Under the pieces are notes generated by a model. The model had not been told where the DNA came from. It saw only the letters and a program-made list of their open reading frames with translations, and searched no databases. This document shows positions 1 to 64,000 of a stretch of DNA of 64,000 nt, piece after piece. The translations under genes and the position numbers were made by a program. Numbering within the stretch: the first letter of the stretch is position 1; every line of letters starts with the position of its first letter. This DNA comes from an uncultured Elusimicrobiales bacterium (GTDB lineage: Bacteria > Elusimicrobiota > Elusimicrobia > Elusimicrobiales > Elusimicrobiaceae), in the NCBI GenBank assembly GCA_944324115.1, contig CALUVB010000003.1:124001-188000 (forward strand), read 5' to 3'.

Positions 1-26
1 CATGGGGCGGCAAAAAGCAGAAAGGC

Positions 27-50
27 TTGCTTTTTTTTTTTTGATTAATT
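27..50 (+). promoter_or_regulatory. Pilin promoter with a 12-T tract
   Basis: A TTGCTT box (27-32) runs into twelve T residues (31-42). An extended -10, TG-A-TTAATT (TG at 42-43, hexamer 45-50), follows. Only 12 bases separate the two hexamers, shorter than the normal 16-18. The ATG lies 7 bases after the -10, so no Shine-Dalgarno sequence fits in a leader. The same layout occurs before the pilin gene at 14066. Confidence 0.5.
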
Positions 51-56
51 TTGGCT

Positions 57-665
57 ATGAATAAAAAAGCAATCAAAAAACTTTTTAACAAAAAAACATC
101 ATCTCATGCCCAAATTGGCTCTTTAACAGGCATTTTACACAACCGTGCCAAAGGGGGCGTTTTACTCAATGTCTATGGATTTACATTAATAGAACTGCTG
201 GTGGTAGTATTGATTATAGGCATATTGGCGGCGGTTGCTTTGCCACAGTATGAAAAAGCCGTCATGCGTGCGCGGCTGGTGCAGTATATTACGCGTGTAC
301 AGGCAATTAGCAAAGCCAATCAGTTGTATTATTTTGCCAATGGAGTTTGGGCTGATGATGTGCGGGATTTGGATATAGATGTAACGGCAGGCGCTGTTTC
401 GTTTAAAAAGGCTAATTGGACTCAAGGAGATGAAAATGTGTCTGCTTATTATGAAGACGGCACCAACTGCGGCCCCAATACACAAGGAGGGGCCGGCTGC
501 GCGGGGAATAACTTTTTTATTTACTCTTTGGAAAATCCCAGCGAAATTTACTGCCGGGGACATGATGCCTTGACGGAAAGCGTATGCCGCTCGCTGGCCG
601 GCGGGGCAGAGCCGGTGGTGGCTGGTTCGGGGAGCCAAGGGGCTACCTACTTAATGCGTTTTTAA
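57..665 (+). CDS. Type IV pilin-like (pseudopilin) protein
   Basis: A 202-aa prepilin. The class III signal and transmembrane stem are clear: Gly41-Phe42 followed by [17 protein letters not shown], with Glu at mature position 5. The leader before the cleavage site is unusually long (about 41 residues, Lys-rich) compared with 5-22 in the window's other pilins. The C-terminal half is a poorly conserved head with four Cys. A prepilin peptidase would cleave after the Gly and the N-terminal helix would pack into a pilus or pseudopilus. An in-frame TTG exists at 51, but ATG 57 is preferred because it coincides with the predicted transcription start. The stop overlaps the stop of the convergent gene by 2 bases. 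Family assignment is firm; the specific role (major pilin, minor pilin or secretion pseudopilin) cannot be told. Confidence 0.9.
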   Translation: MNKKAIKKLFNKKTSSHAQIGSLTGILHNRAKGGVLLNVYGFTLIELLVVVLIIGILAAVALPQYEKAVMRARLVQYITRVQAISKANQLYYFANGVWADDVRDLDIDVTAGAVSFKKANWTQGDENVSAYYEDGTNCGPNTQGGAGCAGNNFFIYSLENPSEIYCRGHDALTESVCRSLAGGAEPVVAGSGSQGATYLMRF

Positions 666-2407
666 TGCGTATCTTCCGTTAAAAAAGTGCGGATCAATTC
701 CAATATGGGTTGGTCTTGGGGTTTGGCGGAATTAAGCGGTATAATGCGGAAATCTTGCGGGCTGTTGACCACTACATAATCTTCTTTTACATCAAAGATG
801 CTGCGTTGTTCATCTAAAGCGAACAAACTGTGTCCGAAAAACCCTTTGGGTTGCGGCAAATTAAGCAGATCCATAATAGTCGGAGCGATATCCAGCTGGC
901 TGGTCAAGTTATCTTGGTCCAGAGGCTTGGGCAGCGGAGTGCGCGTAATAATAACAAAGGGAATCCGGTCAAAAACCCGTTTATAAGGTTTAAAAAGCTG
1001 ATTGGTGGGAGTGTTGGAGAAAGAAGGGTGGTCTGCCGTGACCAGCACCAATGTTTGTTGGTCAAAAAGTCCTTTTTCTTCTAATAAATGCAAAAAGTGT
1101 CGCAAATCCTGTCCGGCGCGGGCATAGGCGCGGGGCATAGTGGGTACATCATAAAAATCGGCGTCAATTTCTTGGTATTGCTGGTCTAAATAATCCAGCC
1201 GGCCCAGCGGCACATGCGTGTCCACCGTCAGTAGTGTGATAAATGTTTTTTCATTTTTGTGTTCTTGCAGATACTGGGCCGTGTATTCAAAAAGTTTCCG
1301 GTCAGTTAACCCCCACCAGTCAATATAAGGCTCATAGTCCGGCAAATCGGAGAAGAAATGCCGCCCGCGCACCACTTCAAAGCCTGCTTGATGAAAGAGC
1401 AGGTTTTCGTCCATATAATTTTCGTTGGCGCCGCGCAGAAAAACAGTATGAAATCCATGCTTTTGCAGCTCTTTTACAAAGGACAAAGGGTAGCCGTTTT
1501 CATAATTGAGTTTGGCGTTGGGGTGAGAAGAAAAAATAACTGTTAATCCATAAAGCGTAGAAAGCGTAATGGTATGCAGCGTGGTGGAGGGATATTGCTC
1601 AAACAGTTGGTCATAGGTTTGGCTGGCTGCCGGGGGAATAAGCGGGTTAAATCGGTGCATATATTTGGCGGAAAGTGATTCCGTGGCAATTAAAATTACA
1701 CGTTGGTAATCCTTTCCTGCTCCGGTATTCTGTGCGGTAAAGACATTATATTGGCGGGCCGTGTCGGCGGTTTGGGTTGGCAAGGTGGCTGTAATGATGG
1801 CCTTTTGGGGGCGGGCCAGCACGGCGCGCAGTGTGTATACGGGAGAGGGGGGGATTAAGTAGGCGGTCAGAAAATCGTATGGTTTAGGCAACAGTGCCAA
1901 TGGGTTTATATAATAGAGCGCCAAGAGCACCGCAACGCAGACTCCCAGCTGTTTAGAGGCGGTTTTTTTAGAAGGAGGCTGAAAGAAACGGCGTACGGAA
2001 AAAATACAAAAGAGCAAAAACAGGAGTAGGTAAGAGAGCACGCGCCAATCGGTCAAAAACGCGTAATCTCCACCTTCCATGGTCTCCAAATATTTGGCGC
2101 CGAAGCGTTCCTTAAAATACCACAGGAGTACCATGTCCGCCGTACAAGCCAAGTAATAGACATATAACAGGACAGGCAATACCCATTTATTCTTAATGCC
2201 AATAAGATTTAATAACGATAAACAGGCACCTAAGAAACAAAACTCCACTAACAGCCGTACCGCCAGCGCCGCCGCCCACAGCCCCGGGGCCGATACTTCC
2301 AGCTGATGCAGCCCAAACGCCGTCAACCCTAATGCCGGAAGCGAGGCAAGCAAAAGAAGCTTGTAATTTGTTTTAAACGAATTGTATAAATCGTGCAGCA
2401 AAGTCAT
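662..2407 (-). CDS. LtaS/sulfatase-family membrane phosphotransferase
   Basis: A 581-aa protein with about five hydrophobic segments in the first 190 residues and a periplasmic alkaline-phosphatase-fold domain behind them. Seen motifs are VILIATESLSAKYMH (metal-binding Glu), a Thr-rich TITLSTLYGL where LtaS/EptA carry the nucleophile, LLTVDTHVPLG and LVTADHPSF, the usual metal-ligand pair near the C-terminus. Relatives transfer phosphoglycerol or phosphoethanolamine from phospholipids to envelope glycans. In this Gram-negative setting, modification of LPS or another surface glycan is the reasonable inference. Substrate cannot be predicted. It is transcribed divergently from thrS and stands alone. 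Confidence 0.75.
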   Translation of the reverse strand: MTLLHDLYNSFKTNYKLLLLASLPALGLTAFGLHQLEVSAPGLWAAALAVRLLVEFCFLGACLSLLNLIGIKNKWVLPVLLYVYYLACTADMVLLWYFKERFGAKYLETMEGGDYAFLTDWRVLSYLLLFLLFCIFSVRRFFQPPSKKTASKQLGVCVAVLLALYYINPLALLPKPYDFLTAYLIPPSPVYTLRAVLARPQKAIITATLPTQTADTARQYNVFTAQNTGAGKDYQRVILIATESLSAKYMHRFNPLIPPAASQTYDQLFEQYPSTTLHTITLSTLYGLTVIFSSHPNAKLNYENGYPLSFVKELQKHGFHTVFLRGANENYMDENLLFHQAGFEVVRGRHFFSDLPDYEPYIDWWGLTDRKLFEYTAQYLQEHKNEKTFITLLTVDTHVPLGRLDYLDQQYQEIDADFYDVPTMPRAYARAGQDLRHFLHLLEEKGLFDQQTLVLVTADHPSFSNTPTNQLFKPYKRVFDRIPFVIITRTPLPKPLDQDNLTSQLDIAPTIMDLLNLPQPKGFFGHSLFALDEQRSIFDVKEDYVVVNSPQDFRIIPLNSAKPQDQPILELIRTFLTEDTH

Positions 2408-2438
2408 GTCTTACACCCGGCAGGCGCAGCCTGTAATT

Positions 2439-2447
2439 TGATATACT
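2439..2447 (+). promoter_or_regulatory. Extended -10 element upstream of thrS
   Basis: TG-A-TATACT, with the hexamer at 2442-2447. The leader to the thrS ATG is about 36 nt and holds a small GC hairpin (AGCGG/CCGCT, 2464-2478). An AAGGA Shine-Dalgarno follows it. Confidence 0.45.
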
Positions 2448-2489
2448 TAATTATATAAATTTAAGCGGTATTCCCGCTGAAGGATACTT

Positions 2490-4241
2490 ATGGAAAATAC
2501 AGAACTACAAACCAAGCGGCATTCTTGTGCGCATATTATGGCCGCCGCTGTACAGCAGCTGTTCCCGGGTACCAAGCTCGGCATCGGCCCCGCCGTGGAT
2601 AACGGTTTTTATTACGATTTTGACTGTCCCCGCGCTTTCACGCCGGAAGATTTAAAAACAATTGAAACAAAAATGAAGGAGCTCATCAAAGCCCGCATTC
2701 CATTTGAATGCAAACAGATGAGCAAAGCCGACGCGAAAGCATTGTTTGAAAAACGTGGCGAAACCTATAAGTTGGAACTGCTTGAAGATTTAAACGACGG
2801 CGAGATTACCGTCTATACCACCGGCGATTTTGTGGATTTGTGCCGCGGACCGCATGTGGAACATACGGGTAAAATTAACAATTTCAAGCTCTCCGCCATC
2901 GCAGGCGCGTATTGGCGCGGAGATGAAAAACGCCCTATGCTGCAGCGCATTTATGGTCTAAGCTTTAATGACAAAGACGAACTGAACGCATATGTCAAAC
3001 AGCAGGAAGAAGCCGCTAAACGCGACCACCGCAAACTGGGCCCTGAGTTGGATTTGTTCAGTATAAATGACAATGTGGGCCCCGGGTTGATCTTGACCCA
3101 CCCCAAAGGCGGCATGTTGCGCAAAGTGTTGGAAGATTGGATTAAAAACGAAAATATTAAACGCGGCTATGATATGGTTTACAGCCCGCATATTGCGCGT
3201 TTACATTTATTTGAAATTAGCGGACACGCCGGATTTTATTCTGAAAGCATGTTCCACCCCATGGAAGTTGACGGAGATAAATATCAGATTAAACCCATGA
3301 ACTGCCCTTTCCATGTGGAGATTTATAAGTCCGGCTTGCGCAGTTACCGGGATTTGCCGTTGCGTTATTCCGAGCTGGGCACCGTGTACCGCTATGAACG
3401 CTCCGGCGCTTTGCATGGGCTGTTGCGCGTGCGCGGTTTCACACAAGACGATGCGCATATTTTTTGTACGCCCGAACAGGTGGAAGATGAGGTCAAACAG
3501 TGCTTTGATTTCGCTATGCATATTTTCAAAACGTTTGGTTTTGAAAAGTATGCGGTGGAGCTTTCTACGCGTGATCCGCAGCACCCTGAGCATTTTACCG
3601 GGAAGGTGGAAGACTGGGACCGGGCAGAAAACGCCCTGCGCCATGTATTGGAGAGCAATAATATTCCGTACACCACTCATGCCGGGGAAGCTGCCTTTTA
3701 TGGACCGAAAATTGACATTAAAGTCATGGACGCCATTGGGCGGCTGTGGCAACTGTCCACTATTCAGTTTGATTTTAACTTGCCTGAGCGTTTTGATTTG
3801 GAATATGTGGCCCCGGAAGGCCGCAAACGCCCGATTATGGTGCACCGGGCCATGTTTGGCAGCATAGAACGTTTTCTGGGTGTAATTATTGAACACTATG
3901 CGGGGTGGTTCCCCTTGTGGTTAGCCCCGGTGCAAGCTAAAATATTGACGTTGACAGACGAACAAATTCCTTACGCCCAGGAAGTGGCCGCCCAAATGCG
4001 TGCTGCCGGTTTGCGCCCGCAGTTGGATATTCGGCCGGAGAAATTGGGGCTTAAAATCCGCGAAGCGCATATGCAACGTGTGCCTTATACGCTGGTTATC
4101 GGCGCAAAAGAAGCGCAGGATAAAACAGTTACGGTGCGTTTGCGTGACGGCAAAAACTTAAATGGTTTGCCGCTGGCGGAAGTAGTGGCCAAAATGAAGG
4201 AAGAAGCGGACTCTTTTAGTTTGGTAAACTTACTAAAATAG
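2490..4241 (+). CDS. thrS: Threonyl-tRNA synthetase (lacks TGS domain)
   Basis: A 583-aa class II synthetase that charges tRNA-Thr. It starts directly at the second-additional (editing) domain (RHSCAHIMAAAVQQLFPG). The ~60-residue TGS domain of the typical ~640-aa enzyme is absent. The catalytic core has motif 2 (YRYERSGALHGLLRVRGFTQ) and the three zinc ligands Cys272 (MNCPFH), His322 (DDAHIF) and His451 (MVHRAMFGS). The C-terminal anticodon-binding domain begins near LAPVQAKIL. The ATG at 2490 has an AAGGA site. No upstream in-frame extension could supply a TGS domain, so the short form is genuine. A rho-independent terminator follows. Confidence 0.97.
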   Translation: MENTELQTKRHSCAHIMAAAVQQLFPGTKLGIGPAVDNGFYYDFDCPRAFTPEDLKTIETKMKELIKARIPFECKQMSKADAKALFEKRGETYKLELLEDLNDGEITVYTTGDFVDLCRGPHVEHTGKINNFKLSAIAGAYWRGDEKRPMLQRIYGLSFNDKDELNAYVKQQEEAAKRDHRKLGPELDLFSINDNVGPGLILTHPKGGMLRKVLEDWIKNENIKRGYDMVYSPHIARLHLFEISGHAGFYSESMFHPMEVDGDKYQIKPMNCPFHVEIYKSGLRSYRDLPLRYSELGTVYRYERSGALHGLLRVRGFTQDDAHIFCTPEQVEDEVKQCFDFAMHIFKTFGFEKYAVELSTRDPQHPEHFTGKVEDWDRAENALRHVLESNNIPYTTHAGEAAFYGPKIDIKVMDAIGRLWQLSTIQFDFNLPERFDLEYVAPEGRKRPIMVHRAMFGSIERFLGVIIEHYAGWFPLWLAPVQAKILTLTDEQIPYAQEVAAQMRAAGLRPQLDIRPEKLGLKIREAHMQRVPYTLVIGAKEAQDKTVTVRLRDGKNLNGLPLAEVVAKMKEEADSFSLVNLLK

Positions 4242-4256
4242 TTGCTTACAACTTTT

Positions 4257-4286
4257 AAAAACCCCTCTTGTATGGAGGGTTTTTGT
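4257..4286 (+). terminator. Intrinsic terminator after thrS
   Basis: CCCTC (4263-4267) pairs with GAGGG (4275-4279), flanked by A and T runs. It lies 15 bases after the thrS stop. Confidence 0.8.
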
Positions 4287-4361
4287 ATTGTTTCCGGGCT
4301 GGTGATATATGGAAATGCTTAGCAGCGTAATCTGCCGGCCTAGGCGCAGAAAGTTTTGTTA

Positions 4362-4394
4362 TATAAAAATCCCCGGTCTGCTGGCCGGGGATTT
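4362..4394 (-). terminator. Intrinsic terminator after DUF167 gene
   Basis: AAATCCCCGG (4367-4376) pairs with CCGGGGATTT (4385-4394). Read on the minus strand the hairpin is followed by a T-rich tail, and it lies 20 bases after the stop of the minus-strand gene. Confidence 0.8.
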
Positions 4395-4413
4395 GAATGA
4401 AAGATGAAGGATC

Positions 4414-4680
4414 TTAGGGAATAGAGTCCATGATTTTGCGGAGTTCTTCTTCGCTTTTGTCACGCACTTCTACAGTCTTTTCTTTGCCTTTGGCGCCTTT
4501 CACAATAATAATTTGTTCTTCTTTAACGGCAAAGAAATCCGCCAAAAAAGTTTTCATTATTTCATTGGCTGGATCGTCATCGACTTTTTTGTTTTTAATC
4601 TTCATCCGCAGTACGCTGCCTATGCGGCTGATGATTTCGTTGCGCCCCGAAGTCGGAATGACGCGGACCTTTATAATCAT
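4414..4680 (-). CDS. DUF167/YggU family protein
   Basis: An 88-aa protein matching the small DUF167 (UPF0235/YggU) family: VRVIPTSGRNEI at the N-terminus, then VDDDPANEIMKTFLADFF and the basic KGAKGKEKTVEV strand. The biochemical role of the family is not established. It sits 14 bases downstream of yggS on the same strand, the gene pairing also known from the yggS-yggT-yggU neighbourhood of Proteobacteria. Here the yggT membrane gene is missing. It is co-transcribed with yggS and ends at a good terminator. Confidence 0.85.
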   Translation of the reverse strand: MIIKVRVIPTSGRNEIISRIGSVLRMKIKNKKVDDDPANEIMKTFLADFFAVKEEQIIIVKGAKGKEKTVEVRDKSEEELRKIMDSIP

Positions 4681-4694
4681 AATTCCTCCAAATG

Positions 4695-5387
4695 TTAGGC
4701 AAACAAGCGGCTGCCTACTCGTGGCAGGGTGGAGCCCTCCTCCACTGCCGTTTCAAAATCTGCGCTCATACCCAAAGACAAATACCTTTGAGGAAGGGAA
4801 AGCGGAAAATCCCGGTCAAACGCTTCCTTTACTTTTTTAAACAATGGCCGAAGCGTTTCTGTGCAATCCGTTTGGGGGGCTATGGCCAAATACCCGCACG
4901 GACATAAATTTTTCAAATCTTGCAATTGACGCACCAAAAGCGGTGCATTTTCCAGCGCTATGCCGGATTGACTTTCCCTGTCTGTTAATTTGATTTGTAC
5001 CAAGACATATAACTTTTTGCCTAATTGGCCGGCATGATTATCCAAGCTTTGGGCAGTGCGAAAGTCGTCTATTGAGTCTATGAAATCAAACAGTTTGGCG
5101 GCTTGCGCCGCTTTGTTTCTTTGCAAATGTCCAATGAAGTGTTTAACCGTGGGGTAATTTGCAAATTCAGGGCGGGTCCAGCGGGACAGCGCTTGCTGAA
5201 CGCGGCTTTCTCCTATATGACGTATATGTCCTGTGGCAAGCAAGGCCAACACTTCTTCGTCTTGGGCATATTTGGTCACCGCCATGAGATTCACGGAGTC
5301 TGTTTTTCTTCCACAGCGGCTGCATGCTTTTTCCAAGGCGGCCTCTACTGCTTGCACATTTTGGCTTATTCTGTCTGCCACATTCAT
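4695..5387 (-). CDS. yggS: YggS/PLPBP-type pyridoxal-phosphate homeostasis protein
   Basis: A 230-aa single-domain alanine-racemase-like barrel. The PLP lysine sits in VNLMAVTKYA, and the conserved IGESRVQQA, HFIGHLQRNK and LSLGMSADFETAVEEG motifs are present. The family binds PLP and buffers its supply; no catalysis is established. An in-frame ATG exists at 5402, but it overlaps the -10 (5403-5408) and cannot be translated from that promoter. ATG 5387, preceded by AAGGG, is the supported start. First gene of a two-gene operon with the DUF167 gene. Confidence 0.9.
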   Translation of the reverse strand: MNVADRISQNVQAVEAALEKACSRCGRKTDSVNLMAVTKYAQDEEVLALLATGHIRHIGESRVQQALSRWTRPEFANYPTVKHFIGHLQRNKAAQAAKLFDFIDSIDDFRTAQSLDNHAGQLGKKLYVLVQIKLTDRESQSGIALENAPLLVRQLQDLKNLCPCGYLAIAPQTDCTETLRPLFKKVKEAFDRDFPLSLPQRYLSLGMSADFETAVEEGSTLPRVGSRLFA

Positions 5388-5402
5388 AAAAACCCTTGAC
5401 AT

Positions 5403-5431
5403 ATTATATCAAAATTTACTTAAATCAGCAA
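5403..5431 (-). promoter_or_regulatory. Sigma70-type promoter of yggS operon
   Basis: Minus strand: TTGCTG (5431-5426), a 17-base spacer, then TATAAT (5408-5403) preceded by TGA (extended -10). The flanking TTTTGATATAAT string recurs before the tRNA at 10375. Confidence 0.75.
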
Positions 5432-5553
5432 TTTTCAGCTAAGTAGCCGTTTTAAGGTGAAGATGAATCGGGAGTTGAGACTGAAAGCGGGATTTGGCAG
5501 GATAGATAAAATTTTCTGAGTTTTGTGAGGTGGCCTTCCGCGGGAAACAACAT

Positions 5554-5592
5554 AAAAAAGAGCCCTCCGCATTCCATGAATACGGAGGACTC
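5554..5592 (-). terminator. Intrinsic terminator of the structured RNA
   Basis: GAGCCCTCCGCATTC (5560-5574) and GAATACGGAGGACTC (5578-5592) form a near-perfect 15-bp stem with a tiny loop. On the minus strand it is followed by six T residues (5559-5554). Confidence 0.9.
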
Positions 5593-5950
5593 TAGGTGCA
5601 CTCATTCATTCTCTTTTCCTTCCCCGAATAAACAGCTTTAAGATCACAAGCCAGTGAAACATTCCCTGCAAAACCCACCTCAGCAACCGGACCGTTTCTC
5701 AGATGCCTCACACCCTTCCGGCGGAAACCTAAGCGTACGCACCGTACCCTGCTGCGGTCTTGCGGTTTTGTTTTCAAGGAACATTTATTTTTCTGTTTCT
5801 AAGCCACGTACTTATGCTTCACCGTTCTTCGCGGTATCTGGCTGGCGTGACCCGACCAGTTTATATGCCTTATGTCGTTTTACATCACCGGGCAAAACTA
5901 ACACAGGGCACACATTTTCTGTCCTGCATATCCCAGCTCATACCGGGGAT
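5554..5950 (-). ncRNA. Unassigned structured RNA of about 400 nt
   Basis: This stretch has no convincing ORF on either strand but has all the marks of a stand-alone RNA gene on the minus strand. A promoter lies at 5957-5984. Many short complementary segments follow, for example the CAGG/CCTG hairpin at 5926-5904. A long-range helix pairs 5784-5775 with 5668-5659 and continues with CAAAACC (5770-5764) to GGTTTTG (5675-5669), closing a ~90-nt domain. A strong terminator hairpin with six T residues ends it. I looked for RNase P (GAGGAAAGTCC), tmRNA (tRNA-like ends, tag frame) and SRP (GGAAGCAGCC) signatures and found none. A 6S, raiA-like or new family remains possible. Ends are estimates. Confidence 0.6.
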
Positions 5951-5956
5951 ACTATA

Positions 5957-5984
5957 AGTATAGGCCTTTTTTAGCTGAAAACAA
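5957..5984 (-). promoter_or_regulatory. Promoter of the structured RNA
   Basis: Minus strand TTGTTT (5984-5979), 16-base spacer, TATACT (5962-5957). Predicted start near 5950. It begins 16 bases beyond the stop of the repressor gene transcribed in the same direction, so read-through from that gene is also possible. Confidence 0.6.
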
Positions 5985-6000
5985 GGGGTATTCTGTCTTT

Positions 6001-6708
6001 TTAGACGTTTTTAATGCGTTTAAGTATGGTGCCTAAAATACGGCCCTGCAGCGCTGTTTCTTTTTCTTTGCCGTCGGGTGAAATAAACAGCAATTGATTG
6101 CCCTTCTTTTGGAGCCGGCGGACTGCATACTCTCCGGGTTTTGTCTCCAAGAATATCATTTTCCCTTCCGGCAAATCCTGCCCCGGTTTTATTAGACACA
6201 AATCATCGCTATCTGCCTGCTTTTCCCATCCAGTATCGGCCGTGCGTAATATATATTTAGCTCCTTGGGCATAGCGGCGGGGCAAGCTCCACCATTCTAT
6301 AATTTCTCCATCATTATATTGAGGATAATAAGGCGGGACCTTGCTTAAAAACGGTAGTTGTACGCTGTTGCTTTGCTCCGGGAAATTGAGATTTTCTGTC
6401 AATATTTCTTCTCCTGTACGGTAAATGCACTCGCTCATGTCATGCTCTCTTAAAGAGCGGGCATGGCTGTGCAGTTCCGGTTCGGGATATGTGGTGGAGC
6501 GATAGTCAAAAAGTTTAAAAACGTCAAAAGCGTCTATTGCAAACAATTGCGCCATTTTTGCTACATATCCTTTAGAGGGGCGGCGTTTGCCGGTGGCCCA
6601 TAAAGCGGTGGTGGCGGTGGAAACACCCAATGCTTTTGCTAACTTGGCCTGAGCCCCTCTTAAAACGCCGTTATTCCATTTTTCTAGTTGTTTTTCAAAT
6701 TTATTCAT
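6001..6708 (-). CDS. CI/LexA-like repressor with degenerate S24 domain
   Basis: A 235-aa regulator. Residues ~1-65 form an XRE-type helix-turn-helix (AQAKLAKALGVSTATTALWA). The C-terminal ~110 residues follow the S24 signal-peptidase/LexA fold (DDLCLIKPGQDLPEGKMIFLE, then GEYAVRRLQKKGNQLLFIS). The catalytic Ser-Met pair is not visible (TADTGWEK at that place), and the Lys of the VKRL motif is Arg, so RecA-stimulated self-cleavage looks lost. A GGGAG Shine-Dalgarno precedes ATG 6708. It is divergent to a promoter overlapped by three phased ACTWAC hexamers, a likely operator. Phage-type ancestry is plausible, but no other phage genes are near. Confidence 0.75.
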   Translation of the reverse strand: MNKFEKQLEKWNNGVLRGAQAKLAKALGVSTATTALWATGKRRPSKGYVAKMAQLFAIDAFDVFKLFDYRSTTYPEPELHSHARSLREHDMSECIYRTGEEILTENLNFPEQSNSVQLPFLSKVPPYYPQYNDGEIIEWWSLPRRYAQGAKYILRTADTGWEKQADSDDLCLIKPGQDLPEGKMIFLETKPGEYAVRRLQKKGNQLLFISPDGKEKETALQGRILGTILKRIKNV

Positions 6709-6756
6709 ATTTATCTCCCTATATAATACGCAAGAAGATGAAAAATAGAAAAAAAC

Positions 6757-6789
6757 TTGACAAACACTAACAAAACTTACTATACTAAC
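6757..6789 (+). promoter_or_regulatory. Rightward promoter with phased operator repeats
   Basis: TTGACA (6757-6762), 18-base spacer, TATACT (6781-6786). Three hexamers with exact 9-bp phasing overlay it: ACTAAC 6766-6771, ACTTAC 6775-6780, ACTAAC 6784-6789. Occupancy would block RNA polymerase. The divergent CI-like repressor is the natural candidate binder. Confidence 0.65.
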
Positions 6790-6794
6790 ATAGG

Positions 6795-6860
6795 ATGAAG
6801 CGTTCTTATTTTGTTTTTCCCTGTTTTCTGCGGACGGAAAGACGCCGGCTAGGTGTCTGA
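6795..6860 (+). CDS. Possible 21-aa leader peptide
   Basis: ATG 6795 follows ATAGG directly downstream of the predicted rightward transcription start and ends in TGA at 6858-6860. Its last base overlaps the ATG of the next small ORF (TGATG). The product would be short, basic and aromatic. The same transcript also contains two strong hairpins (6868-6885 and 6925-6956), so the region may instead be a structured RNA. No homologue is recognised. Confidence 0.25.
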   Translation: MKRSYFVFPCFLRTERRRLGV

Positions 6861-6976
6861 TGGAGAAGGACCGGGGCTCCGGTCCGGTATCATGGCCCAG
6901 TGATATGTTGTTCTCCTCTGTCCCGACCGCATATTTCTTGCTGGATCTATGCGGTCTTATTCTAGCAAATAAATAG
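6860..6976 (+). CDS. Possible 38-aa ORF coupled by TGATG
   Basis: Starts within the stop of the 21-aa ORF and ends TAG at 6974-6976, immediately before the second operator cluster. It contains a hydrophobic stretch (AYFLLDLCGLILA). It overlaps hairpins GGACCGG/CCGGTCC (6868-6885) and GACCGCATA/TATGCGGTC (6925-6956), so coding is uncertain. Confidence 0.22.
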   Translation: MEKDRGSGPVSWPSDMLFSSVPTAYFLLDLCGLILANK

Positions 6977-6999
6977 TAGTTTGAGTTAGTAAAGTTACA
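6976..6999. promoter_or_regulatory. Second phased operator-like cluster
   Basis: GTAGTT (6976-6981), GTTAGT (6985-6990) and GTTACA (6994-6999), again at exact 9-bp intervals but in the opposite orientation to the cluster at 6766-6789. Confidence 0.45.
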
Positions 7000-7063
7000 A
7001 AAATAGCTGGCTTATTGTGGTTTTATATAAATAGAAATAGACCAGAAACGTTTTGAAGTCTTT

Positions 7064-7078
7064 ACTAACTCTGTTAGT
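7064..7078. promoter_or_regulatory. Palindromic operator-like site
   Basis: ACTAAC (7064-7069), TCT, GTTAGT (7073-7078): a perfect inverted repeat of the hexamer seen in the two other clusters, with 9-bp centre spacing. It lies 10 bases before a 28-aa membrane-peptide ORF. Confidence 0.5.
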
Positions 7079-7088
7079 TTTGGTGATT

Positions 7089-7175
7089 ATGGATATTCTT
7101 TTGCGCGTGGTATTAACATTATTGTTGGCAGTGGCGGTGTGGGGTTTTGTCAGCGAATGGTATCACATGGAATAA
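7089..7175 (+). CDS. Possible 28-aa single-span membrane peptide
   Basis: ATG 7089 to TAA 7173-7175. The product has a short N-terminus, one hydrophobic segment (RVVLTLLLAVAVWGFV) and a charged tail (SEWYHME), the layout of small regulatory or toxic membrane peptides. No Shine-Dalgarno is obvious; an in-frame GTG lies at 7083. It follows the ACTAAC/GTTAGT palindrome and precedes a hairpin at 7216-7239. Not recognised; support is the composition and the placement. Confidence 0.35.
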   Translation: MDILLRVVLTLLLAVAVWGFVSEWYHME

Positions 7176-7215
7176 ATTGACGGATTCCGGCGCAAAAAAA
7201 GAATGCGCGGACCGA

Positions 7216-7250
7216 CGGGAGGGAACTTGTTCCCTCCCGCTTTGTTCTGT
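7216..7250 (+). terminator. Strong hairpin, probable terminator
   Basis: CGGGAGGGAAC (7216-7226) and GTTCCCTCCCG (7229-7239) form an 11-bp GC-rich stem followed by a T-rich stretch (CTTTGTTCT). Confidence 0.6.
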
Positions 7251-7358
7251 ATAAAACATGGTGCGGGGCGGAATATGTATTTTTCTAATCGGGGCAGAAT
7301 AATTGGGCCGTAAAAATAGTTGGCGTGTGGCTGACAAAGCGGGAAAGGGGGATTGCTG

Positions 7359-7739
7359 ATGAAAAGCAATGATGAGAAAAAAGGAAAATGGGATAAAATC
7401 CGGTTGGAAAACTTGATTTTTTATTATGGGGCCCTTGAAAAAAGTGAGATTTATGCCCGGCGTGGGGCATTGTATTGTACACAAGGGGGGACAATGCTAA
7501 AGGGGCTGCTGCATGTCTATAATCATTTTTTTAGCGGACAAAATCGGAGAAGGCTTCGGCGTGAATGGCGATGGTGGCGGTCTGTGTATTCTTCTTATGC
7601 GCAACAATATTACGCAGATGTGCAGCGAAGCGTGATAGGAAAATCTTTCCATTTGCCCGCCATATTACCCAAGCGGAAGGAAAATCGGTGTAGTGAAAGA
7701 TATCGAGAAGACGCCTCCAAAAATTTCCGAACTAGCTGA
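7359..7739 (+). CDS. Hypothetical basic protein, lineage-specific
   Basis: A 126-aa ORF beginning at ATG 7359, after an AAGGGGG stretch. A second possible start is ATG 7494, behind GGGGGGACA. The middle is rich in Arg, Trp and Tyr (RRRLRREWRWWRSVYSSY), with no signal peptide or membrane helix. The stop TGA overlaps the ATG of the next ORF (TGATG). I recognise no family. Support is the two plausible ribosome sites and the coupling; it could be non-coding. Confidence 0.35.
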   Translation: MKSNDEKKGKWDKIRLENLIFYYGALEKSEIYARRGALYCTQGGTMLKGLLHVYNHFFSGQNRRRLRREWRWWRSVYSSYAQQYYADVQRSVIGKSFHLPAILPKRKENRCSERYREDASKNFRTS

Positions 7740-7882
7740 TGGAAAAGAAATTCCCTTTACAAGAAAAACAATATGTTTTGATGTGTTTCATAAATTACAT
7801 ATTGCCGCTAAAAAAAAGCTCCAGCTCTTCAATCGGTCCGCAAGAGTGGCAAACGGTGCGGCATACTGTTTTAAATCAATAA
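7739..7882 (+). CDS. Possible 47-aa ORF, translationally coupled
   Basis: ATG 7739-7741 shares its A with the preceding stop, and TAA is at 7880-7882, six bases before the convergent gene's stop. The product contains KQYVLMCFINYILPLKKS and a Ser run. A different frame here is also open from GTG 7693, so frame assignment is weak. No family recognised. Confidence 0.25.
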   Translation: MEKKFPLQEKQYVLMCFINYILPLKKSSSSSIGPQEWQTVRHTVLNQ

Positions 7883-7887
7883 AATAA

Positions 7888-8664
7888 TTAATACCGTTCC
7901 ATTTTCCACAGAAGGCGAAGCAAATTTGTTTGATTGTTCAGTGGAAAAATGCACTGCAATCGGCATAAGTCCAAGGGCAGCAAATTTGTGCCGGTTTGAT
8001 TGCCGATGCGCAGAGAAAAATGCTGTTTCGCCTGCTGTAATACAGCCGGGCGATGGGGGGTGGGCGGCGGGAAATAGAGCGTGTCCGTTTTTAATTTGTA
8101 TATGTGCTGAAGGCGGGTTTTATTTTCAGTTAATTTCCAAATCGCAATTTCATCATTATCATCAGAAGCGCTGCTTCCGTCTATGGAAGAAGAAATAAAT
8201 TCTATTCGTTCGCTTTGATGAAGTTGCTGTATATGAGCGGCGGTTAACAAGTCCTGCCAAGGACCTGTTTTTGCTTCCTGCCAAGCGTCATACTGGCCTA
8301 TTCTCTCCGCTGCCAGCGCTACGGCTGCTTTAGCGTTCCATTTTTCCAATAGTTTAAAAACCTCAGTATAAATTGTTTCGTAACCGGAAGCGAATACAAG
8401 CAGGACAGGCTTTGGGGGAAGGGGTTGGTGAAGAATATCGCTGGGCAGTACGCATACAAACCCCCTCGCCTGGAGGCGAACTAACAATTTCTCTAATTTA
8501 TTGATGCTAAGCCAATGACGTTTATCCCGTGTATTAGAAAAAGGAATGCCTATTTTGTTGATGAGCAGTATGGGCAAAACAGAGCGTTTGGCGGTAAACA
8601 GAGGCGCTAGCCAAAAAAGACCTGCCGCTGCGGCCGCTGCGGCCAAAACCCAAAGGTATATCAT
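7888..8664 (-). CDS. Polysaccharide-deacetylase-like protein, degenerate
   Basis: A 258-aa protein with an N-terminal membrane anchor (residues ~3-22, Ala-rich) and a fold resembling NodB/polysaccharide deacetylases: KPVLLVFASGYETIYTEVFKLLEKWNAKAAVAL corresponds in pattern to the family's 'FDDGY...P.LK....AT.F' stretch. The metal-binding Asp pair reads FASG, and no HxxxH motif is evident, so deacetylation is doubtful. The start overlaps the end of the upstream glycosyltransferase by 4 bases (ATGA), so they are translationally coupled and probably work on the same envelope glycan. Assignment is by pattern only. Confidence 0.5.
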   Translation of the reverse strand: MIYLWVLAAAAAAAGLFWLAPLFTAKRSVLPILLINKIGIPFSNTRDKRHWLSINKLEKLLVRLQARGFVCVLPSDILHQPLPPKPVLLVFASGYETIYTEVFKLLEKWNAKAAVALAAERIGQYDAWQEAKTGPWQDLLTAAHIQQLHQSERIEFISSSIDGSSASDDNDEIAIWKLTENKTRLQHIYKLKTDTLYFPPPTPHRPAVLQQAKQHFSLRIGNQTGTNLLPLDLCRLQCIFPLNNQTNLLRLLWKMERY

Positions 8665-9419
8665 AAAGAGTCCTTGCGGGTAATATCCCAGAGTTTCATG
8701 TATTTAACAAACACATAAAAGGCGGAAAATGAAGCCCATAAAAAACCGCGTATTCCGTCTAAAAAACCACACTTCAGCACATAGCGTTTGAGAAATTCAA
8801 ACGGAATGGTAATCAATACAAACAATAAAGAGAATTTGCGCCCTTTTTGCTGCATTTGGCGCGCAGCCAATGTCGTGTAGTGATTAAATTTATTGAAATA
8901 AGATTCAATATTGCTGTATGAATTATGCCAGAAGGGAGTATTGATTCGGCCCACCGGTCCGTCTACTCTGAGTTTTTCATGTACCAATTCGCCCTCGTAG
9001 CGAGCGGCGTCTTTACGGACTAAGCGCAGGTGGTATTCTTTGTCTAAACCACTGTGCTTCATGGGTTTGCCCAGAAAATAATTAGCACGCGGTATGGTAA
9101 AGCCAGCATAAGAAGTGCCAGGCAGAACATTTTTGATTTGTTGGCATAACTGGGGAGAAAGCTGTTCGTCTGCATCTAAGTTTAATGCCCAGGGGAAAGT
9201 GGTTTGCTGCAGAGCAAAATTTTTCTGATCGGCAAATCCGACAAAAGACCGTTGGTAGACTTTGGCTCCCAATTCTTTTGCAATTTGGGCGGTGCGGTCT
9301 TGAGAGAAAGAATCCACCACCACCACTTCATCAACCAATTCTTTTGCGCTCAAAATACATGGGCCGATATTGACTTCCTCGTTTTTTGTAATGATAAACA
9401 GGCTAATCTTTTGGGGCAT
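8661..9419 (-). CDS. Family 2 glycosyltransferase (WaaE/KdtX-like)
   Basis: A 252-aa GT-A enzyme: SLFIITKNEEVNIGPCI at the N-terminus, VDEVVVVDSFSQDRT for nucleotide-sugar binding and WALNLDADEQLSP with the DxD. The C-terminus holds a membrane-associating segment (FLWASFSAFYVFVKYM). The pattern fits the WaaE-like LPS-core glucosyltransferases. An in-frame ATG lies upstream at 9443, but ATG 9419 has a perfect AGGAGG site, so it is the start. Co-transcribed with the deacetylase-like gene. Donor and acceptor are unknown; LPS core modification is the inference. Confidence 0.8.
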   Translation of the reverse strand: MPQKISLFIITKNEEVNIGPCILSAKELVDEVVVVDSFSQDRTAQIAKELGAKVYQRSFVGFADQKNFALQQTTFPWALNLDADEQLSPQLCQQIKNVLPGTSYAGFTIPRANYFLGKPMKHSGLDKEYHLRLVRKDAARYEGELVHEKLRVDGPVGRINTPFWHNSYSNIESYFNKFNHYTTLAARQMQQKGRKFSLLFVLITIPFEFLKRYVLKCGFLDGIRGFLWASFSAFYVFVKYMKLWDITRKDSL

Positions 9420-9481
9420 AATTCCTCCTGGTCTGCGCTTCATTTATTATATCAAACGCCGTTGTATGCTATCAGAAACAG

Positions 9482-9512
9482 AAACCCCGCTTCTTTAGAA
9501 ACGGGGTTTTAA
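9482..9512. terminator. Hairpin AAACCCCG/CGGGGTTT
   Basis: AAACCCCG (9482-9489) pairs with CGGGGTTT (9502-9509) and is followed by T residues. It lies upstream of the minus-strand glycosyltransferase and before the TPR gene, with no obvious plus-strand transcript to end. A second hairpin, ACCGCTGCAG/CTGCAGCGGT (9518-9551), is adjacent. Confidence 0.45.
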
Positions 9513-9668
9513 AGGGGAACCGCTGCAGCAGGGTTTGGGACTGCAGCGGTTTGGGGGGTAAAGGGTTTTGTCCTGACACTTATAATCTAACATTTGAAAG
9601 CGAATACAAACAGGGCCATAGGACCCATTTTTGTATTTTTTTGTACCTAGAAGCAATTAGGCCTTTTG

Positions 9669-9677
9669 TGCTATAAT
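9669..9677 (+). promoter_or_regulatory. Extended -10 promoter of TPR lipoprotein gene
   Basis: TG-C-TATAAT with the hexamer at 9672-9677. No good -35 is seen. A ~25-nt leader carries an AGGAG site. Confidence 0.6.
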
Positions 9678-9706
9678 TTTTTGGGACTTGGAGAGGAGAA
9701 TAAGTG

Positions 9707-10306
9707 ATGAAGATAAAGTTTTTAAGTTTATGCGTCATGCTGTTGTGCGCTTGTCAGACATTGCCAACGTCGGCGGAGTGGAAGATACGCGGAGACGGCT
9801 ATTTTCAAGACGGCAAGCCGCAGCAGGCTTTGGCGGCGTATAACCGGGCTTTGGAGCTTAACCCGGACAATGGAGGAGTGTACGCGGCGCGTGGAGCGGC
9901 GTATTTTTTTACGGGGGATTATTTAGCCGCGCAAAAAGATTTTATGAAAGTGTTGGAAATTAATCCTTATGAACCGGAAGCTTATTCCGCTTTAGGTTCC
10001 ACGTTGGCGGCTTTGGGTTATTACCAAGATGCATTGGAAGTGTTAAATATGGCTTTGGTGCTGGCTCCGCAAAAACCGGAAATATTTTTCTCTCGCGGCG
10101 GCGTCAATTTTATGTTGGGTCAATATGACCAAGCTGTGGCGGACTATTCTTATGTTTTAAAATTACGCCCGGCGGCTGACGTGTATAATGCCCGCGGTGC
10201 GGCCTATTTGAAAATGGGAAACCAGGAAGCCGCAAATAAGGATTTTGATATGGCAAAAAGCGGCCGCGTGCCGGAAAAATTGAATGACTATTCCATGATT
10301 GATTAG
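9707..10306 (+). CDS. TPR-repeat lipoprotein
   Basis: A 199-aa protein with a lipoprotein signal (LSLCVMLLCAC, acylated Cys ~15) and about four tetratricopeptide repeats starting near AEWKIRGDGYFQDGKPQQALAAY. TPR lipoproteins act as scaffolds, for example in outer-membrane or pilus assembly (PilF-like); this one has no feature that fixes the partner. GTG 9704 is in frame, but ATG 9707 is better placed behind AGGAG (9695-9699). Single gene with its own promoter. Confidence 0.85.
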   Translation: MKIKFLSLCVMLLCACQTLPTSAEWKIRGDGYFQDGKPQQALAAYNRALELNPDNGGVYAARGAAYFFTGDYLAAQKDFMKVLEINPYEPEAYSALGSTLAALGYYQDALEVLNMALVLAPQKPEIFFSRGGVNFMLGQYDQAVADYSYVLKLRPAADVYNARGAAYLKMGNQEAANKDFDMAKSGRVPEKLNDYSMID

Positions 10307-10327
10307 ATGGGCATGACCGTCGCAGAA

Positions 10328-10357
10328 TTGCAAGTTTTGCTGCAGTTTTGATATAAT
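10328..10357 (+). promoter_or_regulatory. tRNA promoter
   Basis: TTGCAA (10328-10333), 18-base spacer, TATAAT (10352-10357) with TGA before it. It is 17 bases upstream of the tRNA. Confidence 0.7.
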
Positions 10358-10374
10358 ATACATATCCGGTTTAT

Positions 10375-10451
10375 GTCACCGTAGCTCAGCTGGTTAGAGC
10401 GAGCGTTTCATAAGCGCTAGGTCGGTGGTTCGAGCCCACCCGGTGACACCA
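10375..10451 (+). tRNA. tRNA with CAT anticodon (elongator Met or Ile2)
   Basis: Cloverleaf: acceptor GTCACCG/CGGTGAC, D-arm GCTC/GAGC, anticodon arm AGCGT-TTCATAA-GCGCT with anticodon at 10409-10411, T-arm GGTGG TTCGAGC CCACC, and encoded CCA. The fully paired 1-72 end and the lack of three GC pairs in the anticodon stem argue against an initiator. Lysidine-modified tRNA-Ile cannot be excluded. Confidence 0.95.
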
Positions 10452-10455
10452 TTAT

Positions 10456-10480
10456 CCCCTTCTTAGGAAGGGGTTTTTTA
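10456..10480 (+). terminator. Intrinsic terminator after tRNA
   Basis: CCCCTTC (10456-10462), TTAG loop, GAAGGGG (10467-10473), six T residues. Confidence 0.9.
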
Positions 10481-10708
10481 TGTCTTTTTTCCCGTGCTTG
10501 GGCCTATTTAAAAGAAAATCCAATATCGCCTCGTTGGCCTTTTGATTCCGCCTAAGGAAAAGCGAAATAGAAACCTATTACTGTTTTGCCCGTGTTGGCT
10601 GTGCTTGGTAGTAAGTGACAGCACGCCGTGCTCCCGGAGCCACAGCGCCAATGGCCTGCTTGGGGCGGAGACTATCTCCCCGTCGTAAAATTTGCTATAG
10701 TAACAGAA

Positions 10709-11935
10709 ATGAATGAGAGCAATTTATTTGATGTAATTATTGTCGGAGCTGGTGCCAGCGGGCTGATGTGCGCATTGCAATGCGCTCGGCGGGGCAAGCG
10801 GGTGTTGCTGTTGGAAAAAGAACGTCAAGCCGGCCGAAAGATTTTGGTCAGCGGTAATGGTCGTTGCAATATGACGAATGCTTATGTATCTGCGCAAGAT
10901 TACAACGGCGATGAAAAATTGCTCCAATCTGTATTACAAAAATTCCCTTTTCAAAAATGTCTGACATTGTTTCATGAGCTGGGTGTATTGACTGTACAGG
11001 AAGAACAAGGACGTGTTTTCCCTCGTACGGGCAAAGCGACCGCCGTGGCGGAAGCTTTGCGTTTGGCTTGTATAGAGGCCGGCGTATTGTTTAAAACCGA
11101 AAGCCGGGTTATTAAAATACAAAAGAAAAAATATTTTTCTTTGTTTCTGCAGAGTGGAGAGCGCTTTTCCGGCAGATATTGCGTACTGGCATGTGGTTCG
11201 CGGGCATATCCGCAAGTGGGCGGCTCAGAAGATGGGTATCTCTTGGCTCGTTCTTTGGGACATAAGGTGACGGCATTAACTCCGGCTTTGTGCGCTCTGT
11301 GCGTAAAAGAAAAGGCGGTAAGCCGGCTGCAGGGAATACGAACCCAGGTCCGTGTGCGGGTTTGGCCCGGAACGGAGCGGGAAATTGCAAACGAAGGGGA
11401 ACTTTTATTTACCGCGTATGGCCTTTCCGGTCCGGCGGTGCTGGCTCTTAGCTCAGCCATAGGCCGCGCTTTGGAGCAGGGGGCGGTACCCGTGGCGGTG
11501 GATTTGCTGCCGGAAATTGAAAATAAAGAATTGTTTTTAAAAGAACGGGCCCATCATTTCGCCCAGCGTAATGCCAAAGAATTTTTTACCGGACTGTTGC
11601 ATGAGAATATTGCCAATTTACTAATTGATTTTGCCGGAATACGCAAACAACTCCCCGTACAGCAATGGACTAACAACACATGGCAAACTGTAGCCCATAT
11701 CTTGGGGGCGTGGCCGATGCATGTACTTGCTTTACGCCCTTGGACTGAAGCGATGGTGACGGCGGGGGGTGTAAAGTGCGCCGAAATAAACTATAATACA
11801 TTTGAGTCGCTGTGTTGCCCCGGATTATATGTAGTGGGCGAACTGCTGGATATAGACGGGCGCAGCGGAGGATTTAATTTACATTTTGCCTGGGGGAGCG
11901 GATACATCGCTGCCTTGGCTATGCCGGAGGATTAA
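10709..11935 (+). CDS. HI0933/YhiN-family FAD-dependent oxidoreductase
   Basis: A 408-aa flavoprotein: FDVIIVGAGASGLMCALQC dinucleotide-binding motif, the family signature GRKILVSGNGRCNMTNA, and the C-terminal GLYVVGELLDIDGRSGGFNL FAD motif. Substrate of the family is not known. The frame stays open upstream to 10628, but the predicted extended -10 (TGCTATAGT, 10694-10701) puts transcription at or next to ATG 10709 and no Shine-Dalgarno is visible, so a leaderless start is likely. The next gene follows after 3 bases, so the two form an operon. Confidence 0.88.
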   Translation: MNESNLFDVIIVGAGASGLMCALQCARRGKRVLLLEKERQAGRKILVSGNGRCNMTNAYVSAQDYNGDEKLLQSVLQKFPFQKCLTLFHELGVLTVQEEQGRVFPRTGKATAVAEALRLACIEAGVLFKTESRVIKIQKKKYFSLFLQSGERFSGRYCVLACGSRAYPQVGGSEDGYLLARSLGHKVTALTPALCALCVKEKAVSRLQGIRTQVRVRVWPGTEREIANEGELLFTAYGLSGPAVLALSSAIGRALEQGAVPVAVDLLPEIENKELFLKERAHHFAQRNAKEFFTGLLHENIANLLIDFAGIRKQLPVQQWTNNTWQTVAHILGAWPMHVLALRPWTEAMVTAGGVKCAEINYNTFESLCCPGLYVVGELLDIDGRSGGFNLHFAWGSGYIAALAMPED

Positions 11936-11938
11936 CGT

Positions 11939-12610
11939 ATGGCCGATATTGTGCGTAAGACCGCCAGTTTAAATGACCCGCTGCATGTAGGTTTTGTGAG
12001 AACCTATTTGGTCGACGGGAAAGAAGTGTACCGGGAAACATTGGACAAAAATTTGGATATTGTTAAAAAAGAAGGCGTGTTGCCCGATGGTACGGTAAAA
12101 GAATTTTTTGATAATGGAAAAGTATATTTTGAGTGCGGTTTTAAGAATGGCTTGCGCAATGGTGTATGCCGCATTTATTTTGAGAACGGCAAAGTCAGTA
12201 TTGAAAAATCCTACGAAAACGGACAGCTGCAAGGTTTGGTGCGGGTATTTCACCCCACGGGCCGTCTGCATAAAGAAATGCATTATGAGTCTGATTGCCA
12301 AGAAGGCCGGCAGACAAAATATTATCCTTCGGGCAAAATCCTGGAAGTGGCTGAATATAAAAAAGGCTATTTGAACGGTTTGTGCCGGGTATATACGCAA
12401 GATGGGGATTTGCGTTCGGAATGCTCCTATAAGAACGATAAAATTATCGGAGATAAAATTGTATATCATCCCAACGGTACCATCGCGTTGATTTCTCCGC
12501 ATAAAGACGGCAAACCTAACGGGGTTACCAAGAAATTCAGCGAAACGGGAGAGCTGATAGAAGAATGGTTTTTTGAAGACGGCGTGCTGACGCTTAAAAA
12601 AGTATATTAA
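11939..12610 (+). CDS. YwqK/MORN-like repeat protein
   Basis: A 223-aa protein built of about eight ~22-residue repeats of the form 'NGxxxGxxxxYxxNGKxxxExxYxxG', as in FENGKVSIEKSYENGQLQGL and YPSGKILEVAEYKKGYLNGL. This is the MORN-variant pattern of the YwqK family. No signal peptide or catalytic motif is seen; such repeats form beta-hairpin rods and probably mediate binding. It lies 3 bases after the flavoprotein gene and ends at a strong terminator. Function unknown. Confidence 0.75.
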   Translation: MADIVRKTASLNDPLHVGFVRTYLVDGKEVYRETLDKNLDIVKKEGVLPDGTVKEFFDNGKVYFECGFKNGLRNGVCRIYFENGKVSIEKSYENGQLQGLVRVFHPTGRLHKEMHYESDCQEGRQTKYYPSGKILEVAEYKKGYLNGLCRVYTQDGDLRSECSYKNDKIIGDKIVYHPNGTIALISPHKDGKPNGVTKKFSETGELIEEWFFEDGVLTLKKVY

Positions 12611-12621
12611 TTGTATAATGA

Positions 12622-12659
12622 TAAAAATCCCCCGGCGTTTACGCTCCGGGGGATTTTTA
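12622..12659 (+). terminator. Intrinsic terminator after MORN-like gene
   Basis: TCCCCCGG (12628-12635) pairs with CCGGGGGA (12646-12653), with A residues before and five T residues after. Confidence 0.92.
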
Positions 12660-12803
12660 TTGCATAGAAAACGCCACTATAAAAAGACCGGCCGCTTGTT
12701 TCCTCACGGGCCTGCCGTGCTGCGGGTTAAAGGCGGGGCAAAAGTGGCCGTGAAAGCAATTGGCCGTGAAAGTGACGGAGAGGGGCTGGCTGGAATTGGT
12801 CAG

Positions 12804-12830
12804 ATAAAAAACCCGCCGTTTGGCGGGTTG
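12804..12830 (-). terminator. Intrinsic terminator of minus-strand operon
   Basis: AACCCGCC (12810-12817) and GGCGGGTT (12822-12829), with a run of T residues on the minus strand. It lies 11 bases after the stop of the 101-aa gene. Confidence 0.88.
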
Positions 12831-12840
12831 TTCAAGAAAA

Positions 12841-13146
12841 TTATTTTTCTTCCGGCGCTGCGGAGTCTTCTGTTTCTTCGTATTCGTCGTTATAGTCGCG
12901 CACGAACAATAAAATGTACGCCAGCCAGGAAGCTCCAAAAAACATTAAAAACGCATACGAAAACCACCACAGCTGATTAAGCGGATTATAATCTAATTGA
13001 ATGGATTGCCATATCAAAGATACTTGAATACATATCAAGTATACCCATACCACAATAGTAAGGAGTTTGACGCATATATCCGTCAATCCCCACCATAAAC
13101 CCTTCTGTGTAAACGGCTTAATAAACAATTGATGTAACATAGTCAT
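12841..13146 (-). CDS. Small two-span membrane protein
   Basis: A 101-aa protein with a basic N-terminus, two transmembrane helices (around VKLLTIVVWVYLICIQVSLI and WWFSYAFLMFFGASWLAYIL) and an acidic C-terminal tail (DEYEETEDSAAPEE). It follows the secreted-protein gene on the same strand after 38 bases, so it is probably co-transcribed. No family recognised. Confidence 0.7.
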   Translation of the reverse strand: MTMLHQLFIKPFTQKGLWWGLTDICVKLLTIVVWVYLICIQVSLIWQSIQLDYNPLNQLWWFSYAFLMFFGASWLAYILLFVRDYNDEYEETEDSAAPEEK

Positions 13147-13184
13147 AATTTATTGTAATTCTCCTGGGCAGAGTTGTCAATATT

Positions 13185-13934
13185 TTATGGCTGGAAAGCC
13201 GGGTCGGTAGCATTGTACCCAAAGCCGCTGGGGCCCATCACACCGCCGTCTGTGAAGCCGGCTGGAGCGGCGCCGTTGTCGGTATTGTTTTGGTACAGCG
13301 GGTCATTTTGCAAAGCTTGAGCCTGTTGTATTTGTGCCGCCGGCGTGCCGGTAGGGGTGGCTTGACTTTGTGTTGTTGGATAAGAGTAAGCCGTCGCCCC
13401 AGAGGCAGAACCATAGGCTGTTGTATAATCAGGCTGGGCAGCATAAGAAGCGGTATCTGCAATGTAAGCGGTTTCTTCCTGTGCGGAAACTTCTTTCATT
13501 TGGCGCTGCGGTTTTTGCAGGCTCTTTTTCCCTTTGGAAGCAGAAGTCGTTTGGGTATTTAATGCATTACGAGCGGAAGTATGGGCTTGTTCTGCGTTTA
13601 TTTGAGGCATAATGTCATTGCGGAAGGCGGGATAATCGTCTTTGTCTAAATATTCCATGGAGATAGGATTGGGTTGATATATCTTGGTTTCTTGCGTTGG
13701 AGCCGGTTGTGCCGTTTTGGGCTGGGGATATTGCACATCATATACGTCGGAAAGGATCACTTGCGTAACGGGGGTGTCTTGTTGCGTCTGGGGGTCTTCG
13801 GTCAAACAATAATTTACCCGTTGGGCGGTGGAAGCGCCGGGGTGTTTGTCTACCCGGGTTTCACATGTGGATACTGCAGCCAGCAAAGGCGCAGCTGCAA
13901 ATGAAAAGGCAAAAATAGAGAATAATTTTTTCAT
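13185..13934 (-). CDS. Secreted low-complexity protein
   Basis: A 249-aa protein with a Sec signal peptide (FSIFAFSFAAAPLLAAVS; cleavage after Ala ~20). A short Cys-containing region follows, and then a Gln/Thr/Ala/Pro-rich tail with Tyr-Gly/Ser repeats, resembling the tail of the protein at 62015-63853. It is exported, but no domain is recognised. Two Cys (CETRVD and NYCLTEDP) could form a disulfide. It may be a surface or periplasmic linker protein special to this lineage. Confidence 0.6.
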   Translation of the reverse strand: MKKLFSIFAFSFAAAPLLAAVSTCETRVDKHPGASTAQRVNYCLTEDPQTQQDTPVTQVILSDVYDVQYPQPKTAQPAPTQETKIYQPNPISMEYLDKDDYPAFRNDIMPQINAEQAHTSARNALNTQTTSASKGKKSLQKPQRQMKEVSAQEETAYIADTASYAAQPDYTTAYGSASGATAYSYPTTQSQATPTGTPAAQIQQAQALQNDPLYQNNTDNGAAPAGFTDGGVMGPSGFGYNATDPAFQP

Positions 13935-14031
13935 AAAAGACTCCGTACATACGAAGATACTTTATTATACCAAAACTGGGTTGCTTGGCAAGGCGTTTAT
14001 GCTGGGGGAGAATGTTTGGTTCAGAAAAGTC

Positions 14032-14059
14032 TTGACTCATTTTTTTTTTTTGATAAATT
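14032..14059 (+). promoter_or_regulatory. Pilin promoter with an 11-T tract
   Basis: TTGACT (14032-14037), CAT, eleven T residues (14041-14051), then extended -10 TG-A-TAAATT (hexamer 14054-14059). The spacer is 16 bases. ATG follows after 6 bases, exactly as in the promoter at 27-50. Confidence 0.6.
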
Positions 14060-14065
14060 TTGCAT

Positions 14066-14629
14066 ATGAAAAAAATTAATCAAAAAGTTTTTCCCGATGT
14101 AAAAGATACCGCCAGACGTTGTCCGGGCGGCTTTACGCTGATAGAATTATTAGTCGTGGTGCTAATTATCGGCATTTTGGCGGCCATTGCCTTGCCGCAG
14201 TATACAAAAGCGGTGGAAAAAGCCCGCTTAAGCGAAGCGCTTACTCTGTTTGGTTCCGTAAGTAAAGCCATAGATGTATATGTGCTTGAAAATGGATATC
14301 AAGATGCAAATTTTATTGGAAACTTTAGAAACGGAGCCCCTAAAATTACACTTTCAGTAGATGGAGAAGCCGGCCTGGACTGCCCGGAAGGAGACAGATT
14401 CTGTTATTCCAAAAATTTTAGCTATGACAGTTCTTGTAAAGAACTTCCTACAAGCAGCTTGTGTCTGATTAGAGCTACCCGTAAAGATAACTATCCTTAT
14501 GAATTATACTATACCAAGTTGCCGAATCATGACACGTGGGAAAAAGAATGCTGGGTTTATAAAGATCAAGGGGAATATATTTGTAAAATGCTGGAGACGC
14601 AAGGCTGGTACTTTTCCGACGAACGTTAA
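14066..14629 (+). CDS. Type IV pilin-like (pseudopilin) protein
   Basis: A 187-aa prepilin: 22-residue leader ending CPGG, then [19 protein letters not shown] and [17 protein letters not shown]. The Cys-containing head domain (six Cys: [30 protein letters not shown]) differs from the other pilins. An in-frame TTG is present at 14060; ATG 14066 is preferred because it sits 7 bases after the -10. No Shine-Dalgarno is present. Monocistronic, ending near the hairpin at 14671-14703. Confidence 0.9.
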
Positions 14630-14670
14630 TGTAAGATCAGTTTATAAACCATTGTATTGTTTTTCTGCAT

Positions 14671-14703
14671 AAAAACCCCGGGGCTACCTAGACCCCGGGG
14701 TTT
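14671..14703 (-). terminator. Terminator between pilin and adhE
   Basis: AAACCCCGGGG (14673-14683) and CCCCGGGGTTT (14693-14703). The T run is better on the minus strand (adhE side); it may serve both convergent genes. Confidence 0.85.
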
Positions 14704-14716
14704 GCATAAAAACAAC

Positions 14717-17362
14717 TTATTTGCTTTTTTTGTGTTTGACCGGTTCGCCGTAGTAAGCTTTCAAATACAATTCTTTGATTTCGCTTACCAGTGGGTAGCG
14801 GGCGTTGCCGCCGGTGCACTGGTCGTCAAAGGCCAGTTCGGACAGTTTATCCAAGTTAGCCAAGAATTCCTGTTCCGAAATGCCGTATTCCTTGATGGAT
14901 TTGGGAATATTGAGCTCATTTTTGAGTTTTTCAACCATTTCAATAAGCTTTTGCACTTTGGCGTCTTTGTCATCGCCCATGTTGTTGTTAGGCAACAGGA
15001 AGTCCACAATCTTGGCATAGCGGCCGCGTACAAACGGATATTTATACTGCGGGTACAAGCCCTGTTTGGTGGGTTTATCCGTGGCGTTAAACTCAATGAC
15101 ATACGTCAAGAGCAGTGCATTAGCTAAGCCGTGCGGCACATGGTACATGGCGCCCAGTTTATGCGCCATGGAGTGGCATAAGCCCAAGAAGGCGTTGGCA
15201 AAGGCCATACCGGCAATCGTGGCGGCATAGTGCATTTTTTCACGGGCGTTAATATCTTGGGCGCCTTTATCGTAGGAGCTCTTTAAGTATTTAAATACCA
15301 AGCGCATGGCTTCTAAGGCCTGCCCGTCTGTAAAGTTGGTGGCGAATACAGAGGTATAGGCCTCAATGGCATGGGTTAATACGTCTAAGCCGGACCATGC
15401 AGTCAGCGTTTTGGGCATACCCAACACGAATTCCGGGTCAATAATAGCCATATCCGGAGTTAAAGCGTAATCCGTAATGGCATACTTGGTGCCTGTTTTT
15501 TCATCGGTAATAATGGTAAACGGCGTGACTTCAGAGCCGGTGCCAGACGTGGTGGGGATAGCCACCATGACAGCTTTTTTGCCCAGCGGAGGAGCCGCAT
15601 AAATGCGTTTGCGGATATCCATAAAGCGCATGGCGATATCTTCAAAGCTGGTGTCGGGGTTTTCATACATCAGCCATACCATTTTGGCTTCGTCCATGGC
15701 AGAGCCGCCGCCTAAACCAATAATCACATCAGGCTGCCAAGAATTGGCAATAGTCAAAGCTTCGGTGACGTTTTCAATATTCGGATCCGGGATTACGTTG
15801 GAGAACACGCGGAATTTAATGCCCACGCTTTCCAGCACTTCCGCCACTGCGCGCACATGGCCCAGCTGCTCCATTGTTTTATCCGTGATGATATAAGCCC
15901 GCTGTTTGCCGGCCAGTTCCGCCAGGGCCTGCTCCAGCGCGCCGCGTTTGAAGTAGATTTTGGAAGGTACTTTGTACCAGTACATATTTTCGCGGCGTTC
16001 CGCGACGGATTTTACGTTCATAAGGTGTTTGACTCCGATATTTTCGCTGACTGAGTTGCCGCCCCAAGAGCCGCAGCCCAACGTGAGTGACGGCGCAAGC
16101 TTGAAGTTATACACGTCGCCGATAGCGCCCTGGGAAGAAGGCATGTTGATTAAGGTGCGGGCGGTAGGCATATCTTTGAATATATCAATGTGCGCTTCGT
16201 TGGCTTCATCTGTATAAAGTACCGAAGTATGGCCGGCGCCGCCGTAGAGAATTAAGTCGCGCGCCAGCTGTACGGCGTGGTCAAAATCTTTGGCGCGGTA
16301 GAACGCCAGCACCGGGGAGAGCTTTTCTCGGGCGAAGGGTTCTTCATCACTTATTTTTTCCGCTTCGGCAATTAAGATTTTGGTGTCAGCGGGCACTTTA
16401 ATGCCTGCCATTTCGGCAATGGTTTCGGCGCTTTGGCCGGCGATGGCGGAGTTGAGTTTGCCGTCTTTAACAATGGTATCGCCCAGTTTTTTGCGGTCTT
16501 TGCCGGTGACGAAGTGGCAGCCGCGGTCAATAAATTCCTGTTTGACTTTATCGTAGATGGCATCTTCCACGATAACGGACTGTTCGCTGGCGCAGATGGT
16601 GCCGTTGTCAAAGGTTTTGCTCATAATAACGGAGCTGACGGCCATTTTAATATTGGCGGTGGCGTCAATTACAACCGGGGTGTTGCCCGCGCCTACGCCG
16701 ATGGCCGGCTTGCCGGAGGAGTAGGCCGCTTTGACCATGCCCGGGCCGCCGGTGGCCAAAATCAGATTGATGTCTTTGTGGTGCATTAAGGCATTGGAAA
16801 GCGGCATGGTCGGGTTGTCTATCCAGCCGATAATGCCTTCCGGAGCGCCTGCTTCCACCGCGGCGTTGAGCACGATGCGGGCCGCTTCAATGGTGCATTC
16901 TTTGGCGCGCGGATGCGGAGAGAAAATAATGCCGTTGCGCGTTTTCAAAGCCAGCAAGCTTTTAAAAATAGCCGTAGAGGTCGGGTTGGTGGTCGGAATA
17001 ACACCGGCAATTAAGCCGATAGGTTCTGCCACTTGGCGGTAACCAAACGAATCATCATCGGAAAGTACGCCGCAGGTTTTAGTGTCTTTATATTGGTTAT
17101 AAATATATTCGGAAGAAAATTGATTTTTAATCACCTTGTCTTCCATAACACCCATGCGCGTTTCCGCTACGGCCATTTTGGCCAGCGGAATGCGGTTCTG
17201 TGCCGCGGCAATGGCTGCGGCGCGGAAAATTTTGTCCACTTGCTCCTGCGTGTAGTTGGCATAAATGCGCTGGGCTTTTTTCACCTTTTCTACAATCTGA
17301 TCCAGGTGGGCCAGTTCTTCCGGGGTGGCCACGGCCGGCGCTTTTGTTTTTTTGTCCGCCAT
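14717..17362 (-). CDS. adhE: Bifunctional acetaldehyde/alcohol dehydrogenase
   Basis: An 881-aa AdhE. The N-terminal CoA-acylating aldehyde dehydrogenase half carries the catalytic Cys in FDNGTICASEQS. The C-terminal iron-dependent alcohol dehydrogenase half has GLGGGSAMDEAK, TTSGTGSEVTPFT and the Fe ligands in CHSMAHKLGAMYHVPHG. It converts acetyl-CoA to ethanol with two NADH, the main NADH sink in a fermenter. ATG 17362 has AGGAG 8 bases upstream and replaces an in-frame ATG at 17422, which overlaps the -10. It is divergent to rex, and a palindrome just downstream of its -10 is the likely Rex operator. Confidence 0.97.
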   Translation of the reverse strand: MADKKTKAPAVATPEELAHLDQIVEKVKKAQRIYANYTQEQVDKIFRAAAIAAAQNRIPLAKMAVAETRMGVMEDKVIKNQFSSEYIYNQYKDTKTCGVLSDDDSFGYRQVAEPIGLIAGVIPTTNPTSTAIFKSLLALKTRNGIIFSPHPRAKECTIEAARIVLNAAVEAGAPEGIIGWIDNPTMPLSNALMHHKDINLILATGGPGMVKAAYSSGKPAIGVGAGNTPVVIDATANIKMAVSSVIMSKTFDNGTICASEQSVIVEDAIYDKVKQEFIDRGCHFVTGKDRKKLGDTIVKDGKLNSAIAGQSAETIAEMAGIKVPADTKILIAEAEKISDEEPFAREKLSPVLAFYRAKDFDHAVQLARDLILYGGAGHTSVLYTDEANEAHIDIFKDMPTARTLINMPSSQGAIGDVYNFKLAPSLTLGCGSWGGNSVSENIGVKHLMNVKSVAERRENMYWYKVPSKIYFKRGALEQALAELAGKQRAYIITDKTMEQLGHVRAVAEVLESVGIKFRVFSNVIPDPNIENVTEALTIANSWQPDVIIGLGGGSAMDEAKMVWLMYENPDTSFEDIAMRFMDIRKRIYAAPPLGKKAVMVAIPTTSGTGSEVTPFTIITDEKTGTKYAITDYALTPDMAIIDPEFVLGMPKTLTAWSGLDVLTHAIEAYTSVFATNFTDGQALEAMRLVFKYLKSSYDKGAQDINAREKMHYAATIAGMAFANAFLGLCHSMAHKLGAMYHVPHGLANALLLTYVIEFNATDKPTKQGLYPQYKYPFVRGRYAKIVDFLLPNNNMGDDKDAKVQKLIEMVEKLKNELNIPKSIKEYGISEQEFLANLDKLSELAFDDQCTGGNARYPLVSEIKELYLKAYYGEPVKHKKSK

Positions 17363-17405
17363 AATTGTTCTCCTTTTCAAAATATCTTTGGTAAAACGAG
17401 ATGTA

Positions 17406-17451
17406 GATATTTTTATATCCATATAATACCTGTTTTGAAAACAGCTGTCAA
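17406..17451 (-). promoter_or_regulatory. adhE promoter with candidate Rex operator
   Basis: Minus strand TTGACA (17451-17446), 17-base spacer, TATTAT (17428-17423). Three bases later comes GATATAAAAATATC (17419-17406), an inverted repeat covering the transcription start. Confidence 0.75.
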
Positions 17452-17480
17452 TACTTCGTCTAATATTTTCAAAAGGGCGC

Positions 17481-17526
17481 TTGACAAAAAAGAGGGAAAA
17501 AAATAATATATAGATATTGTAATATC
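17481..17526 (+). promoter_or_regulatory. rex promoter with candidate autoregulatory operator
   Basis: TTGACA (17481-17486), 17-base spacer, TAATAT (17504-17509). Three bases later comes the perfect palindrome GATATTGTAATATC (17513-17526), at the same offset as in the adhE promoter. Confidence 0.75.
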
Positions 17527-17553
17527 CAGTATTTTGTGACGGGGGGAATTTTT

Positions 17554-18192
17554 ATGAGCCTTTTTTCTAAGAAAAAAAGCATTAGCGTGCAGACTATACG
17601 CCGCCTGCCTCAGTATCTGCGTGTACTGTATGACTGGCACGGCTATGGGCGGGAGCTGGCATCTTCCACCGAGCTGGCACAGGAAACGCAGATACCTCCC
17701 ATTGTGATTAAAAAAGATTTGCAGGCCATAGGCGCCCCCAGTAAAATGCGGGCGGGGTTTAAGATAAAAGGCACTATTAGCGCAATTGAAAATTTTTTAG
17801 GCTGGGATAATTTAAATAAAGCCTTTTTGGTGGGGGCCGGACATTTGGGGGCGGCGCTTTTAGGGTTTTCCGGTTTTAAAAACCATGGGCTTGAAATCGT
17901 GGCGGCTTTTGATACGCACCCGGAGCGGGTAGGCAATGAAATACACGGCGTGCATGTGTATCATACGGCGCAGCTGAAGAGCATAATAGAAGACAAAAAA
18001 TTAAAAATCGCCGTGTTGACTGTGCCCGGGCCCGCCGCACAAGGGATAACGGATACGCTGGTGGCCTGCGGGATTAAAGCGATTTGGAATTTTGCCCCCG
18101 TCAAACTGGCTGTGCCTAAAGGGGTTGTGGTGCAACAAGAGGACATTGCTTCCGGACTGGCGGAGTTGTGCGCCTGCTTGAAAACCAAATAA
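17554..18192 (+). CDS. rex: Redox-sensing transcriptional repressor Rex
   Basis: A 212-aa Rex: N-terminal winged helix (TIRRLPQYLRVLYDW, ELAQETQIPPIVIKKDLQAIG), then an NAD(H)-binding Rossmann domain (AFLVGAGHLGAALLGF, AAFDTHPERVG), ending with the LAVPKGVVVQQEDIASGLAEL swap helix region. Rex binds DNA when NAD+ dominates and releases it with NADH. ATG 17554 follows a G-rich ribosome site; an upstream in-frame start at 17536 is less well placed. It is divergent from adhE, its classic target, with similar palindromes in both promoters, so it probably represses adhE and itself. Confidence 0.95.
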   Translation: MSLFSKKKSISVQTIRRLPQYLRVLYDWHGYGRELASSTELAQETQIPPIVIKKDLQAIGAPSKMRAGFKIKGTISAIENFLGWDNLNKAFLVGAGHLGAALLGFSGFKNHGLEIVAAFDTHPERVGNEIHGVHVYHTAQLKSIIEDKKLKIAVLTVPGPAAQGITDTLVACGIKAIWNFAPVKLAVPKGVVVQQEDIASGLAELCACLKTK

Positions 18193-18460
18193 ACTTGTCA
18201 GCACATAAAACAATGCTGCCACAAATTGGTTGGGCGGGAACTGCTGCCGGAACAGAAAAAGCGCGCTCAACCGGTTTTACCTATTTCTTTTGTATGTGCC
18301 GGTTGCAGGCCGGAGAACAAGGCCGCCAGACTTTCAAGTTTCAGCAATTGGAAGATAAACAAGCAGGTGGCCGTTGTGATGTTTGTTGTTAATTTTCGTC
18401 TGCTTAAAGACTCCTTTTAAGAAATTCTTTGCCATGCAGCTTGCGGCCGCTGTCCATTAT
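18193..18460. other. Intergenic stretch after rex
   Basis: About 270 bases with short overlapping ORFs in several frames but no ribosome site, family match or consistent frame. I see nothing identifiable apart from the terminator at its end. Confidence 0.5.
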
Positions 18461-18500
18461 GCAAAAAGCCACGGGCGCGTGCCGTGGCTTTTGCAATTTT
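18461..18500. terminator. Bidirectional terminator between rex and HIT gene
   Basis: AAAAGCCACGG (18464-18474) and CCGTGGCTTTT (18482-18492), with A and T runs on both sides. Confidence 0.88.
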
Positions 18501-18510
18501 AAATTCCATT

Positions 18511-18846
18511 TCAGCCAGCCGGCCAGAGAAAACGCCGCCCCGCCATAAGATGAAAGTGCAAATGATCTACACTTTGTCCGGCGCCTTTCCCATTGTTGGT
18601 AACCAAACGGAAGTCTTTTAGGTCATATTTTTTGGCTAAATCACGGGCCGCCAACAATATTTTGCCCAGCAATTGAGCGTCGCCGTCTTGGGCTTGGTCC
18701 AAACGGCTGATGTGCTTCTTAGGGATAATCAACAAATGGGTGGGAGCCTGCGGATTTAAATCCTTAAAGGCCACCACATCATCGTTTTCGTAGATGATTT
18801 GGCTTTTGATTTCCCCGCTTACAATTCCACAGAATATGCAGTTCAT
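18511..18846 (-). CDS. HIT-family nucleotide hydrolase/transferase
   Basis: A 111-aa histidine-triad protein: CIFCGIVSGEI at the N-terminus (Cys pair typical of Hint-like bacterial HIT), HLLIIPKKHISRL, and the triad HLHFHLMAG. These enzymes hydrolyse nucleoside phosphoramidates or similar. ATG 18846 starts exactly 7 bases after the TATAAT (18858-18853), so the mRNA is probably leaderless; the frame continues upstream only as non-homologous sequence. Single gene. Confidence 0.92.
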   Translation of the reverse strand: MNCIFCGIVSGEIKSQIIYENDDVVAFKDLNPQAPTHLLIIPKKHISRLDQAQDGDAQLLGKILLAARDLAKKYDLKDFRLVTNNGKGAGQSVDHLHFHLMAGRRFLWPAG

Positions 18847-19258
18847 GCCCCTATTATATAAAATAACCGTTTTGGCGCAAGAGCGCCGCAGGTGGAAAAG
18901 ACACTGCCATGCTAGGCTGTACTGATTCATAAAATGCCAGATATACAATAAAAGCATATTTGGTGTCGCTGTAGCTGCGCCAGTATGATTAGGAAGAAAA
19001 ACAAAGAGCCAATGTCTAGGCTCGTTCCGAATACGGTATGTGGGCTGCGTGGCCCTATTCAGCATGGCAGGAAGCGAACGTTTAATGCCATGCCCTGTTG
19101 GAAATGGCTGGGCGGCGGTTGAGAATAGCCTCTGATAAAAAAGCCGCTCTGACGAGAGTGTAAAACGGCGGGCGCATAACAGCTAAAATTGCTACAATAA
19201 CTGAAAAGGCGCCTGCTTGGGCGGGAGCCTGGTTATTTTGTCGCTGTAAGAGGGATAT
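18847..19258. other. Intergenic between HIT and dnaB
   Basis: About 410 bases. It holds the HIT promoter (minus: TTGCGC 18880-18875, 16-base spacer, TATAAT 18858-18853) and an extended -10 for dnaB (TGC-TACAAT, hexamer 19193-19198). The rest shows no ORF or RNA that I can support. Confidence 0.5.
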
Positions 19259-20665
19259 ATGGCAAGCAATCTGTTGGAAGAAAAAGTTCCGCCTCAGGCA
19301 TTAGACGCCGAAATGGCTGTGTTGGGTTCCATGCTGATGGAAAATGATGCGGTGGAGCGTGCTTTGGATATTTTAAAGCCAGAACACTTCTATAAAGACT
19401 CCCATAAGAAGATTTTTGCCGCCATGAAAACTTTGGCGGAAAAAAACCAGGCTGTAGATTTGGTTACTTTGACCGAAGAGCTCAAAACCCAAAACTTGTT
19501 GCTGCAAGTGGGGGGAGAGTTGTATTTGGCGGATTTGATTAATAAAGTATCCACCGCCGCTCATGTGGAACACTATGCCAATATTGTATATAAAAAGTTT
19601 TTGGTGCGGGACTTAATTCGTACGGCTACCAGCTTGGTTCAGGAATGTTATAAAGGGGAAGAAGAACCGGAAAATCTGATTGATATTGCGCAAGAACAAA
19701 TATTCAAATTAAGCCAAAAGCAGGATTTAAAAGGATTTGTTTCGTCAAAAGATTTGGCCGTAGAAGTCATGGAATTGATTGAAAAGGCGCATTTGGACAA
19801 AAATCCTGTCAAAGGGGTGCCGACCGGGTTTACGGAATTTGATTACAAGACGGGAGGCTTGCGCAAGTCTGACTTGATTATTTTGGGGGCGCGCCCCAGC
19901 CAAGGGAAAACGGCGCTTGCTCTGAATATTGTCCACCATGCCAGTGTAAACTGCGGTGTGCCTACCGCCGTATTCTCTTTGGAAATGGGCCGCCATTCTA
20001 TTTATGAACGTATGCTTTGCGCGGCGGCTTTAGCAGAGCTGCATCAAGTGCGCAATGGCCGTTTCCCGCAAAATAAGTGGCAGGATTTGACGCGGGAGCT
20101 GGCGCGTTTGTCTGAGGCGCCCCTGTTTATTGATGATACGCCGGGCATTACGATTACGGAAATCCGCATGCGTTCCCGCCGTTTGGCTAATGAATTGAGT
20201 AAACAGGGCAAAACACTGGGGCTGATCGTGATAGACTATTTGCAGATGATTCGTTCTTCCGGCCGGGCAGAAAGCCGTCAGCAGGAAGTGTCCGAGATTT
20301 CCCGTATGTTGAAAGAATTGGCGCGTAATTTGAACGTACCGGTGCTGGCTCTTTCCCAGCTTAGCCGCAAAAATGAGGATAAAGCCCGCACGGATAAAAA
20401 ACCCCAGCTTTCCGATTTGCGCGAATCTGGCTCTATTGAACAAGACGCCGACGTGGTGGCTTTGCTTCACCGCGAGGAATATTATAAACGCGAAGACCCC
20501 AGCGTAAAAGGAAAGGCTACGCTGATTATTGCCAAGCAGCGTAATGGCCCGGTGGGAGATATTGATTTGAATTTTATCAGTGCTTACACTCTCTTTACAA
20601 ATCCTGCCCCTCAGCCGGAAAGTATGGGCCCGGCGGAGGAAGGGGTGATGGTGTTGCCGGAGTAA
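19259..20665 (+). CDS. dnaB: Replicative DNA helicase
   Basis: A 468-aa DnaB: N-terminal helical domain (PPQALDAEMAVLGSMLMEN), linker, and RecA-like domain with Walker A ARPSQGKTALALN (near residue 210), SLEMGRHSIYERM, Walker B LIVIDYLQMI, and the arginine-finger/H4 region SDLRESGSIEQDADVVALLHR. The hexamer unwinds DNA at the fork. No intein is seen. AGAGGG precedes ATG 19259. First gene of a tight cluster with alr and mlaEF. Confidence 0.97.
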   Translation: MASNLLEEKVPPQALDAEMAVLGSMLMENDAVERALDILKPEHFYKDSHKKIFAAMKTLAEKNQAVDLVTLTEELKTQNLLLQVGGELYLADLINKVSTAAHVEHYANIVYKKFLVRDLIRTATSLVQECYKGEEEPENLIDIAQEQIFKLSQKQDLKGFVSSKDLAVEVMELIEKAHLDKNPVKGVPTGFTEFDYKTGGLRKSDLIILGARPSQGKTALALNIVHHASVNCGVPTAVFSLEMGRHSIYERMLCAAALAELHQVRNGRFPQNKWQDLTRELARLSEAPLFIDDTPGITITEIRMRSRRLANELSKQGKTLGLIVIDYLQMIRSSGRAESRQQEVSEISRMLKELARNLNVPVLALSQLSRKNEDKARTDKKPQLSDLRESGSIEQDADVVALLHREEYYKREDPSVKGKATLIIAKQRNGPVGDIDLNFISAYTLFTNPAPQPESMGPAEEGVMVLPE

Positions 20666-20667
20666 AT

Positions 20668-21774
20668 GTGGAAATTCCTTTTTTGCGTCCTACATGGGCG
20701 GAAATAGATTTGGGAGCTTATGGGCGGAATTTACAAAAAATCCGCTCTAAAGTGGGTCCCGGTGTCAAAATACTGGCCGTAGTGAAAGCCAATGCTTATG
20801 GGCATGGGGCGCAGCGGCTGGCTCTTTATGCCCAGCAGCATGATTTGTGTGATTTCTTGGGGGCGGCTTCAGTGGAGGAAGGCATCTCTCTGCGGCAGGC
20901 AGGGGTTACGCTGCCTATATTGGTGTTGGGTAGTTTGTATCCTTTTGAAGCGTTTGAGTATGCTATAAAATATGATTTGTCTGTGGCTGTTGCCAGTATG
21001 GAAGCGGCCAAAGCTATTAAGCAAATCGCCCGTAAGTTGGGCAAAAAAGCCCGTTGCCATGTAAAGCAAGACAGCGGTATGGGCCGCATTGGTACCCGCC
21101 GGGGCGGCGTAATGCATATTATTCATGAGCTGCACGGAGATGAATTTGTAGAATTAGAAGGATTATTCACGCATTTGTCCAGCGTGGATACAGACCCGGC
21201 TTATACAGAGGAGCAAATTGGTTATTTCCGGGATACGATGACCAATATTCGTTTACACAAAATACCTGTACAAATTTGTCATATGGCCGCCTCTCCAGCT
21301 ATAGAATTGCGTTCAGATAGCTATTGTGATATGGTGCGCGTGGGGCATTCTTCGTTTGGATTGGCTGACGGGTTTGAGCCGGTGCTGTCTTTTAAGAGCC
21401 GCATTGTATTTGCCAAAGAAGTAGCCGCCGGGGCCAGTATTAGTTATAACCGCAGCTTTATTGCGCCGCATTCTCTGAAGGTGGCCACCATACCGGTGGG
21501 CTATGGAGACGGATATCTGCGGGCTTTGTCCAATAAAGCCGACGTGCTGATTAATGGTATGCGCTGCCGTATACTGGGCAATATTACTATGGATATGACT
21601 ATGGTAGATATTTCCCGTGTGCCGCAGGCGCGCGTGGGAGATGAGGTGGTGCTTATCGGCCGTCAGCAAGAGCAGCGGATATGTGCGTCAGAATTGGCCC
21701 AGCTTGCGGGCACGATTGATTATGAGCTGACCACCTTATTGATGCCCCGCGTACCGAGGTTTTATAAAGAATAA
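20668..21774 (+). CDS. alr: Alanine racemase
   Basis: A 368-aa PLP enzyme making D-alanine for peptidoglycan. The PLP lysine is in ILAVVKANAYGHG (near residue 39), and the second catalytic Tyr is in SISYNRSF. It starts with GTG 20668, two bases after the dnaB stop; the overlapping ATG at 20666 is out of frame. GGAG lies just upstream across the dnaB stop. Its stop overlaps the ATG of mlaE (TAATG). Confidence 0.96.
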   Translation: MEIPFLRPTWAEIDLGAYGRNLQKIRSKVGPGVKILAVVKANAYGHGAQRLALYAQQHDLCDFLGAASVEEGISLRQAGVTLPILVLGSLYPFEAFEYAIKYDLSVAVASMEAAKAIKQIARKLGKKARCHVKQDSGMGRIGTRRGGVMHIIHELHGDEFVELEGLFTHLSSVDTDPAYTEEQIGYFRDTMTNIRLHKIPVQICHMAASPAIELRSDSYCDMVRVGHSSFGLADGFEPVLSFKSRIVFAKEVAAGASISYNRSFIAPHSLKVATIPVGYGDGYLRALSNKADVLINGMRCRILGNITMDMTMVDISRVPQARVGDEVVLIGRQQEQRICASELAQLAGTIDYELTTLLMPRVPRFYKE

Positions 21775-22550
21775 TGTTTACAGCGATAGGAACAATGGTT
21801 ACCCGTTGGATGGACCGCACCGGAGGCGCGACCGATATGGTGCGTTCGGTGTGTTTTTGGCTGGTGCGTTCCCGTTTTGAGTTTGAGCAATTCGTGCGCC
21901 AGAGCGTCAGCGTGGGGGTGGAATCTTTTGGCGTAACGGCATTGACCAGTCTGTTTACCGGCATGGTGCTTGCCTTGCAGGCCGGCAATACTATAGGCAG
22001 TATTTTTGGCGACCCTATTTATGTGGGAACGATTGTTGCGTTCTCTCTAATCCGTGAATTGGGCCCCGTGTTGACCGGCGTAGTGGTGGCCGGGCGCGCC
22101 GGTGCGGCCGTAACGGCACATATTGGCACAATGGCTGTGACGGAACAGCTTGATGCCTTATATACGCTGGGTACTAATCCTATTCAATATCTAGTAATAC
22201 CCCGCATGTTTGCCTTTTTGCTCACTATGCCCATATTGACGTTGTTTTCCAACTTATTTGGGATTGTGGGCGGCTATTTGGTGGCGGTATATGCGTTAGG
22301 CGTGCCGGGAGAAGTGTATTTGAGCGATATTACGTCTTTTATGGACGTGAATGATTTTATGCATGGATTTTTGAAATCTTTTGTGTTTGCCTTTTTAGTG
22401 GCCACAGTGTGCTGCTACCAAGGAGTCAGCACGCGCGGCGGAGCTGAAGGAGTGGGCAAATCCACCACGGGCGCGGTCGTGACGTGCATTGTGTTGATTT
22501 TAGTATTGGACTATTTCTTAACAGCAATTTTAACGGCGTTTGGAATTTAA
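21774..22550 (+). CDS. mlaE: MlaE-family phospholipid ABC permease
   Basis: A 258-aa YrbE/MlaE permease: amphipathic N-terminus, SVGVESFGVTALTSLFTGMVLALQ, and the family motif ELGPVLTGVVVAGRAGAAVTAHIGTM, with about five membrane helices. It works with MlaF and MCE proteins to move phospholipids between inner and outer membranes. Coupled to alr by TAATG and to mlaF by a stop/start junction. Confidence 0.94.
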   Translation: MFTAIGTMVTRWMDRTGGATDMVRSVCFWLVRSRFEFEQFVRQSVSVGVESFGVTALTSLFTGMVLALQAGNTIGSIFGDPIYVGTIVAFSLIRELGPVLTGVVVAGRAGAAVTAHIGTMAVTEQLDALYTLGTNPIQYLVIPRMFAFLLTMPILTLFSNLFGIVGGYLVAVYALGVPGEVYLSDITSFMDVNDFMHGFLKSFVFAFLVATVCCYQGVSTRGGAEGVGKSTTGAVVTCIVLILVLDYFLTAILTAFGI

Positions 22551-23315
22551 ATGATAGAGATACAACATCTTAAAAAGAGCTTTGGCTCCCATCATGTGCT
22601 TAAAGATGTAAACCTAAATATAGAAGACGGAAAAGTAACTTCTATTTTGGGGGGATCCGGCTCGGGTAAGAGTACGCTTATTAAGTGTATGATTCGGCTG
22701 TTGGATTGTGACGGGGGAAAAATCGTGGTCAATGGGCGGGATATTTCCCGCGTGAAAGACCCTTTCCGCTTGGCTGCGGTGAGGCGGCATTTTGGTTATT
22801 TATTTCAAGAGGGAGCGTTGTTTGACTCCATGACGGTAGGGGAAAATGTGTCTTTTGGGTTAAAGTATTTGACGGAAGTGCCCGTGCAGCAATATGAGGC
22901 TATTGTTAAAGAAAAGTTGGCTATGGTGGGGCTAAAACCCAGCGTGGCGGCGCTGAATCCGTCGGAATTGTCCGGAGGTATGCGCAAACGCGTCAGTTTG
23001 GCGCGCGTACTGGCCGTCAGCCCTAAATGTATTTTGTATGATGAGCCTACCACTGGGCTGGACCCGATTATGTCTGATATTATCAGCGATTTGATTTTGG
23101 ATATGAAAAAGAAAATCGGCGTAACTTCCGTAGTGATTACACATGATATGCATTCGGCTTTTAAGATATCGGATTATATTGCATTCTTGCATGAAGGAAC
23201 TATTATGATGTATGGCACGCCGGAAGAATTCAGAAAGACGGATAATCCCTATGTGCGGCAGTTTGTTGATGGTTCCAGCCAGGGGCCGATTAAAATGAAA
23301 TTAATGAAGGAGTAA
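22551..23315 (+). CDS. mlaF: MlaF-family ABC ATPase
   Basis: A 254-aa ATPase: Walker A LGGSGSGKSTLIK, signature LSGGMRKRVSLARVLA, Walker B CILYDEPTTGLDP, and switch His in VVITHDMHSA. The order mlaE-mlaF-mlaD is the usual one for this system. ATG directly follows the mlaE stop; the site lies inside mlaE. Confidence 0.95.
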   Translation: MIEIQHLKKSFGSHHVLKDVNLNIEDGKVTSILGGSGSGKSTLIKCMIRLLDCDGGKIVVNGRDISRVKDPFRLAAVRRHFGYLFQEGALFDSMTVGENVSFGLKYLTEVPVQQYEAIVKEKLAMVGLKPSVAALNPSELSGGMRKRVSLARVLAVSPKCILYDEPTTGLDPIMSDIISDLILDMKKKIGVTSVVITHDMHSAFKISDYIAFLHEGTIMMYGTPEEFRKTDNPYVRQFVDGSSQGPIKMKLMKE

Positions 23316-23419
23316 CGTTTTTAGGCGGAGGGGAAAAAGGCTTTCTTTGTGTGTGGCGGCAGAAGGCGGGTTTGGCCAGAGAGGGGCGCTTTTCCTAAAT
23401 TTATTTAAGGTAGAATAAC

Positions 23420-24691
23420 ATGATGAAACCGGAAACTAAATTAGGCATATTTACTGTACTGGGGCTGGCGGTCCTGGGATTTTCTTTATATTTTTTGGGC
23501 GGATTTTCAATTACCCGTACCTATGATTTAAACGTGCGGTTTGCTGATGTTTCCGGCTTACCGGTAAAAGCGGCGGTTAAACTGGCCGGGGTGGAAGTGG
23601 GGAAAGTAAAAGAAATTAAAATTGAAGACGACCAAGTTGTGGTAGTGGCTGCTATCCGGTCGGATATCCCCATATACAAAGGCGCCCGTTTTGCCGTGGT
23701 AATGACGGGTATTATCGGCACTAAGTATATTAAAATTACGCAGGGCGACGAGAGCTTGGGCCGGCTGCAAGACGGAGATTATATAAAAGGAATAGACGAA
23801 AAACCGATGGACGAACAACTGGCCGATACCATGGCCAGCGTGAAGCAATTGGTGGACAGCATTAATAATCAGGGGCAATTTGGCGCGCAGTTAAACGACG
23901 CCATGCGTGATATACGCCAGCTTTCCGCCAATGTCAATCAACTGGTGCAAACAATGCGTCCGTATGTGACTGATTCTATGCAAAACTTGGAACAGATTAC
24001 CGACAAACTAAACGCCATTATGGACAGTATTACCAATCAAGATGGCGTGCTGGGGGCTTTGATTAAAGACCAAGAGATGAAAGATCAAGTCAAGCAGAGC
24101 GTGGGCGAGCTCAAAGAAACTATGACGGAAGTGAAATCTTTTGTGGGCCGTATGAGTCGTTTTAGAGTATATTGGGATTATGACTTTTTCTATGCCACCA
24201 AACCCGGCGTAGCCACCAGCGATTTGGCGTTGGAAATTTTCCCGTCAAGCGGTTACACTTATTATCGCGCGGGTATTTCTAACATCGGAAATGAAGATGA
24301 TATCTTGGGCGACGGCGACTATATAGAACGCAATAAGTTAGACTTGCGCTTTGGTCTGTATAACCGCTGGGCTAATGTGGCAGCCGGTTTGATACGCGGA
24401 GCTGGCGGCGTGTCGTTGGAAGTAAAGCCGTTCTACAATCATGAGTTTTTACAGCGCTTTACCGCCGGTGTGGAATTTACTGACTGGGGCCGCAACCGCG
24501 TGATTAATGGTCGTTTATTTAACAAGCCCAACCTTTCCTATGGGATAGATTTCCGGGTGAGCAAGTATTTCTCAGTTGGCGCATGGATGCGCGACGCGCT
24601 GGAAACCAACTATTTTAACGTGAAAGCCAACGTATCCTTTAATGATCAGGATATCTCTTCGTTCTTCGGACTGGCCACAATGGCCCGCTAA
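23420..24691 (+). CDS. mlaD: MlaD/MCE protein with a beta-rich C-terminal extension
   Basis: A 423-aa protein: N-terminal anchor (LGIFTVLGLAVLGFSLYFLG), one MCE domain (residues ~35-125: YDLNVRFADVSGLPVKAAVKLAGVEVG) and a helical stretch with repeated heptads (to ~245). The last ~180 residues are rich in alternating aromatic/polar strands (RVYWDYDFFYATKPG, YYRAGISNIGNEDD, LDLRFGLYNRWANVAAG, FSVGAWMRDALETNY). Canonical MlaD is ~180 aa and ends after the MCE domain. The C-terminal part looks like outer-membrane beta strands. AAGG precedes the start; 104 bases separate it from mlaF. Confidence 0.88.
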   Translation: MMKPETKLGIFTVLGLAVLGFSLYFLGGFSITRTYDLNVRFADVSGLPVKAAVKLAGVEVGKVKEIKIEDDQVVVVAAIRSDIPIYKGARFAVVMTGIIGTKYIKITQGDESLGRLQDGDYIKGIDEKPMDEQLADTMASVKQLVDSINNQGQFGAQLNDAMRDIRQLSANVNQLVQTMRPYVTDSMQNLEQITDKLNAIMDSITNQDGVLGALIKDQEMKDQVKQSVGELKETMTEVKSFVGRMSRFRVYWDYDFFYATKPGVATSDLALEIFPSSGYTYYRAGISNIGNEDDILGDGDYIERNKLDLRFGLYNRWANVAAGLIRGAGGVSLEVKPFYNHEFLQRFTAGVEFTDWGRNRVINGRLFNKPNLSYGIDFRVSKYFSVGAWMRDALETNYFNVKANVSFNDQDISSFFGLATMAR

Positions 24692-24700
24692 AGGAGCGTT

Positions 24701-26065
24701 ATGAAATTTAAAACAGTGTTCATTTGCCAAAAATGCGGATATGAAGCCCCCAAATGGGCGGGGCGGTGTCCGCAGTGCGACGAATGGAATACACTGGCAG
24801 AAGAAGTAAAACAACAAGAAAGCAAAAAAGAAAAACATACCCGTTCGTTTACAGATTTTTCTTCTGAAATCGTTAAACTTTCCGAAAGCCGCTCCGTACA
24901 GGAGTCCCGTCTGCCGACGGGTATAGGCGAATTTGACCGTTTGCTGGGCGGCGGCCTGGTCAAAGGACAAATTACGCTGTTGGCCGGAGCGCCGGGTATT
25001 GGCAAAAGTACGCTCATGCTGCAGGTGGCTGATGCGTTGGCAAAAACACAAAAAGTGCTCTATATTTCCGGAGAAGAAAGCATTAGTCAAATTTCCGGCC
25101 GTGCCCAGCGTTTGGGCGTGCAAAACCCCAATATCTTTTTGCACTGCGAAACGAATATACAAAATATCATAGAATCGGTGGAAAATGTCAATCCTGACGT
25201 GTTGGTGTTGGACTCTATCCAAACGGTCTATCACCCGGAGTTCACTTCGTCTGCCGGCACTATCGGACAAGTGAGGGAATGCGCCGCCGAATTGGTGCGT
25301 TTGTGCAAACCGAAAGGCATTATCACTTTCGTCTTAGGACATGTAACAAAAGACGGAGAATTGGCCGGGCCGAAAATTTTGGAGCATATGGTGGACTGTG
25401 TTCTTTATTTTGATACGGAAAAAGACAATTTGCTGCGCTTGCTGCGCCCTCACAAAAACCGCTTCGGTTCCACGCAGGAAATAGGTCTTTTTAAAATGAC
25501 GGGGCATGGCTTGGAAGGGGTGGAAAATGCAGGCGAGTATTTTGCACAGACTTCAGCGCGGGCCGCTTTAAAAGGGCGCGCCTATACGTTGGCCTTGGAA
25601 GGGTCGCGCCCTATTTTAACCGAAGTGCAAGCTTTGGCCAGTCCGACGCATTATCCTTATCCGCGCCGTATCGCAACCGGGGTGGATTTAAACCGCTGTT
25701 TGTTGTTGTTTGCGGCGCTTGAGAAACATGTGGGGTTGTCTTTGGACAATAAAGATATTTATGTAAGTATTGCCGGCGGCGTGAAATTAAAAGACCCGGC
25801 GTTGGACTTGGCTGTTTGCGCGGCAGTAATCAGCTCCGTGCGTGATGTAGCTTTGCCGCATGACGCTATGTTTTTGGCGGAAGTGGGTATTTTGGGCCAA
25901 GTGGCCAAAGTACCTCTCATGGACAGACGTTTGGAAGAAGCCCAACGTTTGGGATTTAAAACCGCCTTTTCTGCTCCACTCTCTAAGCAGGAAAAGAAAA
26001 AACTTTCCGCTTTATCTTTGCAAGAAATTACAGAAATTAATGAACTTGCATTGAAGCTGCGCTAA
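24701..26065 (+). CDS. radA: DNA repair protein RadA
   Basis: A 454-aa RadA/Sms: four-Cys zinc finger (CQKCGYEAPKWAGRCPQC), RecA-like ATPase with GAPGIGKSTLML, the RadA-specific KNRFGSTQEIG motif, and the C-terminal Lon-like domain (SIAGGVKLKDPALDLAVCAAV). It promotes branch migration in recombinational repair. GGAG precedes ATG 24701; it is 9 bases after mlaD. Confidence 0.97.
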   Translation: MKFKTVFICQKCGYEAPKWAGRCPQCDEWNTLAEEVKQQESKKEKHTRSFTDFSSEIVKLSESRSVQESRLPTGIGEFDRLLGGGLVKGQITLLAGAPGIGKSTLMLQVADALAKTQKVLYISGEESISQISGRAQRLGVQNPNIFLHCETNIQNIIESVENVNPDVLVLDSIQTVYHPEFTSSAGTIGQVRECAAELVRLCKPKGIITFVLGHVTKDGELAGPKILEHMVDCVLYFDTEKDNLLRLLRPHKNRFGSTQEIGLFKMTGHGLEGVENAGEYFAQTSARAALKGRAYTLALEGSRPILTEVQALASPTHYPYPRRIATGVDLNRCLLLFAALEKHVGLSLDNKDIYVSIAGGVKLKDPALDLAVCAAVISSVRDVALPHDAMFLAEVGILGQVAKVPLMDRRLEEAQRLGFKTAFSAPLSKQEKKKLSALSLQEITEINELALKLR

Positions 26066-26233
26066 GCTTTTCCCTACCCCGCTTGCCGGGGAGTATGATA
26101 TATCTTGAAACGGAAATGATATGTGCGTTTTGGGAATACAAATCCTAATATTTTTGTATTTTTGAGTAATCCGGCTGGGCCCCAAATCCTATAAGAGAAC
26201 GCGCAACGGCGCTGGCAGGGTGTTGCCGCACGG

Positions 26234-27628
26234 CTATTTGTGGGAAAACTTGCGGCTAAAGAAGAAATTTTGTTTATATTTGGCAAAATATCCGCGCAGC
26301 ATAAAGTACGTCAATATGCAGGAGAGGAAGTCTGCTATCGGAGGCGCGAAAAATACGCCGTAAAGCCCAAAAAACATCGGCAAAATTAATACCAACGGAA
26401 TAATAATCAATACTTGGCGTGATAAACTTAACACGGCGGCGCGGAACGGCTTGTTGATGGCTTGGAAAAAACTGCTTCCCAGTATTTGCAACGCATCAAA
26501 AGCGGTAAAAATGTTTAAAATACGTACTGCTTTGGAGGCCAGAGAAATCAACTCTTGGTCTGTTCCGTTAAAAATACGCACAATATACGGTGCAAACAGC
26601 AGGGCAATCATGGAGCCCGTAAACCCAACACCAATTCCCCAACGTATCGCCATCTTAAGCGTTTGAAAAGAAGTGGCGTATTTGCGCGCGCCGTAGTTGT
26701 AGCCTATCAGCGGTTGGGCTCCTTGGCTTAGGCCTAACAGCGGCATTAGGAAAATGGCGTTGGAGCTGATGGCAATCCCCATGGCGGATACGGCTATATT
26801 GCCGCCATATTTTAGCAGGGCATGGTTTAACAGCAGGTTTAGTGCGCTGGAGGCCAATTGAAAAACAGACTGAGAAAGGCCGATAAGCGCACTGGCGGAG
26901 AGAATGTTCCAGCGCAGGCGCATATAACGGAAATGCAATTTATATTTGCTGCGCGGTCCTAAAAAGAACAATAAAATCCATGTAAAAGACACCACCTGCC
27001 CGCATACAGTGGCGGAAGCGGCTCCGCGCATACCCCAACCTAATACAAAAATAGTCAAAGGGGCAACTGTCAGATTTAAGAATGCTCCGATAAACTGCGT
27101 AGCCATAGCGGTTTTGGGATGCCCTGAAGAACGGATAAAGTTGTTCATGCCAGCCCCGACATTAAATAAACAATAGCCCGGAAGCACTACCTGCATATAG
27201 GCGGTGGCATAAGGAAGCGTCACTTCATCGGCTCCCAAAAAAGTCAAGACAGGCCCCATAAAAATGTATCCCAAAGTCATCAAGGTGGTGCTGATTAGAA
27301 AAAGCGCTACAAAAGCATTTCCTAGAATATATTGGGCTTCTTCTTCATTTTTCTCTCCCAAACGGATAGAGAAAAGGGCGTTGGACCCCACGCCTATGAG
27401 CACGCTGAAAGCCATGAAGAAAAACCCCATAGGAAACAGTAATGTAATGCTGGCAATACCCACTGCGCCAAATTCATGTCCCACATAAATGCGAGAGATA
27501 ATATTATAAAGCGCGCTGACAAACATACCCGCCACCGCCGGAGCTGAAAATTTAATCAGCAGGCTGGATAGGGTGCGGGCTTTAAATGGGTTTCCCGTTT
27601 TTTTAAGTGTTTTTGCTTCTGTAGTCAT
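26234..27628 (-). CDS. MATE-family efflux transporter
   Basis: A 464-aa membrane protein with twelve predicted helices arranged as two repeats; motifs such as PAVAGMFVSALYNIISRIYVG and QPLIGYNYGARKY fit the MATE (NorM/MepA-like) exporters, which use Na+ or H+ to expel cationic compounds. The frame opens with TTG at 27640; ATG 27628 is chosen. It lies on the same strand downstream of nagA with a ~155-base gap, so it may be read from the nag operon. Substrate unknown. Confidence 0.88.
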   Translation of the reverse strand: MTTEAKTLKKTGNPFKARTLSSLLIKFSAPAVAGMFVSALYNIISRIYVGHEFGAVGIASITLLFPMGFFFMAFSVLIGVGSNALFSIRLGEKNEEEAQYILGNAFVALFLISTTLMTLGYIFMGPVLTFLGADEVTLPYATAYMQVVLPGYCLFNVGAGMNNFIRSSGHPKTAMATQFIGAFLNLTVAPLTIFVLGWGMRGAASATVCGQVVSFTWILLFFLGPRSKYKLHFRYMRLRWNILSASALIGLSQSVFQLASSALNLLLNHALLKYGGNIAVSAMGIAISSNAIFLMPLLGLSQGAQPLIGYNYGARKYATSFQTLKMAIRWGIGVGFTGSMIALLFAPYIVRIFNGTDQELISLASKAVRILNIFTAFDALQILGSSFFQAINKPFRAAVLSLSRQVLIIIPLVLILPMFFGLYGVFFAPPIADFLSCILTYFMLRGYFAKYKQNFFFSRKFSHK

Positions 27629-27783
27629 GGTATCAGACAAATCAAGCCGCCCAGTACCGCGGCGGCTTGTGCTGTGCTTATTTATATCTATATTTTATCA
27701 AAATCAGGCGGGAAGCTCAACTTGGCAGTCTGGACAGAAAAGTGCAAGCGGGCCTGGCCCGGCGGGCGTATCGTTTTTCCAGT

Positions 27784-28929
27784 TCAACGACCGGAGAGAA
27801 AGGTGCGCAGCGGGCGGAATTGGCGGTCAAAAACCGTAATGTCCGCGTTCATGCCGGGCGTTAGCGAACCTTCATTTTTCAGTCCCACTAAGCGGGCTGG
27901 ATTCGCGCTGGCACAGGCAACCGCTTGTGGCAGAGAAAAACCGAATTGGACCAAATTTTTTATTCCTTGCAGCATAGTCAACGCAGAGCCGGCTATTACA
28001 TGGTCTGTGGCGCGCTTCCATACGCCTCCTTCAAACACCACTTCCTCTGCATTTGCCAGGAAGGGGGGGTGTTCTTGCCCTGTGGGGCGCAGCGCGTCTG
28101 TTATCAATACCAGATTTTGAGGGGATTTGAGTTGACCTACAAAACGGACTACATCTGGGTGCACATGCACGCCGTCTGCTATGATTTCTGCCGAAACGTT
28201 CGGCTGCATTAACACGGCTCCGGCAGCACCCGGAGAGCGGTGATTGAAGGAGCTCATGGCATTAAACAGATGGGTGGCGTGAGTTAGCCCCAAGTCAGCC
28301 CCTTTCAGAAATTCTTCGTAGGTGGCGTTGGTGTGGCCGGCTTGCAGCAAAATATGTTTTTCCTGGCAGAAACGAGCCAACATTTCTATGCCGGGCAATT
28401 CCGGCGCAGCGGTCATGATAGCTATATGGCCTTGCGCGGCCTGCCACAGTTCTTCCATTACGGTCAAATTAATGGGGGAAATGTCCTGCGGTTTCATGAC
28501 GCCCGGTTTTTGGGGGGAGATAAAAGGCCCTTCCAGATGATAACCCAACAGCCGGGCCCCTTGTTCTTTGCCAAAAGCGCCAACAGTATTTTCAAGGATT
28601 TGGCGCATTTGCTGGGGGCGGCCGCAATAAAGCGTAGGGCAAAAACCGCTTACCCCTTGTTTGGCTAATTCTAGGGACATCTGAAGCAATGCTTCTACTG
28701 TGCCGAGCTCCGGGCCAAAGCCGCCAAAACCATGTATGTGCAAATCAATTAAGCCCGGCGCGGCATAGGCATCGTTGGCATCGTAAATATCTATATCTTT
28801 TTCTAATGCTTGCAGATGCTGGCTGGGAAATACGGAGGCAATTTGCCCGTCTTTTATTTCTATGCAGTGGTCCGGCAGCACTTGGTCTGCTGTAATGACG
28901 CGGGCATTAATGATAAGACGGTGTGTCAT
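27784..28929 (-). CDS. nagA: N-acetylglucosamine-6-phosphate deacetylase
   Basis: A 381-aa amidohydrolase: metal-binding GLIDLHIHGFGG, GYHLEGPFISPQKPG, QAGHTNATYEEF, THLFNAMSSFNHRSPG and the catalytic Asp in VLITDALRPTG. It removes acetate from GlcNAc-6-P. It follows nagB by 16 bases in the PTS/nag operon. Confidence 0.96.
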   Translation of the reverse strand: MTHRLIINARVITADQVLPDHCIEIKDGQIASVFPSQHLQALEKDIDIYDANDAYAAPGLIDLHIHGFGGFGPELGTVEALLQMSLELAKQGVSGFCPTLYCGRPQQMRQILENTVGAFGKEQGARLLGYHLEGPFISPQKPGVMKPQDISPINLTVMEELWQAAQGHIAIMTAAPELPGIEMLARFCQEKHILLQAGHTNATYEEFLKGADLGLTHATHLFNAMSSFNHRSPGAAGAVLMQPNVSAEIIADGVHVHPDVVRFVGQLKSPQNLVLITDALRPTGQEHPPFLANAEEVVFEGGVWKRATDHVIAGSALTMLQGIKNLVQFGFSLPQAVACASANPARLVGLKNEGSLTPGMNADITVFDRQFRPLRTFLSGR

Positions 28930-28945
28930 GGCAAATTCTCCGTAT

Positions 28946-29746
28946 TTATAAAGTTAAAATAACATCTTCGTCTGGGTGCTGTGCACGGGCTTGCTCCCAG
29001 TATGCTTTGGCGGGGCCTGTCAAAGCAGAGGCCGCTTCCGGGTCCGCCAACAGAGCTGCGCGTGAATGTGTTTTTAACGCAGTAATGGGCCAGCTGGGCG
29101 TTATTTCTCCTTGGGCTAAGCGTGCCACGGCTTCTGCCTTACTGACGCCGGAAGCCAAGAACAGCAATTCCTTTGCCTGCAACACCGTACCAATACCTAC
29201 GGTAAGTGCTTGGGAAGGCACTAAGGCCGGGTTGTTTCCAAAAAAACGGGCATTAGCTTGGCGGGTGCTGTCGGTCAGTTCCATGACACGGGTGCGGGAA
29301 TTGAATGCGGATCCTGGTTCGTTGAACGCCAAATGCCCGTTACGCCCTACCCCACCTAAAAACAAATCAATACCTCCTGCTTGTTCAATGGCTTTCTCAT
29401 AGAGGGAACATTCGGCGTGCAAATCCGGCGCCATGCCATTAAGGATATGTATGTTGGCGGAAGGCGCATCTACTTGGCTGAAAAGATGTTGGTGCATATA
29501 ATAGTGGTAGCTTTGCTCATGCTGCGGGGGGAGCCCTACATACTCGTCCATATTAAAAGTCACAATATTGCGGAAACTCATTTTTCCGTTTTTGACCAGC
29601 CCCACTAAAGCCGCATACATATCCACCACCGTGCCGCCTGTGGGCAGCCCCAGTACAAAAGGCTCTTTGCTGCGCGCTTGCCAGCGGGTGCGTATATAAG
29701 AGGCGGCCCAAAGACCTAGATTGTGTTTGGTAATAATCAGTTTCAT
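28946..29746 (-). CDS. nagB: Glucosamine-6-phosphate deaminase
   Basis: A 266-aa isomerase/deaminase: FVLGLPTGGTVVDMY, TFNMDEYVGLPPQHEQSYHYY, GIDLFLGGVGRNGHLAFNEPGSAF. It converts GlcN-6-P to fructose-6-P and ammonia. It starts one base after the nagE stop, an operon position that couples it to uptake. Confidence 0.97.
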   Translation of the reverse strand: MKLIITKHNLGLWAASYIRTRWQARSKEPFVLGLPTGGTVVDMYAALVGLVKNGKMSFRNIVTFNMDEYVGLPPQHEQSYHYYMHQHLFSQVDAPSANIHILNGMAPDLHAECSLYEKAIEQAGGIDLFLGGVGRNGHLAFNEPGSAFNSRTRVMELTDSTRQANARFFGNNPALVPSQALTVGIGTVLQAKELLFLASGVSKAEAVARLAQGEITPSWPITALKTHSRAALLADPEAASALTGPAKAYWEQARAQHPDEDVILTL

Positions 29747-29747
29747 A

Positions 29748-31247
29748 TTATTTGAGATATTTTTTTATTTCGTCACAGATTAAGTCCGCTTCCGGGCCGA
29801 TGACGACTTGCACCGCTCCGCCGGCGGCTTTTACCACGCCGCGCGCCCCTAATGTTTTAAGGGCGGAGACGTCAATTTTGCTGTCGTCTGCCACTTCCAC
29901 CCGCAGGCGGGTGGCGCAGGCGTCTAATGTTTTAATGTTTTCTCTCCCGCCTAAGCCGCGCAAATAGCCGGCCCCGCGGCTATGGTCATCTGCAGTGGGA
30001 GCCGATGCGGCAGCGGCTGTTGCCTGCGGTGTATGGCCCGGTGTGGCAGCCTCAATAGGGGAGGCGGGCTGGGGCTGGTTGGTTGGGGCGGCTTCTTGGT
30101 CTGTTTCTTCCGGTTCACGGCCCGGAGTGGATAAGTTGAAGCGGACAATGGCCCATTTAAAAAGGAAATAATAGATTAAAGCGTACACAATGCCTACCGG
30201 GAGTAAATACAAGCCGTTTTTTCCCAAACCGTAGCTGAGCAGATAGTCAAACAAGCCGGCAGAGAAAGCGAAGCCTAATTTTACTTCCAATGTGTTCATG
30301 ATAACCAGAGAAAGCCCCGTCAGCAAAGAATGCAGCACATACAGAGGAAATGCTAAGAACATGAAGGAAAATTCTATAGGCTCGGTGATGCCGGTTAAAA
30401 AGGAAGTTAAGGCCATAGACAGCAAAAGACCGCCAATGGCTTTTTTGCGTGAAGTCTTGGCGGTGGCAATCATTGCTAAACAAGCCGCTGGAAGCCCAAA
30501 CATCATGATGGGGAAAAATCCGGCCATGAAGGGGCCGGCCAACGGATCTCCTGCGAAGAAACGGGTTAAATCTCCTTGTACGATGGTGGAGACGCCCTCT
30601 TTGATTACTTCAAACTCACCGAATTGAAACCAAACTAAATTATTTAAAATATGATGCAATCCCAGCGGAATAAGCAAGCGGTTGGCAACGCCATAGAAGA
30701 ATAAACCGATATTTCCCGAAGTAATAGTCCAATCTCCAAAAGCGCCGATGACGCGGGCAATGGGCGGCCAAATAAAATAGGCAGCCGCGGCAATAAGCAG
30801 ACAGGCCGCTCCGGTAATGATGGGCACAAACCGCCGTCCGCCAAAGAATGCCAGATAAGAGGGCAGCTGAATACTTTTGTATTTGTTGTATAAAAGGCCG
30901 GCTGTTACGCCTACAATGATGCCTCCCAGAACACCCATATCTATCGTGTCGTCTAATACTCCCAAAGAGGCGGTCAAGATAACATATCCCACATAGGCGG
31001 CTAAAGCGGCGGTACCATGATTTTCTTGCGCAAATCCAATGGCTACGCCCAAAGCAAAAATAATAGGCAAATTAGTAAAAACAGTTTGACCGGCAGCCGC
31101 CATAAAAGCGATATTGAGCAAATCCGGCTGCCCCAGCCGCAGCAGAAGCCCGGCAATAGGCAATACGGCGATAGGAAGCATGAGGGCTTTGCCTAATTTG
31201 ACCAGTCCCCGCCCTAGAGGACCCAAAAGTTCTTTTATTTTTTGCAT
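29748..31247 (-). CDS. nagE: PTS N-acetylglucosamine transporter EIICB
   Basis: A 499-aa permease: EIIC membrane domain (GKALMLPIAVLPIAGLLLRLG at the start; GITEPIEFSFMFLA), a Pro/Gln/Ala-rich linker (~385-425), then EIIB with phosphorylated Cys ~443 in LDACATRLRVEV. Unlike E. coli NagE it lacks a C-terminal EIIA, which the upstream fusion protein supplies. GGAG before ATG 31247 fixes the start; an upstream in-frame start at 31277 would overlap the preceding gene. GlcNAc specificity is inferred from nagA/nagB. Confidence 0.93.
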   Translation of the reverse strand: MQKIKELLGPLGRGLVKLGKALMLPIAVLPIAGLLLRLGQPDLLNIAFMAAAGQTVFTNLPIIFALGVAIGFAQENHGTAALAAYVGYVILTASLGVLDDTIDMGVLGGIIVGVTAGLLYNKYKSIQLPSYLAFFGGRRFVPIITGAACLLIAAAAYFIWPPIARVIGAFGDWTITSGNIGLFFYGVANRLLIPLGLHHILNNLVWFQFGEFEVIKEGVSTIVQGDLTRFFAGDPLAGPFMAGFFPIMMFGLPAACLAMIATAKTSRKKAIGGLLLSMALTSFLTGITEPIEFSFMFLAFPLYVLHSLLTGLSLVIMNTLEVKLGFAFSAGLFDYLLSYGLGKNGLYLLPVGIVYALIYYFLFKWAIVRFNLSTPGREPEETDQEAAPTNQPQPASPIEAATPGHTPQATAAAASAPTADDHSRGAGYLRGLGGRENIKTLDACATRLRVEVADDSKIDVSALKTLGARGVVKAAGGAVQVVIGPEADLICDEIKKYLK

Positions 31248-31266
31248 ATGTGTCTCCAGTTCAAGT

Positions 31267-33804
31267 TTATACACCAAATTCCTTTTTCACCAATTCGCGT
31301 ACTTGGGCTGCGCTGTTTAAGGCGCAGGCTTGGCGGGCGGCCTTGATACAATGGGCCCGGTCCAATGTGCGCACTTGCGCTTTAATGGCTGCTATGGCAT
31401 TGGCGCCAACGGCTAATTCCGTCACTCCTAATCCAATTAATAAGGGTATGGCCTGTATATCTCCGGCCATAGCTCCGCAAACGGCAACGGGGCGTTTATA
31501 TTGTTGGGCCCCCTGGCAAGTGAGCGCAATAAGGCCCAAAACAGCTGGATTCAAATGGTCTGCTTGGGCGCAGAGGGTTTTGTGTCCGCGGTCTATGGCT
31601 AATGCGTATTGGGTCAAATCGTTTGTCCCCAGTGAAAAGAAATCCGCTTGCGCGGCAAATTGGGCCGCCATCACAGCCGCTGCCGGCACTTCCACCATAA
31701 TTCCTATTTCTATCGGAGTGGATATGCCCAGTTTTTCTTTTTCCTGCGCAATAAGCCGTTTGTATTCCACCACTTCTTCTACGAATGTGACCATTGGCAG
31801 CATGATCCGTACCGCCGCGGCGGGCTGCACGCGCAGCATGGCGCGTATTTGTGTAAGAAAAATATCCCGGTAGTCCTTATAATTGCGTATTCCGCGCAAC
31901 CCCACAATGGGGTTTTCTTCCGCAGGCAAAGGCATATAAGGAACCGGTTTGTCTCCGCCTACATCTAAGGTGCGCAGGGTGACTGGTTGGCCATGCAGGG
32001 CGGCCACTATGTTTTGATACAGCATAAATTGCCGTTGCTGGGAAGGAGCTTCTTTGCTTTGGAAAAATAAAAATTCCGTACGTACCAATCCCAGCCCGTC
32101 GGCCCCGTTTTCCGCCGCGGCCAAAGCTTCCCGTTCGTTGGAAGCGTTTCCACAGACGAGGATATGCGTACCGTCTTGGGTAAGGGCCGGCTGGCTGGCG
32201 GCTTTTTGGTTTGCCTCACGGGCGGCTTTTTCCTGCCGCATCATGTCGGTTAGTTGAGCGGTTTGCTGGGAGGTGGGGTGTATATATATCAATCCTTCCG
32301 CCGCATGGATAGCCAGCGGGGTTCCGTTTTTTATATTTAATATGCATTCACCAGCCCCCACCAAGGCCGGCAAGCCCATATTGCGCAGTAAAATGGAAAC
32401 ATGCGCCGTAGGAGAGCCATAGGCCAACACCACGCCGTGTACCCGGTGGTCAAACAAAGCTAAATCAGAAGGGAGCAGCTCATCGGCTATAACAATACAG
32501 CCTTCCGGGAAATCCGGTTTTTTACTTTGGCTTCCCGTCAGTTTAATAAGTACGCGGCGGCGCAAATCTTTGAAGTCTGCAATGCGCTCCAATAAAAAGC
32601 GGTTCTTCGTCTTTTTTAATACGTCAATGCTGGCGCGAATAGCTTCATTGAAGGCAAAAGGGGCGCTTTTGCCTTGTTGGATTTGCGCGTGAGCTTGTTC
32701 AAGCAGAAAAGGGTCTTTTAAGAGTTCGGCATGGGCCTGTAATATTTCTTTAGCTGCTGCACTGGCTGCTGTTTTCATTTCGGCAGAGAAATCCGCGGCG
32801 GTTTGTTCTAAGGCATGTGTGAGGCGGGTTTGCTCTGTTTGTGGGTCGGCGGCAGTTTGCTCAAAGGCTATGTCCGCTGCTGTAAATAAAAAGGCTTTTC
32901 CTTGGGCTATTCCTACGCAGGCCGTGAGAGCTTTGAGTATGGCCGGCTGGGAAAAATCCGGCGCATGGGCGGCATTGCATAAGCAGGGATTGTCCACCGA
33001 ACATGCAGGAGATTGGTCTTGCGCCGCCAAGTCTTCCCCCAGGCCGCTTTCCAATAATTGCGCTAATTCTTCTAGGGCATGAGCGGCTGCCGGCTCAGAT
33101 TGGGGAGCACACAGGCGCACCTCTTGGCCGCGGCTGAGAGAAAGGCCCATGATGGCCACCAAGCTTTTGGCGTTTGCTGTGTTTTTCGCGCAGGTAATGA
33201 GAATAGGAAAATCATATTTTTTGGCGGCTTCTGCCAAGCGGCCTGCCGGCCTGGCGTGCAGACCGTTTAGGTTTGAAATAGTAACCGGTCGGGAAAAAAG
33301 CTGTTCTTCTTTGGAATCCGCCGTCTGCTGGGAAGGGAGCGCCGATTCCGCAAGCGGTACGGAGAAGACGACGTCTTGCCCCGCTTTAACGCTCTCTGCT
33401 GATTGTTTGTGCAGCTGGGTTCCGTCGGGAGTGGTAACGAGCAGAATAATTAAATTGCTGGGGGCGTGTTTGGCTATAAAATGGGGGTCGAATTCGGTCA
33501 GATGTTGACCCTTTTTTACTTCTTCTCCCACATTGACCAATACACGAAAGCCTTTGCCTTGCAAATTGACAGTTTCCACCCCGATATGGATAAGCACTTC
33601 TAAACCGGGCCGGCCAATAACCATCGCGTGTAAAGCTTTATGCACGCTAATGACTTTTCCGTCAAAAGGAGCCGCTGTAAAACCGGCAACGGGAGCGACG
33701 GCTATGCCATCGCCGAGCATATGTTCGCTAAACGCCGGATCGGGCACTTGTTCCAGTGCAACAAGCTTGCCGTCGGCTGGGGCAAAAACTGGTAGATCAG
33801 GCAT
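31267..33804 (-). CDS. EIIA-HPr-EI fusion phosphotransferase
   Basis: An 845-aa triple fusion carrying all soluble PTS steps. EIIA-Glc type domain (1-~150): FAPADGKLVALEQVPDPAFS, active His73 in LIHIGVETVNLQG. HPr domain (~170-260): active His ~183 in NLNGLHARPAGRLAEAA. Enzyme I (~290-845): active His ~468 in GSPTAHVSILLRNMGLPALV, then VRTEFLFF and SLGTNDLTQYALAIDRGH. It passes phosphate from PEP to NagE. AGGAG sits 7 bases before ATG 33804; in-frame codons further upstream are unsupported. The conserved HPr Ser46 site appears as AKSLVAIMGL. Confidence 0.95.
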   Translation of the reverse strand: MPDLPVFAPADGKLVALEQVPDPAFSEHMLGDGIAVAPVAGFTAAPFDGKVISVHKALHAMVIGRPGLEVLIHIGVETVNLQGKGFRVLVNVGEEVKKGQHLTEFDPHFIAKHAPSNLIILLVTTPDGTQLHKQSAESVKAGQDVVFSVPLAESALPSQQTADSKEEQLFSRPVTISNLNGLHARPAGRLAEAAKKYDFPILITCAKNTANAKSLVAIMGLSLSRGQEVRLCAPQSEPAAAHALEELAQLLESGLGEDLAAQDQSPACSVDNPCLCNAAHAPDFSQPAILKALTACVGIAQGKAFLFTAADIAFEQTAADPQTEQTRLTHALEQTAADFSAEMKTAASAAAKEILQAHAELLKDPFLLEQAHAQIQQGKSAPFAFNEAIRASIDVLKKTKNRFLLERIADFKDLRRRVLIKLTGSQSKKPDFPEGCIVIADELLPSDLALFDHRVHGVVLAYGSPTAHVSILLRNMGLPALVGAGECILNIKNGTPLAIHAAEGLIYIHPTSQQTAQLTDMMRQEKAAREANQKAASQPALTQDGTHILVCGNASNEREALAAAENGADGLGLVRTEFLFFQSKEAPSQQRQFMLYQNIVAALHGQPVTLRTLDVGGDKPVPYMPLPAEENPIVGLRGIRNYKDYRDIFLTQIRAMLRVQPAAAVRIMLPMVTFVEEVVEYKRLIAQEKEKLGISTPIEIGIMVEVPAAAVMAAQFAAQADFFSLGTNDLTQYALAIDRGHKTLCAQADHLNPAVLGLIALTCQGAQQYKRPVAVCGAMAGDIQAIPLLIGLGVTELAVGANAIAAIKAQVRTLDRAHCIKAARQACALNSAAQVRELVKKEFGV

Positions 33805-33835
33805 GGACACTCCTTTATATGAGAGGCTTTCTTTC

Positions 33836-33863
33836 ATTATATTATTTTGCATGCTTCTTTCAA
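33836..33863 (-). promoter_or_regulatory. Promoter of the PTS/nag operon
   Basis: Minus strand TTGAAA (33863-33858), 16-base spacer containing GCATGC, TATAAT (33841-33836). It is close to the divergent pilin promoter. Confidence 0.7.
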
Positions 33864-33883
33864 GGGGGGCTTGTGAACGGCAT

Positions 33884-33912
33884 TTGAATTTAACTACAAA
33901 AACCTATATACT
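33884..33912 (+). promoter_or_regulatory. Promoter of pilin gene
   Basis: TTGAAT (33884-33889), 17-base spacer, TATACT (33907-33912). A normal leader with GGAG precedes the ATG. Confidence 0.7.
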
Positions 33913-33942
33913 AAAAGAAGCAAGAAAAAAGGAGACGCCATT

Positions 33943-34425
33943 ATGAATAAATTGGGGAACTATTTAAATTGCCGCGCTTTTACCTTGGCTGAATTGATGG
34001 CTGTAATCGCCATTATCGCCATTTTGTCGGGGATTGCGATAGGCTCTTATATTAAATCTATAGAAAGAGCGAATTTTTCAGAAGCGAAATCGCTGGCGCA
34101 TCAAGTAGCGGCCGCACGTGACGTATATTATTATGACCATCAGTATGGCGGCAGCGGGGCCACAATGCCTACCAATTTTAGTAAGTTGTCTTTGGAATTA
34201 GACGGAGCCAGCGGTTCTTCTTATCAAGGGCCTCATTTTAAGGTGGATATTTCCAATCAGAATTATGTTAAAGTTACGCAAAATGACGGCAATTATGGGA
34301 TTTGCGTGTATCAAGAAGCCAAAACAAGAGGCATGGTATCTGAAGAAAAATGTTTAGGCATAACGGCAGACGGCCGTGAATTTTGCAAAAGTATGGGATA
34401 TGATTCTCCCGCTTCTTCTTGTTAA
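33943..34425 (+). CDS. Type IV pilin-like protein
   Basis: A 160-aa prepilin: 12-residue leader, CRAFTLAELMAVIAIIAILSGIAIGSYIKSIERA. The residue before the mature Phe is Ala rather than Gly, a conservative change that peptidases can tolerate. Four Cys in the head (IGICVYQ-type, EEKCLG, EFCKSM and the C-terminal Cys). ATG 33943 has GGAG upstream. Divergent from the PTS operon; monocistronic with a strong terminator. Confidence 0.88.
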   Translation: MNKLGNYLNCRAFTLAELMAVIAIIAILSGIAIGSYIKSIERANFSEAKSLAHQVAAARDVYYYDHQYGGSGATMPTNFSKLSLELDGASGSSYQGPHFKVDISNQNYVKVTQNDGNYGICVYQEAKTRGMVSEEKCLGITADGREFCKSMGYDSPASSC

Positions 34426-34443
34426 CCTTCTTTTTGATTGCCC

Positions 34444-34477
34444 ACCCCGCGCTTACTAAACGCGGGGTTTTATTTTT
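34444..34477 (+). terminator. Intrinsic terminator after pilin
   Basis: ACCCCGCG (34444-34451) and CGCGGGGT (34461-34468) followed by a T-rich tail. Confidence 0.88.
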
Positions 34478-34554
34478 ACACAAGCCAGTAAGCGTGTTTC
34501 TGTAATCAGCCAATTGGTGAAGGGAAATTTGACAGTTTTGGAGTTGAACTAGAC

Positions 34555-34580
34555 ATAAAAAACCCGCTTGCCTGCGGGCT
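34555..34580 (-). terminator. Terminator of the 33-aa gene transcript
   Basis: Minus strand: CCCGC/GCGGG stem (34578-34574 with 34567-34563) followed by six T residues. Confidence 0.75.
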
Positions 34581-34610
34581 TATATCATAAATAAAGTTTC
34601 ATCTGGGTTT

Positions 34611-34643
34611 CAGACGGGAAGAAGATGGCTTCTTTCCCGTCTG
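34611..34643 (-). other. Long inverted repeat in a 3' UTR
   Basis: CAGACGGGAAGAAG (34611-34624) pairs with CTTCTTTCCCGTCTG (34629-34643) with one bulged base and a 4-base loop. It has no T tail; it lies between the 33-aa gene and its terminator, so it may be a stability or regulatory hairpin. Confidence 0.6.
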
Positions 34644-34688
34644 CCAAGCGTAATTGGAAAATGCTTGGCCTAGATGTTCGCCTGAGGT

Positions 34689-34790
34689 TTATTTGGTGTG
34701 TCTGCTCAGGTAGTGTGCGCCGCGGACATTGTCCCCTACTTTTACCAACGCCTCAGCGATTTTTTCCAGTATGCTGTTGCTTTTTGTCAT
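34689..34790 (-). CDS. Small 33-aa protein
   Basis: ATG 34790, with a perfect AGGAG 8 bases upstream, to a TAA ending at 34689. The product is soluble, with a helical first half (KSNSILEKIAEALVKVGDN) and a basic end (VRGAHYLSRHTK). It has its own extended -10 promoter and a terminator at 34555-34580, giving a transcript of about 290 nt with a 108-base 3' UTR that contains a long hairpin. I do not recognise a family. The ribosome site, promoter and terminator together make it a credible gene, or an RNA with a small ORF. Confidence 0.6.
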   Translation of the reverse strand: MTKSNSILEKIAEALVKVGDNVRGAHYLSRHTK

Positions 34791-34844
34791 TTTATTTCTC
34801 CTTTTATTAAAAATTTGTCTAATGAAAATAAAGAGAAATCTAGT

Positions 34845-34870
34845 GACATATTTATTATATCAAATTTGAA
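34845..34870 (-). promoter_or_regulatory. Extended -10 promoter of the 33-aa gene
   Basis: Minus strand TTTGATATAAT: TG-A-TATAAT with the hexamer near 34860-34855. The -35 region is T-rich without a clear TTGACA. Confidence 0.55.
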
Positions 34871-34965
34871 GCTGTTGAAAAAAGGGAAATAATATAACAT
34901 TTTGTTATGATTGAAAGCAAGAAGAAAGCAAATCTTTTTTCATAAAGCCCGGCAACGGCTTTTTA

Positions 34966-34971
34966 TATAAT
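34966..34971 (+). promoter_or_regulatory. -10 element of nadB, leaderless layout
   Basis: TATAAT at 34966-34971. The nadB ATG begins 7 bases after it, at the expected transcription start. No Shine-Dalgarno is present. Confidence 0.55.
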
Positions 34972-34977
34972 AAAAGT

Positions 34978-36519
34978 ATGAAAATATTGCAAACCGATTG
35001 TTTGGTGATTGGAGCGGGTATTGCCGGCTCCGTCTATGCTTATGAGACTGCCCGTCAAGGGCTGCAGGTAACGTTGCTCAGCTGCGGCGACTGGAATGAG
35101 GCCAACAGCGATTTGGCTCAAGGGGGGATTGTATATGAGCCGCAGTTGAATGTGGAAGAACTGTTAAAAGATGTCCGCTTGGCTACAGCCGGGCTTTGTA
35201 ATGAAAGTGCCGTGCGTACGCTTTCAACAGCAGGGTGTGAAGCGGTTAAAAAAATATTTATAGAAGATCTTCATACGGATTTTTCCCGAGATGAAAAAGG
35301 TAATTTGCTCTTTACCCGGGAAGGCGCCCATACTAAAAACCGTATTATTTACTGGAAGGATACGACAGGCCATTCGCTGCTGTCTTCTATTCATAAAGCT
35401 TTGCGTAAACAAAAAAATCTGACTGTATTGGAAAATCATGCCGCTGTGGATTTGCTCACGCTCTCTCACAGCTCTACAGATATTATGGACCGATATGCCC
35501 CGTTGACGTGTTTTGGCGCGTATGTATTGGATAATCAGAATGGCCAAGTGTGCGCCATAAAAGCTAAAAAAACCATATTAGCCTGCGGCGGCGTAGGACA
35601 GGTGTACCGCCATACCACCAATGCTGAACATGCTTATGGACATGGAATTGCGATGGCTTACCGGGTGGGGGCACGGGTGATGAATATGGAATTTATGCAA
35701 TTCCACCCGACGGTATTTGCCAAAGGGAAAAGTTTTTTGATTTCGGAAGCACTGCGCGGAGAAGGCGCCGTATTGCGTAATGTGAAAGGGGAAGCTTTTA
35801 TGCCACGCTACCACGCGCTAAAGGATTTGGCCCCGCGGGATATTGTAGCGCGCGCGATAGAAGAAGAACGTTTGAAGACGTCTCATGATTGTGTTTATCT
35901 AGACATTACGCATGAGCCGGCCCAGCATACGCGGGAGCGTTTCCCCGCGATTTATGAGACCTGCCTAAAAGAAGGCGTGGATATTACCCGCCAGCCGATA
36001 CCGGTGGTGCCTGCCGCCCATTATTTCTGCGGCGGCGTGTATGCTACGGCGCAAGGGCGTACAAATATTTTGCATTTAAATGCCATTGGGGAAACGGCTT
36101 GTACGGGCTATCACGGCGCAAACCGCCTGGCCAGTACGTCATTGCTGGAAGCGGTGGCCACCGGTTATTTATGTGCCGGTGCAGATGTAGCCGACATACG
36201 CCAGCAAACTTTCCGTTTGCCTGAACCCAAAGAATGGGTCGTGCCGCAAAAACAGCCGGATTTGAATTTGATAAAACAGGATTTGGCTACGCTTAAAAGC
36301 ACTATGTGGAATTATGTCGGCTTGGTGCGCAGTGCAACGCATTTGGGCCGCGCCGAGAAAATCCTGCGGCATTTGCATAATGAAATTGACGCCTTCTATA
36401 AAGGCTATGCCTTGAATCAAGAATTGTTGGACTTGCGTAATGGCACGCAAACGGCGTTACTGATAGTCTATGCGGCGTTAAAAAACAAACACAGCATCGG
36501 CTGCCATTTTATTCAATAA
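34978..36519 (+). CDS. nadB: L-aspartate oxidase
   Basis: A 513-aa flavoenzyme: CLVIGAGIAGSVYAYETARQG FAD motif (first 20 residues), NSDLAQGGIVY, GEGAVLRN, the catalytic region MEFMQFHPTVFAKGKSF, and HYFCGGVYATAQGRTNI plus GYHGANRLASTSLLEAVATG. It makes iminoaspartate for NAD synthesis, and may use fumarate as acceptor in an anaerobe. nadA and nadC are not adjacent. The alternative, fumarate reductase/succinate dehydrogenase flavoprotein, is less likely because of length and lone position. Translation probably starts leaderlessly. Confidence 0.93.
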   Translation: MKILQTDCLVIGAGIAGSVYAYETARQGLQVTLLSCGDWNEANSDLAQGGIVYEPQLNVEELLKDVRLATAGLCNESAVRTLSTAGCEAVKKIFIEDLHTDFSRDEKGNLLFTREGAHTKNRIIYWKDTTGHSLLSSIHKALRKQKNLTVLENHAAVDLLTLSHSSTDIMDRYAPLTCFGAYVLDNQNGQVCAIKAKKTILACGGVGQVYRHTTNAEHAYGHGIAMAYRVGARVMNMEFMQFHPTVFAKGKSFLISEALRGEGAVLRNVKGEAFMPRYHALKDLAPRDIVARAIEEERLKTSHDCVYLDITHEPAQHTRERFPAIYETCLKEGVDITRQPIPVVPAAHYFCGGVYATAQGRTNILHLNAIGETACTGYHGANRLASTSLLEAVATGYLCAGADVADIRQQTFRLPEPKEWVVPQKQPDLNLIKQDLATLKSTMWNYVGLVRSATHLGRAEKILRHLHNEIDAFYKGYALNQELLDLRNGTQTALLIVYAALKNKHSIGCHFIQ

Positions 36520-36836
36520 TTGGAAGCTGTCTTATGCCGGGCTAAAAAGCGGCAAATCCGTTTCTGGCGCGTCTGAAAATGAAAGCAGTGTGTTGGAGAG
36601 AGTCCCGCATGTGGCTGCCTAGGATTATGAATCTTTTTGACAAACATTTCGGCGGCCTGTTGCTGCAGGAGCAGCGGCATAAGTGACGGGAGAGCATATG
36701 CCGCCGGCTTGCTGCGGCAGCCGGTACCGCATAAGACGATGATAAGCCGTATGTGGACCGTAATAGCCTAAAAGGCTCTGCCCGCCGTTTCCGCAGAAAG
36801 GCTGTGCGGGGAAGCAGTCTTAGCCCTTTTCTGCGG
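36520..36836. other. Intergenic before lipoprotein gene
   Basis: About 320 bases with no supported gene. A hairpin of CCGCAGAAA (36791-36799) and TTTCTGCGG (36828-36836) ends at the -35 of the next gene and could be an operator or a terminator remnant. A 35-codon ORF starts near 36578 without a ribosome site. Confidence 0.45.
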
Positions 36837-36865
36837 TTGACGCAAGGCTTTTGTTCTGATATGCT
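36837..36865 (+). promoter_or_regulatory. Promoter of the Cys-rich lipoprotein gene
   Basis: TTGACG (36837-36842), 17-base spacer, TATGCT (36860-36865). The ATG at 36872 falls at the predicted +1. Confidence 0.7.
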
Positions 36866-36871
36866 GTAACC

Positions 36872-37447
36872 ATGAAACGTATCCCTCTTTTTCTGTTTTT
36901 GTGTTTGTTGGCGGGTGGTTGTGCCGGAGTAAGCGCCGGTTCAACTGCGCGCTATCGTGTCACGACGGAACGGGAAACCCCATATTATTTGGGAACTGAC
37001 GCGGAAAAAGTGGAAGATACCTGCCCCGGACATGATATTTTGAAACAATATGCCTGTTCCCGCAAACAAGAAGACGGCTTTAGCTGTTTTGATGTATATT
37101 TGGCCCAGGGCAGCCCGGTAACCACCCAACGCTACAGCCTGCTGCAGGAAAGAATAGAACGTCAGCCCGTCAGTCCTCAACCCCAGTGTCCAGCCATGGA
37201 GCCTACCTGTGAGGCTTTTTTGCAGGCGTTAAATTATAACCTGGAGTTTTCTTGGTATTTAGTTAATTTTCCCACTTCCTCTTTTCCCCAATGCCGTGAA
37301 ACCTACGACTGCAAACGGATAGACTGTTATCTTCCGCCCAATCCGGCCAGCGGAGTAAAAGATTCCACCTTGGTTTCCTGCGTGTATAAACGAAATCAGC
37401 TGTTCTTTGTCGGTTCGGAAGTCACTTGCCGGCATGTTGCCCGCTAA
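36872..37447 (+). CDS. Cys-rich lipoprotein of unknown function
   Basis: A 191-aa protein with lipobox LLAGGC (Cys17). The mature part contains eleven further Cys, spaced as if disulfide-bonded (CPGHDILKQYAC, FSCFDVY, QCPAMEPTCEAF, QCRETYDCKRIDCY, SCVYKR, TCRHVAR). No known domain recognised. The promoter geometry makes the mRNA leaderless. Neighbours (nadB, the PAS protein) give no functional clue. The density of Cys implies an oxidising periplasmic or surface location. Confidence 0.7.
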   Translation: MKRIPLFLFLCLLAGGCAGVSAGSTARYRVTTERETPYYLGTDAEKVEDTCPGHDILKQYACSRKQEDGFSCFDVYLAQGSPVTTQRYSLLQERIERQPVSPQPQCPAMEPTCEAFLQALNYNLEFSWYLVNFPTSSFPQCRETYDCKRIDCYLPPNPASGVKDSTLVSCVYKRNQLFFVGSEVTCRHVAR

Positions 37448-37596
37448 GCTGTTTCTCTGTTTGCCTGTGTAAAATTTGAGAAAAATCCTGTGCTGGGTTT
37501 CGTCTTAGTTTTTCCCTTGCAAGAAAAGCGGGAATTTATTAGCATATAGAAAACACGGCTCATTGGGCCGCGACTACGCGCGCGCGAGGAAATAAT

Positions 37597-40500
37597 ATGG
37601 CAAATAAATTCTTTTCTTTTTTCTCTAAAAATGAAAATACTTCACAATTTTTTCAGCAATTACAGGCGTGGCTGGATTTACTGCCCTGTGCCGCTTGTAT
37701 TTTAAATGAAAAGGGAGAGGTTTTGTTTGCTAATGAACGTATGGGGGCTGTGTCCGGTTTTGGCGCACAGGCATTGAAAGGGCAAAACCTTTCTAAATAT
37801 GGGCTAACCTTACCGGAAATACAGAATTTACTGGATAAAAAAGGCCCCGCCTCTTTAATGAAAGAGCTGGTAACTAAGAATATGGAATCCGTTTACATGA
37901 ATGTGAGCGCTTCCCGTTTGCCCGACACCCCATACAGCATTGTGACGTTTGATGCTGCTCCGCAATACCGGCAGCTGTTCAAAGAGAAAAATTTTCTCAA
38001 ATCCATTGTGGACAATTATCCTTTTGCCATTACCGTGCAAGACCGAAAAGGCGTTTGTGTGGTGTGGAATGAAAAAGCGGAAAAAATGTTTGGACAACCT
38101 GCTGCGGCGGCGCTTGGACATAAGATAAGCCAATTGCTCCCGGAACAGATGCGCGGCGCATTGGACGTGTTGGATAAGGAAGTAAAAGATAAAAAACAGA
38201 ACCGCTCCGGGCAACACATGAGTTTTAAGAACGCCCGCGGCCGGGAAACTATTTTATCCGTTACCAAAGTGCCTACTTTTGACACCTCGGGAGAAGTGTT
38301 GACGATACTGACTGTATATGAAGATATCACCGCCCGTAGGGCTCAAGAAGAAGATTTGTTGCAAACCCGCAATTTATTGCAGGCTATTTTGGACAATGTC
38401 CCTTTGGGCATTTATACCCGCACCATTGACGGCGTGATGACTTTCTTCAATAAACAAAGCCAAACCGTATTTGCGGAGACAGAGCCCAAATATGCCAATG
38501 CCCCTCACCCTAAACAAAATGCTGCTATTGTACGTCAATATGCAGACCGGGAGCGCCAAATTTTGGAAGAAGGTAAAATGCGGGAATACCCCGATGAAAT
38601 TTATCTCAGCCGCGACGGCCGGGAAAAAATTATTCATATGATTAAAGTGCCGCTGCGTCATGCTGGGCCGGATCCGCTGGTGCTCAGTATTGTGGAAGAC
38701 GTTACCAAACGCAGAGAACAAGAACGCGAAATTATTAAAGCCAACAGTTTTCTTTCCGCCATCGTAGAAAATGCCCCTATTGGGTTGTATGCGCGTACTA
38801 AAGAAGGGAAAATGCTGCTGCGCAATAAGAAATGTGAACAGATTTTTGGTACTTCGGGCAATCATTTTGACGATCAAGGTTCACTGCCTCATGAAACCAA
38901 AGAACAGGTCAGCGGATATTTAAACCGCGAGGCACAGGTGCTGGAATTGGGAAAACCTATGGAAATTCCGGAAGAACCCTATGTGACTGAAGACGGCAAA
39001 CACCTGCTGCTGAATATGGTCAAAGTGCCGGTTTCCGACGCGGAAGGAAACCCGGAATTTGTAATTACGATGGTGGAAGACGTGACGGAGAAAAAGGAGC
39101 AGGAGCGGCGCTTGGTGGAGGCCAAAAACTTCCAACAGGCGATTTTGGACAATGCTCCATTGGCCATTTATGCGCGTGGCGTGGGTCAAGCTGCTTCTTT
39201 CGTCAACCGAAAAGCGCTGGAAATGTTCCCGCAAGAATATATCTATAAAGAAGAAAATGATTTCTACGGGGAAAGAGAGAAAGAGCTTTTCCGCCAAGGA
39301 AAGATTGTAGATATCCCAGAAGAAGAATATATTACCAAAAAAGGCACCAAAATTTTGCTGCACTTAATTAAAGCGCCGATTTATGATAAAGAAGGCAAAC
39401 CGCTGATGATGCTTTCTATCGCAGAAGATATCACCGATAAACGCGATAAGGAGCGCAAGTTGACTGAAGCGCAGAATTTGCAGCAGAGCATTTTGGATAA
39501 TGCCCCGGTGGCTATTTACGCCTATGATGTAAACCATCGGATTTGTTTCTATAACAAAGAAGCGGACCATTTGTTCCCTGGGGAATTAAACTCACCAGAC
39601 GATTCCAATGGCTATAACCTCAGAGAAGAAGAAATTTTTAAACATGGCAAAATTGTGGAAATAGCGGAAGAAGAATATCAGCGCAAAGACGGCAAAAAAA
39701 TATTGTTGCACCTGACAAAAGCGCCGGTGTTTGATTCCGAAGGCAAACCGTTGATGGTATTGACTATAGCAAATGATATCACGCAGAAAAAGCAACAGGA
39801 AATAGAAATACGCGAGTCTAAAAACTTCCTGCAAAATGTGGTGGATAACTTGCCTATTGCTTTATCGGTGAAACGTTCCGACGGGGAATATATCGTATGG
39901 AATAAAAAGAGCGAAGACCTGTTTGGCGTCTTGGCAAAAGACGTTATAGGGAAGGATAATTACCGTACGGATATTACCAAAGAGCAGGCAGAATTTATGC
40001 GTGAGTCTGACAATAAAGTGTTTGAAAGCCGGCGCGAACTCAATATAGCGCAGGAATTAATTTCCACACCTACGGAAGGGGTGAAAATTATGCATACGGT
40101 CAAGACGCCCCTTTATAAAGCAGACGGCACGCCGGACTATTTGCTTAATGTTTCGGAAGATATTACTGCCAAGACAAAAATGGAAAAACAAATCCGGGAG
40201 GCCGGCGAAAAGAATTCTCTGTTGGTGGAAAACGCAAGAGAAGGCATTTTAATCTTGGAAGATTACAAGGTGATTTATGCCAACCGCGCCGCCTGCCGGG
40301 CATTGGGTTATGAAACGGTGGAGGAAATTGTGCGCCGGCCGCTGTTGGATTTTGTTGCAGCGGACCATCAAATATTCGCCAAAGACAAATATGAGTCTGT
40401 CATCAATGGCTTAGAAGGCTCCGCCGACCCGGTGCAGCTGCATTTGGTTAAAAAATCAGGAGCTTTGGCTGAAGTGGAATTTGCGGCTATGGCTTCTAAG

Positions 40501-42984
40501 TATTTGGGGCGGCGTATAGTCATTGTATTTCTGCGTGACGTAACAGCAGTAAATAAGACGATGCGTGATGTGCGCGGCGAACGGGAGAAATTTAAAAATG
40601 TATTTGAAAAGGGCCTGCTGCCGGCATTCATCTTAAATCACAAAGGGTACATTAATGTGATGAATAAAGCGGCCCGGGATATGTTCCGTTTTGATGAACA
40701 TGACCGCAACTTTTATCGTAACGTATATATCCGCCCTGCGCTGACGCTGGAAGTGCGCCGCAAGCTGCGCCGCGGAGAAAGTGCGTATATGGACTATTTG
40801 TTTGACTTTGATAAAGCTACGGCCAAATTCCCGGGGCGTATCCACGGAAAAGGCACCATGATGTTGCATGTGACGCTGGAGCCTTTCAACCGCAGAGATT
40901 GCCAAGATGGTACGGTAGAGGCGGATTATTTGGTTACGTTGGACCGTAGGGAGCGTGCCAACGGCCTCAATGGAGCTGCGCCTGTTATTAGACTCAAATC
41001 GCCCGCACCAAAAGCGCCGCGCCCGCCCCAGCCGCCGGCCGCCGTATTACTGCCCAATACGGAGCCTTATGTTATTTGCTCCTCTAAGTTTAAAATTACT
41101 TCTTGCAACGATTTATTCTGTTCTTTGTGTCAGCTGGGGCAAGAAGAACTCAAAGGACAGCCTTTGGTGAAATTATTCAGCCCTGACAGCATAGGACTGC
41201 TGATGGCGGATTTTAAGACGTTGGAGCAAAAAGGAGATATAGAAAACAGAGAGTATCGCATCTGTTTGGCCAGCGGGTTGGAGATGTCTCCCGTGCGCGT
41301 AAATGCGCTGCGGGCCCAAAACGGAAGCTATGTGTTTATTTTCCGTAATATGGCTTTGCAAAAGCAAATTATGTCTATCTTGCAGGAACGTTCTGCCCAG
41401 CTCAACGCGTTGCTGGAAGCGACAGACGGGGCCGTTTTCTCCGTGAAATACGAAGACGGAAAATTTGGCCGTATAGAGCAAGCCAATAAATTCTTGGCCC
41501 AGTTGATTGGTTATTCTCATGATGAGCTGACCGCCATGCCGTTTAAACAGTTGTTTACAGACCCTGACGGCAAGAATAAAGAAGAATTGGCGGAAACGTT
41601 TAAACGCGCCGCCAGTATGTTGGAGGAAAAGGGCCGCGCTTCATTTGGAGCTGTATTGTTTACCAAAGATAAACGCCGTATTGAAACTTCTATCACGCTG
41701 ACGCCGCTGGATATCCCGGGTAAAAATGCCGTGTTGGCTCTGGTGACGGATTTGTCTTCTTTGCTGGAGCGCATTTCCCATAATTCCAGGGAAGCGCTGG
41801 AGCTGCGCAGCGTGAGGCAATCTTTGCCAGGACTGTATTTGAAAACGGATACGGAAGGATTGGTGCTGGAGGTGTCTTCCAATTTGCCTTATTTGACGGA
41901 AAAAGAAGCGGAGGATTTGTTTTTAGGCAAACGCCCGAATCAATATTGGCCGGAAGATGCCGCCTCAAAAGAAGTATTTGCCATAAAAGAAGCTATTAGT
42001 ATCAATATTAATACGACGTTTGAGTTTGACTGGGAATACGGCGGCAAACGTCATTTCTTTGAGGCTGTTTGTACGCCTATTGCAGAACGGGAAGAAGTGG
42101 TGATCTGGGTGCGTGATGTAACAGAACGCCAAACCCATGAACGCCACATTCGTCAACTCTATGATATCAGCAATGAAAATAAGTCCACCATTACGCAGCA
42201 GGTGGATAAAATACTGGATTTCGGGAAAAAAGTATTTCAGGCAGATGTTGGCATTGTTTTGCGCTTCCGGGAATCTAACCAAGACGAGCAAACAGTGGTA
42301 TATGCCACCCCGAATCCTTTCAATATTGAACGTTATATGGTGTTCCCTGTAGAAGAATGTTTATTTGATGTGCGTGATGACAATGTGGTCGTGTTTGCGG
42401 ATTTGGCCAATACGAATTGCAAACGTTGCATTCACAAAGAGAAAAACTTCGGCTCTTTGATTGCGGCTCCTTTGTATGTGGGCGGCAAAGTGGCGGGCGC
42501 TTTGTGCTTTGCTTCCCGCGCACCCAAAGCCCATTTCGTGGAAGGAGCGGAGGAACTGATAGGCATCATGTCCCGTATTTTAAGTCTGCGCATTGAGCTG
42601 CGCGAAGCCAGCAAAACGCTGGGCGAATCAGCACAGAGTTTTATCCGTACGCTGGAATATGTGGATTTGCCGGCCGTAGTGCTGGATTTGCAATACCGTG
42701 TCAAATATGCCAATGAAGTGTTTTTGCTCTCTACGGGCCGGCGGAGACAGACGGCGGAGAACAGAGAATTCTTTGATGAATTTATCCGTCTTTCTGACGG
42801 CGGCCGCCGTGCGTTTGAAACAGCCAGCAAAAATGCTTCAGGAAATGCTTTCCAAGTAAAATTAGACTTGGTAGATGAAATGGGCAAATATACGGCAACC
42901 AGCTGGGACGTATTCCTCATCAAAGATATTAAAGGAGAAGTGGAGGGATATGGATTGATTGGCGTGCGCCATAAAATGGCGTAA
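37597..42984 (+). CDS. Giant multi-PAS/GAF protein without output domain
   Basis: A 1795-aa protein made of about thirteen PAS domains plus one GAF. PAS starts seen: residues ~21, ~130, ~263, ~386, ~511, ~628, ~743, ~875, and more near 1000, 1150, 1270, 1410 and 1690; the GAF lies at ~1525-1675. Units 263-743 repeat closely (AILDNVPLGIYTR, AIVENAPIGLYAR, AILDNAPLAIYAR, SILDNAPVAIYAY) every ~115-125 residues and end in VTEKKEQE-type PAC linkers, so they arose by tandem duplication. No transmembrane segment, histidine kinase, GGDEF, EAL or methyl-accepting domain is visible. The GAF contains CKRCIHKE near 1608. GAGG precedes ATG 37597. Role unknown; a sensory scaffold is the inference. Confidence 0.88.
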   Translation: MANKFFSFFSKNENTSQFFQQLQAWLDLLPCAACILNEKGEVLFANERMGAVSGFGAQALKGQNLSKYGLTLPEIQNLLDKKGPASLMKELVTKNMESVYMNVSASRLPDTPYSIVTFDAAPQYRQLFKEKNFLKSIVDNYPFAITVQDRKGVCVVWNEKAEKMFGQPAAAALGHKISQLLPEQMRGALDVLDKEVKDKKQNRSGQHMSFKNARGRETILSVTKVPTFDTSGEVLTILTVYEDITARRAQEEDLLQTRNLLQAILDNVPLGIYTRTIDGVMTFFNKQSQTVFAETEPKYANAPHPKQNAAIVRQYADRERQILEEGKMREYPDEIYLSRDGREKIIHMIKVPLRHAGPDPLVLSIVEDVTKRREQEREIIKANSFLSAIVENAPIGLYARTKEGKMLLRNKKCEQIFGTSGNHFDDQGSLPHETKEQVSGYLNREAQVLELGKPMEIPEEPYVTEDGKHLLLNMVKVPVSDAEGNPEFVITMVEDVTEKKEQERRLVEAKNFQQAILDNAPLAIYARGVGQAASFVNRKALEMFPQEYIYKEENDFYGEREKELFRQGKIVDIPEEEYITKKGTKILLHLIKAPIYDKEGKPLMMLSIAEDITDKRDKERKLTEAQNLQQSILDNAPVAIYAYDVNHRICFYNKEADHLFPGELNSPDDSNGYNLREEEIFKHGKIVEIAEEEYQRKDGKKILLHLTKAPVFDSEGKPLMVLTIANDITQKKQQEIEIRESKNFLQNVVDNLPIALSVKRSDGEYIVWNKKSEDLFGVLAKDVIGKDNYRTDITKEQAEFMRESDNKVFESRRELNIAQELISTPTEGVKIMHTVKTPLYKADGTPDYLLNVSEDITAKTKMEKQIREAGEKNSLLVENAREGILILEDYKVIYANRAACRALGYETVEEIVRRPLLDFVAADHQIFAKDKYESVINGLEGSADPVQLHLVKKSGALAEVEFAAMASKYLGRRIVIVFLRDVTAVNKTMRDVRGEREKFKNVFEKGLLPAFILNHKGYINVMNKAARDMFRFDEHDRNFYRNVYIRPALTLEVRRKLRRGESAYMDYLFDFDKATAKFPGRIHGKGTMMLHVTLEPFNRRDCQDGTVEADYLVTLDRRERANGLNGAAPVIRLKSPAPKAPRPPQPPAAVLLPNTEPYVICSSKFKITSCNDLFCSLCQLGQEELKGQPLVKLFSPDSIGLLMADFKTLEQKGDIENREYRICLASGLEMSPVRVNALRAQNGSYVFIFRNMALQKQIMSILQERSAQLNALLEATDGAVFSVKYEDGKFGRIEQANKFLAQLIGYSHDELTAMPFKQLFTDPDGKNKEELAETFKRAASMLEEKGRASFGAVLFTKDKRRIETSITLTPLDIPGKNAVLALVTDLSSLLERISHNSREALELRSVRQSLPGLYLKTDTEGLVLEVSSNLPYLTEKEAEDLFLGKRPNQYWPEDAASKEVFAIKEAISININTTFEFDWEYGGKRHFFEAVCTPIAEREEVVIWVRDVTERQTHERHIRQLYDISNENKSTITQQVDKILDFGKKVFQADVGIVLRFRESNQDEQTVVYATPNPFNIERYMVFPVEECLFDVRDDNVVVFADLANTNCKRCIHKEKNFGSLIAAPLYVGGKVAGALCFASRAPKAHFVEGAEELIGIMSRILSLRIELREASKTLGESAQSFIRTLEYVDLPAVVLDLQYRVKYANEVFLLSTGRRRQTAENREFFDEFIRLSDGGRRAFETASKNASGNAFQVKLDLVDEMGKYTATSWDVFLIKDIKGEVEGYGLIGVRHKMA

Positions 42985-43005
42985 TTGCTGCCTCTGGTAT
43001 GTTAG

Positions 43006-43041
43006 ATACAGCGGACAAGAAATCTTGTCCGCTGTATTTTT
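43006..43041 (+). terminator. Terminator after the PAS gene
   Basis: ATACAGCGGACAAGA (43006-43020) and TCTTGTCCGCTGTAT (43023-43037), a perfect 15-bp stem with T tail. Confidence 0.93.
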
Positions 43042-43211
43042 GGGATACACTATGATGGGCAACGTAACGTTCTGCGCAAAAGAAGGCGTCTTTGGGAGTG
43101 CTTTGGCGGAGGCGTGTCCCGTGTATATTGTAATGGGGAAAAACGTCTGTATGTGCAGGAATGTAGTGTAAGAACGTGCCGGCGGAAAATATGGTGTTTG
43201 GGTGCTGCGTC

Positions 43212-43252
43212 AATAAAAATCCCGCTCCGGGATCATAACGGAGCGGGATTAA
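43212..43252 (-). terminator. Terminator after SlyD-like gene
   Basis: AATCCCGCTCCG (43218-43229) and CGGAGCGGGATT (43239-43250); on the minus strand a TTTTTATTG tail follows. Confidence 0.9.
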
Positions 43253-43265
43253 CGGCACAGCTTGT

Positions 43266-43682
43266 TTAATTGATTTCTTTTATTTCAACTTCAAAAGTTA
43301 AATCTTTTCCAGCCAGCGGGTGATTAAAGTCTAAGGTAATTTCTTTGTCAGAGATTTCTTTTACAATAGCCCGGAAAGTGTGCCCTTCATTACTGGCGCC
43401 TACCATATCGCCCACTTTAAGCTGTTCGGCGTTCATGATAGCTTCTTTGGGTACTCGTTTAATTGCTTCCTGCAGTACCGGGCCATACGCTTTTTCCGCT
43501 TTGATTTTTACGGTTTTTTTCTCACCGATATTCATTTTTTCTAATTCTTCTTCTAAACCTTGTATAATTTGCCTGGCCCCATGGGTATATTCCAACGGGC
43601 CGCGTCCGGCGGAAGTATCCTGCACTTTCCCTTCTACGGTAAGCGTATAATCAAATTTTACTTTGGAACCTTGTTTAATCAT
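43266..43682 (-). CDS. SlyD-like FKBP peptidyl-prolyl isomerase
   Basis: A 138-aa protein with an FKBP fold split by an insert-in-flap domain: VKFDYTLTVEGKVQDTS, GARQIIQGLEEELEKMNIGEKK, KAYGPVLQEAIKRVPKEAI, and the closing DFNHPLAGKDLTFEVEIKEI. This is the SlyD/FKBP-type arrangement, without the His-rich metal tail of E. coli SlyD. It catalyses prolyl isomerisation and acts as a chaperone in the cytoplasm. GGAG precedes ATG 43682. Single gene. Confidence 0.94.
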   Translation of the reverse strand: MIKQGSKVKFDYTLTVEGKVQDTSAGRGPLEYTHGARQIIQGLEEELEKMNIGEKKTVKIKAEKAYGPVLQEAIKRVPKEAIMNAEQLKVGDMVGASNEGHTFRAIVKEISDKEITLDFNHPLAGKDLTFEVEIKEIN

Positions 43683-44079
43683 TTCTGTCTCCTTTTGCCG
43701 CAGGTAATCCCGGGACTGCTTTTATTGTAACATTTCCGTTTCTGCTTGTGGGAATTGGCTTGTTTGAAATCATGGAAAGACCCTCGCCCGGGGAAGGGCG
43801 GGGGAGGCTCAACATGTTGGGCTTGGGGGACAAAACGCTATCCCCAAAACCTGCTCCGTTTATCGTATTTTTTCACTTTCAGCGGAGTTTGGCAAGGCGT
43901 AAAAAGGGCTAAATGGGTAGGAATAGAGGGTGCGGTTGTTTGCTGTTTCGGTTCTTCAAATAAAAGAAAAAGACAATAAGATGACAGATGGTTTAGGGGT
44001 GTTTCTGTTTTCCAAGGGACAGAAAGGGATAATCAAAGCGCAGGTGACTTTGGGGGTTGCTTTGGACAACGGAAAATAA
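43683..44079. other. Intergenic between SlyD-like gene and guaC
   Basis: About 400 bases. It holds an extended -10 for the SlyD-like gene (minus strand TG-T-TACAAT just upstream of the ATG region) and a GC-rich inverted repeat near 43788-43810. A 77-codon plus-strand ORF (43746) has no ribosome site or protein-like composition. Nothing else is supported. Confidence 0.45.
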
Positions 44080-44109
44080 AAAGACGCCGCTTAAAAAGGC
44101 GGCGTCTTT
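44080..44109 (-). terminator. Terminator after guaC
   Basis: AAAGACGCCGC (44080-44090) and GCGGCGTCTTT (44099-44109); T run on both strands, 13 bases from the guaC stop. Confidence 0.9.
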
Positions 44110-44121
44110 CCTATAAACATT

Positions 44122-45228
44122 TTATTTTTCTTCGCCAAAAATAGTATTCAGTTGCCTGTTTACCCGGTAGAAAGTGGCGCATTTGGGCATGTCTTTTAAA
44201 CGTTTGGCCCCAATGTAGGTCATACAGCTGCGCAATCCGCCCAAAATGCTCAGCAGGGTTTGTTCAATCGGCCCGCGGAATGGTATTTCCACCACCTTTC
44301 CCTCGCTGGCGCGGTATTTTTTCATACCGCCGTAATGGGCTTGTTGCGCATACAAAGAGCTCATACCGTAGAATTTTTTGAATTGGCGTTCTTCTATGTG
44401 CAGCGCACATGTTTTTTCGTCAACAAAATCCACTTCACCCGTTTGGAAGCGTTTGGTGCACAACTCTCCGGCGCTTTCTTCGTGTCCGGCCAACATGCCT
44501 CCCAGCATTACAAAATCAGCCCCGGCGCAAAAACTTTTGCACACATCTCCTGGTACCGTGCAGCCTCCGTCGGCGCAAATCATACCGCTTACGCCATGGG
44601 CGGCATCGGCGCATTCAATTACGGTGGAGAATTGAGGCCGCCCCACGCCGGTCAGCTTGCGCGTGGTGCATACGGAACCGGGGCCAATGCCCACTTTGAC
44701 GATATCGGCTCCGCTCAAAATCAAATCTTCCGTCATATCGCCGGTGACGACGTTGCCTGCCATAATCAAACTTTCCGGCCAGGCTTGGCGGACTTTTTTT
44801 ACATAATCCACCAAGTAAGGAGAATATCCATTGGCTACGTCTATGCAAATATTGTTTATTAAACCGCTGGACATGACTGCATTTAATTTTTCAAAGTCTG
44901 CTTCTGATACGCCGGAACTGACAAAAAGCAAGTCATTGTTCCCAAATAATTTTATATTGTCTTTTAAGAAAGAGAGAATTTCTTCCGCGGCGTAGTGTTT
45001 GTGCAAGGCGGTAAATAATTTTTGTTTTTGCATTTGCCGGGCAATTTCCATTGTGCCGGTGGTGAACATGTTGGCCGCGACGACTCCGGTGGCTTCTATA
45101 GAGCGAGGACACCATTTAAAGCTGTATTTGCGAATAATATCTACCTGTGAGCGCGAAGCCAATGCTGAGCGTTTGGGACGCAGCAATACGTCACAGTAAT
45201 CCAACTGTATATCGTCTTGAATTCTCAT
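44122..45228 (-). CDS. guaC: GMP reductase
   Basis: A 368-aa enzyme close to E. coli GuaC over its whole length: MRIQDDIQLDYCDVLLRPKRS, CIDVANGYSPY, GADIVKVGIGPGSVCTTRK with the catalytic Cys, FVMLGGMLAGHEESAGE, and RGPIEQTLLSILGGLRS. It reduces GMP to IMP with NADPH. The CBS pair of IMP dehydrogenase is absent. GGAGGAGAA precedes ATG 45228; the frame runs 58 codons further upstream without support. Divergent from the three-pilin operon. Confidence 0.96.
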   Translation of the reverse strand: MRIQDDIQLDYCDVLLRPKRSALASRSQVDIIRKYSFKWCPRSIEATGVVAANMFTTGTMEIARQMQKQKLFTALHKHYAAEEILSFLKDNIKLFGNNDLLFVSSGVSEADFEKLNAVMSSGLINNICIDVANGYSPYLVDYVKKVRQAWPESLIMAGNVVTGDMTEDLILSGADIVKVGIGPGSVCTTRKLTGVGRPQFSTVIECADAAHGVSGMICADGGCTVPGDVCKSFCAGADFVMLGGMLAGHEESAGELCTKRFQTGEVDFVDEKTCALHIEERQFKKFYGMSSLYAQQAHYGGMKKYRASEGKVVEIPFRGPIEQTLLSILGGLRSCMTYIGAKRLKDMPKCATFYRVNRQLNTIFGEEK

Positions 45229-45307
45229 AAATTTCTCCTCCCCGGCTGATAGGCTCTGTAATGATCGGACCGCTACATATGATAGCAAATTTACTCTGTG
45301 GACAGAG

Positions 45308-45336
45308 TTGGCAAGGGGGGAGGATTTAGTTATAAT
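45308..45336 (+). promoter_or_regulatory. Promoter of the three-pilin operon
   Basis: TTGGCA (45308-45313), 17-base spacer, TATAAT (45331-45336). An in-frame ATG at 45308 lies in the promoter itself and is not a start. Confidence 0.8.
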
Positions 45337-45379
45337 AATAAAGAAAGAGCCGTATTTGATATTTGCAGACGGAGCGTTT

Positions 45380-45853
45380 ATGAGTATTTTTTCTGCCGGC
45401 AAACGGGCCGGGTTTACCTTGATAGAATTATTGGTGATTGTGATGATTTTAGGGGTTTTGTCCTCTATCGCGCTGCCGCAGTACCGCCGTTCTGTGGAAC
45501 GGGCCCGGGTGGCGGAAGCCTTGACGATGATCCGGGCGATTTACGATTCTTGTGAGCGTTTGGCCTGGGAAAATCAAAAGGATAACTGTGGGGCGGCGGT
45601 GCTGTCCGGAGATGCCAATTTCCGCAAGCTGGATATTACCGCCAAAGGGACATTTAATGCAAATGCCACCATGCTCTCTACGGAAAATTTTTCTTACCAA
45701 TTAGGCAATCCTATAGTGGCTACCGCTTTGAAGGGGGATTACCGGGGGGCCACAATCACATTTGACGGGCAAACGTTTACCTGTACATCTGCCAGCGGAG
45801 AGGAAGGCTCCCGTGCGTGCAGTGTATGGGGGGCCGCTACTTGGAATGAGTGA
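45380..45853 (+). CDS. Type IV pilin-like protein, first of three
   Basis: A 157-aa prepilin: 11-residue leader ending RAG, then [37 protein letters not shown]. Head with four Cys (SCERLAW, DNCGAAV, FTCTSA, RACSVW). ATG 45380 has GGAG 5 bases upstream. It is followed after 7 bases by a second pilin with which it shares the AxxMIRAIYDSCERL/SMYDSCQRL helix end, so the two are probably duplicates. Confidence 0.92.
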   Translation: MSIFSAGKRAGFTLIELLVIVMILGVLSSIALPQYRRSVERARVAEALTMIRAIYDSCERLAWENQKDNCGAAVLSGDANFRKLDITAKGTFNANATMLSTENFSYQLGNPIVATALKGDYRGATITFDGQTFTCTSASGEEGSRACSVWGAATWNE

Positions 45854-45860
45854 GGTGGGT

Positions 45861-46316
45861 ATGAATAGAAAGGGTTTTACGTTAATGGAATTGCTGTCAG
45901 TGGTTGTTATTATTGGCGTGTTGTCGTCTATTGCGCTGCCTCAGTACCGCAAAGTTGTGGAGAAGGGGCGCTTTACCAAGGCGCAGGTCATGGCTAAATC
46001 TATGTATGATTCCTGTCAGCGTTTGATAGCGGAATGGGGCGTGGAAGATTATTCGGCATTGCCTTCCCAAGCCAAAAAACTTTCCCGTTTGGATATCGGC
46101 AGTCAAGATTTGCTGCCCAATGGTTTTTCTTTGAACGTAAACAGCAATCTCATTTCGGGAGCCGGATACGAGTATGTACTAACGGGAAATTGCGTGATTG
46201 ATATTAAAAAGGTGGAAGGAAATTATGCCGGTGTTACCGTCAAATACAATGGGCAGGATTTTTATGATTGCAGCGATGGTGGAAACGGCGCCTGCGATAT
46301 TTATGGGTTAGATTAG
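45861..46316 (+). CDS. Type IV pilin-like protein, second of three
   Basis: A 151-aa prepilin with a short 5-residue leader (MNRKG) and FTLMELLSVVVIIGVLSSIALPQYRKVVEKGRFTKAQ. Head with Cys in DSCQRL, GNCVIDI, YDCSDGGNGACDIYG. The ATG is preceded by GAGGTGGG. Closest to the first pilin of the operon; the third follows after 9 bases. Confidence 0.92.
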   Translation: MNRKGFTLMELLSVVVIIGVLSSIALPQYRKVVEKGRFTKAQVMAKSMYDSCQRLIAEWGVEDYSALPSQAKKLSRLDIGSQDLLPNGFSLNVNSNLISGAGYEYVLTGNCVIDIKKVEGNYAGVTVKYNGQDFYDCSDGGNGACDIYGLD

Positions 46317-46325
46317 GAAAAAGAT

Positions 46326-46880
46326 ATGCGGAAAAATCAAACAAATTGGAAGCAGTTTCGGCTCCCTGGTGACCGCCGGGGATTTACCTTGATGGAGATT
46401 TTGGTTTCCGTCATGATTTTGGCTATTTTGATCACTATGTCTGTGCCAATGTATGAGCGTGCGGTGGAGAAATCCCGCTTAGCGGAAGTGAGCGCGCTGC
46501 TCAAACGGGTGGGAGAATCCAAATTGCGTACGATGGACAGCATGGATTTAATTAATTATACTTCCGGCAGTTTTGGTTTGAATCAGTTGGATATTGCCGT
46601 GCCAAGCAGCGAAGACTTTTCCTTTAGTCTTTATCCTTCTTCTTATCCTAATGCCGTCTGTGCCAAACGCAGCCGGGGCGATAATAGCGGTACGGTATTT
46701 TTGTATTTGGGGGAAACGGCGCCGGATTATTGTGCCACGTCGTCTTCCAGCGTATATAATACATCTGTCTGCGCGGAGTTTCGCTCCAGCGGGCGGAAGT
46801 TGTTTTGCCAGAATAAAAGCGGTACCAATAGCTGCGAGGCGTATGGCCTGTCCAGCTACAATGTAGGCTCTTGTAATTAA
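46326..46880 (+). CDS. Type IV pilin-like protein, third of three
   Basis: A 184-aa prepilin: 19-residue leader ending DRRG, FTLMEILVSVMILAILITMSVPMYERAVEKSRLAEVS. It is more divergent than its two neighbours (MPMYER in place of LPQYRK), with a Ser-rich head and six Cys near the C-terminus. AGGAAAAAGAT precedes the ATG. Terminal gene of the operon. It could be a minor pilin that initiates assembly with the other two. Confidence 0.9.
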   Translation: MRKNQTNWKQFRLPGDRRGFTLMEILVSVMILAILITMSVPMYERAVEKSRLAEVSALLKRVGESKLRTMDSMDLINYTSGSFGLNQLDIAVPSSEDFSFSLYPSSYPNAVCAKRSRGDNSGTVFLYLGETAPDYCATSSSSVYNTSVCAEFRSSGRKLFCQNKSGTNSCEAYGLSSYNVGSCN

Positions 46881-46900
46881 TAATACCGTTGTTTGATTTG

Positions 46901-46926
46901 ACCCCGCTTTTCGGCGGGGTTTTTTA
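46901..46926 (+). terminator. Terminator of the pilin operon
   Basis: CCCCGC (46902-46907) and GCGGGG (46914-46919), with six T residues. Confidence 0.9.
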
Positions 46927-47080
46927 TGCAACAAATCAATGGTGCAAGAAATATTTATGGTACCATTTGGGAGTTGCCGCACATGACTAAGACGGAAGAA
47001 AAGAGGCGAATATTTCCCAAGCAGACGGCTTGTGCGGCGCCAAAGGCAAAAACTGCGTCAGACAGAGAGGAGTCAGAAAA

Positions 47081-47908
47081 TTAGTTGATTTTGCTGTGGG
47101 GGGGAATATCCTGGGTAATCCATTTGTTTGCGCCAATGACAGAGCCTTTCCCTATGGTCACATTGCCTAAAATAGTAGTCTCGGCATAAATAATGACGTC
47201 GTCTGCAATATGGGGGTGGCGTTGTATTCCTTTTACGGGGTGTCCGTTTTTATCCAGAGGAAAGCTTTTTGCACCCAGCGTAACCCCTTGATATAATTTT
47301 ACCCGTGCGCCGATGACGCAAGTTTCCCCAATGACAACGCCGGTGCCGTGGTCAATAAAAAACGCCGGCCCTATTTGGGCCCCCGGGTGAATATCTATGC
47401 CAGTTAGGCTGTGCGCATGCTCTGTAATAATGCGCGGCACAATGCGTACGCCTTGTTTATATAAGAAATGAGCCATACGTTGATAGGTGATGGCTAAGAC
47501 ACCCGGATAGCAAAGCAGGGTTTCTATTTCATTTATTGCGGCGGGGTCTCCTTCGTAGGCAGCCCGAATGTCAGACACCAGCAGTTTTTGTATTTTTGGC
47601 AATTCATTTACAAAGTTTTGGGTGATTTGTGCTGCTCGGCGGCGGCAGGCGGCGCAGTCTGTTTTTTTGTGGCACAAGAGGCAGAAAGAGTGCAAAATTT
47701 GTTGTTCCAATCCTTCTGCACATTGGGCCAGCAAGCGCGGCTGGTCTTGGCGCATGGTGTGGAGCGAATACTGGCACAACAATACCTGAAATCCTTCAAA
47801 AATCCGCACTACATCAGCGGCTGCGGGAATGTGGGCGGCTTTGTCGTAAAAATTCTGGTCAAAGTTGTTTTGAAGGATCTGGGTGATGTCAGAATAATCC
47901 GCAGACAT
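47081..47908 (-). CDS. cysE: Serine O-acetyltransferase (EpsC/SatA type)
   Basis: A 275-aa enzyme: helical N-terminal part with a Cys cluster (CHKKTDCAACRRRA, residues ~78-92), then the left-handed beta-helix with catalytic His/Asp in DIHPGAQIGPAFFIDHGTGV, and YQGVTLGAKSFPLDKNG, GIQRHPHIADDVIIYAETT. It makes O-acetylserine for cysteine synthesis. ATG 47908 follows AGAGAA, 10 bases after the lptB stop, so it is the last gene of the Kdo/Lpt operon. The Cys cluster may be a metal site, unusual for the family. Confidence 0.92.
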   Translation of the reverse strand: MSADYSDITQILQNNFDQNFYDKAAHIPAAADVVRIFEGFQVLLCQYSLHTMRQDQPRLLAQCAEGLEQQILHSFCLLCHKKTDCAACRRRAAQITQNFVNELPKIQKLLVSDIRAAYEGDPAAINEIETLLCYPGVLAITYQRMAHFLYKQGVRIVPRIITEHAHSLTGIDIHPGAQIGPAFFIDHGTGVVIGETCVIGARVKLYQGVTLGAKSFPLDKNGHPVKGIQRHPHIADDVIIYAETTILGNVTIGKGSVIGANKWITQDIPPHSKIN

Positions 47909-47918
47909 GGTGTTCTCT

Positions 47919-48638
47919 TTACATTTTAAAATCTTCACCCAAGTAGAGGCGTCTGGCATTGGGGTCGTTTAAAAGGGTGTTCTGGTCTCCTTCCACCAGT
48001 ATTTTCCCATCGTATATCAAATACGCCCGTTCCGTCAGCGGCAGGGTTTCGCGCACATTGTGGTCCGTGATTAATACGCCGATTCCTTTATCTTTCAGTT
48101 TGAAAATCATATGGCGCAAATCGGATACGGTAATCGGGTCAATTCCCACAAAAGGTTCGTCAAGCAGAATAATTTTTGGATTGCTGATCATGCAGCGTGC
48201 AATTTCCATGCGGCGTTTTTCTCCGCCGGAAAGAGTCCAGGCTTTTTGGCGGGCCAGTTTGGTGAGGCCAAATTCCGACAGCAGAGCGTCTACGCGGCGT
48301 TTTTGTTCTTGTTTGTCTTCTAAAATGCGTTCCAATACGGCAAGCAGGTTTTCTTCTACGGTGAGGCCCTTAAAAATAGTCGGCTCTTGGGCTAAATAGC
48401 CCAGCCCGTGCCGCGCCCGTTCATACATAGGCAGAGAGGTCACGTCTTCCTGGTCTATGAATACGCGGCCTTTGGTCGGACGGATAAACCCCACCATCAT
48501 ATAAAACGTAGTTGTTTTTCCTGCGCCGTTGGGGCCCAACAGCCCGACGATTTCGCCGGATTTGACGTGAATGTCCACCCCTTTTACTACCATGCGGTCT
48601 TTATATACTTTTACGACATTATCACTGCGAAGTTCCAT
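47919..48638 (-). CDS. lptB: LPS export ABC ATPase
   Basis: A 239-aa ATPase: Walker A GLLGPNGAGKTTTFYMMVG, YLAQEPTIFKGLTVEENL, signature TLSGGEKRRMEIARCM, Walker B IILLDEPFVGIDPITV, and switch ITDHNVRETL. The LptB-type Q-loop and GVLITDHNVRETL wording are distinctive. It drives LPS extraction with LptFG, which are not in this window. AGGATAAAGAT precedes ATG 48638. Confidence 0.96.
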   Translation of the reverse strand: MELRSDNVVKVYKDRMVVKGVDIHVKSGEIVGLLGPNGAGKTTTFYMMVGFIRPTKGRVFIDQEDVTSLPMYERARHGLGYLAQEPTIFKGLTVEENLLAVLERILEDKQEQKRRVDALLSEFGLTKLARQKAWTLSGGEKRRMEIARCMISNPKIILLDEPFVGIDPITVSDLRHMIFKLKDKGIGVLITDHNVRETLPLTERAYLIYDGKILVEGDQNTLLNDPNARRLYLGEDFKM

Positions 48639-48671
48639 ATCTTTATCCTGTGGTATGACGCAGCCAGGCGT

Positions 48672-49613
48672 TTACCGTTTAAAAGTTTTATTAGCCGCAG
48701 AGCGGTTTATTTGTTCCGATACGGTCCAGCCTTCCACGCGCCCTTGCATATGAATTTTGCGCGTGGCGTTTTCGGCGGTAATCTTGTCTGCTATTATAGC
48801 AAATGTGCCGTCTTCTGTTTTGCCCTGCACCAATGGTCTGGCCCCGTAAGCGTAGGAGTAGCCCTGCTTGCCATCATATTCTATAGTTTGGGCTTTAAGA
48901 AGATAATTTGCATTTTCCGCTTCAGCGTTGCCTTGCAACAGGGCATATTGTTCCTGCTGGCGGACTGTCAGCTCTTGGGCTTTTAATGTGGTGATATGTC
49001 CTTTTTCATCTTGGTAGGTGACAAACACATCACCGGTTAAACGATAGGTTTTTTGCTGTATATTGAATTCGGCTCGTTGGGCCAACGCAGTGACCAAATC
49101 CCCTTCCGGTGCTTTATAGATTAGTTTTGTTTTTGTTTGGGAAGAGGATTGGGCAGTACCTTGGGCCGTTTGGTAATTATAAGTAGCTTTGGCTGTATAA
49201 ATTTCATAATATCCGCCGGAAACTTCATTATAGCGGGCGTATACGTTGCCGGAGGCGGAGAAGAGATTTTTCTTGCGTTGGGACAAAGCATAGTCGGCGC
49301 GGAAGGAATAGGTCCCGTTGTCGTAGCGGACATTCCCTTCAAATTCTTCTTCTTCTTTTTCTTTATAAATAACCCAGCGGTCGCTGGAGATAATGCCGCC
49401 CAAGGTATCCGGCAAATCTGCGTGGCGTTTTTGTTGGAGCGCTTGTACTTTTTTTTGGGCGGCGGACTGGGCCAGCGAGGCGGAAGCATCGGAGACTGAC
49501 GGCGTATGGAGTGTCGGGTGGGTGCAGCCCCCTGCCAGCGTGAGCCCGGCCAACAGCAGCCAAAGCCCGCATTTGCTCCCGTGTATGCCGCATCGCAGTG
49601 CCGTATCGTTCAC
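48672..49613 (-). CDS. lptA: LptA/OstA-like periplasmic LPS transport protein
   Basis: A 313-aa protein with a lipoprotein-type signal (LAGLTLAGGC, Cys30) and an OstA-type beta-jellyroll: RVYKE-like strands (FEGNVRYDNGTYSFRADYAL, NVYARYNEVSGGYYEIYTAKATY, LTGDVFVTYQDEKGHITTLKAQE, QGNAEAENANYLLKAQTIEYD). E. coli LptA is ~185 aa and unlipidated; here it is longer and lipidated. Start overlaps the lptC stop by 4 bases. It bridges LPS across the periplasm. Confidence 0.88.
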   Translation of the reverse strand: MNDTALRCGIHGSKCGLWLLLAGLTLAGGCTHPTLHTPSVSDASASLAQSAAQKKVQALQQKRHADLPDTLGGIISSDRWVIYKEKEEEEFEGNVRYDNGTYSFRADYALSQRKKNLFSASGNVYARYNEVSGGYYEIYTAKATYNYQTAQGTAQSSSQTKTKLIYKAPEGDLVTALAQRAEFNIQQKTYRLTGDVFVTYQDEKGHITTLKAQELTVRQQEQYALLQGNAEAENANYLLKAQTIEYDGKQGYSYAYGARPLVQGKTEDGTFAIIADKITAENATRKIHMQGRVEGWTVSEQINRSAANKTFKR

Positions 49614-50146
49614 TGGGCGACCTCCTGCAATTCTTTGATATCTTGGGGCAAATGAGTAGTTTGTTTTTTCAGTTCAATCACCTGCAGTTTAGAGTCTGTC
49701 TCTATTCCGCCGCGGGCCGTGACTTTGGTGTTTGCGCGGGTAACGATGGTTTTTGTATCGGACCAGACCCGGTCTTTATCTATATCATAGAAGAAACGTT
49801 CTGTAGTCAAGTCGGTTTTTTCAATAAAAGAGCGTACGAGGGCGTTTCCTTCAATGGTGACTTGTTTTTTCGTGTAATCAAAGGTGCCGCGTTTGCCCAG
49901 CACTTCTGCGCTGTCCTCTCCATTTTCGCGCAGCAACAGCCGGGGGTTGGTCAGAACGGCGTTGTTTAAATCTTGGAAATCCACTTCATCGGCGCGCAGC
50001 ACCCATTTCTTTTGGCTGTCTTTGGATTCAAAGATGGTTACCCCTTCGGCGCGTTGTATATCTCCGTCTTCCGGCGAAAAATTTTTCTCTCCGCCGCAGG
50101 CGCATAACAAACAGGACAAAAGCAACAAAAGCCCGGTGTGTTTCAT
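49610..50146 (-). CDS. lptC: LptC-like lipoprotein
   Basis: A 178-aa protein with lipobox LLCAC (Cys17) and one LptC/OstA repeat: DIQRAEGVTIFESKDSQKKWVLRADEVDFQD, GTFDYTKKQVTIEGNALV, RVWSDTKTIVTRANTKVTARGGIETD. E. coli LptC has a transmembrane anchor instead of a lipid. Its start overlaps the kdsD stop by 4 bases. Confidence 0.85.
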   Translation of the reverse strand: MKHTGLLLLLSCLLCACGGEKNFSPEDGDIQRAEGVTIFESKDSQKKWVLRADEVDFQDLNNAVLTNPRLLLRENGEDSAEVLGKRGTFDYTKKQVTIEGNALVRSFIEKTDLTTERFFYDIDKDRVWSDTKTIVTRANTKVTARGGIETDSKLQVIELKKQTTHLPQDIKELQEVAQ

Positions 50147-51138
50147 GATTTTTTATCCAGCATGGCAATAAATTCTATGAGGTCTTTCTCGTCAATAATT
50201 CCTACTACCCGCCCCGTCTTGTCCAATACGGGAATATTATCCACATGGGTGGAGTGAATCATTTTAGCGGCTTCAATAGCGGGGGCCGTATCCAGAATAT
50301 GATAGGGATTACGGGTCATTACTTCGGTAATTTTTTTATTGATGATGCCCTCTCCTTTTTGTAATTCGCGGCGCAAATCTCCGTCTGTAAAATACCCCAA
50401 CAGGCGGTTCTTTTTGTCCACCACGCTGGTTGCTCCGGCAGCGTTGCTTTTTGTCATGACAAGCAACGCATCTTTTACGGTGGCGTTTTCCGCTACGGTG
50501 GGATTGTTTTTCCCTTTACGCATTAAATCTTTAACTTGCTGGGTGAGCAGCTTGCCCAAAGAGCCTCCCGGGTGGAACAAGGCAAAATCCGTCTTTTCAA
50601 AATGTTTGATTTTCATTAAGCATACGGCCAAAGCATCTCCGACGGCTAATGTTGCCGTAGTAGAGGCGGTGGGGGCCAAATTGTAGGGGCAGGCTTCGCG
50701 GTCTATAAAAATTTTGACGTGAATGTCAGACATCAATGCCAGTTTGGAATTTTCATGCCCGGTCATAGAGATAATTGTTAATTTACGCCGTGCCAAAGAA
50801 GGCAGAATTTTGTTTATTTCTTCTGTTTGGCCGGAGAATGAAATAGCCAAAATGACGTCTCCGCTCATAATCATACCCAAATCGCCGTGCAATGCTTCTA
50901 CGGGGTGCACAAAGAAAGACGGCGTGCCCGTGGAGGCCAGCGTGGCGGAAATTTTCCGCCCGATTAAGCCGCTTTTCCCAATACCCAATACTACGACGCG
51001 GCCTTTTGTTTCGGCGCAAGCTTTGACCGCTTTTAAAAATCCTTCATCTAGACTTTGGCGCGAAAGCTCCAGCGCTTTATGTTCCACCTGTAATACTTTG
51101 CGGGCTGTTGTTAAAATGTCTTTGTCATTATATTTCAT
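50143..51138 (-). CDS. kdsD: Arabinose-5-phosphate isomerase
   Basis: A 331-aa enzyme: SIS domain (RVVVLGIGKSGLIGRKISATLASTG, FFVHPVEALHGDLGM, AISFSGQTEEIN) followed by two CBS domains (residues ~205-325, with VMTRNPYHI and DNIPVLDKTGRVVGIID). It converts ribulose-5-P to arabinose-5-P for Kdo. ATG 51138 has AGAGA upstream; the frame runs further upstream across the small membrane-protein gene but in another frame from it. In the same operon as kdsA and the lpt genes. Confidence 0.95.
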   Translation of the reverse strand: MKYNDKDILTTARKVLQVEHKALELSRQSLDEGFLKAVKACAETKGRVVVLGIGKSGLIGRKISATLASTGTPSFFVHPVEALHGDLGMIMSGDVILAISFSGQTEEINKILPSLARRKLTIISMTGHENSKLALMSDIHVKIFIDREACPYNLAPTASTTATLAVGDALAVCLMKIKHFEKTDFALFHPGGSLGKLLTQQVKDLMRKGKNNPTVAENATVKDALLVMTKSNAAGATSVVDKKNRLLGYFTDGDLRRELQKGEGIINKKITEVMTRNPYHILDTAPAIEAAKMIHSTHVDNIPVLDKTGRVVGIIDEKDLIEFIAMLDKKS

Positions 51139-51146
51139 AATTGTCT

Positions 51147-51314
51147 CTAGTCCAGCCACGGAGTTGTTTCCGGGGCAGGGTGGGTGGGTTGGTATTGAGC
51201 AGGCAATTTTGTCATGGCATAGGAAATGACGAAAAATGCCGCCGTGCATAAAACCAGTAAAATGGCCACTACTTTTATATGCCATTGAATAGTAGGAGTA
51301 AAAGAACGGGCCAT
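51147..51314 (-). CDS. Small 55-aa membrane protein in LPS operon
   Basis: ATG 51314, preceded by AGGT, to TAG at 51147. One transmembrane helix (IKVVAILLVLCTAAFFVISY) and a short Pro-rich tail ending PETTPWLD. It fits exactly between kdsA (10 bases upstream) and kdsD (8 bases downstream). No known family recognised; in Proteobacteria this place holds kdsC or lptC. The tight spacing in a conserved pathway operon is the main support. It may be an envelope-assembly partner. Confidence 0.75.
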   Translation of the reverse strand: MARSFTPTIQWHIKVVAILLVLCTAAFFVISYAMTKLPAQYQPTHPAPETTPWLD

Positions 51315-51324
51315 AAAATAATAC

Positions 51325-52152
51325 CTATTTGAATTTTTTCACCAACGTGTCAATTGCCGCCAATTGCTGCGTCATTTTTTCCACTTGTTTCATATTCAGT
51401 GAATTGGGCCCGTCGGAAAGCGCTTCCTGTGGGCGGGGGTGCGCCTCAAAGAATACACCGGCGATGCCCAAAGCGGCGGCAGCTTTTGCCAATATGGGCG
51501 CTAATGCACTGTTGCCGCCGGTGGCTGTACCCAGCGCGCCGGGTTTTTGTACAGAGTGGGTGGCGTCAAATATCACCGGATAGCCAAACTGTTTCATGAT
51601 TTCCAAGGAACGCATATCCACTACCAAATCTCCGTATCCGAAGCTGGCGCCGCGTTCCGTCAGCAAAATATTATGATTTCCTTCGGATTCAATTTTTTTG
51701 ATGACTTGTTCCATAGCCGCCGGAGCTAAAAATTGACCTTTTTTCACGTTGACGGCTTTGCCTGTGGCGGCACAAGCCAGCACTAAATCTGTTTGACGGC
51801 ACAAGAAAGCGGGAATTTGCAGCATATCAGCCACCTGGGCCACTTCTTCAGCCTGCCAAGGTTCATGTACGTCAACCACTAACGGCAGCCCGGTAAGACG
51901 TTTGGCCTTTTGTAAAATAGCCAATCCATTAGCCAGCCCCGGCCCGCGGTAGGCGGTGAGGGAGGTGCGGTTGGCTTTATCAAAGGAAGCTTTCAAAATG
52001 TAAGGGTGGCCTGTTTTGGCGATAATTTTCTGAAGCGTCTGTGCGGTGTGAATATAATGCTTTTCGCTTTCAATCACGCACGTGCCCGCCATAAACACCA
52101 GCGGGAGAGTGTTGGAAATTTTAACAGAACCTACTTTTACTGTTTTTTGCAT
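51325..52152 (-). CDS. kdsA: 3-deoxy-8-phosphooctulonate (Kdo-8-P) synthase
   Basis: A 275-aa DAHP-synthase-family enzyme: LPLVFMAGTCVIESEKH, ILKASFDKANRTS, VVDVHEPWQAEEVAQVADMLQIPAFLCRQTDL, ILLTERGASFGYGDLVVDMRSL, FDATHSVQKPGALG, FFEAHPRPQEALSDGPN. It condenses arabinose-5-P and PEP. The Asn motif KANRTS fits the non-metal or metal class; not decided. ATG 52152 sits 7 bases after TATCAT (52164-52159), a leaderless layout. First gene of a seven-gene operon. Confidence 0.96.
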   Translation of the reverse strand: MQKTVKVGSVKISNTLPLVFMAGTCVIESEKHYIHTAQTLQKIIAKTGHPYILKASFDKANRTSLTAYRGPGLANGLAILQKAKRLTGLPLVVDVHEPWQAEEVAQVADMLQIPAFLCRQTDLVLACAATGKAVNVKKGQFLAPAAMEQVIKKIESEGNHNILLTERGASFGYGDLVVDMRSLEIMKQFGYPVIFDATHSVQKPGALGTATGGNSALAPILAKAAAALGIAGVFFEAHPRPQEALSDGPNSLNMKQVEKMTQQLAAIDTLVKKFK

Positions 52153-52203
52153 AAATACATGATACCAAATTTAGTCCTATTCTAAGGATACCAAGCACCC
52201 TGT

Positions 52204-52677
52204 TTAGTGCCGGATTACAAAACCTTCCTGTCCTTCAATCTCCGCATCGGCTTCTTCGTCTACGCCGGAGAGCCCGCGGCAAAAGCTTTCCCCTGCCCCG
52301 TTAAGCGGTACGCAGACCAATTCTTGGAGGTTTTTTTGGGTAGCCAAAATGTATTGGATATGCGCATTATCATCTTTGAGGTGCATTTCCAGCTCCCAGC
52401 AATTTTCATTAGGGTCGGTTTTGGTGCGGCAGAAGAAAGAAACGGTGAAGTATTTTAATTTGCCTTCTTGGTTGACTCTTTGTTCGTAGCGTTGGGCTTG
52501 TTCTTGCGTCATGTAACGTGCGCGGCCGGCCCGTTTGAGCTGACTCCACCAAATGACTGCTTCTGTATTACGGGCGCTCTGCACGGCATTTTGGTAATAG
52601 GGTATGGCGACAGCAGCCAAAACGCCGATAATCAACACTACTACCATCATTTCAATTAAAGTGAATGCCTGTTTCAT
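52204..52677 (-). CDS. Type IV pilin-like protein
   Basis: A 157-aa prepilin with a minimal 4-residue leader (MKQA) and FTLIEMMVVVLIIGVLAAVAIPYYQNAVQSARNTEA. Head with Cys in FFCRTKTD, NCWELEM, LVCVPL, FCRGLSG; acidic C-terminus. Its ATG overlaps the stop of the AlbA_2 gene by 4 bases (ATGA), so it is translated from the same message, unusual for a pilin. Confidence 0.9.
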   Translation of the reverse strand: MKQAFTLIEMMVVVLIIGVLAAVAIPYYQNAVQSARNTEAVIWWSQLKRAGRARYMTQEQAQRYEQRVNQEGKLKYFTVSFFCRTKTDPNENCWELEMHLKDDNAHIQYILATQKNLQELVCVPLNGAGESFCRGLSGVDEEADAEIEGQEGFVIRH

Positions 52678-53846
52678 TTTGTGTTTTCCGTCAACTGATT
52701 AATTAACTTCAGTATATCGGCTTTTTCTGTGCGTAAACCCAAAGACCAAGCGGCTGTTTGCAATATGTTTTGCATAATATCCTTTGTATGGGCGGATATT
52801 TCCGCGATATTATAGTTTTCATCTAAGCGCAAATAATCTTCCAGCACGGTGGCCGTTTGCGTACCAAGCCGGGCGCGCAAGGCGCGCGTATTGTTCATTT
52901 TCAAGCGGAAAGAAAGCGCTCCTCCGAACGAAAGTTTGTTGAAAAATAGCCGCGCGCTCTCAAAAAATTGCACTACGCTGTGGGCCAAATCTCTCAGCTC
53001 TACCAGCTGGGCTTCGTGCCCATTAAAGGGAACTGTTTGGGCGGCTTCCCACTTATCCATAATGAGCCCGTAACAGTTAAACTCCATCATGCGGTTGGTT
53101 TCCCGCCGGGTGTCTATAGCGGCTACGCCGTCTTGCACTGGTTGTAAATATATATGCGGCTGCGTGGCCACCTGGACCGCGCATTGTTCAAACAAGTGTG
53201 GCAGCAGGCGATAATCTACCAACGCTTCCTGCGGATAAAGCGGCAGCAGAGAGAGGGTAGCCACCGGCCGGCCGCTGGGAGAAAGGTTTTTATTCTTTAA
53301 ATAGTTTTCAAAATGGCTTTCTGCTTTGTCGTATAAAATATGACGCAGCCTCTCTGATTTTTTGCGGTGGTCCAACAGCCAGGGCAGTCGGTCCGGGTGG
53401 ACAATTGCTTCCGGGCGGCTGCTTTGACCGGTACGAATATAGGCCCGTTTTAGCTTGCCCACTAAATGGGGAGTTAAATTGCTTTGCGGGATATTGACGA
53501 CGACGAACATGCGTTCCCCGTTTGGGCTGACACAGGTATTTATATCTACAAATACGATGGGATCAATATAAGTTTGAATGATATCCTCTATCGTATTACG
53601 CATTTTTTCGTGGTATGGTATGCCGGTGAAAGGGGGGCAGGGTTTATCATTTTTGTCGTCATTGACGCCAATGATAACGGTGCCTCCCATGGCATTGGCA
53701 AAAGAAGCGAGAGTTTTGGCGAATTTTTCTTTGTTTTTAGGGAGAAAAAATTTGTAGTCCAGCTGTTTGCCTTCCGGCAGTTGCTGTTGGCAAAACTGCA
53801 CTACATCTGCGAAAGTTAAATCATGAATGGGTTTATCAAAAAACAT
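52674..53846 (-). CDS. AlbA_2 (Schlafen-like) ATP-binding-type protein
   Basis: A 390-aa protein: N-terminal AlbA_2/AAA_4 domain, residues ~20-150 (QLDYKFFLPKNKEKFAKTL, FANAMGGTVIIGVNDDK, RMFVVVNIPQSNLTPHLVGKL, RAYIRTGQSSRPEAI), followed by an unassigned ~240-residue C-terminal part. Such domains occur in regulators and Schlafen-like nucleic-acid enzymes. ATG 53846 has AAGGGGGA upstream; upstream in-frame sequence is unsupported. It is co-translated with a pilin gene, the only functional hint. Confidence 0.75.
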   Translation of the reverse strand: MFFDKPIHDLTFADVVQFCQQQLPEGKQLDYKFFLPKNKEKFAKTLASFANAMGGTVIIGVNDDKNDKPCPPFTGIPYHEKMRNTIEDIIQTYIDPIVFVDINTCVSPNGERMFVVVNIPQSNLTPHLVGKLKRAYIRTGQSSRPEAIVHPDRLPWLLDHRKKSERLRHILYDKAESHFENYLKNKNLSPSGRPVATLSLLPLYPQEALVDYRLLPHLFEQCAVQVATQPHIYLQPVQDGVAAIDTRRETNRMMEFNCYGLIMDKWEAAQTVPFNGHEAQLVELRDLAHSVVQFFESARLFFNKLSFGGALSFRLKMNNTRALRARLGTQTATVLEDYLRLDENYNIAEISAHTKDIMQNILQTAAWSLGLRTEKADILKLINQLTENTK

Positions 53847-53938
53847 AAATCCCCCTTGGCCGGCAGGCCTTGCATAATATTTATTATAATAAAAACAGGA
53901 TTTTTTTAAAGCCCGGCTTGCGGGCGTAAAGAAAACAT

Positions 53939-54679
53939 ATGAACGGATCAAACGCCAATTTAACTCCATGGGTGACGGAAAAATTTATTTCCGCCGCGCC
54001 TAAAGCTGCCGCGGAAGCATTAGCTTCCTTAGCTACGCATGAGGCGGTGTTGCTGCTTAAACCGCTCAAGGCACAATATATGGTGGCTTGCTTGGAGCCT
54101 ATGGACTGCCAGAAAGCGGCAGCTATTTTACGGCGTCTTCCTTCCAGGCAGGCGGCGCATGTGCTGTCGCGGTTGGATTTGCGGCAAGCGGCGCGGATCT
54201 TTGCGGCGTTTTCTGTGCCCCAGCGTGAAAAGATGAAGACGTTGTTGTCTGCGTCTTTGCAGCAGGCGTTGGAAAAGGCCTCCCAATGGCCGCAGGGCAG
54301 TGCCGGGTCTGTGATGAAAACGGATTTCTTGGCGTTCAAAACAGAAGCGAAATTGGCGGAAATCATAGAAAAATTAAAAACGCTTCCGCGCCAAAAACTC
54401 CCTGCTGCTTGCTTGGTTGTCACACGGGAAGGAAAACTAAAGGGTTTTATCCGTACGGCAGAACTGTCTTTTTATGCGCCGGTCAGTACGGCAGGTTCTG
54501 TTATGAGCCAAGCGCAATATACGGCGCCGGCGGCTTCTGTGCAGCGGCTGCAGGCTATTTGGGAAACAGGGCAGCCTTTGGTGCCCGTTACCGACGAGGC
54601 AGGGGTTGTGCTGGGGGTGATAACCCCGGAACAGGCTGTGTCCGTTGCAAAACCCAAGAAACGTTTTGGTTGGTTTTAA
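53939..54679 (+). CDS. Soluble MgtE_N-CBS protein
   Basis: A 246-aa protein: a right-handed superhelical MgtE_N-like domain (residues ~20-115, with MDCQKAAAILRRLPSRQAAHVLSRL and RQAARIFAAF) and a CBS pair (~120-235, SVMKTDFLAFKTEAKL, SVMSQAQYTAP, PLVPVTDEAGVVLGVITPEQ). The membrane channel domain of MgtE (five helices) is absent: the protein ends right after CBS. It could bind Mg2+ or nucleotide as a sensor or regulator. Divergent from the AlbA_2 gene; good terminators follow. Confidence 0.7.
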   Translation: MNGSNANLTPWVTEKFISAAPKAAAEALASLATHEAVLLLKPLKAQYMVACLEPMDCQKAAAILRRLPSRQAAHVLSRLDLRQAARIFAAFSVPQREKMKTLLSASLQQALEKASQWPQGSAGSVMKTDFLAFKTEAKLAEIIEKLKTLPRQKLPAACLVVTREGKLKGFIRTAELSFYAPVSTAGSVMSQAQYTAPAASVQRLQAIWETGQPLVPVTDEAGVVLGVITPEQAVSVAKPKKRFGWF

Positions 54680-54688
54680 TAAACGCCT

Positions 54689-54722
54689 AAAATCCGCTTC
54701 CGAGTATAGGAGCGGATTTTTG
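54689..54722 (+). terminator. Terminator after MgtE_N-CBS gene
   Basis: AAAATCCGCT (54689-54698) and AGCGGATTTT (54711-54720). A second hairpin, CCCCCAGC/GCTGGGGG, follows at 54736-54754. Confidence 0.85.
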
Positions 54723-54858
54723 TTTGTTGTGAAAACCCCCAGCTAGGCTGGGGGATATTTATTTTAGCGGAATAGACGTATTTCTTGTCGGTGTGCCCAG
54801 TGGAATTTATGCAGAAAACAAAAATCTGTCCCGGGCACAGACGGAGCTTTTGAAGCAT

Positions 54859-54887
54859 AAAAAACCCCGGTTTTGCTCCGGGGTTTT
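54859..54887 (-). terminator. Terminator after DUF885 gene
   Basis: AAAACCCCGG (54861-54870) and CCGGGGTTTT (54878-54887) with a T-rich tail on the minus strand, four bases from the gene's stop. Confidence 0.9.
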
Positions 54888-54890
54888 GGT

Positions 54891-56825
54891 TTAGTTTAAA
54901 TAGAACGGCGTATTTAATGCTTGGCTTAATTGATGTTTTTCTAAGGCGTAGGCGTTTTCCATTTCGGCTTCTAGACGGTAGGGGGGAATGTCTCCCAATT
55001 GTAACACTTTCTCATGGAAGGCTGCCAAAGAAAACTTTTTGCCTTGTTTTTTCTGATATTTGGTCCGCAGCTGCATTAAAGCCTGATAACCATAAATGTA
55101 GCTGACGGCTTGACCCGGATAGCGGGCAATTTGTTTCAGCATGGTTTCGGCCTGTTCCGGGCTGAAGCCGTTCTCTTGAGTTAAGAAATTATACGCTTCG
55201 GTATAAGTGAATTGCTCTGTATGAAGGTTAAAGTCCACCAAGGCTTGTGCGGCGCGCACATAGTCGGCCCATGCCAAATAGAGCAATTCTTCGTCGGTAA
55301 TGATATAGCCGCGTTCATTGGCTAAGTGCTGGGCGTATACTTCCCAGCCGTTGCGCAATGTCGGTACAGGGTACATTTTACGGAAGGAGGACAAGGCCGC
55401 GTTATTATAGGCGGAACGATAATATAACCCCGGCACCAATTGCCCGGCCATCATCAATTTTAAGGTGGGCAGATTAAAGTCGCGGTTGAGCATTTCTTGC
55501 TTGGAGGTTTCGTTGCCGTTTGGCAGGCGCAAAAACAAATCGCTGGTGGGGTTGGTTTGCATGCCGAACGGAGGCAAGAACAGATAGGCGGTGGTGTAGG
55601 CGTAATAATCCGGCATTTTGTAAATGGCGAACTCTACCTCAGAAGTAGGCAACGTGTCATCTTGGGCGAAGAACTTGGCCAAATTGGCCGCTTCGCGCGA
55701 TAATGCGGAAAGAAAATCCTGATTCCGCACCCCTTGCTGCAGGCGGTTGGCCAACGCATAAAAATCATATGCTTGTACTAACGGAGCATTTTTGTCACGT
55801 TTTGTTTTAGAGGCTGCGGTTTTTGCTTCTCCCGTTTTGCTGTCTAAAGGAGTCACTACCACGCCTTCGGAGGACTCTTCTCCGGGTACTTGTATGTCTT
55901 CCACGACGGTTTGGGTTTCTTCTGTGTTGGCCGGCAAAGCAAATACGGAAAGTGCTTTAGCCAATGCTGCTTGCGCTTCACGGAACGTTTTGGTCAGATT
56001 CTTTTCAATGGCGCGGGGTTTTTCGTCAATAAAATAATAATTGCGCAGCACAAACATATAGTCTTTTTCGCCCAAGCGGAAATCTTGTTGTTGATTGTCT
56101 TGGGCCAATTGCTTAAATAATTCAAACATTTTCTTTATGGCTTCTTTGGACTCGCGCCCGTCTGTGCGTACTTGTGCGCGGCTGACGTCGTCTTGTGCCC
56201 GGCTGGTTAAGTATTTGGAAATGTTGTCTGCCGAAAGATAGGCGTAATAAGCGTCTTCCATCGCCAGCTGGGAAAGAAAGGAGGGCGGCGTGGTCAGATT
56301 TTTTTCCGCTTCTTCCGCCACTTGTGTCAAAGCGCGCATGCGGGCAGCCAAATCTTGGGCTTGTAAATCTTGGAAATTGAGCGTTTTCATCGTCAAATCA
56401 TAAACGGAAGCAAACGCCTGAGAATACAACAGCGGATCCAATGCGGTGCGGTTGCGGTTCAAATTCCATTTATCCATTTCCAAATGCCCTTTGAGCACAT
56501 CATAATCGGTTTTTTTCGTTTCTGAAAGGTTTTTATATTTCACTTCTTGCAGACTTTCTTCTACAATATTATAAGCGCGCAAAGCTTGTGCGTCGCGTTC
56601 TGCATCGCGGGAGTCTAATTGATTATTGGCGGATTCAAACCCTAAACGTGTGGCATTTTCTGGGAAGAAAGAGAGCTGCACCGCAGAGTAGCGGTTGACC
56701 GTATCGGTTAAGGCATTGTCTTCCATAATGGCGTCTATGTTATCAAAGCCGGTTAAATCCAATGCTTGCGCCGCCGGCGAAAAGAGAAGCGATAAACTAC
56801 ATAAGGCAGAAAACAGTTTCTTCAT
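54891..56825 (-). CDS. Exported DUF885-family protein, probable pseudoenzyme
   Basis: A 644-aa protein with a Sec signal (LFSALCSLSLLFSPAAQA) and a DUF885 fold over the rest: NGWEVYAQHLANERGYI and PGQAVSYIYGYQALMQLR match the family pattern. The zinc-peptidase motif HExxPGHHLQ reads MAGQLVPGLYYRSAYNN, so the His and Glu are lost. An acidic/Ser-rich insert (about 315-370) is unusual. GAGGT precedes ATG 56825. It may act as a binding protein rather than a peptidase. Single gene with a promoter at 56862-56890. Confidence 0.8.
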   Translation of the reverse strand: MKKLFSALCSLSLLFSPAAQALDLTGFDNIDAIMEDNALTDTVNRYSAVQLSFFPENATRLGFESANNQLDSRDAERDAQALRAYNIVEESLQEVKYKNLSETKKTDYDVLKGHLEMDKWNLNRNRTALDPLLYSQAFASVYDLTMKTLNFQDLQAQDLAARMRALTQVAEEAEKNLTTPPSFLSQLAMEDAYYAYLSADNISKYLTSRAQDDVSRAQVRTDGRESKEAIKKMFELFKQLAQDNQQQDFRLGEKDYMFVLRNYYFIDEKPRAIEKNLTKTFREAQAALAKALSVFALPANTEETQTVVEDIQVPGEESSEGVVVTPLDSKTGEAKTAASKTKRDKNAPLVQAYDFYALANRLQQGVRNQDFLSALSREAANLAKFFAQDDTLPTSEVEFAIYKMPDYYAYTTAYLFLPPFGMQTNPTSDLFLRLPNGNETSKQEMLNRDFNLPTLKLMMAGQLVPGLYYRSAYNNAALSSFRKMYPVPTLRNGWEVYAQHLANERGYIITDEELLYLAWADYVRAAQALVDFNLHTEQFTYTEAYNFLTQENGFSPEQAETMLKQIARYPGQAVSYIYGYQALMQLRTKYQKKQGKKFSLAAFHEKVLQLGDIPPYRLEAEMENAYALEKHQLSQALNTPFYLN

Positions 56826-56861
56826 GCGTGACCTCGTGTGTAAAATAGGCAACTGCAAACA

Positions 56862-56890
56862 TTATAGCTAATTTTGCAGAGAGTGCAAGA
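56862..56890 (-). promoter_or_regulatory. Promoter of DUF885 gene
   Basis: Minus strand TTGCAC, 16-base spacer, TATAAT; the -10 hexamer lies near 56867-56862. Confidence 0.65.
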
Positions 56891-57020
56891 AAAGTCTGGC
56901 TAAATTTACCGCGCTACGCCCGCTTAAAAACCTTTTCCAACAGAAATAAAAAATATGATAAAATATTTACAAGGCAGATGCCTAGGCTTTCTTCAGCTCA
57001 AAACCTGCCGCTCTTTTTTT

Positions 57021-57029
57021 TGCTATAAT
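57021..57029 (+). promoter_or_regulatory. Extended -10 promoter of the tRNA pair
   Basis: TG-C-TATAAT, hexamer 57024-57029, 18 bases upstream of tRNA-Lys. Confidence 0.6.
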
Positions 57030-57046
57030 CTTCTTATCCGGTTTTT

Positions 57047-57119
57047 GGGCCATTAGCTCAGTTGGTAGAGCAGACGCCTCTTAAGCGTAAGGTCGTGAGT
57101 TCGAGCCTCACATGGCCCA
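57047..57119 (+). tRNA. tRNA-Lys (CTT)
   Basis: Cloverleaf: GGGCCAT/ATGGCCC acceptor, D-arm GCTC/GAGC, anticodon CTT at 57080-57082 in loop CTCTTAA, T-arm GTGAG/CTCAC, A discriminator. No CCA encoded, so it must be added. Confidence 0.96.
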
Positions 57120-57137
57120 CTTTTTACCATAAATTTA

Positions 57138-57219
57138 GGACGGATGGCGGAATCGGCAGACGCGCACGCCTTAGGAGCGTGTGGGGTAACCCTTGAGGGT
57201 TCAAGTCCCTCTCCGTCCA
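57138..57219 (+). tRNA. tRNA-Leu (TAG)
   Basis: Long variable arm class II tRNA: acceptor GGACGGA/TCCGTCC, anticodon stem CACGC/GCGTG with TAG at 57172-57174, T-loop TTCAAGT. CCA not encoded. In the same transcript as tRNA-Lys and upstream of tig. Confidence 0.96.
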
Positions 57220-57242
57220 GTTTTATTTCAAGGAGCAGAATC

Positions 57243-58532
57243 ATGTCCATTTTTAAAACCGCAGCGGTAGACGAAGTAAAGGCCAAACAGCTAAGTAAAG
57301 AAGGCTGCCGCGTTAATATCAGTGTGGAGGCTTCTCCCTCTTTAATTGCCAACGCATTTCAAAATGCAGCCGTGCAGGTGCAATCCCGCGCCCAAATGCA
57401 AGGGTTCCGTGCGGGCAAAGTACCACTTGATTTAGTCAAACAAAATTTTGCCGGACATATTAAAGAACGGGCCTTGGACTTGGCTCTTAGAAGTGCCATT
57501 TCCGCCGCACTGGAACAAGTGAAGTTAAATGCCGTTGCCGTACCCTCTTTGACAAAGGCGGATTTTGCGGCATTTGACGAAGGAAAAGCGTTTAGTTTTG
57601 AGATGGCTGTAGATGTGGCGCCGGAATTTGAAGTAAAAGACTATAAAGGCATTCCCGTGACCAAGAAATCTGAGGAAGCTACAGAAGAAGAAGTGAAAGC
57701 CCAGCTGGAGCGTATTTTGCAGGCCAATGCCCGTTTGGAGAGCGCTGCGGAAGGTACGGTAATAGACGACAAAGTGTATGCCGTCGTGCAGTATAAAGGA
57801 AAACGCAACGGGACAGAAGATTATAAACTCAGCGCAGACAGTGAGCTGATTGATATGTCTGCCCCTCAGACAATGCCTGAGCTGGCTAAAGCCGTGCTGG
57901 GTATGAAAAAAGGGGAAAGCAAAGATTTTGAGACGAAAGAAGGGGAAGATACGCTTTCTTTCCATGTTACTGTAGACGACGTAAAAAACAAAATCGTGCC
58001 TGCTTTAGACGATTCTTTTGCCAAAGATATGGGCTTTGATACGTTAGACGCGCTTAAAAAACGCGTACAGGAAGGCTTGAATGCGGAAGCAAAAGAAAAC
58101 GCAACGCGTGATTTTGTAAATCAAATTGAAAATCATTTGGTAAAAATGAACGATTTTGCCTTGCCTGAAACCTTGGTGCAGGAATATACGGATCAGTCTT
58201 TAAATAATTTTGTGCGCAATGTAACACAGCTGAAACCGGAGCAACTTTCCGAGGAGCAGCGCAAAAGTTTTGAGGAACGTATCCGTCCTACCGTAGAAAA
58301 AGATCTGCGCCTTGGCTATATTATCCGCGCCATTTCCAAGAAAGAAAATCTGGAAGCAACCGAAGCCGACTGGCAGGCTGAGCTGGATAAAAGCCTAACC
58401 GCCAATGCCAAAACGAAGGAAGATGAAAAGAAAATACGCGCTTTCTTTGAAGAACGCAAAGAGCATATCTTGGCTACTTTAAATGAGCGCAAAGTTTTTG
58501 ACTTCCTGAAAAAAGAAGCAGTTGTAAAATAA
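57243..58532 (+). CDS. tig: Trigger factor
   Basis: A 429-aa ribosome-bound chaperone: the ribosome-binding region (QMQGFRAGKVPLDLVKQNF, in place of the GFRxGKxP signature), a central PPIase-like domain (about 155-240; its core residues are weakly kept) and the C-terminal helical arms. AAGGAG lies 8 bases before ATG 57243. In-frame codons upstream fall inside tRNA-Leu and are not coding. The tRNA pair lies directly upstream, so it may share their transcript. Confidence 0.95.
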   Translation: MSIFKTAAVDEVKAKQLSKEGCRVNISVEASPSLIANAFQNAAVQVQSRAQMQGFRAGKVPLDLVKQNFAGHIKERALDLALRSAISAALEQVKLNAVAVPSLTKADFAAFDEGKAFSFEMAVDVAPEFEVKDYKGIPVTKKSEEATEEEVKAQLERILQANARLESAAEGTVIDDKVYAVVQYKGKRNGTEDYKLSADSELIDMSAPQTMPELAKAVLGMKKGESKDFETKEGEDTLSFHVTVDDVKNKIVPALDDSFAKDMGFDTLDALKKRVQEGLNAEAKENATRDFVNQIENHLVKMNDFALPETLVQEYTDQSLNNFVRNVTQLKPEQLSEEQRKSFEERIRPTVEKDLRLGYIIRAISKKENLEATEADWQAELDKSLTANAKTKEDEKKIRAFFEERKEHILATLNERKVFDFLKKEAVVK

Positions 58533-58552
58533 CAATTAAAATGCTATCCTTT

Positions 58553-58579
58553 CTCTCCCGCCTTTTGGGTGCGGGAGAG
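58553..58579. terminator. Hairpin after tig
   Basis: CTCTCCCGC (58553-58561) and GCGGGAGAG (58571-58579); T tail is poor. Confidence 0.4.
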
Positions 58580-58704
58580 AGTTGTGCCCTCAGAACGCCG
58601 GAGCAACCTGCTGCGGCGCGGCGAAACAAGCAAGCAGGATCCCCTTTGCCAGCAGGCAATTAAACTTCTTGTTTTAGACAACTAAGACAATTAGTTTAAC
58701 CTCA

Positions 58705-58740
58705 GGGCGGGCCTTTCACGGGGCCCGCCCCTTTTGTTTG
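58705..58740 (+). terminator. Intrinsic terminator
   Basis: GGGCGGGCC (58705-58713) and GGCCCGCCC (58722-58730), with CTTTTGTTTG. Confidence 0.88.
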
Positions 58741-59193
58741 TACCCTGCGTCTGATAAGTGGGGATTGGGCGTTGTTCGGCTCTGCCAGGCTGGAGCAGGC
58801 GGGGATAGGTATTCACCTTCCCGAAACAGCCGCGCAAATGCTTTATATGGGTTTAAACGCGCGGAAGACGGGAAAATGCGCGTCGTTTACCGGACTCCCG
58901 GGCTGGCGTGAGTAGGGCCTATTTGTCGTATAAACAAATGGAAAATACGTTTTTATGAAAATACGGCTCTGAGCAAGAAAACAGATTCTTGGCGCATGCT
59001 GTGGCGTAGGAATTAACAATGGGGTGCAGATTCCCCGGTGAATAGACATGTCTTGGTTTTTTATCGGAAAAAGGATTCCGGCTGCTGCGGAATGGAAAAT
59101 ATATAAAAAAATCCTTTGCCCGCTCGGCTAAAAAAACTACAATATATAAAATCTAAACGCGTGCGGCCCTGCTGCGGCGCGGCGGGAGAATTT

Positions 59194-61800
59194 ATGTTTC
59201 CGGTCACCAAATCATCTTCAGAAGGATTTTATATCAAAGTAATGCGCGGCCTGTTGGCGGCGTGTTTTATGATGGTGCCTCTTTTGTTTTTTACCGGATT
59301 GACTTCCAATCCGTTTACCGTGCAAAGTGTGCTGTTGTATTTGCTTTTGGCGGCCATGTATGGAGCTTCTTCGGTGCGCTTTTTGCGTGCGGGACATATT
59401 AATTTTACCAGGACATTTTTTGATTTGGCTTTTTTGATTTATATTTTTGCCAGTGTGGTGAGCTGGCTTTCTGCCGTATCGGCGGCGCCGCAGTATATGC
59501 GCCAAACCCTGTTTTTTAATATGTTGGATTTCGGTTCATTGTTGTTGGTGGTGGCCTTGGGCGCTTATGTGATAAGCAAGAACGTGGTGTTCAGCGGCGT
59601 GATAGAGAGCAAGACCAATTATATACTTTTATTTATCGGGTGGGGGGCTTTGTGGTTTTTGTTGCCGCAGCTTAAGACAACGCTGTCAGGAGATGGATTT
59701 TTTGCCTGTGTGTTTGATGTATATGGGCTGATTCTGTGGGCGGCAGGGTTGTGGCTGGCCATGCGTGTGTTGCGCAAGCTGACCCAAGAAAATGTGTTGG
59801 TGTTGAGTTTTGTGGCGTGTGCTTTGGCATGTATGTATGGCGTGTTCCAAAGCTTTGGATTAGATGTGTTATGGCCGTTTGATATGAATCAATTTGCCAG
59901 CCGGGCTTTTTCTACGTTTGGCAATCCGAACTTCCTATCTTCTTTTGTCATTATGCTGCTGCCGGCGCTGCTGGTGTATTATATGCGCACTTCCAGCCGA
60001 AAAGATATTTGCGTGTATGGTTTTTTGGTCTTGGTGTATTTATTTTATTTATCTTCCGGGCTTTGCCGGTCTTGTTGGATTGCCGGTGCGGTAGGATTGT
60101 TGATGATGTGGATGTTCGGCACCTTGCGCGCGCTGATTTTACAGCATAAAGCGCGGGTGTTTTGGCTGGTTGTATTGGGGGTGGCGGTATCTTATTTGCC
60201 GGTGTTTGTGCAAAGTACCCGCCCGGCTTTGGTAAACCGGGTGGCAGAAGTAGCACAGGTGACGCCGTCTTCTTTTACGCTGGAAGTGCCGCGTGAAGAA
60301 ATTTTTCCTTCATTGCACCAACGTTTGTTCATGTGGGACGTGTCTAAAGAGATTTTCTTAAACCGCCCGGTCATGGGGGCCGGATTGGGCAATTTTCAAA
60401 CGGCTTTTGCACGCACACAACCACAGACTTTATTGAATTATCCCAATTTGCGCGAGTTGAAAACAGTTACAAACTCTCCGCATAATGAATTTTTCTTTCA
60501 GCTGGCGCAGGGCGGTATTGTAGGATTGGGCCTTTTCCTGTTTATGTTTATGGTGCTGTTTTTGGAAGTGCATGATTTTGCCGCACGCAAAAAAGAGGGA
60601 GATAAAAAACAACTGTTGCAGGCGCTGTTCTGCGGCATTTTGGCCATGTTGGCTGACAATATGCTCAATATTTCCTTGCATACGGTTGTGCCGGCGTTTG
60701 TGTTTTGGTGGCTGGTAGGCGCGGAGGTAAGCGGCGTAGGGCGGGAAGAACGCCGGGTGGAAATCACGGCCAACCCGGTTACCAAAACAGTGGCCTTGGC
60801 CTTGTTGGGTTTATGTGTAGTGATTGTGCTGTGGCAAGGGGCTGTGTTGTCCAGCCAATATTTTGCTTTCCGTGGACAGAAGCAATTGGCACGGGGAAAT
60901 GATTCCGCCGCTCAAAAAGATTTAAATACAGCCCTGCGTTTATATCCCGCCAATGCCGAAGCCGGTTATATGCTGGGGGATTTGCAGCTTGCCCAACAGC
61001 ATTATCAGCCTGCGCTGGCCGCTTATGAAAAAGCGTTGTCAGCGGCTGCTTATTATGATCAGATTTTCTATCATGCCGCGTTGGCCGCTTTGGGAGAAAA
61101 TGACCACGCCAAAGCCGTACGTTATTTGCGCCAAACCTTGCGTTTGGATCCGTTTAATTTGGCGGCTTATGAAACCTTGGCTGCTTTGGTCAAAGAAGAT
61201 ATTATTTATGCGGATTCAGATACGATGGAATTGTTGAAACGCGGCTTGCAGCTGTTCCCTTACGACGCCAGTTTGTGGCATGCCACCGGTGATATTTATC
61301 TTAAACGCGGTGAAAAAGAATATGCCAAAACGGTGTATAAAGAAGCTTTGACTATTGATACGTTGGATAAATCGTTGCGGCGCAGTCTTGCCAAGTTATA
61401 CGAAAAAGACGAGGAATTGCCCGCCGTGCTGGCACAGGCGAAAGAATTGCAGGGATATTATGACCGCATTCAAAATTTGCAGGGGACTTCGCGCGCCGGT
61501 TTAAAAAAATTGCGTTCCCAGTTGGAAGCATATGTGGAGACCTATCCCCAAGATACCAACGGACCAATTCTGTTGGCAAGGTATTTTACGCTGACGGGGA
61601 ACGATATTAAGTCTAAAGAGTTGTTGGAAGGCGTTTTGGCTAAATATCCAGATGATTTGTCTGCCAATTTGGCATTGGCTTCTTTGCTGCAGAAGGCGGA
61701 GGACACGCAGGAAGCCAAGCATTATTTGCAAAATGCGTTATTTTATTATCCGGGCAATCAGACTGCCCAAAACCGTCTCAAACGGCTGGAAGCTAACTAG
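59194..61800 (+). CDS. O-antigen ligase (Wzy_C) with TPR domain
   Basis: An 868-aa membrane protein: about twelve hydrophobic segments to residue ~555, including the loop with SCWIAGAVG, MGAGLGNFQTAF and TNSPHNEFFFQLAQGGIVGLGLF typical of Wzy_C ligases, then ~8 TPR repeats (from about residue 575). It probably attaches a glycan chain to lipid A-core, or to proteins, with the TPR part as a periplasmic partner domain. GGGAG precedes ATG 59194; the TTG at 59116 is in the promoter. Confidence 0.82.
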   Translation: MFPVTKSSSEGFYIKVMRGLLAACFMMVPLLFFTGLTSNPFTVQSVLLYLLLAAMYGASSVRFLRAGHINFTRTFFDLAFLIYIFASVVSWLSAVSAAPQYMRQTLFFNMLDFGSLLLVVALGAYVISKNVVFSGVIESKTNYILLFIGWGALWFLLPQLKTTLSGDGFFACVFDVYGLILWAAGLWLAMRVLRKLTQENVLVLSFVACALACMYGVFQSFGLDVLWPFDMNQFASRAFSTFGNPNFLSSFVIMLLPALLVYYMRTSSRKDICVYGFLVLVYLFYLSSGLCRSCWIAGAVGLLMMWMFGTLRALILQHKARVFWLVVLGVAVSYLPVFVQSTRPALVNRVAEVAQVTPSSFTLEVPREEIFPSLHQRLFMWDVSKEIFLNRPVMGAGLGNFQTAFARTQPQTLLNYPNLRELKTVTNSPHNEFFFQLAQGGIVGLGLFLFMFMVLFLEVHDFAARKKEGDKKQLLQALFCGILAMLADNMLNISLHTVVPAFVFWWLVGAEVSGVGREERRVEITANPVTKTVALALLGLCVVIVLWQGAVLSSQYFAFRGQKQLARGNDSAAQKDLNTALRLYPANAEAGYMLGDLQLAQQHYQPALAAYEKALSAAAYYDQIFYHAALAALGENDHAKAVRYLRQTLRLDPFNLAAYETLAALVKEDIIYADSDTMELLKRGLQLFPYDASLWHATGDIYLKRGEKEYAKTVYKEALTIDTLDKSLRRSLAKLYEKDEELPAVLAQAKELQGYYDRIQNLQGTSRAGLKKLRSQLEAYVETYPQDTNGPILLARYFTLTGNDIKSKELLEGVLAKYPDDLSANLALASLLQKAEDTQEAKHYLQNALFYYPGNQTAQNRLKRLEAN

Positions 61801-61937
61801 TCCCCGTGTCGTGTGATTTCGGAATAAAATAACCAATAACTAGAGAAAAATAGAAGTTCCCCTTGCCAGAGAGTATCTATTTATGCTTGAATAAACTTTG
61901 CTGGCGTTGCGTATCAGTCATTTTGCGCGCGGAAGTC

Positions 61938-61965
61938 TTTACAAAAAAACGTAAATTGCTATAAT
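61938..61965 (+). promoter_or_regulatory. Promoter of the OmpA-like gene
   Basis: TTTACA (61938-61943), 16-base spacer, TATAAT (61960-61965) preceded by TGC. An ATG (61964) inside the -10 is not a start. Confidence 0.7.
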
Positions 61966-62014
61966 GATTTGTGGGTTGTGTTATCTCTTTAATAAAAGGG
62001 TAGTAAAGGAGTCT

Positions 62015-63853
62015 ATGAGAATAGTTACTATGATGAAAGTCAGATTTTTGACGGCGCTGCTGGCCTTGTCTTTGTTGATGGGCGGCACCGCTTTGTTTGC
62101 AGCGCCTTCTGCATCTAAGCAGCTGCAGAAAGGCATACAGCTTTATCAAGACAATCAAGATGAAGAAGCCATGGACTATTTTATTGATGTGTTGGTTAAT
62201 GGCTCCCGGCCTGAGGTGGAAGAAGCTAACAGATATATTAATTTAATTCACAACCGCATGGGTGGAATACAGGACCCGGTGGAAGTAGACGTGAATTTTA
62301 AAGAAGGGGAAGCCCGACGTTTGCAGCCGGGACAAGACCCCGCGGTGTTAGACGCCCAAATGGATGCGGAGAATGCGCCGATTGAAGATTATTTGGAGTC
62401 TGATGGGTTGACTTATACGGCCGAACAAGATGCTATTGCGATGAAAGGCCAAGAGCAGTCTGAAGCTTGGGCCGCTCAGCAAGAGCAGCAGCAAGCGTTG
62501 CTGCAGCAGCAAGCCCAAGACCGCGCCTTATCCGCCCAAATGCAAGCCGGAGACAGCTTGGAGCAAGAAGGGGTATATGATAATGATCAAATTACTTCTT
62601 CCAGCAGTACGTTTACGGATTTGTCTTCTCCGTCTGCATTAAAAGCCCGTCAAATTTATACCAGCCAAAAACTGGAAAGTATGAAACAAGCCGCTATCGC
62701 CAAATTGCAAAAAGCAGAAGGAGTACGCTTGTATTTCCGCGACGGATTGCCTGATGCCATAGATATTGACGGCGATGTTTTGTTTAACGGCTATAAATTC
62801 CGTCCGGAAGCCATGCCTGTTTTAGATGAAATTTATACGCTGATGGCATTGACTCAAGGCGCGGGTTATATCATTTTGCCGCCGGGCTCTTACACGGATA
62901 ATATTACGCTGGCGGGTATTCGCCAGGCCATGGCGCTTAACTCGTTCTTAGTCCATAAGGGGTTGTCCTCCGGCAGACTCAGCTACAACATGGGCCTCTT
63001 TGACCAAGAACCTCCGGCGAAATTTGCCAATTTAGACGGTATTTCCATTGTGTTTGATTTTGCGGCGCAATTGCCCGCTTCTATGCCGCAGGCGGCTTCC
63101 GTAAGCAAACTGCCCATGCTGAGCATGGCCGTGGTGCCGGTCAGCAATGAAATAGATCCGGCCGCCGGGGAAGCGTTTGCTATTGATTTCTCTGTTATAG
63201 AAACGGCGGAAACGCTGGACAACTGGGTTTTCCAAGTGGTGCAGCATGCGGCTAACGGTGGCTATTATGTGGTGCGCCAATTGGAAGGATTTTCTCCGGT
63301 TTACCATCAGCTCGTTTGGAATGGCCGCAAAGGCATTATCGGCCCGGAATTGGCCTGCGGAACATACACTTTGGCTTTAACGGCCACCGATGTAATGGGC
63401 GGGAAACGCACCATTCGCCGACAAATACAAGTGGCTTGCTCTGCTTCAGCCAAAAGCGTGAAAAAAGACACAACGGCGTCGTCTGCACAGGATAAAAACT
63501 TGAATTATAAGACGGCCCGCTTGTGGAACAAACCGGCTCGTTTTATGAAAGCGGCGCCGGCGGAACCGGCAATTGTAGATCCGTTTGCCGCAGAAGCGTC
63601 CGCCACCGAGGCGGCAGACGCTTATGCCTTGCAAAATGCAGGTATGAATGATCCTTATGCCGCTTATGGGGCCGGCATGACGGATCCCTACGCGGGCACT
63701 ACCCAAACGACGGGAGCCACCCCCTATGCCGCTCCCCAAGGCGGCGTGAGTAATCCTTACGCCCAGCCCGCTGCTTCCGCCCAGGCTCAGCAGGCGCCTG
63801 CGCAGGGCGTGACCAATCCGTATGATATGCCTTACGAGGAATACGGTAATTAA
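62015..63853 (+). CDS. Secreted OmpA-like/Ig-like protein with Pro-Tyr repeats
   Basis: A 612-aa exported protein: signal (LTALLALSLLMGGTALFA), short TPR-like start, Gln-rich coiled region (~150-185), an OmpA-C-like fold (~230-320, RLYFRDGLPDAIDIDGDVLF and LRQAMALNSFLVHKGLSS), an FlgD/Ig-like domain (~385-470, GYYVVRQLEGFSPVYHQLVWNG) and a tail of NDPYAAYG/TDPYAG/NPYAQ/NPYDM repeats. ATG 62015 has AAAGGAG just before it. It likely binds the cell wall and bridges envelope parts. Downstream gene may be a pilus ATPase-platform protein, suggesting a link to pili. Confidence 0.7.
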   Translation: MRIVTMMKVRFLTALLALSLLMGGTALFAAPSASKQLQKGIQLYQDNQDEEAMDYFIDVLVNGSRPEVEEANRYINLIHNRMGGIQDPVEVDVNFKEGEARRLQPGQDPAVLDAQMDAENAPIEDYLESDGLTYTAEQDAIAMKGQEQSEAWAAQQEQQQALLQQQAQDRALSAQMQAGDSLEQEGVYDNDQITSSSSTFTDLSSPSALKARQIYTSQKLESMKQAAIAKLQKAEGVRLYFRDGLPDAIDIDGDVLFNGYKFRPEAMPVLDEIYTLMALTQGAGYIILPPGSYTDNITLAGIRQAMALNSFLVHKGLSSGRLSYNMGLFDQEPPAKFANLDGISIVFDFAAQLPASMPQAASVSKLPMLSMAVVPVSNEIDPAAGEAFAIDFSVIETAETLDNWVFQVVQHAANGGYYVVRQLEGFSPVYHQLVWNGRKGIIGPELACGTYTLALTATDVMGGKRTIRRQIQVACSASAKSVKKDTTASSAQDKNLNYKTARLWNKPARFMKAAPAEPAIVDPFAAEASATEAADAYALQNAGMNDPYAAYGAGMTDPYAGTTQTTGATPYAAPQGGVSNPYAQPAASAQAQQAPAQGVTNPYDMPYEEYGN

Positions 63854-63871
63854 CTTTAAGGATTGCGCGCG

Positions 63872-64000
63872 ATGAACATAGCAGACACGCTGGTAGGTAA
63901 AAATATGAAAGCTCATCCCGAGGCGTTGGGGTTGTATATCGGGATGAATGAAATGTATATTGCGCAAAGCACCCGCAAAGACGGGGGTGTTGTGCTGGAG
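63872..64000 (+). CDS. Partial ORF, possibly PilM-like actin-fold protein
   Basis: Starts ATG 63872 behind AAGGA, 18 bases after the preceding stop; runs off the window (43 codons). ALGLYIGMNEMYIAQSTRK matches in pattern the first actin-fold strands of PilM/FtsA-type proteins ('GLDIG...' then a charged strand). Too short for a firm call. Confidence 0.35.
   Translation, partial: MNIADTLVGKNMKAHPEALGLYIGMNEMYIAQSTRKDGGVVLE

Follow-up and report, generated by a model that had tools for sequence, protein, structure and literature searches.

What is the roughly 400-nt stretch that lies beside a CI-like repressor gene in an uncultured gut Elusimicrobiaceae genome, and does it belong to a known RNA family that escaped recognition or to a new one? 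An earlier note on the window, meaning the whole 64,000-nt stretch of DNA analyzed here, had described a promoter and a terminator bracketing a noncoding stretch at 5554 to 5950, with extensive internal complementarity, next to a CI-like repressor, and had proposed two alternatives, a known family that went unrecognized (6S or raiA-like) and a new one. Few classes of structured bacterial noncoding RNA longer than 300 nt are known, and several lack a function. In the literature that we searched, no study of noncoding RNA in Elusimicrobiota was found.

A stand-alone structured RNA on the minus strand

The locus contains a stand-alone structured RNA, RNA1, on the minus strand, running from a start near position 5950 to an end at 5554 (5554..5950, about 397 nt). 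Homologues across the genus range from about 325 to 440 nt. The assignment rests on the stability of the fold, covariation, homologues found genus-wide, and the lack of an Rfam family. On the minus strand the fold has a z score of -4.49, with none of 100 dinucleotide shuffles as stable; the plus-strand fold is not unusual (z = -1.91). The transcript ends are inferred, as is expression, no transcriptome having been available.

A promoter of its own and a strong terminator frame RNA1, even if their activity is inferred. The promoter (5957..5985, minus strand) consists of a -35 element, CTTGTT (5985-5980), and a -10 element, TATACT (5962-5957), and is located 15 nt past the repressor stop codon. 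A CTTG-N-TATACT pattern is conserved 3' of the repressor in nearly all loci, where the promoter begins from a few to about 30 nt from that stop codon. A generic promoter scan found no RNA1 promoter at the locus because the -35 element is weak. The intrinsic terminator (5554..5593, minus strand) is a 16-bp stem (5593-5559) followed by U6, and its stems show compensatory changes among homologues, as at locus L078, where the stem sequence is different. The size and coordinates proposed in the earlier note were thus right, with the minus strand now assigned, and its promoter, terminator, and repressor neighbor all held, the last as an association conserved across the genus.

Distribution is limited to one genus

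The genus of the window is a group of gut Elusimicrobiaceae represented by 66 genomes, metagenome-assembled genomes (MAGs) of uncultured gut Elusimicrobiales or Elusimicrobiaceae; one relative is Candidatus Avelusimicrobium. By sequence or by covariance model, RNA1 was found in 63 of the 66, never in more than one detected copy. Of 61 genomes, a nucleotide search alone recovered homologues in 17, which all belong to one genus. The covariance model R1, trained solely on clades outside the window's own, located RNA1 where expected in 59 of 63 repressor loci, including those of the window's clade. By neither approach was RNA1 detected in about 275 other Elusimicrobiota genomes; across 341 genomes of the phylum, under stricter filters, R1 matches were confined to the window's genus, at most one per genome.

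The four remaining loci differ among themselves. L064 and L068 were missed by R1, and their RNA1 was recognized by sequence. L103 is cut by a contig edge, and a partial R1 match lies on another contig of that genome. At L079 (genome G071), RNA1 was not found by sequence or by R1, and the repressor is present. A phage origin of RNA1 was considered and rejected; viral contigs yielded only one match, which fell by chance within a polymerase gene.

A folded body closed by a terminal helix

RNA1 is a folded body closed by a terminal helix, P1, and carrying two copies of a CAG-AAAA/AA-CUG internal-loop module. The 5' strand of P1 (UCCCCGG, 5943..5949, minus strand) pairs with 5627-5621, and the 3' strand (UCGGGGA, 5621..5627, minus strand) abuts the Shine-Dalgarno sequence described below, so that P1 joins the 5' end of RNA1 to the bases directly 5' of that sequence. 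The pairing score was 13.2 +/- 0.36 for permuted partners and 16.6 for own partners, the latter value being reached in none of 500 permutations.

Within the body, arm 1 (5857..5921, minus strand) is formed by CAG at 5921-5919 and CUG at 5859-5857, which close the AAAA/AA internal loop and a covarying helix. Its CAGAAAA and AACUG segments are invariant in all 17 sequences of alignment A1. Across the 5' domain (17 sequences), 17 of 27 pairs showed two-sided changes, and the covariation score was 0.463 versus 0.272 in shuffled alignments (0/500). A small hairpin, CCGC-GAAGA-ACGG (5822..5834, minus strand; alignment A1), had two-sided changes in three of its four pairs.

Domain III (5652..5795, minus strand) comprises the second CAG-AAAA...A-CUG module, a closing helix (5786-5778 with 5665-5657), and a conserved core. 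The motif CAG-AAAA-helix-A(A)-CUG is therefore present twice in RNA1, closing arm 1 and domain III, and the second copy is retained in most sequences of alignment A2. Among 23 sequences, 30 of the 51 consensus pairs of domain III had two-sided changes, 92% of alignment cells were paired compared with 39-48% when partners were slid by 1-3 columns, and covariation was 0.484 versus 0.263 after shuffling (0/500). The closing helix itself covaries across the genus, reading UAAGAGUU/AAUUCUUA elsewhere. In one clade (L080, L086, L089, L092-L096) the 5' domain is reduced and a clear Shine-Dalgarno sequence is lacking.

A 17-bp long-range helix (5784-5764 with 5675-5659) that had been proposed for this region held only in part, being replaced by two shorter helices. 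Its AUGUUCC/GGAAUGU portion belongs to the domain III closing helix, now extended to the limits given above, and its AAAACC/GGUUUU portion occurs in close relatives only. The covarying P1 had been overlooked.

RNA1 matches no known family

Known families were searched for at several levels of stringency. Rfam 15 (4227 models) in strict mode returned nothing at the gathering threshold in the window, and a lenient scan of the locus on both strands gave nothing better than E = 1.2, the best chance matches reaching 22.5 bits when 54 were needed. At E values up to 1, nothing was found in the RNA1 of six divergent homologues (L118, L085, L112, L109, L106, and L089), and Rfam scans of RNA1 gave no covariance-model match to raiA/ModT, OLE, ROOL, or GOLLD. 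RNase P and tmRNA were each rejected, as both are encoded elsewhere in the genome (RF00010 at G000:C13:5509-5848, 211 bits; RF00023 at G000:C1:39164-39508, 126 bits), in keeping with the lack of an RNase P or tmRNA signature reported earlier; ARAGORN likewise found no tmRNA within the window. A 6S identity was rejected because no RF00013 match occurs at the locus and the consensus fold is multi-armed, not a single rod with a central bubble. As a separate observation, a genome-wide RF00013 search of G000 was empty, but the same search missed 9 of 14 control genomes.

Given an Rfam scan without a match, homologues throughout the genus, and strongly covarying helices, RNA1 very likely represents a new RNA family. 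Of the two possibilities raised by the earlier note, it is the second that is supported.

A mini-ORF ends at the base of the terminator

The description of this stretch as noncoding held only in part. RNA1 is encountered across divergent sequences with a mini-ORF, or minigene, element consisting of an ATG, a few codons, and a stop, which had not been noticed. In the window it reads ATG AAT GAG TGC ACC TAG (5592..5609, minus strand), encoding MNECT, and is preceded by a Shine-Dalgarno-like AAGGA (5617..5621, minus strand); AAGGA or a GAGAG-type purine-rich motif lies 5' of the mini-ORF in most loci. By a strict count, 57 of 59 loci have an ATG, 5-6 codons, and a stop at the terminator base, an arrangement found in about 1.5% of Markov shuffles. 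The stop usually ends about 2 nt within the terminator stem, and in the window the first 2 nt of the terminator are the final 2 nt of the stop codon. L080 and L092 have, by inspection, a version that is a few bases off. L123 was formally counted, but its 3' end is rearranged, and the mini-ORF has probably been lost there.

While length, signals, and geometry are conserved, the peptide is not: 34 distinct peptides occur among the loci, and all three stop codons are used (TAG 23, TGA 23, TAA 11). Because the peptide varies while length and position are kept, the function of the mini-ORF is likely to be ribosome engagement rather than its product. Both that engagement and translation of the mini-ORF, which we also consider likely, are inferred. 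Directly 5' of the mini-ORF its frame is often closed, which rules out that the mini-ORF is the end of a longer gene. A longer hidden protein was rejected on the same grounds: many homologues have no open frame upstream, and indel lengths are not multiples of three. A self-complementary GUGCAC/GUCGAC dimerization site in the mini-ORF was also rejected, as it is missing from several clades that keep the ORF. Neither RNA1 nor its mini-ORF appears to be indispensable everywhere, as G071 lacks the former and L123 seemingly lacks the latter.

The repressor is a near-constant neighbor and downstream genes are not

The neighboring XRE/S24-like (CI-type) repressor (6001..6708, minus strand) has an HTH_3 domain, and its stop codon precedes the RNA1 promoter. 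It was detected in 63 of the 66 genomes of the genus, and the DNA around each detected repressor was used for locus comparison. From the short distance between the genes, we infer that repressor mRNA is likely to run through RNA1 in most genomes. The catalytic Ser motif has been lost in the window and most loci. One clade (L080, L084, L086, L089, L092-L096, L103) keeps the S24 motif CCGDSM, with a Peptidase_S24 match of E 2.8e-13 in the L080 repressor. With or without the S24 motif, the DNA-binding domain is nearly unchanged across loci.

The association is not absolute in either direction. G070 (L197), a single MAG that is included in the total of 63 RNA1-positive genomes, has RNA1 with promoter, mini-ORF, and terminator, and has no detectable repressor and no RNA2 (a second structured RNA, described below). 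In G071 RNA1 has been lost, and the repressor, the RNA2 promoter, and a membrane peptide remain. Since G070 retains RNA1 without the repressor, RNA1 is not merely a repressor 3' untranslated region (UTR).

Genes 3' of RNA1 vary, and include yggS on the same strand, a convergent ABC transporter, a gene for a small GTPase that can lie on one or the other strand, and others. The codirectional yggS follows RNA1 in the window's clade. Elsewhere, including the L081-L100 clade, RNA1 faces a convergent neighbor, and no conserved codirectional downstream gene was found across the loci compared. Since neither the identity nor the orientation of the downstream gene is fixed, RNA1 is unlikely to be the leader of one gene, and a yggS leader was specifically rejected because the neighbor differs between clades.

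Repressor relatives with about 35-48% identity in the DNA-binding domain occur within prophage-like regions that have integrases, and paralogous repressors lie beside integrases and phage-like recombination genes at L188-L196 and L198, in genomes of this family, so that the chromosomal repressor could be a domesticated phage CI. None of the prophage repressor paralogues has RNA1.

A second RNA, operator-like sites, and a membrane peptide

On the other side of the repressor, and divergent from it, lies RNA2, a structured RNA of about 185 nt (6788-6975, plus strand). RNA2 has no Rfam match and is confined to the window's genus, where two-sided changes occur in 18 of its 32 pairs (0/500 shuffles) and its promoter is strikingly constant. 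Operator-like sites with a consensus of about GTTAGYAWAGTWA lie over the RNA2 -10 element (6762-6790) and flank the region before the peptide gene (6983-6999 and 7060-7080). These sites are constant genus-wide, as is the repressor DNA-binding domain. Farther downstream, an ORF encodes a 28-amino-acid peptide with a single transmembrane segment, MDILLRVVLTLLLAVAVWGFVSEWYHME (7089-7175, plus strand), which is TisB-like in size and hydrophobicity; counterparts of 26-32 amino acids, also with a single transmembrane segment, lie equally far from the repressor in about 33 of 61 loci. RNA2 could be the leader of this small peptide gene. A pairing of RNA1 CAGAAAA with RNA2 UUUUCUG was considered and rejected, the RNA2 motif being unconserved and the complementarity weak.

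Discussion

How RNA1 works remains a matter of inference. Our main reading, to which we assign a probability of about 0.4, is that RNA1 regulates in trans and is gated by ribosomes, by a mechanism that is unproven. Its two parts are not equally secure. That RNA1 acts in trans rather than as a leader is likely, although inferred, while the ribosome gating, also inferred, is less likely than not. Under this model, a ribosome would load on the mini-ORF and, upon reaching the stop codon, would cover the terminator base and crowd P1, and its occupancy would set the shape or lifetime of RNA1. The RNA1 body, which a protein may hold at either the duplicated module or the domain III core, would then relay the signal to targets, and RNA1 and the CI-like repressor would serve one regulatory circuit. 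A shared circuit is suggested by their nearly constant adjacency. Precedent for the ribosome step exists in the axe-txe minigene, where ribosome binding at a six-codon mini-ORF is reported to be able to stabilize a transcript (PMC8708949). In favor of the main reading are covariation in both domains and in P1, the placement by R1 of RNA1 in nearly all repressor loci and in no other genus, the retention of the mini-ORF with variable peptides at a fixed position, the changing downstream genes, and the survival of RNA1 in G070. Against it, everything beyond the existence of RNA1 is inferred without expression data, and no partner protein or target has been identified. The clade with a reduced 5' domain, the apparent loss of the mini-ORF at L123, the loss of RNA1 in G071, and the reliance of the G070 case on one MAG also count against it.

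A bolder version is also possible. RNA1 could be the first of a class with a built-in, peptide-independent mini-ORF that sits flush with the terminator and recruits a ribosome. Ribosome occupancy would then be an input that reshapes, stabilizes, or extends RNA1, which might act as a sensor of translation status.

The rival that survives best, and that remains possible, is that RNA1 is a cis-acting 3' UTR element of the repressor mRNA, which it would terminate, stabilize, or feed back upon, with its own promoter being secondary. The closeness of that promoter to the repressor stop codon supports this view, as repressor mRNA probably traverses RNA1. However, the -10 element TATACT is conserved despite existing transcription of the repressor, and RNA1 and the repressor can each be found without the other, as in G070 and G071.

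Less likely is a leader or attenuator, in which translation of the mini-ORF would disrupt the overlapping terminator and allow read-through into the next gene. Overlap of the stop codon with the terminator base in almost every locus is the geometry expected for ribosome-controlled termination, and yggS is codirectional in the window's clade. This reading is opposed by the convergent next genes of the L081-L100 clade and others and by downstream genes that are unrelated between clades, and we regard it as improbable.

We consider it very unlikely that RNA1 acts as an antisense, antitoxin-like RNA toward either RNA2 or the membrane peptide mRNA. The conserved neighborhood, and the resemblance of a 26- to 32-amino-acid peptide to TisB-type toxins in size and hydrophobicity, speak for such a role. 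However, there is no convincing excess of complementarity over permuted partners (p = 0.155 and 0.05 for RNA1 and RNA2, and p = 0.10 for RNA1 and the peptide region, with small effects), and the peptide occurs in about half of the loci while RNA1 is nearly universal.

A divergent form of a known family (RNase P, tmRNA, 6S, raiA, OLE, or others) is all but excluded as the identity of RNA1: its size range fits, and an insensitive RF00013 search located no 6S elsewhere in the genome, but neither the window nor six divergent homologues match Rfam, RNase P and tmRNA are sited elsewhere, and a multi-arm fold with two CAG-AAAA modules is unlike 6S.

By analogy, RNA1 most resembles a large, ornate noncoding RNA of the raiA/ModT or OLE kind. 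The raiA-motif RNA (ModT), OLE, ROOL, and GOLLD are large, ornate, stand-alone bacterial RNAs with no settled biochemical function (PMC11706538, PMC12286853). Like them, RNA1 is large, single copy, stand-alone, and strongly covarying; unlike them, it has no Rfam match and is limited to one genus. It also has a conserved mini-ORF at its 3' end, a feature that, to our knowledge, has not been described in any of the four. Other systems share individual features. tmRNA is similar in combining about 350-400 nt and a folded body with a very short reading frame, but RNA1 lacks a tRNA-like end or an encoded tag and ends in an intrinsic terminator. Leader minigenes such as that of axe-txe (PMC8708949) also have an ORF of a few codons with its own Shine-Dalgarno sequence, where ribosome engagement may matter more than the peptide, but in RNA1, which stands alone, the mini-ORF occupies the 3' end and does not precede a coding gene.

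DapZ and MicL are 3' UTR-derived small RNAs that have their own promoters. RNA1 is like them in that its promoter lies where a coding gene ends and its terminator is shared with that gene, but it is far larger and more structured and persists without the gene in G070. TisB/IstR is a type I toxin-antitoxin locus, and the locus described here shares with it a repressor-linked promoter region, a structured RNA, and a single-transmembrane peptide of about 28 amino acids nearby; it differs in that antisense pairing of RNA1 with the peptide region is unconvincing.

The finding of RNA1 is robust, resting on its presence in 63 of 66 genomes and its strong covariation, and RNA1 is absent from Rfam. The mini-ORF at its terminator raises a testable question, namely, whether the ribosome can be a regulatory ligand of an otherwise noncoding RNA. 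RNA1 also marks a compact locus of repressor, RNA, and membrane peptide that is common to gut Elusimicrobiaceae.
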